DNA of 64,000 bases, from NCBI GenBank assembly GCA_032358165.1, contig JAALGY010000001.1, forward strand, positions 1,550,001 through 1,614,000, written 5' to 3'. Positions 1-64,000 of this stretch are shown here, piece after piece (the first letter of the stretch is position 1; every line of letters starts with the position of its first letter). The position numbers were made by a program, and so were the translations under genes. The notes beneath the pieces were generated by a model. The model worked only from the letters and a program-made list of their open reading frames with translations, did no database searches and was not told where the DNA came from. Source of the DNA: Diplosphaera chodatii (lineage: Eukaryota > Chlorophyta > Trebouxiophyceae > Prasiolales > Stichococcaceae).

Positions 1-1448
1 GGCAATGCACACCAAGATGCTCGTAAATCTGTGCTATGCCGACCGCCCCTACAAGGACCCGCACACTTTCACGTAAGATCACAGGCATGCAGAGTACAAC
101 ATGCAATAGCTGCCAGCTTAGAGGATCTGCGCCCTGCAGAGAGGCATTTCCAAAGACCAGGGGGGGTGCTTGCGTCAACATGTTCAAACACGCCTGATTC
201 GCACACAATCAGACGGCTGTCCTTGGGGTGTGGCAAACAGGTACACGCATGGCACGCGTGCGGTCAATGAGCGTTTTGCATTTGTGGATGCGCCCGTGCA
301 TGGGTATCACACCTCCGAGCAGGTCGGCGCAGGGGCTGCATCACCGTTGAGCATGTGTGCTGTGACGCTGCGTGTACCCGTGTGTGGCACTGTGAGGTGG
401 GCGCTTGCCATCAACGGTGGCTGCAGCAATGCTTCAAGCTCCTTGAGGCTGTGTGTGCAGATCGTGCTGCACCATTATGTGAGCAAGAGTCTCCAGGAGA
501 ATCAGGTAGGGCGTGTGAAGCGACTCCCATGCCATGGTTACGCTAGTACATGTAATGACCGGCTGCACACCAGAATGTGCAGAGGTTGGTACAGCAGTGG
601 GTCCTCGTTGCTAGGTTGCTAAGGAGTGCTGCAGTGCTTTACTGTTGCTGATGGGCTGCTGCTCTCTGCTCAGGAGAAGATGGCACGGGGTTCGGGGATG
701 CTGAACAAGAAGCACAAGGTGTTCTTCGATGAAATCAACGAGTTGGCGACTGAGGAGTGCCTCGATGGTATACACGCTGCTGAGGTGCATGGTCGACGTT
801 GCACACCGAGACTGCACATATGAGCGTCTTGCAGCGTGCTACGGTGCTGTTGCCTGAGCTTTGACGACGCTTTGAGGTGCACAATACAATGCGTCCATAT
901 GTCCCTCCACAGGAATTGGACTTTTGGCCAGAACAGCCAGCAGCAGATGTGTGGACAGCAAAGCAGCGGGCTGCAGAGCGGAGTCCTGCTGCAGCAGCAG
1001 GTGGTGACCAGCAGCAGCTGTCGCCTGCACAGCCCGCAGCCGCAGAGAAGCTACTATCAGTGCCTGACGCAGTGAATGCTACCCCGCCATCCACAAACGA
1101 TACTGCCTATGATGAAGAGCCACCACCTGCCGACAGGTAAGGCGATAGGCTGTCATCCTGCCCTTCACCTGCCAGTACACTTACATTGCTCTCCTGCAGC
1201 CCCAGTCGTTTGTATCACGCAGCAGCAGTGCTGCACAACTTGGCATGATAGCGGGTGATGCTTGGTTGCATTGCAGCATCGGCAGCGGCCTGGCAGCGCA
1301 GGCGGTCGCCAGCATCGATGCAATCATTGGCGCCCTGTCCTCGGTGGCTGCCGGCACGGGCCGAAGCACTGATGCTATGACCGAAGCGCAGCAGAAGGCG
1401 CCTGGTGATGCCGAAGCATCAGGCGCCAGTGACGCTGCAAGTAGATGA
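1..1448 (+). CDS. Unrecognised protein, 3' part of a multi-exon gene (5' end outside window)
   Basis: I do not recognise this protein. Several exons line up in one direction. The first, ending near 72, reads ...NLCYADRPYKDPHTF. A short exon near 459-505 reads IVLHHYVSKSLQENQ and ends at a GTAGGG donor. An exon at 674-767 reads EKMARGSGMLNKKHKVFFDE and continues to NELATEECLD before a GTATAC donor. An exon from about 913 begins ELDFWPEQPAADVW and ends in a Gln/Ala/Pro-rich stretch. The last exons carry IGSGLAAQAVASIDAIIGAL and stop at 1448. The charged, helical central part looks like an ordered domain and the tail looks disordered. No catalytic motif was seen. The exon chain is moderately supported; the function is unknown. 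Confidence 0.5.
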
Positions 1449-2194
1449 AGGCGGGCAGCATGCATAAGGGGGTTTGACATACAGTAACACTTGATCAGCA
1501 GACGGGAGAGGGGTGTGCGCTGTGCAAGCACACTGCAGTGGCCCTGGCACTTCACAGCACTGTCAGAAGAATGGGTTTGACCACAGCAGTGCCTGTGCAG
1601 AGCAGCAGCATGTGGTTGGTCGCTTCATCCGCAGGGCAGTTCGGGCAAAATACAGTTGGCTTTGATGGCATTGCATAGCTGTCGCTGGGGTGTGATAGCA
1701 TTGCAAAGTCTACTGTGATGCTTGGTGTGAGATTGCTGCAGCACGCTTATTCGGGTTGGTTTGGTTTGTTTTCAATTTTGGTCTCTTCATGTTGCATATG
1801 TTGCTTCTATTCAGTAGGGCAGGATTCCTGCCTGTTGAAATCAAAGCAACACCGATTGCCCCGAACAGTGCACAGCAATCGAAAGCACACAACATTGCTG
1901 GCTGCAGCTGCAATGGGCCAACACGCGTGCACATAGGTACGGCATCCCTGCATCTGCCACTCCCCAGCACCGCCATGCAGTCTTCGGGGCTTGCATCCCG
2001 ACGTCGAGCACTTTAGCACCTCAGGCACTGCCGCCTCAGGCAGCGTAGACAGCGTCGTACACACCCTGCGCATGGTGCGGCGTCCGATAGCTGGCTGAGT
2101 GTGACGCCTGCCCCTCGGCCGCATTATACCATACAGTAGTCTCTGGTTATAGCCCAGGCACGACCTTGGGGATCCAGGTGTCACGGCCTAAACC
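1449..2194. other. Gap between convergent genes, no gene seen
   Basis: This stretch lies between the stop of the first plus-strand gene and the stop of the minus-strand low-complexity gene, so it should hold both 3' untranslated regions. Open frames here are short and unsupported by splice signals or recognisable motifs. It is T-rich around 1740-1830, unlike the flanking exons. Confidence 0.4.
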
Positions 2195-2198
2195 CTAG
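2187..2198 (-). repeat. Telomere-like motif (CCTAAACCCTAG) at the 3' end of the minus-strand gene
   Basis: On the minus strand this reads CTAGGGTTTAGG. The TAG stop codon of the low-complexity gene (2197-2195) lies inside it. It is one of six GGGTTTAGG-type matches noted in the window. Confidence 0.7.
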
Positions 2199-4896
2199 CG
2201 TCCCTCGGGCGGCGTGGCCCACGCCTCCCACTGCCGCTCCTCCGCCGTCTTGCGCTTGTGGCCGCCGCCGCCGCCGCCGCCGGGGCTGCCCTCCGGCGTA
2301 ACCGCCAGCAGCTGCTTCTTGGCTGTCGCGCCACAGACAGCAGCATCAAGTCATGGCAAGTCATGGTCTGTCTCATAGGTGGACCATCATGGAGGAAGAC
2401 GCTCAGTGGAGCATGCAGAGGACAGCAGCAGCCTGCTGGAACTGCTGCCAGCCAATGTACACCTGCTGTCAGGAGAGTGCAACTCTATTGGCAAACATGT
2501 CAGGAAACACAAGAAGGTGCGCACGCTGAAAGGCGAGCGCCTCCTCAGCCATGAGCGCATCCAGCGTGGCGGGGCTGGCCGGCTTGGACTTGGGCACCTG
2601 CCGCAGCACAGCTGTTACATCAGGCAACACACGCTGACGAGCGGGCGCATTGGGCGATGCTGTACAGACGACAGATGCAGCACGGCGCCTCAAGGACGCC
2701 GTCCGCATCATGCTAGCACGCTGAGATTGGCAGTGCGGCACAGAACGCAGCTGCTGACAATGGATGGAGGCACATGTGCAGCGGGAGCAGCGGGGCTGAC
2801 CTCGGCTGGGGCTGTTGCATCTGACGCTGGGTGCTGTGCTCGGCTTGAGCGCCCACCGCGGCCGCGGCCAGCGACCGCCGGGCCGGGTATGCGTGAGCTG
2901 CCGCTGCTTGCTGGACGGCTTGCTGCTGCCACTGCTGTGGCCGGTGTGCAGAGGCTGCCATCGGGTTTCGTGCCTCTGCCCGCCGCGGCGCTGCCGGGGC
3001 GCTGCCGACTGGGCACGGGTCTGGTGCGGGCCGCCGCTGCCGGTGGAACTGGCTGCCTCGCTGGGGTGGACCCGCTGCCGTCGAAACCCTGCGGCGGTCG
3101 AAGCTGCCTGGCACCCACCGCCACAGCTGCGGGCCGCATCGCAGGTCTCCCTGCTTTGGCTGCTGATGCTGCTGCGGACCGGCTGGTGGGGGGCACGGCC
3201 TTGGGCGCCGCTGGCGCCGGTCTGGGGATGCGCGAGACCCGGCCCTGGAGCGATGGCAAAGCAGCTGAGCCTGCCCCCGCACACGCTGCTGCACCCCGAA
3301 GGCTGGAGCTTGCTGCAGCCGCAGGGTTTGCTGTGGGCCTGTGTTGGTGTGGCGGCGTGTGTGGGCCGCTGCTGCTTGTGTTGGCCAACTGCCGCGTGGC
3401 GTCCCGCAAACATGACGCCGGCTGCGCGGCCGGCTGCTGCTTCACAGCCCGCCTCACTGTTCCCGGGCCACGCATCGGCGTGCTGCTGGCGGTAGGGCTC
3501 TGCCCGGGACGCATTGCAGTGACTGCCGGTTCTGAGGTGTGGCCCGCACTCCGCGGCTGGGTCTTGGGACCTCCAGCTGCTGCTGAAAGTGGCGCCCTGC
3601 CTGCTGGCAACCGCTGAGGCGTGGTTCCACCAGCTCCTGCTGGGGCACGACTCGCCAGCAGTTGCTGTATGTGAGATGTGGTGTGCAGCAGGGATGTTGT
3701 CATGTCATTATGCATCGAGAGGTGCAAAGCCGCGGCATCTGTCAGCTCACCCGCCAGCCGGTGCTGCGGGCTGCTGCGGGGAGGCAGCGCCCCTGACGCC
3801 GCTGCTGCACTGGGCGGCTGCGGGGGAGGTGAGCCGAGGGCCGCCAGCTCAGCGCCGCTCAGCAGCCCGGGGCTGAGGCGCGCCTCCGTGTCGAAGTGCG
3901 CACCGGTGGCGATGCTGGCCCGCAGCGATGCCGTCTGCAGGCTCCATGATGCATCTGTTTTCCTTCTGGCCACCTGACCGTGCGCACTGTGCAACCTTTG
4001 GCAGACATTGCTGGCTCTCGCAGTCACACGCTGCATGTGTCTGTGTCACGAACGCCTGCAGCTGAGTTGTTGGTGCTGCTGTGCATGAGTCCTGCCAAAC
4101 GCAGCAAAGCGAGCGTGAAAAGCCAGGACGATGTCTGAAACTGGCTAGCCTGGGCAGGGCTTGGGGTCCAGGGGGATGCGCCACCGCGGCTGTGTGGGCG
4201 GGAGGCCTGCCGCGGCACCGTGGAGCGGCTGCCGGTGCTGCGGGGTGGGACGACGCCGGGCGCCGGCTGCGCGTGCGGCGGCGTGCACAGTGCTGCCAGC
4301 TCCACCGAGTCCAGCAGCCCCGGGCTCCGCCCCACCTATCGATACGTTGACAGCGTTGTGAATACAGCAAGAATTCCGGAAGCTGAGCTTGCTTATAAGA
4401 TGCGAGCTGCAATGGCCGTCGGTCAGGAGTGCAGCAAGTGACGCCGTTGTGTAGACGGCATGCATGTAGAGCGGACAGAGATGCACACCTCGGCATCGAC
4501 ATGGCGGCCCGCAGCGACGCTGGCCTGCATGGCCGCCAGCGCCGGGCTGCGGTGCGCCGGGGTGGCCGCTGCCGGTGCATTAGGCGAGTCCGGTGGCGAC
4601 GCGCAGCGCTTTGGCGGCGGCAGTGGAAGTGGCGATAGCGATGTGGGGCCGCCATCAGCTGGCTCCTCTTCGTGCAGGGTCTGCAACACCTTCGACGCCG
4701 AAAGGGATTGCCTTTTAGGGCGGGGCCCGCCGGCCCCCTTCACTGGAGACAGCGCAGCGCGCACTTTGCTGGCGGCAGCTGCTCCCAAGATGGATGGCGA
4801 CAGCAGGTCATCGCTTTCGTCCAGTAGCGAGAGGTCCGAGCGGCTGGTGCGCAGGGCTGCCAGCGGCGGCGACTCAGGCAGCTGCACCTCGATCAT
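2195..4896 (-). CDS. Low-complexity Ser/Pro/Ala-rich protein with a duplicated ~50-residue block
   Basis: Function not recognised. The first exon starts at the ATG at 4896 (MIEVQLPESPPLAALRTSRS) and ends near 4490 with ...GRHVDAE. The next, about 4340-4150, reads GRSPGLLDSVELAALCTPP. After an intron, a long exon runs from about 3940 towards 2760. Its start, ASIATGAHFDTEARLSPGLL then ELAALGSPP, repeats the block made by the end of exon 1 plus exon 2 (ASVAAGRHVDAE / GRSPGLLDSVELAAL). The rest is Pro/Ala/Ser/Arg-rich and probably disordered. A later piece contains PATLDALMAEEALAFQ. The terminal exon ends in a poly-Gly run and HKRKTAEERQWEAWATPPEG followed by TAG. Splice sites between about 2780 and 2330 were not resolved. 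The basic tail could suggest a nuclear or cytoskeletal scaffold, but that is a guess. Confidence 0.5.
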
Positions 4897-5849
4897 GGCG
4901 CCTGCGCATAAGTACTGATTGCTTCAACATGAAGCCTGGAGCATGCATACAACGGTGACGCAGATGCTTTTTGAGAAACTTGCTTGCGGTACGCAAATAT
5001 GCATACCTGCGCGGCTGCGGTGTGTCTTACTGTATTAGTACCAGCCGCAAAGGCGCAATCACGTCCTTGTCTATATACAGTGCTGTGGAGGTGCGTGAGA
5101 GCAGCAGGGCATGCTGCTGTGACTCTTCAGCTGTCAATTCATGCTGCAAACCGAATCAGTCTCATGGATCTGCTCTGCTGTAAAGCTCGTCATGTCGTCA
5201 AACGCAGCTGTCGCCTCAGCTGTTTGGAGGGCGGACAGCGTGTCATTACGTAACGAGCTGGCAGCGTGTAGACCTGCTCCGTCTTCGCTCACGTGCGCGC
5301 TTCCACATATAGAAGAAAGGGCAGCTGAAGCAGTTTTGCAGCTGCGTGTGGGATTGAGCGGCTCTGACACGCTGCAAGGTGGACAGTTGCGCACGTGCAC
5401 ATGCAGGCATGCTGCTGTGGCAGCAGTTCATACGTGTTGACACACCATCTCTGTCATGCCTGACTGTCATAGCAGCGCCACGAAGCCCGCCTTGCAGCCG
5501 GTATCGGCAGCAGCATGTCACGCACTGTGACTGCATGGCCACCACCGCCACTGGCAAGCAGACTTCTCAGCGGCCTGCTGCGCCAGCAGGCGCTGTAGCT
5601 GCCGAGAAAAGCCTTTCCGTCCTTCAAGATGCTGAGGGCCTCGCTGCTCTCCCTGTCGGTATGCCAGAGGCAACGCAGCAAACGGCGGCGAGTGTCGCGT
5701 CGGCATGGTGCATCCCGCCGAAGAAGTGGGCCGGTCACCCAACCCTGCTGAGTGGGTGAGCGAGACCAGAGACGTGGCAGATGGTTCGCTGCTCGACGTC
5801 TGCCGCGACACACAGACACACACACTTGCTTGCTGCATCGGGTGCAAAC
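4897..5849. other. Probable divergent promoter region, no firm gene
   Basis: This lies between the start of the minus-strand low-complexity gene and the start of mnmA. Weak candidate exons exist on the minus strand near 5150-5290 (LRNDTLSALQTAEATAAFDD) and on the plus strand near 5540-5700, but none has a clear partner exon, so none is annotated. Untranslated first exons of either neighbour could be here. Confidence 0.4.
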
Positions 5850-8394
5850 ATGCCCTTGTACAACGCCCTAGCCGTATCGCCACTGTCGCACAGGTGTGAA
5901 CCGGATGCAGCGCCGCTGCGTGTGGCTGTGCTGCTCAGCGGCGGCGTCGACAGCAGCGTCGCCCTGCGCCTGGCCCAGGTGCCCGACGATGTGCTGTGCG
6001 CCATTCAGTACCGGGAACGCAGGCATGCGTCCTCTTTGCGCTGCCGCTTTACACGGCACGTCGCCCGAGGTGTTGCTGCAAGGTTGTGCCGCACCAGAGG
6101 ACACAAAGGCCGACGTGTCGTGCGTTCCCCAGGCGGCGGGGCACCGGGTGACGGCGTTCTACCTGCAGATCTGGTTCCAGGACGACTTCCGCAACTTCTG
6201 GGAGGCGTGCCCCTGGGAGGAGGACCTGTCCTACTGCCGCCAGGTCAGCGCTACACCCTGTTTTGGTCCCAACACCTGGCGTGACAGTACATAAGGTGTG
6301 ACATGCCGGCGCAGAGGTGCAGGATGAGGTGGGCAATGGACTCACCGGACGCTTGTGAACCGCTGCCTCCCGTCTGCAGGTGTGCGAGCAGGCGGGGGTG
6401 CCGCTGCAGGTGGTGCCGCTGACGGAGGCCTACTGGGAGCGCGTCGTGGCGCACTCCATCGCCGAGATCAAGGCCGGCCGCACGCCCAACCCCGACATCA
6501 TGTGCAACTCCAGGTGCGGCAGCTGTACTCATAACAGCTAACTCATGGCGTTGGTCATAATTGACAGGAGGAAGTACAATCGGCATGCAGTGGCAAAGGG
6601 CAGTCTGCACACGGACCCTCAGAGCACATGTAGCTGAGCAGTGCCATCAGTCTGCGATTTGCAGAGCTGGATGCCGATGTCAAATCAGCACCCCCATGGC
6701 AGGGTCAAGTTTGGCGCCTTTCTGGAGCATCTGGAGAGCGCACATGCTGGGCACTTCGACCGCGTGGCGTCGGGACACTACGCGGGCGTCACGCGGGACT
6801 CTGGAAGTGCTGCGGCCACGCTGCGCACGACGGCGGATGCGGTGAAGGACCAGACCTACTTCCTGGCCCACCTCAGCCAGGTGAGTAACGCTTGCAACTA
6901 GCCGTCATTGATGGAAAGCGCAGCAGTTCAGACAGCAGCTTCGTGCTGGAAAGCAGCACTGGGTGTGCAGGCGGGCACAGCCCTGTGTGCTGCCCCCAAT
7001 GCACGTGGTCACAGCGCTGCGAACTCAATTTTTGTGGACAATCTGCAGGCGCAGCTGGCGCGGGTGATGTTCCCGCTGGCGCCGATGACCAAGGGCGGGG
7101 TGCGGGCGCTGGCGGCCGCCGCGCAGCTGCCCAACCGCGCCCGCCGCGACTCCCAGGGCATCTGCTTCCTCGGCAAGGTGTAACAAGAAACCCTAACACC
7201 ATGAACCCTGATTCCATCTGTGTATCTGTTTATGTTGGTGGTTGTTGGTGTCCTGTGTGGACATACAGTTGAATGTCGCACGCCGGCAAGGAGCGAGTTC
7301 TGTCTGAGCTGATGTCCAGCCCTGTTGATTGTGTCGCCGCCCGGGCGCAGGTGCACCACTCAGAGTTCGTGCGGGAGCACCTCGGGGAGTGGCCCGGTCC
7401 CCTCGTCGACGAGGACACCGGCCAGGTCCTGGGCTACCACCAGGGTGAGCGCGCACGCTTTGTGATATGCTCCGAAACCTGAAGCAGGCTCTTGCTGCGC
7501 CGCAGGCTCAGCTGGGCATCGAGGACATCATGTCAACAGTGGCCCTTGTCATCGGCCTTGTCTAGGGATAAGCCGGCTAAACACATCCCGCTGCTCGAGC
7601 GTCTCAGGTAGCAAGCGCCAGCTCCAGGCAACATCTGTGCGCCTACGGCCAACCTGCTGACGTTGTCAGTGGCTCCTGGCGTGCAGGGTTCTGGTTCCAC
7701 ACCATCGGGCAGCGCAAGGGCGTACCGCTGTCGGGCGGCCCCTGGTACGTCGTGCGCAAGGACATCACGATGAACGCCGTGTACATTTCCCGCTCCTACC
7801 ATGCCAACGGCCACCGGCGCAATGGCTTCAGGTCAGGCCTTGCTATGCATCAATGCCTGCAAGGAGTTGGCAGGCATACTGGCAAGATCCAATCTCACCA
7901 TGCTGCCAGCAACCAACAGTGTGCATGACAGGCACCATACTATATAGCACACTGCCGTGAAAGCTGCCGCAGTAGCTCTTCAGCACTATCTGACAGTCAC
8001 GCTTCGTGGGCAAAGGTGTGGACCGTTCAACTGGTTGAGCGGGGAGCAGCCGGATGCCGCGCGGCTGAAGCGCTGCAAGGTGCGGCATGGCCCAGAGTCG
8101 TACGCCTGCCGCGTGTCCTTTCAAGCTGGCGGCAGCATCAGCAGCAGCAGCAATGGCAGGGCTGACATCACAAAAATAGACGGCAGCAGCAGCGTTGACA
8201 TCAGAAGTACCCCTCGTCGTGGCGGCGGCGAGGCAGAAGGGCAGCACCGGCACAGCCCCCCTGCAGCGGCACTGGTGTGGCTCGATGGGCCGGACCAGGG
8301 TGTGGCGCCGGGGCAGTATGCGGTGTTCTACGATGGCAGCACCTGCCTGGGCTCTGCCGTCATTCAAGAACCGCTCAGCCTGCCTGATGGCTGA
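5850..8394 (+). CDS. mnmA: tRNA-specific 2-thiouridylase (MnmA/TrmU), plant organellar type
   Basis: MnmA activates U34 of Lys, Glu and Gln tRNAs with ATP and transfers sulfur to give 2-thiouridine; in plants and algae it is expected in chloroplast or mitochondrion. Eight exons are readable. Exon 1 (5850-5978) holds the PP-loop [12 protein letters not shown]. Exon 2 reads [20 protein letters not shown] and PWEEDL. Exon 3 has [11 protein letters not shown], whose Cys matches the first catalytic Cys. Later exons read [20 protein letters not shown], and [10 protein letters not shown] with the second catalytic Cys. [12 protein letters not shown] and GGPWYVV follow, then a final exon beginning FNWLSG and ending at a stop at 8394. 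All expected MnmA blocks are present in order. The ATG at 5850 is the nearest in-frame start to the PP-loop and leaves only about 25 residues ahead of it. A longer leader with a transit peptide could come from an upstream exon. Confidence 0.9.
7188..7196 (-). repeat. Telomere-like AAACCCTAA motif in an mnmA intron
   Basis: The motif lies about 10 bases after the donor that follows the exon ending GICFLGK (donor GT at 7178). It belongs to the group of intronic telomere-like motifs described in the findings. Confidence 0.6.
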
Positions 8395-8727
8395 TGTACA
8401 ATGCGGCAATGTTGCACCCAGCGTGCGGCGAGCAGTTCGAGCGTGGACGGCAGCATTTGTTGGTGGTTTTCTGCAGACTAGGGCGTCCCAGTACAGTGTC
8501 AACGGCCCACGATCGCCCTCTGTGATGCTAATCATCTGTCCCGTGCCTAAGTGCTGACACCTTGCACTTAGCACGTTGCAGGTGCATTGAGAGCTGACCA
8601 CTGCCACGGGCCAGAGTAAAGCTGCGCTGTACTTATGCCCTCTCAACAGTTCATATGCGGAAACGATTGCAGTCCTCACATCCAGCAGCACTACTGAAGC
8701 GAACCAACTGACTGAAGTGGGTGTACT
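8395..8727. other. Short convergent gap between mnmA and thiM
   Basis: About 330 bases separate the stop codons of two genes that face each other. It should hold both 3' untranslated regions. No gene or repeat was recognised in it. Confidence 0.5.
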
Positions 8728-10407
8728 TCACACAGCATCCTCCTTGATCCGTGCTTCACCATCTTCGAGCAACGATGTTTCCGTCTCTCTAGGCCCTGAG
8801 GCCAGCCAGTCGATCATGTGCGTCCTGCCCAGGTTGCACAGTGGAAAGATGTCGGAAGGGTGTCGGCATGATGGTGCAAATCTGAAAGGCCGTCAGATGA
8901 CAAGACCCACGTTGCAAACCATGCACAGGGTCACCTGAGAGAGCCAGGGGCGCCACCTGTTGTACTGTGAGCTGTGTAGAATGCTTCTGCAGACAGCCCT
9001 GCAATGATAGAATAGGAGTGGCATACGAGCGCAGAGCTCACAATCCGCCCTGGTGTGGGTCACCTGCCTCACTTTCAATGTACCCCCTCAAATTCCCAGC
9101 TGCAGATCATACATGGCAATGCGCACCATAGATGCAGAGGGCGTGCGCTGCCGCCATCAGCGGGTCTGGCGGGCCTGCTGCAAGGAACGCTGCCATCACC
9201 GCTGTGACTGTGCACCCCGTAGCGGTAATCTGCTGCATGCCAGGGTGCCCTGTAGACACTCTGACGACCCGCTGCCCGTCTGTCACCTGCGCATTGGTCA
9301 GCGTCCTTGTGCTAGACCCAGAGCAAGCCCGCATGATGCTTTCCCTGGACTCGCCACCTAGCATTGCACACAATGCATACGATGAAAGCCGGCATGTCCT
9401 TGCATAGTGAGGCCCACAGTCAATGTCACGCACCAGGTCGGTTGCGCCGCTGATGGCAACGATGCACTGCTGCTGCAGGGCGAGCTGCCTGCCGGCTTCC
9501 AGCGCCGCCTCCGAGCCGACCGTGCTGTCGGTGCCGCGGCCGCCGCCGCCCGCCGACCCGGCGACCGCCATGATCTCGGAGGCGTTGCCGCGTATGAGCG
9601 TCGGACGCTGCCCCAGCAGCTCCATCACTTTCTGCACGAGGCAGTCGAGCCCTTGGAAGTGATCATTGCGCACTGCAAGCCTATATCAGATGCCAGCTGC
9701 GCTGGGCTCCTTCCCTTGAATTCCCGACAGCCTGCCGACACTGCCAAGCTGGCGCACTGCGCAGCCGACCGACTACAGCAGGCTGTCACCTCGTGGTAAC
9801 TTTACCTGCATGCGGTACTTTGTGGCGCCGGCGGCCACCGGGTCCAGCACCCAGGGCTTGCCGGCCTCGTGGTACGCCCTGGTGGCCAGCAGCATCGCCT
9901 GGAACGTCGCAGCTGTGATGGTGCCCACGTTCACCAGCAGCACTGATGCCATGCCGGCGAACTCCACCACCTCCTCTGGTGCCAGCACCTGCCCGCAGCT
10001 GATCAAGAGCTTCAGGACCGTTCCCAACCAATGATGTTTCCACCGCCTACCGTCTCAATGTCCGACCAATTCAAGCGTGCACCACTGCACGACGTCAGCG
10101 CTGCGTGTTGGAAAGTGTTGGCTCAATGCACCCTTTCACTACTTCGAAGCTGCTCACCATCGCAGGGGAGGCACCTACTGCCAGCAGCGTGTTGGCCATG
10201 ATCTGCATGTGCAACACGCATCTGATCAAGCCCGCCGTCTGCTCGAGACGCAGGTTCAGACCAGCTCAGCAGACGAGCAGCTGTGTAGGAACATGCAGCA
10301 CTGCAGCTGAGCCTCACATCCATGGACACTTGGTTGGTGATGCAGTGCACCAGCGGGTGCGTCCGCCTCACTCGCTCCCACGCCGACTGGAGGCTTGCAG
10401 TGGGCAT
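8728..10407 (-). CDS. thiM: Hydroxyethylthiazole kinase (ThiM)
   Basis: ThiM phosphorylates salvaged 4-methyl-5-(2-hydroxyethyl)thiazole (HET) to HET-P, a substrate of thiamine phosphate synthase. The first exon reads PLVHCITNQVSMD. It joins in frame to MANTLLAVGASPAM, the conserved N-terminal family block. The next exon, about 10000-9813, reads SVLLVNVGTIT, KPWVLDPVAAGATKYR. Then come PTLIRGNASEIMAVAGS and CIVAISGATDL. The ATP-site block is VTDGQRVVRV, GMQQITATGCTVTAVMAAF, with the usual GTGC seen here as ATGC. Small last exons read LSAEAFYTAHSTT, GGAPGSLR and THMIDWLAS, matching the family's G-P-G-S-F plus LLD ending, and stop at 8728. The ATG at 10407 is the conservative start; the frame stays open upstream, so a longer N-terminus is possible. 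It is divergent from the four-domain thiamine gene. Confidence 0.9.
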
Positions 10408-10974
10408 GACTGCCAGTATGTGCCTGGTAGCACAGGCGAATATCCGTGAACGCATTCCAACGTGAAACTCAGCATTAAGCAGAGGCGCATGCTCAAGCGC
10501 CATCCCCCACCATGCAGTGCATCGATAAATGTTGCGGTGATATGCATCGAACTTCACGTTGATGCATCTTTCATGTCAGAGCTGTACACACATGAGCCTT
10601 GCTGGCAGCGTAGCGTGCTGGATAGTGGGTTGCACCTTAACGGGTGACCACTGTGTACTGCTTATCGCGGTCGACAGGCGTGTTGGGCAGCTTCACACAA
10701 TCAACGAGCTAAGCTGTTCGCTTGCACGTATCAATTGCCGCTATATCGATCAAAGCCCCAGACATGCGAGCTTCTGCACCTGCTTCGCAATGCGACAAAA
10801 TGCGCACGTGCGAGCTCCGGAAGCACTCATGCAGTCAGACCCTTGCAGCACGTTGCTCGAAAGTCTCTAGCAGGTGCTGACGTCCTTTCGATCGTGTCGG
10901 CCTACAGGCGCTGCATCGAGGGCAGGCTGTCGAATGTGTGCCAAGCGGCAAATCTGCATTAGCATCAGCAAAGC
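10408..10974. promoter_or_regulatory. Divergent intergenic region between thiM and the four-domain thiamine gene
   Basis: About 570 bases lie between the two start codons, which point away from each other, so this region should hold both promoters and 5' leaders. I looked for the conserved CTGAGA and GAACCTGA elements of a TPP riboswitch and did not see them paired. No clear TATA arrangement was assigned. Shared regulation by thiamine status is an inference from the layout. Confidence 0.5.
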
Positions 10975-13900
10975 ATGAGCGAGAGGAGCAGCCTAGAAGA
11001 GGCAGCTGCGGGGATCGAAGCGGGGGCTCCGACGCGGGAGGGCATCTCGAGGCAGCTGTGGCAGGACGCGCAGCCGGAGATCCAGAGCTGCCTGCACCAC
11101 CCGTTTGTGCGCGCGCTCGCCGCCGGCACACTGCCAAAGTGCGATCTGTTGACGCTGACGCATCTTGGAGACCCGTCCACATGTGCCAATGGCTCGCAGC
11201 ATCAACACAGCCGGATGCTGTGTCTGTGCAGCATTTGCTGCATGTCTGTTGACAGCATTGACATGTTGAAGCGTCCGACCGTCACCTTCCGTACATGCTT
11301 TACTATATTGTTGCCGCACTTCACAGGAGGACGTTCCAAGCGTACATCGCGCAGGACAGCCACTTCCTGACCGCCTTCGCCAAGGCCTACACCGCAGCGC
11401 TGCCGAAAGCCGCAACAGCTTCGCCGGTGCGTCATGCAGTCAGTCTGCGTCGCCACTCTGTCAGCGTCAGCGCGCTGCTGCCTTTGGTCCGCAACAGCCA
11501 GCGTGCTGCACAGAATGTGTGGACGGCTGCACGGCCTGACGCACGGCTGTGTCGTGCGGCATCCCACCTGCATATTATGATATACAGTATGATTGTTCAT
11601 GTTGCAGGCGGTGTTTGCGGCGGTGCGGGAGCTGCTGGACGGCGTGCACGAGGAGCTCGGCCTGCACGTCTTCTACGCCCAGGTGACCGCAAGGGGTATA
11701 GAGAGGTTTATACCCCTTGGGTGACCGCCCGCCGCGCGCACTCTGCGCGAGGCCAGGCCGCCTGTCTGGACGCACGGCCGAAGTGCCACAGGGTGCAAGG
11801 TTTCACCGTTGTGAGATAGATTTATCACAGGAATTACTTCCTAAGGTCGCGAGTGTATGTTCGTGTATTTGTTTTTGTCGGGGGTGCGTCCAACGGGATC
11901 ATGACAGCAGCCAGAGGCGCCGGGAAGCAAGAAGATCAGGTGTGAGCGTGAGAGCCGCTGGTCGGCAGGAGTGGGGTGTGGATCTGGACCAGCTGAACGG
12001 GCGGCCGAACGCGACCACCGCGGCATACACCAAGTTCCTGCTGCGCCTGGCGGAGGGCCCCCAGGTGTGCCTTTTCTGCCTTTTCTGCCCTTTTCTGCCT
12101 TTTCTGGACGGCATGTATTGCTCAGCCCCTGCAGACGTGCTATCAGACATCAGTTGAGTTGTACTGCAGCCGGCAGGCCAGGCAAAGCCCAATCAATCGC
12201 ACCACATGGACGAGTGACCACGGATGATGCTTGCATGCACAGAGTGTGCGCAGAGCGCGGGCATGTGTGGATGTGTGTGGGGGCATCTTTGGTCAGATCT
12301 TGCGTGCGAGTGTGAGCATGCGGTGTGCAGAGCCTGGTGCACGTGCTGGCCGCCATGGCGCCCTGCACCCGGCTGTACGGCTTCCTGGGCTGCCAGCTGG
12401 CGCGCTCGCAGCGGCTGACAGGTCAGGCGCCGTCAGCTGCCGTGCCGCTCAGGGGCTGCTCGTCGACCTGACAGGGCATTGGGCAGCCAGCGATGGCCAC
12501 CTATGCCAACGGCGCAGGGCTACTTTACACCCATGTTGTATACATGTGGACGGTTGGGGTATCCCACTTTCCCACGAGGCTAGTCTATTAGAGACGCATA
12601 AGACATGACACTGCCTGCAGGCGGCAAGCCGCACCCCTACTCGCATTGGATCCGCACCTACTCCGCGCCGGCGTACCTGCGCATGCCGGCCGTCAAGGAG
12701 CGCATCATCGACCAGCTGGGCGCGGATGTGCCCTACGGTGGGGCTCACCTGCTTCAGTGACTCAGTCGTCCACCGTGAAGGAGGGTGTTGCTTGAGAGGC
12801 TACCGAGGGGTGGGCCTTCAGGCAGCTCAGCCGCAGTGCAAGGGATGGCGAGCACGATGGTGGGAGCCTGATCACCTGGCTCACGCCGTATCGAGTTCGT
12901 CGCCAACAGAGGAGAAGCCTCCCACGCTAGGCACGATGGGCTCTGGTGTGCCCCACCAGCCCTACAAGAGTCACTGCAGAGCCTGCGCACATGGTCGCCC
13001 GTCCTGCTGGCAGGCTCGCTGCGGGGCCTGTACTGCACGGCAATGCGCTTCGAAGCGGCCTTCTTCAGCGAGCAGCCCGAGCTGCCACCGCTGCCCCGCG
13101 TCGCGCTGCTGGCCGTGGACTTCGACGAGACCTGCACCGCCGGCGACACCATCGGCACAATCATCAACGCCGCCATCGAGGCGGCTGTGCAGCGCAGCGG
13201 CGGTGAGCTTCCAAATTGCGTTTGAGGTGGTGCTGCACTCTGCAACACGACAGCAGACTGCAGCAGCACATGCGCCGTTACAGCTGCATGGGGCTCGTGT
13301 TGCGACCGGGTCGTGTGCAGTCAACGCCTGCGACTGCTGTGTGGCAATGGCCTATTGAAGTGCAAAGGCTGTAGGGGTCACAGTTTTCGCGATGCTGATC
13401 ATCTACGCCCTTGCCGTCATGTCCCTGCAGGCGATGCCAGAGTCCGGGAGGACCTGGTCGCGAAACGCGACGCGCTGGTCGCAAACTACGGCGAGCGGCG
13501 CGACGCCCTGCTGGCCGACCTGCTGCCCGAGGCGAGCGCCCCAAACCCTGCCCTCCTCTGTTTCTCATGTGCATTGCCGTGGTGGCAGAGGCGTGCAGAC
13601 GCGGCGCCTGATCTGGTCCCCGGGAGGTCTCTGGTTGAAGCTTTCAAGTGGTGTGGTTGCACCATGCGCTCTCATGTGTGGTGCCGCGACTGGCTGCAGG
13701 GCCTGCCGCCGCCGGAGGGCTACAACGAGGAGTGGCTGGCGGGCTTCGTGGAGCGGCTGTCCGCCTTCGACCGCGACATGAACGCCGTGGTGCGGAACAG
13801 CCGCATCCTGGCCGGCATCCCGCCGCCGGCCCTTGCACCCCAGGTGCCTCCACTGCACGTGGTCAATTTGATTGACCAATAGACTGCTTCTGATGTCTTC

Positions 13901-16900
13901 TGGTGGTGCATTGTGCCGTGGTGGGTTCCTCGATGTGTCGATGATATACAGGGTACTTGACCAGCACCCACAGGAGGGTGTTGACCCCAGAAAGGGCAGA
14001 TCCGGTTGCCAACCTGCAGCACAGGCGGCCAGGCCGCCAGCACCGCTCTGGCGCCTGGGGGTGCTGCTGCAAGGATGCAGCAGACGATGCATCTGTACAT
14101 CACACAGCCCCGATGGACTGCTTGATCGAACACTGCGCAGGCCGGGCAGTGGAGCTGCAGGGGGGGTGCCGGGAGGTGCTGCTGCGCGCCGCGCAGGCGG
14201 GCGCCTCGACGCACGTGGTGTCCGTCAACTGGTCGTCCGCGCTGCTGCGGGCCGCGCTGGCGCAGCGCTCGACAGAGCCGCCGCCGCCGCCGCAGGAAAG
14301 CCAGGCGGCGGCGTCAGGCGCGGCAGCGGCGGCGGCTGGGGCGGCGCCCGGGGACTACCAGAGCCGCGGCGGCGTGGGTCTTGGAACTGACCCGGGCAGC
14401 GGCGATGGGGGGATAGAGGAGCAGCTGGGGGCGGGGGCGGGGCTGTCGGAGGAAGACAAGGAGGCGCCCGTGTCGGAAACAGCCGCCGCATACCAGGTAT
14501 TCGCCGTCAACAAATTGGCAATGCTGCGACTTCCGAACCTTGACACTGTGATCTGCGCATCCGCATTTCGTAAGCCCGGCTGTCAGGCTAGCCAAACTGC
14601 CAGCTCACTGACGAAACGGGCCAACTGTGGTTTCTGCAGGCCAGGGCTGCAGGCGCATTTGGCAGCGGCAGCGGCGAGGCGCTGACCGGCTCGCCAGCCG
14701 ACATTGGCGATGGCCTACAGGTCGGGGCTGCAGGCTGTGAGCCCTGAGAGCAGTCTTGTTATGGTCTGCTTGCCAGCCTGCTCCGCTGCACTGCACGAGC
14801 CAGGCATGTGGTGTCCCCATGTGCTGCCACTGCATCCTGACATGCACCCAAATTGGTTGCAGGTGACGATACATGCCAACGACCTGGAAGTGGGCCCCGA
14901 GGGCCTGACCACAGGCGACATTGTGCGGTGCGAGTGTGCTTCCTGTGGCCCTGTTCTACATACAATTTCCCTCGTCGGCAACCATGCCTGGACTGCTGTT
15001 TGCTTGAGTGGGCTGTGCAGCCTGGTCTGCGCATGTGCTCGACACCGTTTGTGATAGGTTGGCGGTCAGCTTCTGGTCTGCTTGCAGGAGGGTGGAGTGC
15101 GGGACGGACAAGGGCGCCATTTTTGAGAGCGTCCTGCTGGACCTGGCCTCCGAGGTGGGCTCACCACGCAGATGGCTGCTATTCCAGACCGACAGATGAG
15201 CCCTGGCCATCCCTGGACCCCGCCCTGCACTGCCTGTGCTGCTGGCATCATGGCGGGCGCGTCGGCGCACAAGTTCAATAAAGTTTGCATGGCTGACTGC
15301 TGTCCTGTGTCGCCATCAGCACGGCGCACTGGAGGGGCTGTCTGTGTACGTCGGTGACTCACCGTCCGACCTGGCGCCGCTGACGGCCGCTGACGTGGGC
15401 ATCATCATCGGTGCTAACCCGCTGCTGCGCACGGTCGCAGCAGCGGCAGGCCTCGACATACACCCCCTGGTGGCAGGTGAGCTGGTCAGCATTCTGGTGG
15501 TGACGCACTGCGGGTGCCTGCAGTCTGCCTCCGAAAACTGTAGCTGGGGCTCGGGTGGACACCTGCGAATCTCGGCCACATTGCCGTTGTTGTGTCGTGC
15601 AGCGCCAATGGGCAGGCCACATGCAGCGGGCGTGCTGTACGAAGCGGTGGGCTGGCACGAGATTGGCGCCTTTCTGTTTGGGCCCCCGTCGGACGGCGCG
15701 CCGCTGCCGCCGCCTGCCAACACTGTCAAGGTGCTCGAATCCTTCTTCAGCAGACAAAACCCTATCATTGGTCACGACCCGCATGCGATGCCTGGTGAAC
15801 ATGCTTGGGAGCTGTTGTGCACTGGGACTGCGCTGACTGGTGGGCGGAACTGGTGGTCTGCCTGTCCATGACTGTGCATGGATGACACAAGCGCTGCACA
15901 TGCCTGCTGCTCACACAGGCACCCTCCTTGGGTGTGCACATCTGACGTAATATTCCTGTCAATTTGTTGGTTGGAAGTAGCAACCTGTCATGCCATTGCA
16001 GGTGCCGAGGGTGCTGATAGTTGCGGGGTCTGACTCCGGAGGTGGGGCGGGCATCCAGGTGGGCTGTCTGCTGCTGCTGCTCCTGCAGGGCATCGAACCT
16101 GAAACTTGGTGGCTGTGTTTGTCTCTGGCTGCAGCGCACCTGTACGTTGGCAGCATGCAGTACGCAGCTCGCTTGGCTACAGCTGGAGAGTCTCCACATG
16201 ACTGCAGGCGGACCTGAAGACGTGCGCAGCATTGGGCGTGTACGGCGCGACCGCCATCACGGCGCTGACGGCGCAAAACACGCACGGCGTCGGTGACGTG
16301 CACGTCCCGCCGGTGAGCTGGGGAGTCCTACTGTTCCTGTGAGGTCGTGTTGTGAATGAGATGCAGAAGTTCGTATCACTGTCCGGCTGTGCATACATGG
16401 AGGGTGCCCTTATGCCAGGCAGCTGTGTGCTCCTCGGTTGGTCCAGCAACACTCGGATTCCACACAAGCCTATTGCAAATGCGCTGATAATACGCAGGGA
16501 TGTGGGCAGCGTTGGCACCAGCAACTGGCACCATCTGCATTGCGGGCCCGTGCAACGGGCCTTGTGCACAGACAGCCGTGCCCGAGCGCAGCGATTGTTT
16601 TGTCACAGGTGGAGAGCGTGAAAGCGCAGCTGGACGCGGTGCTGCTGGACATAGGCGCCGATGTGGTCAAGACCGGCATGCTGCCCCGCCCCGAGGTGGG
16701 CCAACGTTTGTTGTAGTCCTGTTGCATGCAGCATGCACCTCTGCGCAGCTTTCCTCCAGCCTCTTCATCTGTGTGTGCTCTTTGCACTGATGCGCACTAC
16801 GCTTGATGGTGGGTGACGCTGCCAGCTGGCTATGGCTGTTGACTGCAAAGCATCAATAGTCGTTGCCACCTGCCGCAGCGGGCATGTCAGAAAATACGCG

Positions 16901-19900
16901 GCATATCTGCTCCGACCTGTGGCACGATGGCTGTATGCGGTGGACGTGCACGTGCAGATCGTGGAGGCGCTGGCAGCACGGCTTGAGGCGGCAGCAGGAA
17001 GCAGCGGCGCCAAAGCGCGCCCCCACCTGGTCGTCGACCCCGTGCTGGTCGCCACCAGTGGAGACGCGCTCACGGCGGGCGGCGTCATGGAGGCGCTGCG
17101 GCAGCACCTGCTTCCAGCCGCCACCATCGTGACGCCCAACGTGCCAGAGGCCTCCGCGCTGCTGGGTGAGCCTCCTTGTTGATTGACTTCAGTGTGTTGC
17201 ACAGTCGCACAGGCAACAGCCACAACACCCTCGGTGCGACTTACAGTCTGCTCAGCAGACGGCAAGGCTTTTCAAGAGCTGCAAGGTGTCGCTCTTGGCC
17301 TTGCTGTCTGCTGTGCATCTCGCATGCTCCGAGGGTTACGAACACTGCATGTGAGTACCTGGCTGCAGATGACGGGGCGCAACTGGCAGCAATATCTAGG
17401 GGATGCAAGATAGTACAGGGGTCAAGGACTGCAGGTTGTTTTCAGGCAGGTGAATCACCGTGCACGTGTGCGCAGATGGGAGGGCCATCCGCGACCTGCA
17501 AGACATGAAGGAGGCCGCCGCAGCGCTGCATGCCCTCGGGCCACAGTGGGTGCTGGTCAAGGTGACGCGTTCAAGGACCGGTTGACTTGTGTGACCGCAT
17601 CAAAGCGCAGCATTGCGACAGTTCCCAGCACTTGGCTGCTGCCCACCAACCAGGGCGTGAACCACCATGCGATGTGCAGGGCCGAAGCACACGTGCAAGG
17701 GTTTTGAATGCGTGCGCACAATCGTGCTGCAGGGTGGTCACCTGGTGTCCAGCGATGGCGGCGCCGACGGCGGCTTTGCCACCGCCACGGATGTGCTTTA
17801 CGACGGCACCACCATGGCGGTCCTGGAGGAGGACGCCGTCATGTGCGCATTTCCCTTCACTCACGCCATGCGTGTCAAGGGTTTAGGGTCTCCATTGGCA
17901 CCCCTCCCTCACATGCTCACCCTCCCACAGGTCCTGCTGGCCTGCTGCAGTTGTGACTCGTGCATGCCGTGGCCAAACCTGGTCACATCGACACCATGTT
18001 TGCGCTGCCCTGCGCAAGTCACGGTCGTACGTGGAGGTCGGCTGTGTTTGCTGCCGGATGGTCACAGTGCTGCGGCTGATCATAGCAGATCCTGGCCCTG
18101 GCCACTTGCACTGGTGGCCGCTGTCCTCTGTGTTCGAGCATTGCAAGTAAGGGAGCACGACTTAGGTGCACTGCTGGCACTCTGCAGGACGGGCAACAGC
18201 CATGGCACAGGCTGCACGCTGGCGTCGGCCATCGCTGCAGGGCTCGCCAAGGGGCTGCTCGTACCTGACGCCGTTCGACAGGTCAAACCTCGTCCGGAAC
18301 TGGCTGAAGTGTAAAGCATTCTTTGTTAGCATGGCGGGTCAGATTTGCAAACCCCAGCTGCACCTCTGTGTGTGCTGTGCACGTCAGCTTGGTGCTCCAT
18401 ATGTGTCAGTGCAAAAGGGGGTTCTTTACAGGTGTCCCGCTGGTGGTGCTGCGGTGCGTCACCCACTGCTGGTGGCGTGGCCAGAAACAACTTCATACCA
18501 AGTTACGTTACTGCAGGCCAAAGCGTACCTGACAAGTGCGCTGCGAGCGTCGGTGCCACTGCGCATCGGCACCGGCCCCTCGAGGCCGCTGAACCACGCA
18601 TTCCAGACAGCAGACTGGGCGGCAGCGGGAAGCGGGAAGCAGCCGGACGGCCGCCGACTGGCGCCCTCGCAGCTGCAGCTGTACGCCGTGACTGACGCCG
18701 CCTGCGACGCTCGCCAGGCAAGGAGGGATACCAGACACAGTACTATAGGATCTCTCTCGCCTCCGCCATTTCACTTACTACCGTTGACTCTCTACGGAGA
18801 TGAGACACCTGGTGACCTTACTTATGGCAGAAATGGTTTGATACCCCTGGACTGCCAATCTCGAGGACATTTCTGCGCGTAGCAGCAGCTGCAGTCTTCG
18901 ACTTGATTGTAAACCCAGCTGGCGCCGCAGGGCTGCTGATTGTTGAAAGCAAGTCGAATTCAAATGGCACGTGCAGGGCCGCAGCACGCCGGAGGCGGTG
19001 CGGGATGCGCTGGCGGGGGGCGCGGGGGCAGTGCAGCTGCGGCTGAAGGATGCAGATGGCGGCGCCTGCCTGCAGCAGGTGTGCTCCAATCCGGGCTGGC
19101 ACCCCCATGCCTGAGTGACAATCGGCCGCACCGGGCATAGCCAATCTGGGCATTGCTTGCTTGCATGGGTTTTCAGGTGTTGAAACGTCTGCAAACAGAT
19201 AGTTTTGAGCCACCTCAAGAGCAGACCCTTTGCCTACACTACCGACGCGGGACTGCTTACATGTGTTCTACGGCTGCTACAGTAGTCCTGCAGTGTCAAG
19301 TAGACACCCGCAAGACACCCCACAAGACAGTCTCAAGACACTGCTCAAGACGACAGGCCTGACGAGCTGCTCACGAGGCTGCGGCCTCGCCACGGCACAA
19401 CAAAGTTACCGTCGAACAGCTTGACTTGTGCTGCATAATTTTGCAGGCTCGGCTGCTGGTGGCGGCGTGCCGGGAGGCCGGTGCGCTGTCCTTCATCAAT
19501 GACCGGGTGGATGTCGCGCTGGCTGCCGATGCCGATGGCGCGCACGTCGGACAGGTACCATCCATGTCGACTAGCACAATAAATGCTCACTCAGTGTCCC
19601 TGGGGGTCAACGTTTGCTGCTCTCGGATGTCCTAAGCTGGGCTTCATCCGCACATGAGGCCAATGCAAGCAAGGTGACAATGCAGCCAGGTGCCCATCAT
19701 CCGTATCAATCATTGCCGCCAGCGATCAAATGCAGCGCATGCAGGATTGCACACCTGCTGATCGCAGGACGACCTGCCGGCTGCGGAGGCGAGGGCGCTG
19801 CTGGGGCCGCGCCGCATGCTGGGCGTCTCCGTGAAGACGCCGGAGCAGGCGGTCGCGGCGGCCGCCGCCGGGGCCGACTACCTGGGTGCCGGGGCAGGTG

Positions 19901-20973
19901 CCGGGCTTCGTGGCGGAGCACTTGACCGGCGATCTCATGCGTGCCCGTTTGCTGACCAAAACATGCGCCTTTCTGTTCGGATGCCACTGGGGCAGGCACT
20001 CCTGTGCAGCTCATTGTGGCCATGCACAGCGTGCCACCGGTGAGTGTCTGGAACGTGGTGACCACTGCGCAGGTTGCTGTGTGTGCTCGCTTCATATGCT
20101 GAAGTGGACGTCCTGCCTGCGGTGCAGTGTTCCCCACCAGCACAAAGCAGACGGAGACCATCAGCCTGGAGACGCTGGGGGAGATCTGCCGCGCAGTGAC
20201 GATTCCCATCGTCGCCATTGGCGGCATCACCGCCGCCAACGCAGGCGAGCAATGCTGGGAGCAAAAGCCCTCTGATACTCTGATACTGCTTCCTTGACTT
20301 GATCTGGAACCGTATTGTATTATTGTATCCGGTTGCTGAAGGCAACACAGACGGTTGCCACCGACTTGACAAGACATCCAAAATACATCACCACTGTATG
20401 CAAGCTGCTTCACACACCTGCTGTGCTCCTGTGCTGGCTGCAGGGCAGACGATTGAGGCCGGCTGCGCGGGCGTGGCTGTGGTGTCCGCACTGTTTGACA
20501 CGCGCGACATCAGGGCCTCCGCACACGAGATCCTGTCGGTGCGTGAGCTTGTGCCTGTCCATGTTTCAGCAACCCACCGGGAACCCCTTGACGTGTTCTT
20601 CTTGGCCTTCTCTATCATGGCACCTGCCATGCTGCAGCCTGCATGTGGTGTCGACACGACACATAAGGAGCAACACAGCAACACTGCTTTCAAAATGCTT
20701 GTAGGGTGTGTTAAATGTTCAACCTGTAAGTGGAGTGTCGATGTCCAGGTCGTTCAAGACAGCACGGAGCAGCGGCGAGCCGAGAACGAGGGGACCATGC
20801 TGTGCAGCACACCCAGCGGCGAGCCCCGCAGCCCGCTGGCCGACTCGATCGCTGCTTTCGCAGCGCAGCAGCCGCAGCAGCGGCAGGGCGGGGCGGCAGC
20901 GCCTGGTCAGCCACCGGCGCAGCCTGGCACGCGGCCTGAAGAGGCCATGCAGCCGCTTCGGGCAACCGGCTGA
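10975..20973 (+). CDS. Four-domain thiamine enzyme: TenA - HAD TMP phosphatase - ThiD kinase - ThiE synthase (TH2-TH1 fusion)
   Basis: About 28 exons read as one protein of roughly 1,200 residues. Residues ~1-260 are TenA (exon 1 to ~13110): [77 protein letters not shown]. Residues ~262-640 are a HAD phosphatase: [12 protein letters not shown] with the Asp nucleophile, [27 protein letters not shown]. This order matches plant TH2. Residues ~641-890 are Thi[77 protein letters not shown]. ThiE follows: [74 protein letters not shown], a Gln/Pro-rich tail and a stop at 20973. The HAD part ends PPPANTVK at a donor, and the next recognised exon begins VPRVLIVAG in phase, with no stop or new ATG needed. 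The chief alternative is two genes split near 15730-16002. No transit peptide is obvious after the ATG at 10975. Confidence 0.85.
11682..11728. repeat. Tiny hairpin insertion flanked by 9-base direct repeats at an intron donor
   Basis: GGTGACCGC occurs at 11682-11690 and again at 11720-11728. Between them lie a perfect 10-base inverted repeat (AAGGGGTATA at 11691-11700 and TATACCCCTT at 11709-11718) and an 8-base loop. The first GGTGACCGC contains the donor GT of the third thiamine-gene exon. Confidence 0.75.
12069..12107 (+). repeat. Short pyrimidine tandem repeat (CCTTTTCTG unit)
   Basis: Four near-identical copies of a 9-10 base CCTTTTCTG unit directly follow the donor of the TenA exon ending LLRLAEGPQ. 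It is intronic and probably expanded by slippage. Confidence 0.7.
17879..17888 (+). repeat. Telomere-like GGGTTTAGGG motif in a ThiD-region intron
   Basis: It lies about 40 bases after the donor of the exon carrying [13 protein letters not shown] in the four-domain thiamine gene. Confidence 0.6.
19296..19355 (+). repeat. Degenerate CAAGACA repeat in a ThiE-region intron
   Basis: Several imperfect CAAGACA/CAAGACC-type units lie close together between the exons ending GGACLQQ and starting [12 protein letters not shown]. No coding meaning is seen. Confidence 0.5.
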
Positions 20974-22306
20974 CTGGCCATTGTGCCTAGCGGCGCCGGG
21001 CACGATGCGGTAGCAGGCTAGCAGTGGCAGTAGGTAGCCTGAGGAGTGATGGCTTGTGACCATCATGTGCAGAAGCTGCATCGCATCAGCAGACAGCAGG
21101 TGGCTGGCACATGGCAGTGAGGCATCATCGTGGCAGATATTCTGCATGTATGAGTCCTTCTGTACAATGCCAGTTTGGAGGGTTTGGGCACCATTGGCAG
21201 GGTGTCATACCTATCCGTAGTCATACATGTTAGCCCGCGCCAATGACAGCAGCGGTTTCACCAGGCGCTTGGCAGGCAAATGTCACATTGATGCAGGTTG
21301 CCGTCATGTGTCAAGTCATACTACTACAGGAAGCATCCGTTGGTCGACCAATCTCCGTGGGACTGTCAGCTCTCAATGGCCTGCAAGCTGGGGTGATCGG
21401 ATGCAGGAGCCTTGCAGTAGGACGTCAAGCTAAACAGGCTGCAACGGTCACGTGCTCGTGCCTGAGAGATGCCACTCCTCTCAGCATGTCGTCTGTTTCG
21501 CAATGTACACCAGTGTCGCTACGTTGCAACCATTGCATCGCACGCCGTTGATCAGTGCATTTCTGTCTGGGACCCTTACGTCAAAGCACTTGGCCAGAAG
21601 GGTGCATGATCCCTGAGGCTCCTGCCAAGTTGATCCCAAGCTGTAGCACTGCAACGACCTCGTCAGCAGGTGATCCAGGTCTGTGATGCATATGTCATAC
21701 AGCGTTGCACCACCGCGCACGGGTGCGCGATGCATGTGCAGCAATTTCTGCAGACACCCCATGCTTGTGCCTTGGCAGTTCCACCACAGCATCAGGGGTA
21801 CCGGTACTTGCTGACATCGCTCCCCCCACACGGCTTCTGGAGTGTGGGTTTGGATCGCAGCATCAACAGCATTTGCCATCATAACGTATGCCAACACCAC
21901 TTCCAGCGTTGTACTGCAGGGTCAGCACCCAACATCGCCGCGCACAACCAGGCAAGCCGGCGCCTTGACACCTCTGGCCACGGAACCCGGGGCAAGCATT
22001 GCACACGTACAGGGCGGCGGTCACTGCGTGTAGCCATCGCCGGGGGCGACGGCAGCGGCGGCCACGGCGGGCGCTGCGCCGCAAGATCGGCGCAGCGGCA
22101 GCCCAGCATGTCCGCCCAGCAGCAGCGGCAGCAGCAGCAGCGCCGGCAGCACTGGCAGCAGGGACTGGAGTGCGACCACCTGCACCAGCGGCACTGGCAA
22201 CAAAGGCAGCAGTGGCAGCAGCGGTGTCAGCGACACACGGGTTCCGCTGCAGGCAGCCGGGCAGGGGGCGCGAGGTGGTGCGCCTTTGGCAGCCAGCCCT
22301 GCAGCC
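20974..22306. other. Gap between two plus-strand genes, ending in CAG-rich sequence
   Basis: No gene is supported from 20974 to about 22000. From about 22080 the sequence becomes rich in CAG/CGG triplets, readable as Gln- or Ala-runs in different frames. This could be the 5' leader or an upstream coding exon of the carrier gene. Confidence 0.4.
22108..22250 (+). repeat. CAG/CGG triplet-rich low-complexity tract
   Basis: Many imperfect CAG and CGG triplets give poly-Gln, poly-Ser or poly-Ala depending on frame. The tract lies just upstream of the first in-frame ATG of the carrier gene. Confidence 0.6.
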
Positions 22307-25300
22307 ATGCAGACGGCGCCGCGGCCGCTGCGGCACCTGCAGCGCCAGCTGGCAGAGCCGCCGCTCGTGCCGCAGGCCGACACCCGCACCATCATTGACG
22401 GGCGCCTGGGTGACGGGGACAGGCCCCACCCTGGGGCGACCGCCAGCGCAGCAGCTCGCAGGCACGCAGGGACTGACACAGCAGCAGCAGGCTCCGCAGC
22501 CACAGGACAGGCACGGCAGCAGTGCCGGCCACCGCAGACCGGCATCACGGCGGTGGGTGACCCGAACTTGGGTCCGAGCCTGAGCCCAGCAACAGACCCT
22601 ACCGCCATGAAGGCGCCATCACGTCTGCAGCAGCAGCGGCAACGGCAGCCAGCAATGGTGCCATTCGGCTACGCCTCTCCGGCACTGAGAGGTGTACTGT
22701 CCCGCGGGGACAGCAGCGGAAGCATACCGACACAGGGTGGGCACCTGCAGCATGGGGTACCGCTGCTGCAGCCGCCAGAAGCAGCGACCGCCGGCGCGGT
22801 CTTGCCTGAGCACCAGCAGCATGTGCAGCAGCAGTGGAGGCAGCACGGGCAGCAGCCGCGCTCAGCGACGGACGGCGTCGCGGGGGCGGCGCCCACCCTG
22901 GGGCAAGTGCAGCGCCAGCTGCACCTCCAGCACCCTCCCAGAATGCAGCCGCCGTGTCAGCAGAGCGCTGCGGGGCTGTCACCTGAGGACGAACGGTGTG
23001 TGACTTCTCACCATGCCACTGGTCGTGATGGTTTGCCACACACAGCAATACGCCCAAGCCCGTCCCGCTGCTCCACCTGTGCCTTCATCTTCGGCTGCCA
23101 GTCGGCCCCGCTTCTGTGACCCAGGCGAACGGGGCTCCCACCCTTTTGTGTCATGCTGTGACTGGCTGTCATCGCTGCAGGCGGCTGGCTGCGGAGGAGG
23201 CGGCGCGGTGCCGCCTGGCCGCCCGCAACCGCACCCTCAGCATACTCACCGCCGGCGGTGGGTGCAGGGTTTGGGTTGCATGGCCACCCTGCTTGTCCCA
23301 TAGCAAGTTGTGCTCCTCCTGAGCAGGGACGGCAGCACGGTCGCAAGCTGGGATTCCCAAATGAGCGTGCAGTGGGCAAGCAATGTGCAAGGTTGCCCCG
23401 AAGCGCATTTGCTGCTGTGGCACGATGGACACAGTGCACCATGCCTGGCACCAGCCTGTCTCCAGTCCCCACACACCAGTGGGGTGCAGGCAGCAGTGGC
23501 ATCGAGATTTTGTGCTCATGAGGTTTGGAGGCAGATGGGCGGGGTTACCAAGCAGTTGGCAGCTAAGCACTGGGGTGGGAGCTGATGCAGTGGAGCTGAT
23601 GTGACTGCAGGCATTGCGGGAGCCGTCAGCCGCACGGCCACAGCCCCCGTGGACAGGCTGAAGATGCTGATGCAGATCGCCGACAGCGGCAACCGGCTGA
23701 CGCTGCGCAGCGCGTTCAATCAGATGGCGTCTGAGGGTGCGAATGTGGCGGCGTATAAGCTGACGGTCCCTCATTGATTTCCTGACTAGCAAAGCTGCTG
23801 GCTCAGCGACTGGCCCTCCAGCCTGTGCACTGCTGCCACTTGTCCAGGTGGTATGCTGACTGCATCCTGGCATCGCAGTCCGGATCAGGGGCTGCTCCCT
23901 CACTGCGCAGGCACACTGCGGGCATTCTTCCGGGGGAACGGCGCCAATGTGGTGAAGATCGCGCCCGAGACCGCCCTGAAGCTCACCTTCAACGACAAGA
24001 TGAAGGTGCGGTGTTTGCGGTTGCCACTCCGCAGCTGCTGGGCAGCCACGCTCACATGCACAGTTTGTCTGTTATATCCTCTGTAGAGCTGCCACTGCGG
24101 GACGGCCCCGCCCGGCCACCAGTGTGTCAGGACCTCACAAAGCCCCTCTGCAGCTGCCAGCCAGTGTCACTTGACTTGACTCCTGCCGCCTTTCAAAAGG
24201 CAAACCCAAGGTATCTGACCAGTCGACAACTTGGCTTCAGGCACATGAGTGTATACCAAACTGCTGTGGCTGCAGGCGCTTCTGGCGGAGGACCCGCACG
24301 ACATCACGCCTGGGGAACGGATGCTGGCGGGCGCGATGGCTGGGGCCTCCGCACAGGCGTGCATTTACACACACAACCCCCTGATGCACCCATGCTTGGG
24401 CCAGAGGCTGCTGCACTCGTGTGCGGTGTGCGTCACTCACGTGCTTGCACACCCTGTAGGTCACTCTCATCTCTGCAGTGATGCACCCTGCACCAAATGC
24501 CGCAGCGTCACGGTATGAGCGGGGCACATGGGGCTCCCAGCACCACACCACCACCAGCCTACGACCTAAACCCTAACATATCGTGACGTGGACGAATGCA
24601 TGCCGCAGGCGATCATCTACCCCCTGGAGCTCATCCGTACGCGGCTCGCGGTGTCGCCCGTCGGCAGCTACACCGGCATCAGCCACTGCTTCGCGCAGGT
24701 GCTGCGCCACGAGGGCTGGCGCTCCTTCTACCGCGGCATGCTGCCGTCCATGGTGCGGCTGCGCTTGAGCGTGTGGGATGCGTTGTTGATGGGTTGGTCG
24801 CATCCACATGCATCCAGGCATGCCACAGTCTGTGCCGTTTACCGTCGGGTTCTGCTCGGCTGAGTGTCATTTGTCGTCATTACGCCTGACCGGTGCATTC
24901 AAAGCCTTGAGCTGGACTGGGCTTTGCACTTGAAAGAAAGGTCTGTTGCCTTGCACCCATCAAGCGTGGCTTGGGTGCTGTGGTGCCGCTCTGCACATGA
25001 CACCGCATGTGCCGTCCAGATCGGCATCATCCCGTACGCGGGCGTGGACATCACCGCCTTCGAGCTGCTGAAGCAGCGGCTGCTGGAGGAGTACCAGGGC
25101 CACCCGCCGCCGCCCGCCGTGTTCGGCGCCGGCATGCTGTCCAGCTGCGTCGCGCAGTTCGTGTCCTACCCGCTCGCGCTCGTGCGCACCCGCATGCAGG
25201 TGGGAGTCGCACCTTGGTGCGCTAGTCCACTGCGCAACACATGGTACATTGTGCTGTGTGCTAGTAGTGTGCAGCAGGAACACTACCTTGTACACTATCT

Positions 25301-25898
25301 GTATGGTGAGCGCATTTTATGGTGGCAACTCTGTTGTTGCTCGGGAACTAGCATCTGGGAAGGCTTCAGTATCAAATGCCACGTCACGTGTTGCGAGAAT
25401 CATGTTCATGGATGGAGGTCCTTGCAACAGGCTCAAGGGCTGGGCGGCGTCAAGTTGAAGTACAACGGCATGTGGGACGTTGTGACGAAGACCGTGCGGC
25501 ACGAAGGTTTCTTCGGGCTGTACAAGGCAAGCGGGGTCGGATGGTGGCATCGCCACCATGCATGTGTTTGCTACTATCCAGCAGGTGCTTGCATGTGCCA
25601 TACGGGATTGCCGTGCAAAACATGCAGGAAGGCAACTGGCGTCCTGAAGCCAATCTTCACAAATTCTTGCCTGGACATGCAGGGGGTGCTGCCCAACCTG
25701 TTCAAACTGGCGCCCGCTGCAGGCATCAGCTGGTTCACTTTTGAGGTAAATGCAACATGCTGGTGCAGGTCCACCACCTGGTGCATCCGACACCTGACTG
25801 TTGGCCGGAGTGCTGGGCAAGTAAGCCTCCTTGCATAATCTGTCCATGGATCTGTGCAGGAAGTGAAGCGCCTGTTGGGAGTTGACATTAACAGCTGA
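22307..25898 (+). CDS. Mitochondrial carrier of the ATP-Mg/Pi (SCaMC, SLC25A24-like) type with a Gln-rich N-terminus
   Basis: SLC25 carriers exchange solutes across the mitochondrial inner membrane; the closest human types, SLC25A23/24/25/41, exchange ATP-Mg for phosphate. After a long Gln/Pro/Ala-rich N-terminal exon (22307 to about 22990) and a short charged exon (AAEEAARCRLAARNRTLSIL), three carrier repeats follow. Repeat 1 has GGIAGAVSRTATAPVDRLKM and FFRGNGANVVKIAPETALKL. Repeat 2 has GERMLAGAMAGASAQ, IIYPLELIRTRLAV, GWRSFYRGMLPS and IGIIPYAGVDITAFELLKQR. Repeat 3 has SYPLALVRTRMQ, HEGFFGLYK and GVLPNLFKLAPAAGISWFTF, then VKRLLGVDINS and a stop at 25898. The third signature PLALVR, with Ala in place of the acidic residue, is typical of the SCaMC group. 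No EF-hand was seen ahead of the carrier domain. The exact start is uncertain because the frame stays open upstream of the ATG at 22307. Confidence 0.85.
24565..24576 (-). repeat. Telomere-like CCTAAACCCTAA motif in a carrier-gene intron
   Basis: It lies about 35 bases before the acceptor of the exon starting AIIYPLELIRTR. Its CTAAC end could also act as a branch site. Confidence 0.6.
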
Positions 25899-26669
25899 CG
25901 GCTCTTCGTCACGGGCTCATCAGATCGTTGCATGGGCAGGGTGGGTGTCGGCTGTACGCAATAATGCAGGTGGCCTGCACACCCTCGACCGGCACTTCAT
26001 TGCGGGAACAACTGGCATTTGCCGTCTGCAGACAGGGCTTGCGAAGTATTGTTGTCAGCTTCTAGTGTTTGCAGGATTGAACACCGTTGAGATCACAAGC
26101 GGTGCAATGCCATGTCCGAAAGTAGCAACACAGAGTCCCATGAAGCAGCACACACGATTGCGCATTAACCTGACAATGCCTCGACGAAGGCACCACTTGC
26201 GACAAATCAACTCGCACAATGCATCATCCCGCATCAATGGGAGTGTGTCGGCGGTGCAAGAAAGGCCAGCGCAGCCCCTGTGCCCGTGTTTCAGGGCACT
26301 GGCATGGCTGCGCACACATTTCTGGCGGCGCCTTTGAAATGGTGAACTGGAACACGATATTGCACGAACCTAAGCACTAAAGGTGACAACGATACTCCGC
26401 TGTGCTACAGTGGTCAGGGGTGCCACCATTGCCGACTGCATGCAGTGCACTGTGGCAGACCTAATGCTCCAGTGGGGCCACTACTTGCAGGCTCTGCCGA
26501 CTGCATCCTTGTGCTGCCGCCCAGGCCGAGTCAATGCCACAGCTGCTGCTTGTGCGCTTGCCCAAAGCGCCAGCAAGGTTTCTCTCAGCAGCTGCTGAGC
26601 AGCGCAGGTGCAGCCGCCGGCGCAGGCCCTGTACTGATACTCTACCAGGCATGAGATGGGAATCTAGTG
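25899..26669. other. Convergent gap after the carrier gene, no gene seen
   Basis: It separates the stop codons of the plus-strand carrier gene and the minus-strand SYLF gene and should hold their 3' untranslated regions. Short open frames here show no recognisable motif. Confidence 0.4.
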
Positions 26670-29058
26670 TCAGGAGTTGCGCTTCTCGGGCGCCTCCGCG
26701 GGCGGCGACATGCTGCGGCGGAGGTGGCGGCTGGGCTGCGGCTTCCTCGCCAGCCGCGCGGCGGCGGCGGCGGCGGGCGTCGGCTGGAAGGCTGCCTCCG
26801 AAACGACAGTGCACACCGGGCTGCTGGGCTCGGCGTCGGGCGTCGCGCACCTGGACCGCTGCCGGCACTGCAGCGGCTTGCTGTCGATCACCTGCGGCCG
26901 GCAGCCTCACAGCAGTGCTGAGGGTGACTTATGAAATGCCACTGTTTTGCAACAGCTTTTGGGAAGGCAGCACATGCTTGAACTGCAGTTGGCGACGTGC
27001 CGCCTCGCAGTTCACAGGCACCATTTACACTCTGTGCGCAGCGGCACAAGCTGCTGACGGACACCCCACCTGCGCCTCTGGCGAGGTGCTGGCGCCGTCT
27101 GAGCTGCCGCTGACGGTGGGCGAGGCCGCCTCGGGGAACGCGTCCAGCGGCGTCGTGGGACTGCCAGACCGCCGCCGCCCCGCCTTCGACTTCCTGCTGC
27201 CTCTGCAGAGAGTGGTGCAACCGTGCATCGTTCATCTGACAGCAGCGGTCAGCAGTGTTATGCGTGCTGCAATGGCCCCAAAGGTGGCACAACTTTGGGC
27301 AGCATGTGAGGCAGCATGTAAGGAGGGTGGAGCACGACGTTCATCCTGTGCTACGAGGCTGCCATGCAGCCACCGACCTGAGGCCCTGTTGCGCTGTGTG
27401 CTGCATCCCAATGGCTGCTAGCACAGCGTACAGCGGTGCAAATTCCGGCGGCGCCGGGTAGCGGCCTTCCAGGATGTCTGCGTGGGATGGACACAGGGAG
27501 GCGTCAGTGCTGATGCTGTAGCGGTGACGGGCACGCAAAAGGCTGGAATCCATCCGTCGTGGCAGACAGGCCTGGTCCCGTCACCTGACGCCGTGGCGTT
27601 GTCTCCGTAGATGGACCAGTTCCACCGCTCGTCCGCAGACATCATGCCCCCTGCAGCCGTACAGTTCTGCCGGTGAGGTGGCTCAGCGCGGGGTGGTGCG
27701 TTGCACCCCATCACCACTTCCAGGGTGGCACTGCCTTTGCACACCGAGCACTACACGAGGCATCCAGGTGTAGGCTGGCCCACCCTTGAGCGACAGGTCC
27801 AGCATGGCGCCGTCGCCGATCGAGAAGGGCAGCGGCGCCGGGGCCCGTTGCAGCGCGCCGCCCGCCAGCGGGGGGCTGTCCACCGTCTCCTCGTCCACCA
27901 CCTGCCGCGGTGGGCAGACGCAGCTACGTCACTGTGCGAGGCTCGTGGCCAGCCAGCAGCTGCTGAATTCCTGGCACTAATGATCGTGTGGCAGACGCCG
28001 TTGCTATGCAGGTGGATCCTCTTCCTGCCAGAAGCCGGGCAAGCCCACAGCTTGGAGCAGCCGCTTCGTCGCACAGGTGCAGTGACACGGCACCGCTCTG
28101 TGTGCTGTCCAGACGTGGGCGCTGGTGTGGGGCCCACCTCGCGGTTGCGGCCGACCACCAGGCCGGCGTCGATGCTGAGGTCCACGTCGGTGCGCTTGAA
28201 GGCGGACACGTGGGAGCGGTTGGGCAGCACCAGCACCGTCTCCAGGCTGTCGTAGCCTGCAGCAGCGGCTCAATCGCGGTGAACACCCGTCCTGAACTCT
28301 TACCAGGTATGCGCTCTACAGTATGCAGCGGGGTTGGGCAGCACCAGCACCGTCTCCAGGCTGTCGAAGCCTGCAGCAGCGGCTCAATCGCAGTGGAAAC
28401 ACCCGTCCTGAACTGTTAGCAGGTATACGCTCTGCAGTGTGCAGCGGGGCCTTCTTCTCCATTTTCATGGGTGTGTGTGTGCAGAGACATCATGTGTGTG
28501 TCCTCAGTCGTCGCAATCGTTGCGTCCACTCACCGACGGTGAGGCCGACGCCGACGTTGTTGATGCGGACAAAGGTGGGCGCGGACCAGACACAGCCCTC
28601 AAGACACCCTGCGGCGTTGGCGCCGCCGGCCTCCATATCCGCCGCGCGCTTCCCCAGCCGCTGGATGACGCACCCCCAGCCGTGCTCGAAGGACAGCCCC
28701 AGGCCGCCCTTGGCCGTGAACAGGAACGCCAGGCCCTGCAGCACAGCAGCCAATCAGCATCGCCACAGGAGGAGCAGCACGGCGAGTTGCTGCGCTTGCG
28801 CTGTCAAGCATCAGAATGGTGGAACTAGGGTGCGCCTGCGCCTGCGGCGCCTGCCTTCACACGGGTCACTGGCGACTTCTCAACCACCTGCGCGTCTGCC
28901 ACGTAGCTGGCGGGCAGCAGCTGCTCGCGCTCGGAGGGGCCGCCGGCGCCGCTGCCCCGCACCGCGAGCCGCTGCGCCAGCGCCGCCGTCGCGTGCGCTG
29001 CGCGCCGTAGCTCTGCTCTGCGCACGTCGTCCGTCGCCGTTGCCGCCTCGTGGAGGGC
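26670..29058 (-). CDS. SYLF (Ysc84-type) lipid-binding domain protein
   Basis: SYLF domains bind phosphoinositide membranes and occur in yeast Ysc84 and animal SH3YL1, which act in actin and endocytic processes. Going down the minus strand, exon ALHEAATATDDVRRAELRRA (from 29058) leads to LLPASYVADAQ. The SYLF core follows: GLAFLFTAKGGLGLSFEHGW, VWSAPTFVRINNVGVGLTVG, YDSLETVLVLPNRSHVSAFK, DVDLSIDAGLVVG. The exon with FSIGDGAMLDLSLKGG is followed by DILEGRYPAPPEFAPLYAVL, the typical end of the domain. The last exons are Ser/Pro-rich (RRSGSPTTPLDAFPEAASP) and end ...SPPAEAPEKRNS with a stop at 26670. The N-terminal exon was not found, so the real start is above 29058. A 114-base tandem duplication sits at the YDSLETVLVLPN exon. 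Confidence 0.75.
28218..28446. repeat. 114-base tandem duplication covering an acceptor and exon start of the SYLF gene
   Basis: The stretch beginning TTGGGCAGCACCAGCACCG near 28220 recurs near 28334, an offset of 114 bases, with few differences. Each copy holds, on the minus strand, a GCAG acceptor and the codons DSLETVLVLPN. Confidence 0.85.
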
Positions 29059-30112
29059 CTGCAGGGCGCCATAACACACCGGTGATTACCACGCTGCCTC
29101 CTGGGGACGGGGCCTCGTGCCCCGAGTCAGGGCTTCAGCGCCTTGCAGAAGGCAGCCCAGGCACTCTTCTGCAATTTATATGCAGCATCAGATCCGAAAT
29201 GAGCATGTGTGTGCACGTCGAGAAGCCTGACCAGATGCTGGGGCCAAGCCAGGCAGCCCGCTCAATGCCCACATGCACGAACGGATTTTCGCATCAGCAT
29301 ACAGCATGAGGACGCCTCGGATGCTGTAATATTGGTGACATGTGGCGAAGCAGACGGTCCGGCACTGCCTAGATGCTGTGAAGTAGTGCTGCACCCAAGA
29401 GCTGACACGGACTACTTCAAATCGAGGCGGCCAACAACCCGCTGGCGCCGCGCGGGATTGGCCCTGGACACCATGAGATATAGCTCGCATTGCATTGCAT
29501 GTCGCCTGACCTTGAGAGCGGTCCACATTGTGAACTGCGGCAGCTGGTGTGCGTGTTGGGCGTCCGCCAGTATCAGAAGCGCTCAAGCACGCCCCACTGG
29601 AAGCACGGCCCGCTGCGCCATCTATGCAACAGTAGCCTGACGCTGCGAAATGACCGTGCCAATCACGCTTTGTGCGGAGTTGCTGACCTGTACCGGCGTC
29701 AGCTGTGTTTGATCTTTGTGCTTGAGCTCAGGCCCTCAGGGTGTAAGGGAGCCTAGCACGCTAGCGGCATGCAGCGGCTGTGCCTGTATGCAGAGCACGT
29801 CGCGATGTCATATTAGGAAGTGTACGGATGCTGTTGGGCTCCAGGTGGAGGGTGCACGGCCTTGCTGACTTTGCACACCTGCATCCCGATGGGCATGGTC
29901 AGCATTGTGACAGCTTAGCTCATACGTGGCTCAGCACAGCGTCAGTGACTTTCCAGCAACGTCTCGACTGTGACTTTTGTGCGGCAACATCCAAGATCGA
30001 ATGATGCGCCGGCATGCGCCAATGTGCATGCTGCAGCGGCAGGCTGATGCACATGGCCGCCGGCACTCAACGCCTGACAGGCGTGCTGCAGGCTGCTAAA
30101 TCCAAGCCAGCC
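29059..30112. other. Divergent region between the SYLF and topoisomerase genes
   Basis: It should hold the promoters of both genes and the missing first exon(s) of the SYLF gene. None of the open frames here shows a recognisable motif or convincing splice partners. Confidence 0.4.
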
Positions 30113-33100
30113 ATGCATATGCATGCAGTGGGATCCCTACGAGGCATCGTCGCGTTGCCAGTGGCTGTACCGCTGCGGCCACAGCTGCCGCTGCCCTGCA
30201 GCATCAGTGGTCACCCGGCATCGGGAGGGTGGCGCAGTTCCGCGGCTGCTCGAGAGTCACGCGTGTCAGCTGTACATGTGTCAGCACCGCATGGCTGTCA
30301 GCGGCGGCGCCTGCAGACGCTGCGGCCGGCAGCCGCAGCGGCGGCGGCAGCAGCACCGGCACCCAATGCTCAGCAGGTAGTGCCTGCAGATGCCGATGCG
30401 GGGGCCCTGCACCAGGGCGGCCTGGTGGTCGTGGAGTCGCCGGCCAAGGCCCGCAAGATCCAGCAGTACCTCGGCAGCAGCTTCACAGTGAGATGATGTG
30501 ACCAGCCTGCCAAGCATGGCGGTGCCTGCATGCGTGTCAGGTGGCTTTGGTGGTGAGATGCAAGTCCCCTCACAAGACGATGATGACTAGAGTACTGCAG
30601 GTCCTGGCATCGTATGGCCATGTCCGGGACCTGGCAGGAAAACCGGGCTCCGTGAAGCCGGAGGCGGACTTCGAGATGGTGTGGTCGACCGCCGGGGTTG
30701 CCAGCCGGCAGCGCGGGCTGACGGACATTGTGGCCGCCATCAAGGTGCTCAGCCCCTCGCACGCCGTCCTGCGCTGTTGCGCGGCATGCGCCCTGCTGGC
30801 ACACAATGCTGTCGGAGGTCGCAGGCTCCCGTCGGAGGGTGACGGGGCTGGTTGCAGCAATCGCATGCAGCCATTGGCGGCAGCTGCTGTCGCACAAGCA
30901 TGACACGGAAGTCGAAAAGCGGCACGCGGCACGTGGACATGCGTGCCAGTTTGCCTCCCGATGGCGGTGCAGGCGGACAGGCCGGCGCGGCTGGTCCTGG
31001 CCAGCGACCCGGACCGCGAGGGCGAGGCCATCGCCTGGCACGTGCTGGAGGAGCTAAAGGTGGGCGTATGGGTTGACCTTGTCATGGGTTTATACCATCC
31101 TTTAAAGCGGTCGTAGTCAGAAAGTACCGACCGAACTTGCAGAGCTCGAACCCTGGTGGTGTGCTCAGCTCCAATCGAATCTGCCTGCCATTTGGTGGGC
31201 TCAATTCTGTATGACAGAGCGCCTTCATTCTGTAATGCGTCACGGCTGTCAGCGGCTTGCCAGTCACTCTGGGGGTACTATTGCGAGGGACCACGGCAGG
31301 CACATCATGTGACGCCCATGTTCAACTGGCTGCAGGCGCGGAAGCTGCTGCGGGGGGTGGACGTGCAGCGCATCACCTTCGTGGAGGTGACGCGGGCGGC
31401 GGTGCTGGCGGCGCTGGCGGCGCCCCGCCAGCTGGCGGGCAACCTGATCGACGCGTACATGGCGCGCCGGGCGCTGGACTACCTGCTGGGCTTCCACCTG
31501 ACGCCCGTGCTGTGGCGCAAGCTGCCCGCCGCCCGCTCCGCAGGTGGCCACCAGGGTTTAGGGTTTAGAGGTCAAGTATGGTGGTGGCTTGCAGGTGCGA
31601 TGCATGTTGAGTTGTGGCTGGACCCCAGGCAGCAGGTGGACATCAACAGGTGCAGGGTGTCCCACCAGTGTCTCGAATGAGAACCCTGGCCGCCGGTGCT
31701 CCAGGGAGGGTGCAGTCGGTGGCGCTGCGGCTGGTGGCGGAACGCGAGGCGGAGATCCAGGGCTTCGTCCCGCAGCACTACTGGACAGTAGGCGCCACGC
31801 TGCAGACGGCGTCCGGCACAACCTTCCAGGTGATCACATGGCGCATGTACGCTTCACCAGCGCGGCACCTCGGTTTCTGCACTGCAACAGCCATGTGTTT
31901 GCGGGGCAGCGCTGGCACAGGACATGGCCCAGGCTGGCATAAGCTCACCAACTTTTGCAGGTGTACTCCTGCTGCGCATCTGGCTAGGACGCTCAGATGC
32001 GCCCCAAAAGCCTCACAGCATACATCTAATTTATTTACCAGCTACTTGTCTTACTGCTTCAAGCTGAGCAGCAGAACCTACACAACTTACTGAAAGGCCA
32101 ACGTTGATAGCATGTCTAATTTTGTGTAGACCTATGCTGCTGCAGGCGGTGCTGACGCAGCTGGACGGCCAGAAGCTGGGGCGCCAGGGCTTTGCCAGCG
32201 AGACGGAGGCGGCCGACGCCGCCCGGCGCGTGGAGGCCGCGCAGCTGCAGGTGGCGTCGCTGTCGAGCAAGGTGATGCGCACAATGCTCGTGCTCCGCAG
32301 CTATGCCACTCCCAGGTGCTCCAGCAGCGGCAACCTGGGATGGCCGGTGCCCCTCACAGTGCTAACTTGTGGTGAAAAGGAGATGCCAAGATTAACATTA
32401 ACATTTTGAAATATTTTTATGTTAGGATATTTCGATTTGAAATTGTCTAGATTGATACCTTCTGTGAGGTTGGTGGGTTGCAAGGGTCTGTCCATGTGCT
32501 GCAGGATACACAGCGGAACCCCTCGCCCCCCTTCACAACATCCACCCTGCAGCAGGCGGCCAGCCAGCGGCTGGGCATGGGCGCCGCGGCCACCATGTCC
32601 GCTGCACAGACGCTGTACGAGGGCGGCGACGGCCTCGGTGAGCACTGCATGTGTACGTGTACCGGCAGCTGCCTCGTGAGTTGGCATACACCCGTCGTCA
32701 TGCAATTAGGTCATGCGCACATGAGCACCATGAACGTCTGATGCTTGGGTGATGTGATGGTGCACAAGGTGAACAGCCGCATGTGTCTGAGCTCAGCAGC
32801 GGCCGGCTGCACCACATTGGCAATGCGACGCTTCCCAAAGCTGGTGAGCTGGATACATGCACAAAGCATGCGTCCAATCCCAACCAGAATTTGCAGGCGA
32901 GGGCGTGATCACCTACATGCGCACGGACGGCGTGCAGCTGGCGCAGGAGATCGTCGACGGCGCACGTGCTTTTGTGAGGCAGCAGTATGGCAACGAGTAC
33001 CTGCCCACTCAGCCGCGCATCTACAAGTGGGTGCCGAAACGCCTGTCGCTGGTTTGTGTGTTGCTGAGAACGCGCAGGGCAGGCATGTCGTCCCAGCACC

Positions 33101-36100
33101 TGTGAACATACGCGACCTGGTTGCCAGCTCTGGCTTGGATCCTTAAGGAAGCCATCTACAGTGCTGGCAGCTTCGGTGGCGATCCGGGGAGGGCACGCAC
33201 ATGAGCGCTTGTGGACCCTCTGATGCAGACAGCAGCCATGACAGCAGCCCCTGTTGCCGGGCGCAGGAGCAAGGCGAAGAACGCGCAGGAGGCGCACGAG
33301 GCGGTGCGGCCGACGGACGCGGCGCGGCAGCCCGGACCGCTGCCCGTCACGGAGCCGCGGCTGCGGCGGCTGTACGGCCTCATCTGGCGCCGCACGCTCG
33401 CCTGCCAGATGGCCGCCGCCCGCATCCGGCAGGTGCCGCGACAGTGGAGACCCACTGGAGATCCCATGGGCTTGTCAGCTGGTAGATACGTCAGGACACT
33501 GCGCTGCTATGAACACCACATCACCGCAGTGTGTGCTGCATGCTGGTGAAGGTGTGCAGGCATAAGCAAGCATCTAGTACCAGGGCGCTGACGTTTGGTC
33601 AGCAGTTATGAATACTTGGCAGGTGGGTGTGGACGTCTCAAGTCAGGCGGGGGACCTGACGCTCAGGGCCACCGGCAGCACGGTGGCCTTTCCTGGCTTC
33701 CTGGCGGTGTGGGGCGCCGACAGCAGCAGCAGCGCCGCAGATGACAGCGGCGCCGGCGCCGCGGATGAGGCCGCAGCAGACGGTGACAGCGATGGCAGCG
33801 ACGGCAGCGGCGGCGGCAGCACAGCCGCAGTTGCCGCCGTCATCAGCAGCCTGAAGGCGCGCGACCACCCCGCTGCAGTCATGTTCCTGTGACAGCAACC
33901 GTGCAGTCCCAGCGCGCCTGCTGTCTGCCTCGACATCACCCTGAGCCGGCCGCTCATGCGTTGCCATCCGTCATCCGTCCCAGGCTCCCAACGTTCGCCT
34001 GTGATGCATCAGGAGGGGGAGGCGCTGGCCGCCCTGACGGTCGCAGCCGAGCCCCATGCCACGGCGCCGCCGCCCCGCTTCACAGAGGGCAGCCTGGTGA
34101 AGGTGCGCTAGACTTACTTACCCAGCGAAACCTTCTCAACAGATGAGATTGCGCGAAATCTAGATGATTTAAGTGATCGTATGTTAGGTGTTGTTTCTTT
34201 TTTTGGTATAAGTTTTTTCGAATACTTGCGCACCCACAACATGACACAAGCCGCGCAGTCCTGTGGCGCGTCCAAACCCTATGACCTGAGTAACCTGTTG
34301 CTTGCAGCATGGGATAGATGTGCAATGTAGACACGTTGTTCGTGGGTTGGGCGCAAGCTGGGCCTTCTGGGCAGGATGCGCTTTGCAGTGTTTGACGGTG
34401 CATCATGCACAAGGGTTGCGCCCGATGTCCTGCAGGCATTGGAGGAGCGGGGCATTGGCCGGCCGTCCACCTACGCACCGACCCTGCAGCTGCTCCAGGT
34501 GTGTTCACCTGGCTGCAGCACCAGCATCAGACCACATCAGCACATGTGCACAGACAATGCACAATGTGACATCCACCATGTGGCTGTATGGCAGGTTTGA
34601 TGGATCTGGTGACACACAGATTCACCTTGGTAGACCTGTTAATTCAAGCCCTGACATCCTCAGAACAGATTGTCTTCCTGACCCGGCATGCTATTCCTGG
34701 TCCGCAGACGCGCGGCTATGTCAGCAGGCAGGGCAAGGCGCTCCGGGCTGAGCCCCTGGGCCGCGTGCTGACCGCCTTCCTGGCGGCCTACTTCCCGCGC
34801 TACGTCGACTACGCCTTCACCGCGGGCCTGGAGGCGCAGCTGGACGATGTTTCAGGTTCCCCTGCTGTACGCCCTGGTTTTCATGTATGCGTATGACGAT
34901 CAAGTGTGCTATGTTCACTGCATGCATCAGATGTATGTGTATCCGAGATGACCAAGCAATGCTGTGGCTGTTGGAGCGAAATAGCTGGACAAACACATCC
35001 AGCTTCTTAAACTCTGGGTATGCAGCATTGCTTGGTTCCCTAGAGCTGCACGAGACGGTGTGTGTTAACCACTTGGGCACCCCGCCCCTTGCTACCACCT
35101 TGTCAGTTTCAAGCTGCGGTGGTTGCGCAGCGGGGCAGGCGGCGTGGCGGGGGGTGCTGGCGGACTTCTGGCAGCCGTTTGACGCCACGGTGCAGGCCGC
35201 GCTGGACGTCTCCGTGACGCGCGTCATCGACGACCTGGACGACCTGCTGGAGCCCATGCTGTTCCCCGTCAGCCAGGTGTGTTGTTGGTTGTGGAGTCTG
35301 GATGGCAACGTGCTGAGCGCAGCCTGCTCGCAGCTCTCAGCATGGTACGATGCCAATCACAGCTGCCCGGCGGCTGCTGGGTGCAAGGTGCAGCAGCGTG
35401 TCACCAGCTGCGAGTGCACCATGCTGTGGCCATCGTCTGCCGCAGGCCGCTGCGGACGGCAATGGCAGCGGCGGCGCGGCCGCTGACGGCGGTGCGGCGG
35501 GCGCAGCAGATGCCGCGGCCGCCTCGCATGAGGAGCGGCGGCGGTGCCCCTCCTGTGGCGGCCGCCTGGGCCTCAAACTCAGGTGGATCATTGCAACGGG
35601 TCCGCCGTCATCCAAGCCCCCATCGAGGCTGCTCACATCTGCTCAGCGAGAAACCTTTTCTGAGCATGCGCCGGCTTCTGGTGCAGCCGGAAGGGCGCGT
35701 TCATCGGGTGCAGCGGGTACCCGGAGTGCGGGTACAGCCGGCCGCTGGACGCTGAGCTGGGCGCCGATGGGGAGGGCGCCGCCTCCGAGCTGTACGCCGC
35801 GGGTGTGTGTCCAACCCCGCCCAGATGCCAGCGAGCCCCCTGCCTCGATGTGTGTACCCAGGTGGTCCACAGGTGTTGTGCGGTGCGGGCGTCACACAAT
35901 CAGCATGGGCAGTGGGCCATCTGCTTTGCTGTCGGCAGAGTCGACCTGTGCAGCATTGGTTTGCGTGCACACCTGCTGGTGTCAACTGCACGAAACCCTT
36001 CTGGACCCTTGCGCCGCAGGCGGCGACCAGCTGCTGGGTGCGGATCCCGAGACGGGGCGCGAGGTGCGGCTGCGCAGCGGCCCCTACGGCCCCTACCTCC

Positions 36101-37186
36101 AGCTGGCGGCGCCAGGCGACGGCAGCGAGAAGGCCCGCAACGTGGCGCTGCCGCCGGCCGCCGCCACCTCTGGCATCTCGCTGCAGGTGTGGCATGTGGC
36201 ATGCACGTGCTTCGGCGTTTCGACGGCGTCGGTAGCAGTTCGTCTACAGCTGGCGCCGTTGGCTCAGGAACTCCACATGACGCACTGCAGGAGGCGCTGC
36301 AGATGCTGCGGGGGCTGCGCATCGCGCTGCACCCTGAGGACGGGCAGCCCATCACGCTGGAGACCGGCAAGTACGGGCCGTACATCAAGCACGGCACCAC
36401 CTACGCCCCGCTGCCAAAGGTAGTTCACCCTGCAAGATTACCGCCACCTGCCCCTTGATCAGATCCGTTGCATCCTTGCATGGGGTTCCTCGCTTGACCC
36501 AGTACAAAGCAGAGACGCCTTTGCAGCAGGACTGCATTACACCTGTCAGTGAAGTCTTCAGTGCACCCCTGTAGGGTGTAGCCCCCGAGGAGATGGACCT
36601 CCCGACAGCAGTCGACCTCCTGGCGAAGAAGGCGGCCAGGAACGCCGCAAAGGCGGCAAAGGCAGCGGGCAGCAGGTCAGATGACGCTGAAGCGGCATCC
36701 CCGGCAGCCAGCGCAGCAGCCAAGCCGAGGGGCAAAGCACGGGCTGCAAAGGCAGGCGCAGCAAAGCCGAAGGCAGCAAAGCGCAGCAGCAGGACAGCGA
36801 GCGGAAGCTCCGACTCCAGCAGCAGCATCAGCGGCAAGCGTGGCCGCAGGAGGAAGCCTGTCGGTGATGCGGGTGGTGCAACAGCAGCGGCAGCTGGCGG
36901 CAATGGTGGTAGCACAGCAGCGGGCAAGAAGGCTAGCACCAGCACAGAGCCAGCACCGTCAGGGACACACGGTGGCGGCGGCAGGAAGCCCTCAGCGTGG
37001 GCCGCCTTCCGCAAGGCGCGCTGGGATGCTGTGAAGGCCCAACAGGTCGGCGTCACCGGCAGAGAGTTGTTTGTGGCGGTCAACAAAGCACTGGGCGAGG
37101 AGTGGAGGGCGCTTGACCCGAAGGAGCAGGCAGCATTTGCCAGTGCCACAGCGGCAGGCCACACGTTGCAGGAGTCAAGCCGTTGA
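30113..37186 (+). CDS. topA: Bacterial-type DNA topoisomerase I (type IA) with zinc ribbon and HMG-box-like tail, probably organellar
   Basis: Type IA topoisomerases relax negative supercoils by single-strand passage. From the ATG at 30113, about 100 residues rich in Ser, Arg and Ala look like an organelle transit peptide. The Toprim domain follows: [51 protein letters not shown]. Then come [46 protein letters not shown], and the active-site block [14 protein letters not shown] with the catalytic Tyr. [13 protein letters not shown] and [15 protein letters not shown] follow. Past the core is a four-Cys zinc ribbon (CPSCGGRLG, then [15 protein letters not shown]) and two C-terminal repeats ([30 protein letters not shown]). 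The last exon adds a Lys/Ala-rich segment (about 36610-36960), then [12 protein letters not shown] and [20 protein letters not shown], which resembles an HMG box, and stops at 37186. Confidence 0.9.
31554..31568 (+). repeat. Telomere-like repeat, two GGGTTTA units, in a topoisomerase intron
   Basis: Two perfect GGGTTTA units in tandem begin about 10 bases after the donor of the exon ending [10 protein letters not shown]. It is the longest of the telomere-like matches seen in the window. Confidence 0.75.
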
Positions 37187-37263
37187 CCCGATCGTACGAG
37201 AGTCTCTGAGAGTGCAGCGTGTTTGGAGAGAGACAGTGGGAGGCAAAGGTGAAGTGTACATAT

Positions 37264-37375
37264 GCAGTTGGGTTGCACAGCTCCTAATTCAAGTCTGCAG
37301 ATACATCACCACGCAGACACTCTGCCACCACCGTATGCTGGCAATTGCTGGGAATTGCAAGACAGCATACGCTGC
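37264..37375 (+). repeat. Dispersed hairpin repeat, copy A
   Basis: It starts GCAGTTGGGTTG and shares GCTCCTA, CTCTGCCAC and CCGTATGCTGG, in that order, with the copy at 38913. It ends in inverted GTATGCTG (37333-37340) and CAGCATAC (37363-37370) with an inner GCAATT/AATTGC pair. Confidence 0.7.
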
Positions 37376-38912
37376 GGCCGTGCATGTCGGTGTGTCGGCG
37401 GGACGAGGTTGAAAGTTGAGGATGCAACAAGGGGAAGGTGTTCCACAGTTTCAGAGTTCTAGGGCGTGCCCATAAGATGATCAGAACGCAGGCGACCATT
37501 GCGCACACACGCTTTGCCTTACACCTCAACGCTGGCACTGGTTCGCAACGTTTGAAAACCAGTCAACCACTGATACCGGTGCTGCCTGATGCTGCCCACT
37601 GCGCTGTCTCTGCCATGGCCTGCCTGACAGGACAGCGGATCCCCGTGGGCCCAGCTGCAGTGAGTACGGTCTGCAATTCTGGCCGCCACCTGCTGGAAAG
37701 GCGACTGTCGGACCTTCGGCCCGTCCGTCACACGGCTGTGCTGCTCCCCCTGCCAAGGCGGCTAGGCTTGCGGCCTCCCGGCCACCTCGTTACTATCAAG
37801 TGTGTGCTCTTCGAAGCACCTGTACAGGCCACACGATCAATCCAATCTGAGATCGTGATTGGAGTGTCAGTTTGGAATGTTCAATATATTTCGCCACATC
37901 ATGATGTGCACGCAGCTTGCAACCCAATGTGCTGCCTACCATGTGGCGCCGGGTGGGATCCTCGGTGGAAGCCATTGCAGCTTGTCTCATATATGTGCAG
38001 GGCTTTAGTTGCCGAGGGCTGTTCTGCTGATCGTCCAGACGGCCATTACCAGCATCTCACTTGGCGTGCCCGTTTTGCACGCCACCCTCTGGGCATCATT
38101 GTTGTTGCCCTGGTAGGGCCTCTGATCAACCCACGCGTGTCGGTGATTGCACGTTCACAAGCTGTCGTCTCGCATGATACACTAGTCTGCCGTGCATGCA
38201 CTGTTTAGATGTCAGCTACGCACAACAGGCAAATCATGTAGACTGACATTGGCCGTGCCAATGGTGTGCAGGTGTCAATCTGGCAGCGCTTCGCCCACTC
38301 AGGCTACCTGGCGTTCATAGCGTTGCTGTTTGTTGAGATGCTGCCGTTCTTACGCTGATTGTTTTGCTGGCTTGGCACATGCAACAGTCAACATAACACT
38401 TTGGTCTGCGCCTTTTCATGTCAGGTTGGGAATCCAGCTAGTCTTTATTTGCAGGCTTGCTGTGATCCACAGTGCTACGGACGGTGTTACGTTGGGATGG
38501 TTCGCTCAGGCTGCATGTGGTCTGGCCTTTGTGGCCAATCAAGCAGAATGCTTGGCCGAATTTGTACACTACAATGTGTATACTCGTGTAAAGGTCGGAC
38601 GTACAGTGCCGACTGGTACCTCGCATGGTACGGTAGTTCTGGGGCTCAAGCATCTGTCTACACCAAGTGCTCCTTGCTTACTGGGTTTGGTAGCCATGCA
38701 TGCATTTGAGAGCAGCCACCATGCACACCCATCGTCGTGTGACAAGCACTGCCTCGTAGCATGACACCACATACCATAATGCATCAGATCTTGCTGACTC
38801 GATGCATGCCCACAGACGAAGAAACGATAAAGGTACGATATCTGTTCGAACGATTGTGCAACTTCCTGTTGGCACCCCTCTACATACAGGCAGTAATGGT
38901 AACATCTAGTAC

Positions 38913-39031
38913 GCAGTTGGGTTGTAAAGCTCCTAGTTTAAGTATGCAAATGCATGACCATGCAAACGCTCTGCCACTACCGTATGCTGGCTTGCCACCC
39001 ACCTGAAGTAGTTGCAAGCCAGCATACACTG
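38913..39031 (+). repeat. Dispersed hairpin repeat, copy B
   Basis: It starts GCAGTTGGGTTG like copy A and ends in a perfect 14-base inverted repeat, GTATGCTGGCTTGC at 38982-38995 and GCAAGCCAGCATAC at 39014-39027, with an 18-base loop. Confidence 0.75.
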
Positions 39032-39187
39032 TGCCATGCAACCGACATTCAATGCATGCCATCCATCACCATCGTCACAACGAACAATTTGATAGGAACC
39101 GTGTCCTCGTGCTCATACGATACAGGTAAAGGTACAACAGTTTGCAATCTTTACCAGGGTGACCAGTCCTTCGACATCACACAGCGA

Positions 39188-42100
39188 TCATGTGTGACCC
39201 CTATCAATGGACTGCGAACGGCGTCTGGCCTCAAACTCCTGCATCGCCGTCACCTTCGTCGGCGAGTTGGGCACGCTGGGGTCTGATGACCGCTCGTCCA
39301 TGCCTGCGAGACACGACCGTAGTTTGCTGTGCCGTTCACCTTCACCCAAGAACCTGTTCAGGACGTCACGAGCAACATGGCATGGCAGGAGAGTACAGCG
39401 CCAACACGGCGCCTGTGCTGCAATCGGCACATGACCGCTGCAAACACGTCTCTGGAGGCTGTGCACATGCACATGCTGCTGGGTCCCTGAGGGACACGCA
39501 CTGTGGCGGGCCTCCATGAGGGGCGAGATGCGGTGCACGCCGCGCCCCTTGGAGGGCTCGATGGGCAGCTCCGGGTACATGCGCTTGCCTGCAACGGGGC
39601 CGGCCGCCGTCAACCCCTGCTTTCTGTCTCACCAACCAGTGGAGGCGGCCAGCATTGCGGCAGCACGAACGACTGGGGCACTGGATGATAATGCGCCACG
39701 GTTGTGCAACCGTTGCAGCAGGCAGCTGGAAGTACATGCAAAGGCAGTCGCTGCCGCTTGCCACCTGTAACATACGCAGCAACCCTGCATCCCCCACATT
39801 CAGCAGCAGGCCCCGTCACCATGCTGGCTTACCTGGTGCGGCAGCATGCAGGGAGCCGTTGCCGTGCAGGCTGCCGCTGCCGCCGCGCAGCATGCCCGCC
39901 AGGTTGCCGCTGCTGCCCCGCGCTCCACGCCGCCCCGACGCCGAGGGATCCTTGTCGCTGCTGCGCGCAGGAACAGCTGGCAGATGCATACGAGGTGTTT
40001 GGTAGCGTCAGCACATGCTGCACATGAGCAGCTTGCATGGGCGCAGCCATGTCACGAAGAGGACTGCACTTGACACTGCGCAAATCCATGCTGTGCTAGC
40101 ATCCTGCCACAAGCAGAGGTTGGGGTGCAGGTGCTGCACCTGCTGTAAGCGCTGCCTCCGTGCGCTGAGCGGTCTGCCAGGTTCCTGCCGATCGCCGACA
40201 TCAGCGCCCGAGGGCCGCTGCTGCGCCGCTGCAGGTTCGCCATCGACTGGCTGGGCTTCATGCCCCTGCACCCGATCCCCACAGCACTCTTGCACACGGC
40301 AAAGGGCATGACGCATGGCGCGTGCCTGGCTGCTCGTGGCTTTGAGAGTGCTTGGACGGCCGACTGGTGCACCTCGAATCTATGTGGCACGGTGCACATG
40401 GCGACCGCAAGCTGTCGCCTCAACGATGCAAACGGCGCAGCAGCATGGCACTTGCAGTGCATCTGAGTTATGTGTGTCCTGCTTCCAATCTGGGAGCCTT
40501 GATCTACGGCAGCTGCCAGAACAGCATCAGCGCACCCGTGGTAGCTGCCCTCCAGCTCCACGTCCGACAGCATCACCGCGGAGCCCGACTTGCGCAGGCT
40601 CTTCTTGCGCAGGCGGTGCGTGCTGTCGTCGCCGCTGCCCGCGCTGCTGCCCGCGTAGAAGGCGCGCCCGCCGTGCGTGCTGGCGTACGGCCGGTAGTGC
40701 ACGCTGATGTCCTCCTCAGGGTTGGTGTGGCCGCCGCGGTCGTGCACCCTGGCAGCGTTGGCGGCGGTGGCCTTCAGGGTCATGCGCTCCACCCGTGTGA
40801 TGCCACGGCCGCTGGGGTCGTTCCTGTAGCCCTTGGTGCGCTCCTGCTGCAGGCGGTTTTTCGAGAAGCCGTCCGCCGCCCGCTGCCGCTTGTCACCGGG
40901 CTTCAGCGCGGCGCTGACCCGATCCACAGCCACCACCCCTGCAGCAGGGCACTCAGCGTCTCACAGACAACTCGACGTTGTATATGTCAAGCATGCTTGT
41001 CCTGTGCACGTGGAAGAAGCTGTCGCGCCGCACAGACGCGCTGCTTGGGCACCCACTGCAGATGTGTGGCACGGACCATGCAGATGCCTGCCTGTCGCTT
41101 TGGCAATGTTCTGTGGACCTCAGGCCAGGCCAGCAAGTAGGTGAACCGTGTATGATGCACATGCACACGGACGGGAGGCCTGTATGCTGTTGCATGTCAA
41201 CAGCAAGGGTGTGGAATCAGTGGTTCAGGGTTTAGGTCACCGTGCGCCAGGTTGCGCAGCCGCCGGAGTGCGGCCACGTTGGCTGCGCCGTGCGCCACGC
41301 CGTCCGACAGCAGCCGCGGCGCAGCGCCCCCCTGGGTCGCCACCCAGTCGTGCCTCAGCACCTGCAGGGGCCAGTCACCTGATCCCAGAGGTCCTCTGCC
41401 ACGTGTCAGCTCCGCACATGCCCACCGTGTGCACTCGCAAACACTGCAAACACGGCCACATCGGCGTGTGCACGCAGACGCTGGGTATGCGCAGTGAGAT
41501 GATTGTACCTGGTGTGCATTGAGGCGGTGCTTGGTGTTGTAGGCCAGCATGCCCATGAGCAGGTCCTTGGCCGCTGGTGACAGCGCATGCCACCTGGCAG
41601 CATGGGGGTGTGCATGTGCTCAGTGGACGTATGCGCATCGTCAGTCGCTTGAGCACCCACGATCCATCGCCAATCGGCATGGCAGCTGGACATGGGCGAT
41701 CTTGATCAGCACATCTGGGAGTGCACCTTGCATCCTTCAACCCCGGGGCGTCCTTGATGTCCATCTCGCAGTACTTCAGATTCTCCGAGTCCTACAGGGG
41801 TATGCAGATGGAACTTTGAAAGCTCGGATATCCGCGATGTACAGTATTAGAGGGCGCAGGATGTGCCAGAAGCGTATCGCATGGCAGCCTGCATAGACGA
41901 GCATGGCCAAGAGCATGCATGATACGCATGCAGGCTGTGCCCACCTGGAAGGAGAAGGGCTTGCGGCCGACCAGCATCACGAACAACACCACCCCCAGGC
42001 TGAAGATGTCCATGGACGGCTCGTGCGGCGCGTCGTGCACCACCTCTGGCGACACGAAGCCCGGGGACCCCAGCGCACCTGCACAGCATCGGGATCGAGG

Positions 42101-43611
42101 CGCTTCTCCCCATGACATGCAACTTGCCGCTGGAGGGCTGTTGTACGATGTGCTGCACGGAGTACAAGTGCACTGGCAGGCTCTGCTGACGACCTCACCC
42201 CTTGGGGCTTGCCGAGGCCCTGACATCATCTTTGCGTCCATGACTGGTATGCAGTGGCATGGTAGGTGCTGATGAGTGTGTCGTTGCTCACCTATGACGG
42301 GCTTCTTGGGGTCGTACATCAGGCTCATGCCCAGGTCGATGAGCTTAACCCTCGGCTGCCGCCCGTGCTTGATCTGGTCACAGCAGTGGCAGGCTGTTGT
42401 CACAGTGGCAGATCAGGGATCTGCCTTGTAGCGGCAATTCCATGCGGAATTGGTGTGGATGCAGGTTCGTGGCAGGCATGATGATGTTGACGGATGTAGG
42501 ACGGCGCACCGCAAAGGCTGGATCCTCCACGAAGATGAAGTTCTCGCCCTTGATATCGCGGTGTATGATACCATACTCGTGCATGAAGGCAACCCCTTCA
42601 GCCATCTGCATGCATCAGCAATGTGTACTAACGATGCTTGCTGCTTTTAGCAGGTACCTTGTTGTGTGGTGGTTGCCAGCAGCAGCAGCAGCCGGCAAGC
42701 CGGTTACCGGCAGCTCAACCGCGCAAGCCTTATGGCCTCACCTGCAGAAAGACGCCGGCAGCAGCTTGCTCGGTGTATGGCTCCTCGCTGCCAGCCAGCC
42801 GGTGCAGCGAGTCGTACAGCTGCCCGCCCCGCAGGTACTCGAGCACCAGCACCTGCAAGGACAGTGTCATGCGGTGGAGCCATCCAGGGACTGAAGGGCA
42901 TTGTGGTGTGCAGGACGTCGGGCATGTGCAGATGTCCTGGCTTCACAATGCCCAACAGCACACCATGGCAGGCTGGGCCTGTCAGACCCAGCACAAACTG
43001 CGCAGCTGTGGTGCCTGAAGGTATTCTCACCAGCTGGCGCCCATCGTCAACAACATCGTGGCAGGCCACGATGCGCGGGCTGTCCAACATCTGCAGGAAC
43101 TCCGCCTCCCTGCGCAATGATAGATCTCGGACTGCGTAAGGCACGGGCAGATGGCGCCCTGATCCCGGTGCTTGCTCCTGCCGGTGCAGCGCCGTGCCCT
43201 GCTGTGCCATCGCTCCCGGCAGTCTGTGGTGCTCTGCGGTGCGACGCACTTGCGGGTGATGACGAGGTGCTCGGCGTCCATCTCCGGGCTCTGCAGGTAC
43301 ACCACCTTCAGCGCCGCCAGCTTCTGGGTGTCCCTGTGCCGCGCCAGCACCACCTGGCTGAAGGCGCCCTCGCCTGCAGCCGTGATGGGTACCCTCAGCC
43401 CACAACTTGGAGCCGGGCGACAAGCTCACCATGTTGGATGACTTGGATGACTTTGCCCGGAACAGCAAATCCAGCTGACACCAAAGATCGCGATGAGGGC
43501 TGATCTCCGCAGCTCACCCAGGTCCATAACCACGTCGTACTGCTTGCGGATGGGGTGCTTGTCCCACACCATCCAGTCCTGCAGCGTAGAGCTGCCATCG
43601 AGCACGCACAT
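39188..43611 (-). CDS. Ser/Thr protein kinase (CAMK-like) with a long C-terminal extension
   Basis: Exon 1 has MCVLDGSSTLQDWMVWD and IRKQYDVVMDLG and joins in frame to EGAFSQVVLARHRDTQ, giving the glycine-rich loop LGEGAFSQVV. Kinase motifs follow in order: LAALKVV with the VAIK-type Lys, REAEFLQMLDSPRIVACHD, VLEYLRGGQLYDSLHRL, MAEGVAFMHEYGIIHRDIKG with HRD, KLIDLGMSL with DLG in place of DFG, GSPGFVSPEVVHD as the APE region, MDIFSLGVVLFVMLVGRKPF, and AKDLLMGMLAYNTKHRLNAH with the subdomain XI Arg. The C-terminal part is basic and disordered (KPGDKRQRAADGFSKNRLQQ; HRLRKKSLRKSGSAVMLSDV; MKPSQSMANLQRRSSGPR) and ends near MQEFEARRRSQSIDRGHT at 39188. All catalytic residues appear present. The substrate is unknown. 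The ATG at 43611 is the first clear one; the frame is open upstream. Confidence 0.8.
41228..41236 (+). repeat. Telomere-like GGGTTTAGG motif in a kinase-gene intron
   Basis: On the minus strand (CCTAAACCC) it begins only about 4-5 bases after the donor of the exon ending LRRLRNLAHG. Confidence 0.6.
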
Positions 43612-44580
43612 GGCGGGGGCGCTGGCCGCTGTTGGCGGCTTCCACTGCTCGTGCAACAACTCGCTTGTAGAAGAGCAACGTCAACGCTGTTGGAGAGCAG
43701 GCTTGTTGCTATGCGGCACGCTCGTCGCCGTGCTGTGTGCGCCGTAGCCTTATGTTCTCTGCGCCCGCATGTGCAGCGCTGGGAAGCACCTCAGCTGCGC
43801 TGCTTACGCACTTTGCACAGCCGCAGCTGAGAGGCACGACCAGCTGCCGATCTTATTGTGCCTTGAACCGCTCGAGCAGCTTCGCATCACAACCCTACTG
43901 CACCTGTTCAGTCCTGCACTGCGTCATGCAGGCTGTTGCATGAAACTAGCTGCAACGGGCCGCCCATCAGACGCTTGCCATGCTCATCGAGTCACACAAC
44001 CACGTTAGTACATGCCTTTCCCACCGTGGCAATCGTGATGTGGATCTCTACAGCTGCATTGTCGTGCAGCAATGCAATGAGGTTGCCAGCTGATCATGAG
44101 CGGCTCTGCGCTGCACACACCAGTGCACCCGCCGCAGAGCACTCGGACGTTTCATGATGACAATGAAACCATGCGTACACCCTGGTGAAGCGTGCAGGCA
44201 TTTGGGTCCCAAAAGACCAAGCCAAGTAAGGGCACAAATTGTCCAAGATCTCAGATTGCGATCAAGGCATGGACATGGTTTGCAGCTTCACGATAGGTGA
44301 TGGGCAAATAACGACAGACTGCACTTCTGCTAGCTGATGAGCATGTATTGTGCAAGCCCAAGCTTGCTCAATTTCAGGTGCAACTATTTAGATGCATACC
44401 CAATCAACTTGAAACCAGCTGTTGCAACGACCTGGATGCGGAAGTCAACCCAATTGGTCCATATGTCAGACCGCCACAGTGCTGTAGTGTCGTTGACGAG
44501 CCCGAGTCTGAGGTGGTCAGTACGCCGGGTAGCAGCATATAAAAATTTTGTGCTAGCCTGCAGTACGATAGTCGTCTTGC
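43612..44580. other. Gap between two minus-strand genes, no gene seen
   Basis: It lies upstream of the kinase gene and downstream of the helicase gene, so it should hold the kinase promoter and the helicase 3' untranslated region. It is AT-richer than neighbouring exons around 44180-44560. No motif was recognised. Confidence 0.4.
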
Positions 44581-47500
44581 CTACGCTGCGTGGTCTGCTG
44601 CTGCTATACACAACACCGGAAAGAGGGAGCGCTGCACGCGGCTGCCAGCGGCTGTGGTCGCCTCCCGTGCTGGCATCTGAGGTGCTACTGCACAGGGCTC
44701 ATGCTTCACCACTGCCGTGGGCTGCTGCGGCGCTGCTGCAGGCGGCGGCAGCAGCTGCACCAGCGACTTGTCATCCACCACGCTTGCCTGTGTGCAGGCA
44801 TCAGCGCACTCAACAGCATGCTCAGCGGTGCAGCACACAGGCGGTATGTGTAAACATGCGTGCAGCAGAACACATGGCACAGGCAATCAGGTGGACTGCC
44901 ACACACCATGTCATCTGCATCTGCCGCTCCCTGTGCCACACATGTGCCGTCTTCATCGCTGTCATCATCTGCGCCAAGCCCCTCCGTAGGATCACCATAC
45001 GCAACCTGAAGCGGACGCATTGACGGTGTCTGTATCTTGCCAGAGGCACTTGGCGCTGTGACGTGCGACATTTACGCACTGAGCGCCTTGCAAAAGTTGA
45101 CAGCGAGTGCGCACAGCCGCAAACGCAGGTGCTGGCTGCATCAACCGACCTGCCAGAGCTCTTGACGCAGTGCCGCCAAGTCACCGCTGCACTGGAACTC
45201 TCGAGGAGTCATCCGCAGGCGGTTTCGTGGCAGGCAGCCCGCCCGCACCTTATTCTGCAACTCCTCATGCTGCTGCAGCCGCAGCTGCAGGGCCTACGCA
45301 GTGCGAGGGGGTTCCACATCGCCTGTCTGCACTGCCCAACTTGCATGACAGCCGGCGGCATCCTGTCACCGACACCTGCCAGCTGCACCTGTTTGAAGGG
45401 ACCCAAGCACCTGCAGGTCGGAGTCGGGCGGCCAGAGGGTGCCGCCAGGCGGGATGCCGCCGCCGGTGTAGCCGGTAGGGTTTTGGTAAAACTCCAGCGC
45501 CCGGCGGTCGGCGCCGCCCCTGCCGATGGCGCCCCGCAGCCCTGACACCGCCAGGCCCGCCGGTGTGCGGGCGCGGCTCAGGGCCGTGTAGACCTGCATT
45601 TCAGGTGCTGCCTGGTCCTGGAAGTTATAAAGGTGAAATGTAAGGGTGTGGAACAGCTGAGAGTCTGGCTACACGGCGGCTGCTGGGGGTGTAGTGTCCG
45701 TGCTTTGCAATGGTGGGCAGGTGCACCATCGCAGGGCTGCTCAGGGCAGCCTAGATCCCCCCTGTGCTGCTCAGCGCTGTCCCGCAGGGGCACTGAACAT
45801 CAGGGGTCAGATAGAGGCACGGGGTCGCACCATCCCATGCTTGAAGCAACCCTCGAGCGAGACTTTGACAGCGTCAAGCGTCATGCCCTGTACAGGATGG
45901 TGACGAGAGGGGCATGATCAGCTTGGCAAAGCATTGCAAGCTGTAAGAAGGACGCTGATGCATGATGGCACACATGCACATGAGGAGCTTGCAGATACAG
46001 CGTCAAGAACACGAGCTTCAAAACTGAGCAGCGCCGACCTGCGACTTGTGGATGGTCACTGCCCAGCCCCACCTGCATATGTGAACACAGAGTTCTTGCG
46101 CGTCATGCTGGGTGCTCTAGCAGTTGCCTGCGTTGGCATGGCAGCTGCCCAGGCATCACTGGCCTAAGCACGTGTTACCCGCTGGCTGCATACTGCTTCC
46201 TTGCAGAAAGTACGCACATGAGCGGTATCTGCACCCGCCAGACTTCGCCAACAGACTTCACCTTCTCGCCGAACTTTGCTGGGTACACGATCTGCACGGC
46301 ATCGAAGGCCAACATGCAGCCACACACTGCACCATCAAGCCACTTGATGCAGGCCAACACAGCTGCAAGAATCCAGGAAGACATGCCAGATGCACATCAG
46401 GGCATGTGACCGGCTTGCCTGCGGCTGAGTTACGCAGGCAAACTTGACAAGCGGCAGCTGCAGGTTTTTGCCATTTTGCATCGCAAAATGCCTAGTGTGT
46501 ATCATGATTGCCTGCAAGCAACATCATGTGCTAAGTTGGGGACCAGACATGGCACCAAGCAGTGCGGTGACAGCATCTCGGCATGACGCTGTTTCAACAA
46601 TGGGCAGAACGCACCCGGATTCGCTGCTGTTCCCGCTCTATTCGCTCTGCCGGCGTCTCGCCATGCGTCAGGTCCAGCTCATCCGATGCAGGGATGCGAC
46701 GCCGTGGCTTGTGCCTGCATGGCACCTCGCCGCTTGGTCACAGGCAAATTTTGGCATGTGTGTGGTTACACCAAGGGTACAGCCCCGAGCTGCACCTCCC
46801 CTCTGAATGCAGCACTGCAGTCCTTCACTGCAGCTGTTTAATCTGCGCATAATACGTCCCCAGGTTACCTGGTGGTGGGGATGTCGCTGATGTGGCGCTT
46901 TGCGGGCGTCCGGGCGCCGCCGCTGTCCCGGTTGCTGCCGCCGCTGCGCGCTGGTGTCATCGGCTGGCTGGCGGCACGGCTGCCGCTGCGGGGTGTGCTG
47001 CCACCATCTGGGCCCTGCGCCCACTGCAGCCCGTCTGAAGGTGCTGCCTGCACCGACTGCTGCAAGGTGTGCGCTGGGCCAGTCACAGGAACATCGCTGC
47101 CCGACCCGATGGCGCAGCTGGTGACAGCTGCTGATGCTGCATCCTGCTCTCCAAAGGTGCTGCCAGCTGCTCGGGTGCCACTAGGCATGCTGATGTGGTC
47201 TGCTGACGCACCCATGCCAGTGGACTGGCTGCGATTTGGCACATCAGGGGCCCCTGTGAGTGCGCTGCTGGTGCTGCCGCTGAGCCGTAGTTTGCGCACA
47301 CCGCTGGATGGCGAGTCCGCTTGCTGCAGACACATACGTCATGATATGTCATGAACCGTGCTTCTTTCTGATTGGCACATTCCTTCCTTTAAGCAATCCT
47401 TCAGCCTGCTGTTGGACTGGATCAGTACAGCACATACTGACCGGCATCTGGCTGGGCTGTGATGTCAGGTCCAGGAAACTGCCTGTACGAATAGCCTCCT

Positions 47501-50500
47501 CCTGTTTCCGCTGCACCCGTATTATGAGGACACATCAGCAGCAGGCAGGGTGGTACATCCTCATCTCCCATCTCAGCCACCCATGAGCGTTTCATCTGGC
47601 TCTGAGCGTCTGGATTGGATTCGCACAGCGGGGGCTTGACTGACCTGAAGCGCTTGTGTAAATGACAGTTCCTCAAGGATCTCGAGGTCGTCGCCACTGT
47701 CTGATGAGTCACCCGCAAACACGCCTGTGCTCCGCACATGAGTCTCTTGTGACGCGGCCGCCAGGCTGTCAGCAGGCAGTGGAGTAGTGCTGGCGTCCTA
47801 CATGGGTCGGGTGCAAGGTAGGGCATGTCAATGCCTATGCACATGATCGTGTCAGGCCTGACATCTGTGCAAGAGCTGACATTGTGTATCTGCAGGATGA
47901 CACGCCTGACTCGTGCAGCTGATCGTCTGAATGTCAGCTTTGCTGAGCTTGCCGTAACTCACATTGCTGTGGTAGGCTGAAAGCTGCCGGCTGAGCTCAT
48001 CATCTCGGTGGCTGAGCTGCTGCATCGCCATATCCTGAGCAGACAGTGGGCCGCACAGCTTGTGGACGCATATGGTCAGCATGTGCAGTCGGTGGTATCA
48101 TGACTATACACGATGATGTCAGTACAAGCAGATGAAAAAGCGCACCAGCGGGACGAAGTCGATCACATGACCCGCACTCCCATTTGCCAGCAGCACCTTG
48201 TCTACGTTGACTGTGTTGGCATTTTGCAGCACCTGTGCCACCACAAGCAAGTAGCAATCCAACCTCAGAATGTGTATATGTTTCTTGCAGAGACCATGGG
48301 ATTGGGCAGACTGTACCGCCGCTCTCACCTGTGTGCCCAGGCGCAGCGGCAGCAGTGGGAGCGCACGGCACTCGTCCCAGAACTTTTCCGGCTCGAGCGC
48401 TCTTCTGCATGCAGCCCTGTGTGCATAGGTGGAATTCATAAGAAGGCGCCTCAGTGCAGATGTGCTTGAGATTGCACATGTCATGGCCGAAGCAGCGTCT
48501 CAACAGTTTCATTGCCAGCAGGAAATCGCAGGGACCCCTACAACTTTGTGTGCACCTTAGCTGATGGGATGGCATGCCTGCACCAAACTCATCATCCTCG
48601 GTGTAATCGTCCAGTGCTCCGTACTTGAAGACTGGCGTGTCCAGCGCTGTGAAGCGCTCAAGGTTCATTGCATCGACATCCTATGGCAGCGCATGCCAAC
48701 TATGAAAGCAGTTCACATCTCATCTTAGCTTTATACAACCAAGAACGAGGCACTGTTCACAGGGTGCTGAGCTTGAGATGTCTATCAGACACTGGAGGGT
48801 GTCATGCATATCGTGGTCCTTGTGCACACTCTCACCTTGTTTAGGGGTGCCAGCATCGAGACAGGCGTGCCGGCGGGAATGCTCAGCCCCCTGCAGCTGC
48901 GCTCGAACCATGTGATATGCTGGGGTGCAGGCGCTGGGTAGCCTGTTCGTAGTGCATGCAGATGCTCCACAAACTCCTGGTCTTGCTGCCTGTGCACCTG
49001 CAACCACGGAAAAGACTGCAATAGGTAGGTTGATGGCAGCCACAAGGACACCAGACAGGGGCAATGCCGCCCATACACAAGCGCTTTGGGCTTCTGGCAG
49101 CTGCCAAGGGACCGACAGCTAAGGGAATCATGCGGCACGGGGACGGGCAATGACTGCTGTCAGGAACAACTCGGCACACCTTGGTCAGGAGGTGGTGCCT
49201 GAGTCTGAGATCCTTCCATGCAGCAGCTTCGTAGCAGCGGCCACGGTTGTGCACGGGCGTTGACAGCAGCACCTGCCGGCGGGTTCTGTTGCAGCAAGCA
49301 AACAGGTCATGATGTTGCGGGGTCGCCACACAGGCTGTGGAAGACCAGATGTGCAGGAAATGCGCTTCAGCGGCAGTAGGCACAACACCCAATCTGCCGT
49401 TGACACCCACCTGCACATCGGCTGAGACACCTTCTCCATTTTGACGACTGGCGGCAGCTGTAGGAAATCTCCAGAGAATATAAACTGTGCACCGACATAC
49501 ACACCTCGGGCCTCGGGTTTTGTGATGCAGCTGTCCTTGTGCAGGAGTTGACGTGCTGCAGGTGTTGTGATAGTAATGGCAGTGTTGATCCCTTGCCTGC
49601 AGAGGGCGCAGCACTGGCTCTCCATGACAATGGCGCCGTACTCTCAGCAGCTGCGCCAGCCAGTGGGCCAGAAACTCCCCTGACATCATGGACACCTGCG
49701 GCAGCCAGCTCCTGCAAGGCTCGCTCTTGCAGCTCTGTGGGCAGCTGGGGAGAATCATCATGGGGTGTGGTAGACTTCTACGACATTGTGACTCCAGGTC
49801 TGTCGTCTGCTCACCTCATCCACGATGATGGCGTCCAGCCGCCGCAGCACGATGCGGCTCTTCCACATCTTGCCAAGATCGCCAATGTTCTTCGGCACGC
49901 CACAGTCTGCACGCAAGTTGCTGGATGCATGGATTGTGCTGCTCGTAACAGCCATGCATGCGCTGTTTAGCGCACAAGCACCATCACCTCAAGTCGCTGC
50001 AGCTGGGGGCATGTGGACACTCACTCAGCTGGCGGTGCAGTGTGGTGCCCTCCAGAGGCTCGGCGGCAATGCCTGTGGTCGCAGTCACCGCAACATTGAG
50101 GCCCTCTGCCTTCAGCTCCCTGCAAGCGAGCGACTGATTTCAGTGCGCAGTGAGAGTTGGGCAGGAGCAGCAGGAACCTGTGCAGCAGTTCACCAGAGGA
50201 GAAAAGTGTCGGCAGGGCACAATGCTTGCATGTCCGCAAGCAAAGCACCTGACAATGGACTGAAGCAAGAAGCTTTTCCCTGCGCATACGAAAGTCTGCA
50301 GTCATGCAGACGGTTGGGCAACCTGTTGCGCACTCTCTGGCTTCGAGTCGCAGGGCAGAGCTGCATCGCAGATGCCACATGAGCACAGCGTGGCACCTGT
50401 TCCTGCTGGACCCGAGATCAGGACGTTATGCCCCTCCATGACATCCTCCCTGCGTGACAGCAGCCCAGCGATGACATCTGTAGTCGCGAGGCAACAATCA

Positions 50501-50659
50501 GTGTTGTGGTTCCTGCAGCGCTTGATCATGTCTACGACATGTGGATTGATGGCGTCATGCTTACAGGGCGCGCCGCTGATCATCATCCAGCTGTGATATG
50601 GCCATGACGCTCTGATGCTGCGCAGATTCCGGCTGCACTGCTGCGGCGGCTTTACTCAT
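44581..50659 (-). CDS. PIF1-family ATP-dependent DNA helicase with a large internal insertion
   Basis: PIF1 helicases are 5'-3' DNA helicases acting in genome and organelle DNA maintenance. Exons on the minus strand carry the family motifs in order. Walker A is split by an intron: NVLISGPAGTG, then GKSFLLQSIVR. Next: ELKAEGLNVAVTATTGIAAE, VPKNIGDLGKMWKSR, Walker B RLDAIIVDEVS then MMSGEFLAHWLAQLLRVR, GAQFIFSGDFLQLPPVV, AAAWKDLRLRHHLLTKV, RQQDQEFVEHLHALRTGYP, TPVSMLAPLNK, DVDAMNLERFTALDTPVFKY, LPLLPLRLGTQV and LANGSAGHVIDFVPLV. After a Ser/Asp-rich insertion (about 48080-46865) come AVQIVYPAKFGEKVKSVGEV, WGWAVTIHKSQ, GMTLDAVKVSLEG and QVYTALSRARTPAGLAVSGL. The tail includes LQLRLQQHEELQNKVRAG and an acidic stretch DDDSDEDG, ending at 44581. 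The start (ATG at 50659) is tentative because an earlier exon is possible. Confidence 0.85.
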
Positions 50660-51736
50660 GCGCTGACGAGGTCCGTCAGCATAACGAAAGTGTGTTGCGC
50701 TGAGCTGTCGCCCATGAAGTGCAGGCTTGGCCTTCACCTGACGCACAGTCGAAGCCAATCACAGCGGAATGTGCACTTGTGATCACCTCTTTGCGTATCA
50801 ACTTGGAGTCCTCTCAGGACCACACCACTCTCACACTTGTCTGGGACCCCAGGATACGGAATGGTGCACAACAGCAATGAGATCACAAGCCCCGATCCGC
50901 CTGTCAGGCGTATGATCAGAGCATGCAGTTCATCAATTGCCGACAACTTGCTACGTTTCAGGCTGGTCCAACGAAGTTATTGCCGAGCGATTGCCTGTGC
51001 CCAGCCTGCTGTGCTGCGCTCATGTGCCTGCCCTGTACTGCTTGTCGAGTCGTGACCTCTGCGTGCAACCCCTCGAGGCGCTGTGCAAATCTGCTTCAAA
51101 GCAGTGTCAAGGCACTTTCGTTGGGCCCTTGAGCACCTCGGGTGGACTGCTCATGCCGGTATGCGAGATTGCGCGAACACGGTGCCTCCAGCCAATGCGC
51201 AGGTTAATGTGCAAGGAGCAGTTCATTTTCTGTGGCGCGCGCTATATCAGATCAGCACCGATGCGCTCTAACTTTCAACCCGTCGAATTCAGTAGGCATT
51301 GGCTAGGACCCAGAAGTTGCTTTACCACCAAGCTGTGGTGTGTCCCAGCATGTCCGAGGTCGTTCTGAGGGTGCAGGTGCACGCAAGGGCAAGGTGTGAC
51401 AGGGGCACGCATCAAGAAGGAGTTCGTTGTCCGATAACAATCATTTCGACCCGAAGTCCTTGTAAGCTTAGGATACTGTGCCGCTCGCGTCCCTCGGACT
51501 TGGTCACACCTGAACTTGCCCTGGAGTGAGCAGACTCGCGCCAACACAGCGCGATCCCGCATTGCACGCCCAAACACAGCATTTCAGTACTATACGATGA
51601 TCCGAGCTGGTCGACGGTGCACAGGGCATCTTTGAGGATAGCATCAGTTCAGTGCGGACGCTCGGCCAAGCGAGCGTCCTGATCTTACTTGAAGCAGACA
51701 ATTGTTGCAGGTCGCATTCAGCGTTCAGGGGCCGCG
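50660..51736. other. Divergent region between the helicase and EF-hand genes
   Basis: It should hold both promoters and perhaps a first helicase exon near 50680-50758 (VKAKPALHGRQLSATHFRYA). Nothing else in it was recognised as a gene, repeat or RNA. Confidence 0.4.
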
Positions 51737-53537
51737 ATGTCAGCCTCCAGCAATACTGATCCTTTCTCCGAGCCGCAATGGAAGATGCCAGGGTGTGTTG
51801 ACATTTACATCGGAATGCTGTCAGCAGCGCCGTGCATCATGCGTCATACCAGCCACCGCTCAGCGGCTCATCGGTATACACATTCACGGTGCTTCACAAG
51901 CACAACCTTGAAAATTAATACCATGCAGATACACAGGGTACATCCGTGGCATGGGCGAGACCTTTGCCAAGACGCCGGTCATGGCGCAGTGGGAGACAAA
52001 GGAGCCCCCGCCCGACAGCTTCCTGTACGCCCGATCAAAGGTCTGTTTCGTTCTGGGTAGCGTTTTTAATGATCAATGCAATGGTCGTCAGGCGTTGTAG
52101 CAAACGCCACCTCCTATGTGCCTTCAGGCGCCCCCGGAGACCTCAGCTGTTGATGCAGCGCGGGATGCCTGCAGCTCGCCAGAGGCGCACGGTGCCACTG
52201 CACACCACGACGTCCTGTGGCCCAGGTGCGCTTCCACCAACACGCGCAGATGCTCTGTGACCGTGCCTGCCGTGTGTGACCGCGGCCAGCAGGCATTCCA
52301 TGCAGATAACTGTTGTTCTGTATCTAGCAAGAACCCGAGCATTTCAATTGCCGCTCCGCCGTGAGACGCGCAGGCTGCAGCAGCAGGCGCGGCAGGAGCA
52401 GGTGCACGCCCGCACGTCCAACATCTCGCTCGGCGACTCACGGTTGCACTCGCACGACACCTCCTACCGCGTGAACTATGCAGCGCCGCTGCCGGGGACC
52501 GACACGCTGCGCAGCCCCCTGCAGGCATGCCACCAACTCACCTGCAGTGCACCAGTGCACCAGGTCTAAAAAGTTGCCGATGCTTCCGCGATTTGCTAGT
52601 AAGCCTGCCGACATGTTAACGAAGCACATGGGTGTCATTGCCGCGCAGAACAAGGACCTGAGGGCGGCTGACCTGCGGCACATGTACAGCTCAGCCTACA
52701 ACCGCATTGGCCCGTGCGCAAACGCTGGTTGCCGCCACTGCTCGACAGACATTGACCTGCATCACTGCCATGTTGCCGCTCTGCATGTTACAGATGCACA
52801 GGGCTTCTCGCCCAGCTGAAGCTGAGCCCCTTCAATATGTATGTCAAAGGTGCATCATTACAGTCGACAGGTGTTGGCATTAACATGTAGGGAGCGGCTG
52901 GAGTCGATGATGGAGGCGATGCGAGAGCGGCTGGCGGGCAAGATGGGCAACGCTAACAACAATGCGTTCAAGCTGCGCAAGCTGTTCAAGATGTGGGACT
53001 CGACCGGTTCTGGAAGGGTGCGGCAGCAGTCTTGACCCTCAGCACAGTGTTACAGCACTGGAGTCTGACGACAAGGAGCCGCTTGTCGCCCCCTTGCATT
53101 CAACATCAGGCAACAGCACCCAGCTCCATCGCAACACTCTGTGTTGGTATGGTGCCAATGCAGTGCTATATTGAGGACTTTCGCCTGATGACGGAGAGCG
53201 TGGGCATGCAGCTCGATGACGACAGCCTATTGGCACTCTTCTCGAAGGTGCGGGTTCACGGGCTGGCGCGGAGCCGTCAGTTCGCGACAGCACCTGTATG
53301 AAGTTGAAGTTGTATGCAGCAATTGGACCTCTGGCGTCTGCTTCCTTACGGCACGTGGGGGTTGGACTCACAGCAAAGGTTCTTTGGTGTGACCTGCAGC
53401 ATGACCCAGAGGCGACAGGCACGCTGGACTACAGTGCTCTGATGAAGAGCCTACTGGATGACGACATGTATGCGCTGTACTCGGCGGGGGCGCCCCGCCC
53501 ACAGCACCCTGATGTCATCCGTGTCGCACCACAATGA
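51737..53537 (+). CDS. EF-hand protein with a ciliary-protein-like N-terminus
   Basis: Exon 1 starts MSASSNTDPFSEPQWKMPG and joins in frame to YTGYIRGMGETFAKTPVMAQ and FLYARSK. The combined PGYTGYIRGMGETF resembles the PGYxGxIPG...TF motif near the N-terminus of several ciliary microtubule-associated proteins. Later exons read RETRRLQQQARQEQVHARTS, NISLGDSRLHSHDTSYRVNY, SKPADMLTKHMGVIAAQNKD and LRHMYSSAYNRI. Two EF-hand-like units follow. The first is FKLRKLFKMWDSTGSGR then IEDFRLMTESVGMQLDD, with loop D-S-T-G-S-G. The second is LLALFSK then HDPEATGTLDYSALMKSLLD, with loop D-P-E-A-T-G-T-L-D-Y, which lacks the final acidic residue and may not bind calcium. The stop is at 53537. The exact protein family was not identified. 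Confidence 0.65.
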
Positions 53538-53562
53538 TGTTGAGTGCAACAAGTCCATCGTG

Positions 53563-54324
53563 ATGGCCACCACCGCGCATGACCACGAGCATCAGGAACT
53601 GTGCAGTGTCGCAGCTCTCAGCACAGGCTTTTTCCTGCTGGCTCCGTTAGCCGAGGCCCGTGAACCTCGAGTGGAAGAGTATTTGCCGCCGCTGCTTCCG
53701 CCACTGCACTCGTGTCAGGGCCAGGGTGTCCTCGATGTTCATGCCATGATGTGCCACTTTGCGACTGGTCATACGTCACATCTCGTCGCGAGTCAGTTCC
53801 AAAATTGCTTGCCGTGTCCGCGTCTGCAGACGGCTCGCTGTGCAACCCGCACACTGCAGGATTGGCCCACTCTGCATGCCAATGTGAGGTCCCGTCGTGC
53901 TGCAATGGCGTTCGTCGTAAAGGTGTTTGCCTCTGGACGCTACACACTGGTGCCTGCAGTGGGCCGCGAGCCTGATGTGAGCCTGCTGCAGAAGGGCCAA
54001 CAGGAGCGGTTTCTGGAGTTCGCAAATGCATGGCATCCGCTGCCGCCACAGCTCTTCCAGCGCCTGCAGCGCTCGCTTCACACCAGGACATGCGCGGGGC
54101 AGCTGCAGTGGTGGTGCTGCTGCAAGTGCTGCAGCGATTCGAAGGCCTGGGACATGGACCGCGACCCCGATGAGTTGCTACAGCACATCCGCGGCCAGCT
54201 GGCAGGCATTTTGGACCCTTCCCAGTACGAGCTGCTAGAGTTCATTGGCATCGGCCAAGATTGGGAAGATGGCCGTCCGATCCTAAAGCTGTGGCTGAAG
54301 GATCCGCAGCGCTGGCAGGCCTAA
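53563..54324 (+). CDS. Unrecognised protein or terminal exon
   Basis: This is a single long open frame with no obvious intron, unusual for this window. The N-terminal half has low-complexity features and may be intronic or untranslated. From about 53900 it looks like real protein: MAFVVKVFASGRYTLVPAVG, QERFLEFANAWHPLPPQLFQ, DPDELLQHIRGQLAGILDPS and GIGQDWEDGRPILKLWLKDP, stopping at 54324. No family is recognised. It could be a separate small gene, or the last exon of the EF-hand gene if the stop at 53537 is spliced out. The ATG at 53563 is a formal choice. Confidence 0.45.
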   Translation: MATTAHDHEHQELCSVAALSTGFFLLAPLAEAREPRVEEYLPPLLPPLHSCQGQGVLDVHAMMCHFATGHTSHLVASQFQNCLPCPRLQTARCATRTLQDWPTLHANVRSRRAAMAFVVKVFASGRYTLVPAVGREPDVSLLQKGQQERFLEFANAWHPLPPQLFQRLQRSLHTRTCAGQLQWWCCCKCCSDSKAWDMDRDPDELLQHIRGQLAGILDPSQYELLEFIGIGQDWEDGRPILKLWLKDPQRWQA

Positions 54325-55021
54325 ATGCCAGGGGCTTGTTTCACGGGCGACCTTTAATACACTGCCGCTGCTCAGCAAACTTGCACAGTCTGCGCCTTGT
54401 CGAATATGCGCACCTGTACACCCCCTCTGTACATGCATTGTCATGGCTATGGCCGAGTTGCAGCTCAGTATGACAGCATATTGAACTGTTGTGTATCTTT
54501 AAGCTTGTTGTTGACAAGCAGGGCTCAGTTGATGCATTGCTTTGTTTGCAGCGTGTGTTCCACTAAGGGATCTCCCTGCACAATGACTCGATGTGAACGT
54601 AGAAAGCCACCACACACCAAAGAACGTCATGACTGAAAATGAATATGGTATTGCCACTGATGAGTACCTGTACAAACCAGCTAACAAACACTTGGCTTGC
54701 GCAGCCTTGCTTGCGTCTCTAAACTTGGGTGGCGTAGCTCTAGGATTGCGCAGAAGTTATGTACATACGCTGATATTTTATGGTACATGCGCGGTCGGCA
54801 CAACATATGCGCCCAGCTTCCGGTGCTGCAATGCTGTGCGCCCATCTGCTGCTTCTTGGATTTGTTGCTGCTGCAAGCGGGCCATGCACATCAGCTCCTT
54901 GCAGTTGCATTTGTAGAAGTCGGCAAATTCCAGTCAGGCCCTGCAAACACATGCCCGTGGTGACAAGATGTATAAACCACCCAGGTGAGCATGCGGCTGA
55001 GTCGGAACAGTATGTGGTTGA
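54325..55021. other. Convergent gap, no gene seen
   Basis: It lies between the unrecognised plus-strand ORF and the 3' end of the minus-strand PLC-like gene. It contains AT-rich stretches and short open frames without motifs. Confidence 0.4.
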
Positions 55022-58000
55022 TCAGCATGCTGTCACTTTGGGCAGATGGATGGGTAAAACGCTGGGGGAAACACCTGTAAGTGGCAGCCATGCGGAGGTG
55101 AGCCTCTGGGCCCGCAGCATGTAGCGCAGCGCGAAGTTCTCCTTTGATGTAGCTGGCACCGCGAAGTCAAAGCCCTGCGTGCATGAAAGCGCATATGTCA
55201 CCAATGCTGCAGCTTCTGCGTTACTTGCTCGGCTAAAGCGAGCATGTGCAAGGCACAGAAGACAGGCAGGCCACTGACTGTGGAGCCACTTTCGACGGAG
55301 GGTATTTGACATATTGCAGGGCACCATGCAAGCCGGTGTTACCAGCTCTCAGAGCCAATGTACTAGAGTGCATTGAACAGCCAGTTGTACCTACCCAAGG
55401 GCAGGCCCCCCGGTCACCGACGCCAAAGGACCAGAGCTTGTCCCAGGGCGGCAGGTTAGTGGGGCTCGCGCCGGACGCACGGCAGGCTGTGCTGCGGGGT
55501 GGGGCATTTGCACATGATGTGGCGCGCCAGCGGCCGTCTGAAGCGCTGATGATGGCGCACTGCATGGGCGACAGACATCCAGTCAACACACAGGCGCATG
55601 CCCCACAGATGGTCTTATGTGCAGGGCGCCCTTTCCACCGTGACATGTCACCCTGTGAAAGTTGCTGAGCGGGACGCTGCATAAGAAATCTGACACTGAC
55701 CCCCGGATCATCATTTCTGTGGGTGAGCTGCGCCCATCGCCGCCGCACAGCTGCCACGGCCCGCAGCGCCGCCCGCGGCAGCCTCCTCGGCTCCGTTATG
55801 GCCGCCTCCGACCAGGGGGCGAATGGGTGCGCCGGCGCCCAGGACCAGATCCAGGACGCTGACCTGTCAGCGAGAAGGTTCTATGCTCGCAGAAAGTCAC
55901 GACCATTGCACTTGCACGCTGGAGGCAGCGTGAGACGGAAGACGAGCTGCTTGTGGATGTGATGGCTATGAAAGAGGCCAGCATGGTAAGTGAATTATTT
56001 GCTGACCTTTGAGGCGTGAGCATGTCTGGCGACGGCACATTGATGCCGCAGTTTGCCACATCCGGCATTGACGCCTCATCCAGCAGCGGCCTGTGCAACA
56101 CGTAGGGCTTGTCGTCGATGTGTTGCCCTGATGTCAGCCGGAGCACTCTGAAGCAGACCGGCGCAGCTACACAACGGTGATCCACAAGATGACCTCCTGC
56201 AATCTGAGCACCGTGGGTCCCAGATACAGGACCCAATTTTGGGGGCCGCAATGCTGCCGCAGGATGCAAGGACCTCTCAGCTGCTCACTCGTTGTCAGCG
56301 CGGAACACGAAGTCGCAGTTCAGCGGGCCGTATGTAATTTCGCAGGTTGTCATGCGGTACATCTGGCCAGAAAGAGTGCGTCCGCCATGGATCACCTGCA
56401 GGTCAGCATGTCCACCAGACTGCAGCAGCTTAGATACAGCAGGCCACGCATCACTTTGAGAGCATTCTCACACAGCTTCACGGCACACTGACATACCATG
56501 CCATGTCTCAATCAGTGCACCTTGCGGCGGTCTGAGGCTGCTACGTCAGCGATGCAGCGGGGCTCCCCTATGTAGGTCGTCAAGTTTGGTTCAAAGAAAT
56601 TGCAGACCGGATCCGCCCTGCAGGCATCATGGTAGGCGTCACAGGTCATGTTGCTGATATGCTGATTTGGGCAGCCCAACAATAGGCACGACAATGATTT
56701 AGCTTTAAGGCACCTGAGTGTACATGGGACAACAAAACATACGATATGGGCGTGTAATGAAGCAGGCGCACTTCATGAAGATGAGCGGATGCATGACGGG
56801 GCCATAGTCGACGCCGCTGGTGAGGATCAGCCGCCGGCCGTCGCTCTGCATCTCTGCGCACAAGGAGCATGGAGGCTCACACCAACCAGAAGATAATTCA
56901 GCTAGCGCTGTTGATGGCTCCAAACATGCAAGCATACATTTGCATGCCTTTGGGCCCCATATTGATGTGCACAGGAGGATGTAAATGGCATCAACAGGGT
57001 GAAGTGGCAGCGTGCTTCGTGCTTGCTATGCCGTGGCACCTTCCATGCTGGGCCACAGACCGCTGGGGTGCCGCATCTCGTGCACCGGCGGCGTGTAGAT
57101 CGTCTCCAGCGGGAAGTAGGCTGTGATGCGCGCCATCAGCAGCGGGATCAGGCCCTGTGGCACGGCAGGCGCACCCGTACCTTGATGCACAGTAGGTGCA
57201 CGAGGTACAGCAGTGAACACCAGCAGACTGGAGCTCTCTGCAGGTGATGTGCACGAGTACTGCAGCACCACAAAGCATTCTCACCCAGTCGCCAAGGTCG
57301 CTCTGGTCGTCAAAGAACAGGGTGACAAACTCGTCCTCGTTGCCAGGCGCTGCCATCCAGTCTGCAATCTCCTGTGTAATCAAATTTGACAATCGTGATA
57401 TACCGGAGTCTACAGTAACCCCAGCAGCATCAGCTTGGTCAATGGCAGAGGTGAACTCTGCCGTGGGCTGTACACCGACCTTGAATGCAGAGTCTAGCGA
57501 GCGCTGCTCCCCAACCGGGATGGACGACAGGCTGGGGTCACACCCAATTGTCTCCGTGTCCCTATGAATCAAGCAAAGGGGTCACACCTACCTCGACTTC
57601 AGTACTGCCCGACGACGAGAGTAGTACTTTTCCGCCAGGGTGCAAGCAACAAGTAGCCCATTCGACCCCGCCAGCAGGCAACACAGCTTCAGCAGCTCCT
57701 GAGTGTCCACCCTGTATGCACCGCACCAGCGTATGCGGTGGCCCAGCAGCTTGGCGACCAGGTTGACGGCCTTGATCAGGGTGTTGAAGAAGGAGTGAAA
57801 GCCGCCGCAGTGCGCAATGATGAAGTCGCCCTGCACAGCCAGCATGCACGGTAGGCGGCCGGTGCATTCAGAGACGTTTCAACCGCTGCACAGCAGGCAA
57901 TGCCCTGCAGGACCACCACTGCAGTGACGATTGCTGAGTGCAAAACCCTGCTGGATCAAACAGAGGGCGACATGACGTAGACCAGGGTGTTGAAGGAGGC

Positions 58001-59286
58001 ATCATACAGTCCAGTCGGAGATGAATTGGCACCTTCACCCAGTGCGTGTCCAGTTCCACCATTCGCACGCCCAAATTCATCTGATCCGTGAGGCTCAGCA
58101 CCTGGTCATTTGTCTGCAGCCGGTCCGCAGCACTCTGCGCTTGACACAGGGCAGAGGCGTCGATGGCAGGTCCATTGCCTCACACATTGTTGCTTTTAAC
58201 CGAGTTGCAGCCATTGCAAACATGTAACAAGCCAGTCGGTATGGCAGGACTCGAAAGGGGAAGGATGCTGAGAGCGCACTCACCGCAAACTTGACCCACT
58301 CAAAGTATTTCTGGAAGTAGGGATCCAGCGTGCCGTAGCCATCCGCCAGCGTGATGCCGCTGTTGTGCGAGCCCAGCATGGTAGCATAGCAGAACGGCAG
58401 CTTGCGTGCCAGTGCATTCTGCATGATGGGAGCTGCATTTTGAGCGGCAGGACCTCTGCTGTGCACTCCAGTAACATGTTGGCACGGCAATGGGATGGCG
58501 CGGCCATCGGCGGTCAGCTGCTTGCACGACTCATCGTGCAGGAAAGGCGTCTGCACTACTGATAAGTACCACAGGAGTACGGTGAGTTGAGGGATATAGC
58601 AGACGTGCAGTCACCTGAGTTTCCAGGGCATGCTTCAGCCAGGGCTCCACTTTGACGGTGCCACGCTGGCACACCGTGGTGCACACCTTGCCGGAGCACC
58701 TGCACAACAAAATTCCTGCGACTTTTCGCAGGCAATTTGACTTCAGACTGCTGTCACGCTGTCACACCCATCATGGACACACACAGACTCCACACCAGGC
58801 AGCATGAGGCGACTGAATGCATATGATTTGAGATCACGTAGGCGTCCATGCAGCCCAGATGTGCCTCGGTAATACGCACCACTGCGTGGGCTCGCAGTCC
58901 ACTCCGGGAGGCAGGCCACGGTCCGGGTTGGGCGGTGGCGCTGCTGGCAGTTCCACTGGCACTGGCGGTACAAGGCGCGTCTGCCAGCAAATGTGCGGCA
59001 GGAGCGCCAGCTCATCTGCTGTCAAGTTCAGTCCTGCTACCGGGATGTCGTCCATCAGCGCGCAGTCCTTCCGCAATGGTGTACCGAGGTGCTGAACATC
59101 ATGCTGCAGCCTGGCCGCTGCCTGTGCACGGTGCAGGTCCGATGCGTCCTGGACGCCGCCTCTGGTCAGTTGCAAGCTGCTCCGGGGCAGCTCAAACGCC
59201 AGCACGTCCGGTATGCTCGCCAACAGCAGCAGAGCAATCTGTGTTGAGACGCACGATACCTTCGAGTGCTGAGATACCCTCAACAT
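55022..59286 (-). CDS. Secreted PLC-like phosphodiesterase (PI-PLC X-type fold)
   Basis: The first exon, starting at the ATG at 59286, has a hydrophobic stretch TQIALLLLASIPDVLAF that fits a signal peptide. A Cys-containing N-terminal region follows (NLTADELALLPHICWQTRLV; VDCEPTQWCVLPR; CSGKVCTTVCQRGTVKVEPW). The catalytic fold then reads LPFCYATMLGSHNSGITLAD, with His in GSHNS as the likely first catalytic His. Next are QMNLGVRMVELDTHWVK with the Glu/Asp pair, then DFIIAHCGGFHSFFNTL with the second His, and GNEDEFVTLFFDDQSDLGDW. Then LIPLLMARITAYFPLETIYT, GRRLILTSGVDYGPVMHPLI and CNFFEPNLTTYIGEPRC. C-terminal exons (VIHGGRTLSGQMYRMTTCEI; WDKLWSFGVGDRGACPWV; FDFAVPATSKENFALRYMLR) form a Cys-containing domain I do not recognise. 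The fold and catalytic residues argue for a phosphodiesterase; its substrate, phosphoinositide or other, cannot be told. Confidence 0.75.
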
Positions 59287-59778
59287 TTGACCTCAGCTTG
59301 CAGACGGCTGCCTCAAGGATCTACATCCCTGGCAGCACAGTGTCACATAGGCCATGAGCACATGCAAAGGTGAACGTGTATTGCGCAAGGGTGTTGGTGT
59401 TACAGTGTATTAGACATGCTTGTGTGGCAGGTCACGTGATCTTCACATCAGCTGACGACATGGACAGGTTTAGAACCATGATCGATGTCTCGCTTGTTCG
59501 ACCCGGTTGCAAGGTCTGCTGCAGGCAGAAGTTATCTACCCGGTCGTTTTTGTAGCCTTCAGGACGCGCCAGGGGCACCTTCCAAACGATGACCTCTTCC
59601 GGAGCCTGTTGTGTGAGCTGATGTTAGTACGAGCACAGCGGACGCTCTCGTGTCTCAGGTACATGCTGCGCTGTTACCACGTCGGTTGTATGCGCTCCTA
59701 TACATCATTTTAGCATGCCGCAACACAGCATGCATGCATATGGTTCGCACCGAGACGCTGCAGACGGTTTACTTGCAG
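59287..59778. other. Divergent region between the PLC-like gene and the 2-oxoacid dehydrogenase gene
   Basis: It should hold both promoters and the first exon, with any mitochondrial presequence, of the dehydrogenase. No start could be assigned with confidence. Confidence 0.4.
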
Positions 59779-62700
59779 ATTTGAGGGATGGAGGCCAGCC
59801 ACAGCTGTGCCTCAGAAGCTGCTGCTCCCGGATCTGCTCTGCGAGAATGTGCAGACTGCAGCCTACACAGCGCTGCCGCAGCATGCAGATGGCATGTCAG
59901 CAGTGGCCGCAGAGGTGGCAGACGCCCTCAAGGTAGAATACATGGTAGCACCTTCTGGCTGAGCCCAGTCACGCACAGCGGCTCTTCATCTGGATACATT
60001 GCTCCGCATCCTCCTCTGAAGGGCGCCGCTAATCTGGTTGCATGTTTCACATTCTGCAGGTGGCCCAGCTGGTCCATGCCTTCCGCGCACGCGGCCACCT
60101 CATGGCGCAGCTGGACCCGCTGAACCGGCCTGCAGACGGGCCGTGGCAGTCCGAGGCTGTTGCCGGTGGCAACGGCTCACCAGCAGCGGTCGGGGCACAG
60201 GCCTGGTAACCCACCTGCATGAGTTTTGTCACACGCCTGCCGCAACATGTCAGACGCAGCTGCCGTCCGTGTCCTCACCGGTTCTCGTTCACCGCTCGAT
60301 CCTGAGGCAGAACTCCCGCTCATCGTGTGAAAGTGACGTTTCTTTTCACTCAGGGGCGATGAGCGCCTGGCAGCGGTGCTGGCGGTGGCCGACGCTGCGG
60401 GCTCGCCCGATCAGCAGGCGGCAGCGCTGGCGGGGGTGCTTGGCCTGCGCGGCAGCACATCAGCAGACAGGCGTGTCATCTGTGCCAGTACCTTTGAACA
60501 ATTTACATGTGCAATCGGTGATGCTAGGTGCCTCTCGACTCATATGTGCTGTGGTTGTGAAGGCTGCAGTTGTAATGTGCAGGTGCTTTGAGATGGACGC
60601 GGTGCTTGCGAGCAGCGGCGGCCGGCCATGGACCCTCAGCAGCGTGGTCGCTCATTTACGGGGCTCGTACTGCGGCACGCTGGCCGTGGAGTCCATGCAC
60701 CTCACTTGCGCAGGGTGAGCACGATCTGCCAGCTTTATGTGCCCGGAAGTTGATATGTTGTCTCAACACCCAGTATGTCATGTCTTCGTAGTGATTGCAC
60801 ACTTGCAGGCAGCGGGAGTGGCTTCTAGCTCGAGCGGAGAGCCGCGTGCCGCTGGCACCCGCAGCAGCAAGGGACACGCTGCGCACGCTGGCGCACACAG
60901 ATGCTCTGGAGCGCTTCCTGGCGGTCAACTTCCCCGCCACCAAGGTTTCTGCTGCACCCAGTTGTCCAAAGGCCAACACTCCTGACAAATGTCGCCAGTC
61001 GCCCTCTCTCTCGCAGAAGTTATACTCGCCTGCGTCAAAGGGTGCCAATGATCATCTGTGCCATTGCCTTTCCACCCTGCAGCGCTTTGGCATTGAGGGC
61101 TGCGAGGCGGTGTTGCCCGGGCTCAGGGCTCTGGCCGCCGCTTCAGCCGCTGCCGGTGTGCGCCGCATCGAGGTGTGGCCAGCGCTGCACAACAGCAGTG
61201 AACACATGCCTGTGAGGGTTGCTTTGCTGTCATGAACTGACGTGCAACTCCCAATGGCTGAGTGCAGCTGAATTCATATTCAGGTGGGCGCTCCGCACCG
61301 CGGTCGACTGAACATGCTGGTGACGCTGATGGGCAAGCCGCCTGGTGCCGTATTTGCCAAGATGAACGACGCCGACTCAGAGTTCCATGTTGGCGATGTC
61401 AAGTACCATGCCGGCGAGGCCGCCACCCTGACTTTTGAGCAGGTGCACACTGCTTTTCGGGGCGTGCTGTACAATGCTTGTCCGGTGCACTTGCGAGACA
61501 CCTGATGTGTACGCAAATGCCTGTGTGTCAGGCATATCCTCGCCCCGGCTTCCTGCGCACGAGCATGTACGCCGCCACCTCTTGAACAACGAGCACCTTA
61601 CACACTCAGCAGAGCACACTCCTAATGGTGGTGCCTGTGTGGCGTTTTGCAGGCAGGCCTGGCGGCGGAGGTGCGCATCAGCATCGCGCCCAACCCGAGC
61701 CACCTGGAGGCTGTGTCACCAGTGGTCCTGGGCCTTGTGCGAGCGGAGCAGGTGTGTAATCATTCCATGATGCAATTTCGAAGCCACATCGCTGCAGCTC
61801 GACCTCTCAACAGTCATGTTGTCCTAGTCTTCACAGGCTGGCAATGTCAGCATGAGCAGCTGAGATGCGCATAGACGATGTTTGAGGCCACGGACCTCAA
61901 GGGGACCAAGCTTGGTAGACCGAGGTCATGCTGTGCTCTGATGTCATGCCAGGCTCGCAAGGCGGGGCATAACAAGCAGAAGGCCATGGAGTATGCGCAG
62001 CAGCAGTTCCGCCACATGCCCGGTGCGCAGTTCAGGACGCTCCAGTGGCAACTGTAGTCTGGCGCCGACGGCATGGCTTGCGCTGGCCTGCATCGTTGGT
62101 TGGTACCGCAGGAGCCTAATGCCTTGCAGCGGCTTTGCCGACACAGGCGGTGTGCAGACGGAGGGGCTGGAAAGCGACAGCGCTGCGGTTTTGGAAGCAA
62201 GGCGCGCGGTGATGGGCCTGCTCTTGCACGGCGACGCGGCCTTCGCTGGGCAGGGCGTCGTTGCGGAGACGCTGCAGCTGGCCAACACGCCAGGTGAAAG
62301 CGCTGGGTTTCTGGATGTCATGGTCGCAGTCCTCATGTAACAGTACGGATGCAACATCTTCGATGCAGGGCATCGTTTGCAGTCTAGAATATACTTAGGC
62401 ATGCTGCTGCTGCCAGCCACGCTGAGCCTGGTCAGCTCATGTACACACACTTCACGAGCAAGGCTCATCCAACATCTAGTGACAGGGCCGCCAACGGACC
62501 CACACGGGGTGATGTGCTTCTGATACACGCCCCTGCTTATATAGGGTATTCCACAGGCGGCAGCATCCATGTCGTCATCAACAACCAGGTGTGCGTCTCG
62601 TAGGGAGTCGTGTAAGCTGTGACGATCGATCCCGATCATCTCCTGGTAGGCCTGATGATCTGATGCTCAGGCAGCAGACACCAACATCATGAAGTGCTGC

Positions 62701-64000
62701 AGGTTGGCTTCACCACGAGCCCAGGCGATGGGCGGTCCAGCCCACATTGCACCGACATCGCACGGGGCCTGGGAGTCCCGATCCTGCACGCCAATGCCGA
62801 CGACCCTGAAGCAGTTGTGCAGGTGAGCCTCCTTGGCATGGCATGTTGTCGTCTGTTATATTAAATGTCGGAGCTTCTGAACATGATATTTCCAGATCCG
62901 ACGCCCCGCTTTGCAGCCTTGCACCTTCTACATCTGTGTATGCGACCATGCAACTGACACACGTACTGGTTCACTGGACATAGCTTCACTCTTTGCTCGA
63001 TGCTTTGCCCGTGTTTCGGCTCTTGTTGATGTTTTGTCATCGTGAAACGGTTCGTCGCAGGCTTGTCTCATGGCAGCAGACTGGCGAGCGGAGTTTGGCA
63101 AAGATGTTGTTGTAGACATTGTGGGCTACCGAAGGTGAGGTTTGCATGTGGGGCTGACGTCCTCCTGAAGTCAGCAGCGCCATGTCGCCCTCGCTATCAG
63201 CTGCTTCCGCAGCACGTGATATGTGGTGCAGGCATGGGCACAATGAGATGGACGAGCCGCGCGCGACGTTGCCGCTGAGCTGCGCCGCAATTGACGACCA
63301 CCCCAGGGTGCCACCTGCTTAACAACATTGCAATACCTTCATCATAGGGCGAAAGTACTGCCTTTGATGCCGCGTCACCAGCATGCACAAAGCTGCCTCT
63401 TCGACCCGCAATGTCTCAGCGGAAGCATGTCAATGTGCACAGGTCCTGGAGCTGTACACGCAGCGGCTGCAGCAGCGCGGCGTGGTGACGCAGCAGGAAG
63501 TTGCGGCGTGGCAGCGGGAAGCAGGGGAACGCTTCGACGCGGAGCTGGCGGCGTCACGGGCGGGGGACTATAATGTCTCCGCGGCGCAGTGGGTCGGCTC
63601 CACCTGGCAGGGCGATGCGCTGCATGTGAGCGCCTCAACTGAAAGTTACAGACTGTGTACAACGAAGTGCTCAAGCTATCTCCTCTTTGCTATGTTGCAA
63701 CTGCAAGAAATCTCATGGCTATTCCTGGGCAGTCTCTCTTGAATACAGCACGACCTCGATGACACTCTTTGCCCGGCTGGACCAGTGCATGGGGTGGCCT
63801 CTCATGAGGTCATGCAGGTTGTCTGTTGGTGTATCTGGCCTGCAGCTCACGCTTGTGTGTCTTGCCATATTACCAGCTGCTAACATGTGAAAAGTGCTGC
63901 AGGCTGTTGGCGACGGCGCAGGCATTGAAGCACGCCAGGAGCCGACAGGCCTCCCGCTGGCCACCCTGCAGTGGGTGAACTCCCTCAGCTGCGCCAATGG
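59779..64000 (+). CDS. 2-oxoacid dehydrogenase E1 component (OGDH family, probably DHTKD1-like), truncated by window end
   Basis: This thiamine-diphosphate enzyme decarboxylates 2-oxoglutarate (OGDH) or 2-oxoadipate (DHTKD1) in mitochondria. Exons in order: [20 protein letters not shown] to [82 protein letters not shown] and [56 protein letters not shown] with the ThDP/Mg [99 protein letters not shown]. The stretch after that ([11 protein letters not shown] ... [11 protein letters not shown]) resembles DHTKD1 more than OGDH, which is the reason for the DHTKD1-like call. Both ends are incomplete: the presequence exon was not found, and the C-terminal half lies beyond 64000. Confidence 0.85.

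Follow-up and report, generated by a model that had tools for sequence, protein, structure and literature searches.

A nuclear gene of Diplosphaera chodatii predicted to join TenA, HAD phosphatase, ThiD and ThiE domains in a single protein

The window analysed here, a stretch of 64,000 nucleotides from the Diplosphaera chodatii assembly (contig JAALGY010000001.1, positions 1,550,001 to 1,614,000), carries on its forward strand 29 exons between positions 10975 and 20973 that a hand-built splice model joins into one frame of 1,211 residues, from an ATG at 10975 to a stop codon ending at 20973. The introns comprise 25 of the GT-AG and three of the GC-AG type, the latter following exons 8, 23 and 27. 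An earlier version of the model, with 28 exons and 1,281 residues, is the same as the final one up to residue 1137; it read through positions 20539-20748, which were recognised as the last intron by comparison with a second copy of the gene on contig C51 of the same assembly. Head to head with this gene on the reverse strand lies a gene for hydroxyethylthiazole kinase, ThiM (8934-10407; Pfam PF02110, E = 4.6e-71), whose exons were joined by eye and whose 3' end is modelled in part. The divergent start codons, that of ThiM being chosen by eye, are separated by 567 bases (10408-10974). Inspection by eye also placed the C-terminus of a tRNA 2-thiouridylase-like (MnmA) protein at about 7000-8400 of the window (+ strand), tail to tail with ThiM.

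Within the predicted protein, exons 1 to 7 (the last in part; 10975-13096) encode a TenA domain with Cys157 in an APC motif and Glu228 in FEAAFF, and the remainder of exon 7 through exon 15 (13097-15730) encodes a HAD phosphatase domain with the motifs DFDET, VVSVNW, TDKG and GDSPSD. Across an intron of 271 nt (15731-16001), which we call the joint intron, exons 16-22 (16002-18281) continue with most of a ThiD (HMP/HMP-P kinase) domain containing the motif HGTGC, and exons 23-28 (18517-20538) with the end of ThiD, a linker and a ThiE (TMP synthase) domain. Exon 29 (20749-20973) supplies a C-terminal tail and the stop codon, and both its frame and its stop are kept in C51. The window protein shows motifs for each of the four enzymes.

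The family matches were obtained in a Pfam scan of the 1,281-residue version of the model for TenA, ThiD and ThiE. In the second half, ThiD (residues 648-907, PF08543, E = 9.1e-84) and ThiE (residues 941-1122, PF02581, E = 1.9e-58) both lie above their curated NCBIfam cut-offs, with 285.8 bits against 204.95 for TIGR00097 and 186.8 bits against 145.1 for TIGR00693, in the ThiD-ThiE order of TH1. TenA matches PF03070 over residues 29-232 (E = 2.1e-27) and TIGR04306 with E = 4.5e-26 and 91.8 bits, under the cut-off of 130. The cysteine of its APC motif, which we take to be the TenA active-site cysteine and the mark of the TenA_C subclass, aligns with the cysteine of bacterial TenA chains and is invariant in an alignment of five sequences. 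TenA is followed, as in TH2, by a HAD domain that carries the catalytic motifs and is weak in Pfam: against PF12710 the window protein gives E = 0.02 and 15.7 bits, short of the gathering cut-off of 27 bits. Five of the seven relatives scanned pass this cut-off (P0003, P0004, P0008, P0039 and P0098), the Coccomyxa protein P0004 with E = 2.4e-9, while P0002 falls under it and P0014 has no HAD match; in NCBIfam, P0004 and P0039 match HAD-IB with scores that do not reach the family cut-off. In an alignment of 36 relatives, hand-picked from the 96 listed, the catalytic HAD columns are invariant. The ThiE motif has the form QLRLK (window 18977-19078) in the window protein, the C51 copy, P0001, P0002 and P0096, where QLREK-like forms otherwise prevail.

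One part of the first half is less certain. For intron 9 (13844-14160) the in-frame model takes the acceptor at 14160, and because one base present in C51 is missing from the end of exon 9 in the window, the join between exons 9 and 10 is uncertain. The missing base, within 13830-14165, may reflect either an assembly error or a real shift. An AGxxVxLQxGC segment found in relatives is kept in C51 and lost from the window model in the same interval.

The preliminary description of this DNA had proposed that one reading frame of about 1,200 residues runs through all four enzymes, with the HAD half ending PPPANTVK at a donor at 15730 and the next exon beginning, phase-compatibly, at 16002. The splice model reproduces each of these features, including the motifs and the length: exon 15 ends in PPPANTVK at 15730, exon 16 starts at 16002, and the join between them is phase 0 (AAG|GTGCTC ... 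TTGCAG|GTG). Matrices built from the gene's other introns place the joint donor at rank 19 among 25 GT donors and the joint acceptor at rank 19 among 28, scores that do not stand outside those of the other introns; of the remaining sites within the gene, 20 of 573 GT and 15 of 555 AG dinucleotides score as high. The G+C content of the joint intron is 54%, compared with 57% for introns and 71% for exons. Without splicing, exon 15 would run into a TGA (15869-15871), and position 15990, ahead of exon 16, holds an ATG in frame, so the fusion depends on the removal of this intron. TGTAA serves as a polyadenylation signal; its absence from 15731-16001 was dropped as an argument, since none occurs within 1.5 kb after 20973 either.

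The copy on C51 (C51:493569-503303), found by a ThiE/ThiD family search of the alga's own genome, has an intact frame of 1,215 residues in which all 29 exons are recognisable at 78-99% identity. Between the copies, exon 15 is 90% and exon 16 91% identical, neither with gaps, whereas the joint intron, with both of its splice sites kept, shows 65% identity and 55 gap columns. Pairwise dN/dS between the copies is 0.163 overall, with 0.08 for TenA, 0.195 and 0.148 for the two parts of HAD, 0.097 for ThiD and 0.098 for ThiE, and higher values around the joint (0.253), in the tail (0.289) and in a low-complexity insert in HAD (0.658). As pairwise values these describe the two copies together rather than each singly, and on that footing they show that the coding sequence is constrained before as well as after the joint. 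Beyond the gene, pieces of C51:492501-509500 align collinearly with window 4811-21755 (69-97% identity), window 40001-42000 likewise matches C51, and ThiM matches stand beside the C51 copy as well, so that the head-to-head layout occurs in both.

We then compared domain order among relatives, taking 96 homologues listed from a whole-protein search in which the best 8,000 candidates were scored. A search for TenA, HAD, ThiD and ThiE in that order had been proposed in the preliminary description, and 28 of the 96 listed homologues have this arrangement, 18 of them with green-algal names or labels: Myrmecia, Coccomyxa, Apatococcus, Elliptochloris, Raphidocelis, Bryopsis, Ostreobium, Gonium, Chlamydomonas (two), Tetraselmis (a JGI label), Volvox (two), Scenedesmus, Pleodorina, Edaphochlamys, Sanguina and Haematococcus. 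Some of these 18 could owe their apparent arrangement to merged gene models. For three proteins, the source contigs hardly exceed the frame (by 550 bases for P0002, 313 for P0010 and 119 for P0051) and therefore leave little or no room for introns, so that the frame itself crosses the joint. P0039, from the source 'mmetsp' and labelled as a transcript, contains TenA, HAD and ThiD and ends before ThiE. Judged from these sequences, the fusion is widespread in green algae and not unique to D. chodatii.

Of the remaining listed homologues, two have TenA-HAD-ThiD, and 43 have HAD-ThiD-ThiE without TenA, which may reflect loss of TenA in some lines or gene models that were cut short. Some proteins of this last type, such as P0015, start at a methionine within the last TenA helix, and P0030 and P0032, both without a TenA match, adjoin the TenA-containing P0010 in a tree of 77 rows that was built by a quick method for placement and rooted for drawing only. 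In this tree the window and C51 proteins group with P0001 and P0002, amid what we take to be trebouxiophyte and ulvophyte names, the window protein having the longer branch of the two copies (0.071 versus 0.018 for C51). The counts vary with the setting, 28 of 96 listed becoming 30 of 98 in the tree set, in which a TenA match is also seen for P0012 and P0028. Land-plant TH2 was not among the matches either to the first half alone (seven matches) or to a profile of first halves (eight matches).

These comparisons bear directly on whether the two halves could belong to separate products. If they were two adjacent genes, with the stop at 15871 closing a TH2 and the ATG at 15990 opening a TH1, the stop in the unspliced frame and the in-frame ATG before exon 16 would both be accounted for, and C51 too has an in-frame ATG, six bases before exon 16. 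This ATG is not homologous to the one in the window, however, as the C51 counterpart of the ATG at 15990 is out of frame; furthermore, judged by eye in the alignment of the copies, the read-through tail past exon 15 is not kept in C51, where the stretch behaves as an intron, and the frames of P0002, P0010 and P0051 span the joint. A single bicistronic mRNA giving two proteins would be in keeping with the published account of polycistronic loci as widespread in green algae (PMC11291117, in the part available), yet the loci described there consist of two ORFs with their own stop and start codons and an inter-ORF stretch within one mRNA, whereas the splice model here gives one frame, and with 12 ATG triplets in the 1,911 nt of the first half, leaky scanning would be expected to fit poorly. 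Because the joint is conserved in C51, because constraint extends to both sides of it, and because relatives' frames run across it, we regard two genes as highly improbable and a bicistronic mRNA as having next to no likelihood.

A further arrangement, compatible with the fusion, would add an internal promoter or start within a genuinely fused gene and yield a short ThiD-ThiE protein besides the long one. In-frame ATGs just ahead of the acceptor in both copies speak for such a form and their non-homologous positions against it, and it appears improbable. The single frame, TenA-HAD-ThiD-ThiE, that the preliminary description put forward is thus upheld by the splice sites retained in C51, the low pairwise dN/dS on both sides and the same order in 28 of the 96 listed homologues, and we hold it very probable that a single protein, encoded by one nuclear green-algal gene, carries first the domains known from plant TH2 and then those of plant TH1, two enzymes that plants encode as separate proteins.

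The wider genome holds ThiC and Thi4, so that the precursors for de novo synthesis should be available. Outside the fusion and its C51 copy, ThiD-family matches on C19 and C25 resemble, by eye, another kinase; the stronger ThiE-family matches, paired on C36 and C8 (L004, L009), look TenI/ThiE-like (HIRKPGWSE..., ALGGI...; also by eye), and the search of the genome with these families gave two further weak matches, on C35 and C38. A separate TenA-like exon on C9 (L001; HDPNWQPALQHSFLQQCKDG...), which we assume is perhaps of the TenA_E type, was also seen, and C31 (L002) likewise matches the TenA family. Of two scans for a TPP riboswitch at the locus, including the 567 bases between the start codons, one gave no match and the other just one unrelated, sub-threshold match; a pair of TPP riboswitches lies far away, at C1:1387459-1387568 (L027 1501-1610) and C51:677676-677785, on contigs other than those with the top matches to ThiC and Thi4. 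The best matches to ThiC, Thi4, ThiM and the TPP riboswitch come in pairs across the assembly, and the contigs C1/C51, C26/C27, C10/C37, C19/C25 and C36/C8 are seen as pairs. Much of what was examined therefore seems to be present in two diverged versions within the assembly, as could result from hybrid origin, from an old duplication or from two strains assembled together. McRose et al. report that SSSF lies next to TH1 and THIM in Ostreococcus and one Micromonas (PMC4260697, in the part available), so the neighbourhood of ThiM and the fusion may be old.

With enzyme roles assigned by family and domain identity, the predicted protein would cover several consecutive steps of thiamin synthesis. 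TenA would recover HMP from pyrimidine breakdown products, and ThiD would phosphorylate HMP, or HMP-P made by ThiC, to HMP-PP. ThiE would then combine HMP-PP with HET-P, supplied by THI4 or, from salvaged thiazole, by the adjoining ThiM, to give TMP, from which the HAD domain would remove the phosphate to release thiamin; TMP made by the second half would be dephosphorylated by the first half of the same molecule or of another copy of the protein. Going by domain identity, and as the preliminary description proposed, intermediates may pass between the domains, and free thiamin may be the product. The main gain of the fusion is probably that these steps are present in equal amounts and in one compartment.

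As for which compartment this might be, in plants TH1 is described as plastidic and TH2 as cytosolic or mitochondrial (PMC8331165 and PMC7868968, in the parts available). The stretch ahead of TenA is 2-31 residues long with a net charge between -4 and +1 in 21 of the 32 proteins checked, and is 94 residues long with a charge of +9 in P0014 (Tetraselmis label) and 126 residues with +19 in P0039. Nine of the 32 were left out of this count, the TenA start pattern being missed in five and misplaced in four; among them, TenA matches begin late in P0018 (at 42), P0044 (at 68) and P0073 (at 67), which may carry N-terminal extensions. Going by composition alone, many of the fusion proteins seem to have no plastid transit peptide. 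Because the stretch is short and not basic in 21 of 32, assembly of thiamin outside the plastid is conceivable, and we suggest only tentatively that in most core green algae the route from pyrimidine to dephosphorylated thiamin lies on one protein outside this organelle. If so, there would be no need for TMP to move off the enzyme or out of its compartment. The gene fusion would tie the TMP phosphatase step to thiamin assembly, and the site at which green algae make thiamin becomes testable.

Public databases already contain the four-domain protein, for instance as 'thiamine phosphate synthase'. The fusion suggests that algal proteins annotated in this way, or as a two-enzyme TH1, often carry further enzymes, a point of consequence for surveys of vitamin B1 in which TH1, TenA and TMP phosphatase are each scored on their own. 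We found no published description of it among titles and the openings of abstracts, a scope outside which the key TH2 papers (Mimura et al. 2016, Hasnain et al. 2016) fall. Other papers on algal thiamin genes, in the portions available, describe TH1 as bifunctional or as a ThiD-ThiE fusion, or make no mention there of a four-domain fusion, and a survey of fusions, whose vitamin set is prokaryotic, gives TenA-HAD as unpublished in the part available (PMC4921024). Green-algal TH1, likewise, has been called plant-like and bifunctional (PMC4260697, in part); it corresponds to the second half of the present protein, in which TenA and HAD precede it. The first half shares its two domains and their order with plant TH2/PALE1, a TenA-HAD TMP phosphatase, and the likeness is one of domain order: rice TH2/PALE1 is described as a separate protein with a targeting peptide (PMC7868968, in part), whereas the algal protein continues into ThiD-ThiE. 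Bacterial ThiE-ThiD-TenA proteins (13 of the 96 listed homologues, some named Clavibacter or Microbacterium) likewise carry several thiamin enzymes per chain, but in another order and, unlike the algal fusion, with no HAD match. Yeast THI20 also joins ThiD and TenA, and its chain 3rm5 is matched by both halves of the fusion; we take it to have ThiD first and to be without ThiE and HAD. Finally, one listed homologue, P0074, with 1,416 residues, has the order HAD-ThiD-ThiE-TenA, placing TenA at the opposite end of the protein.
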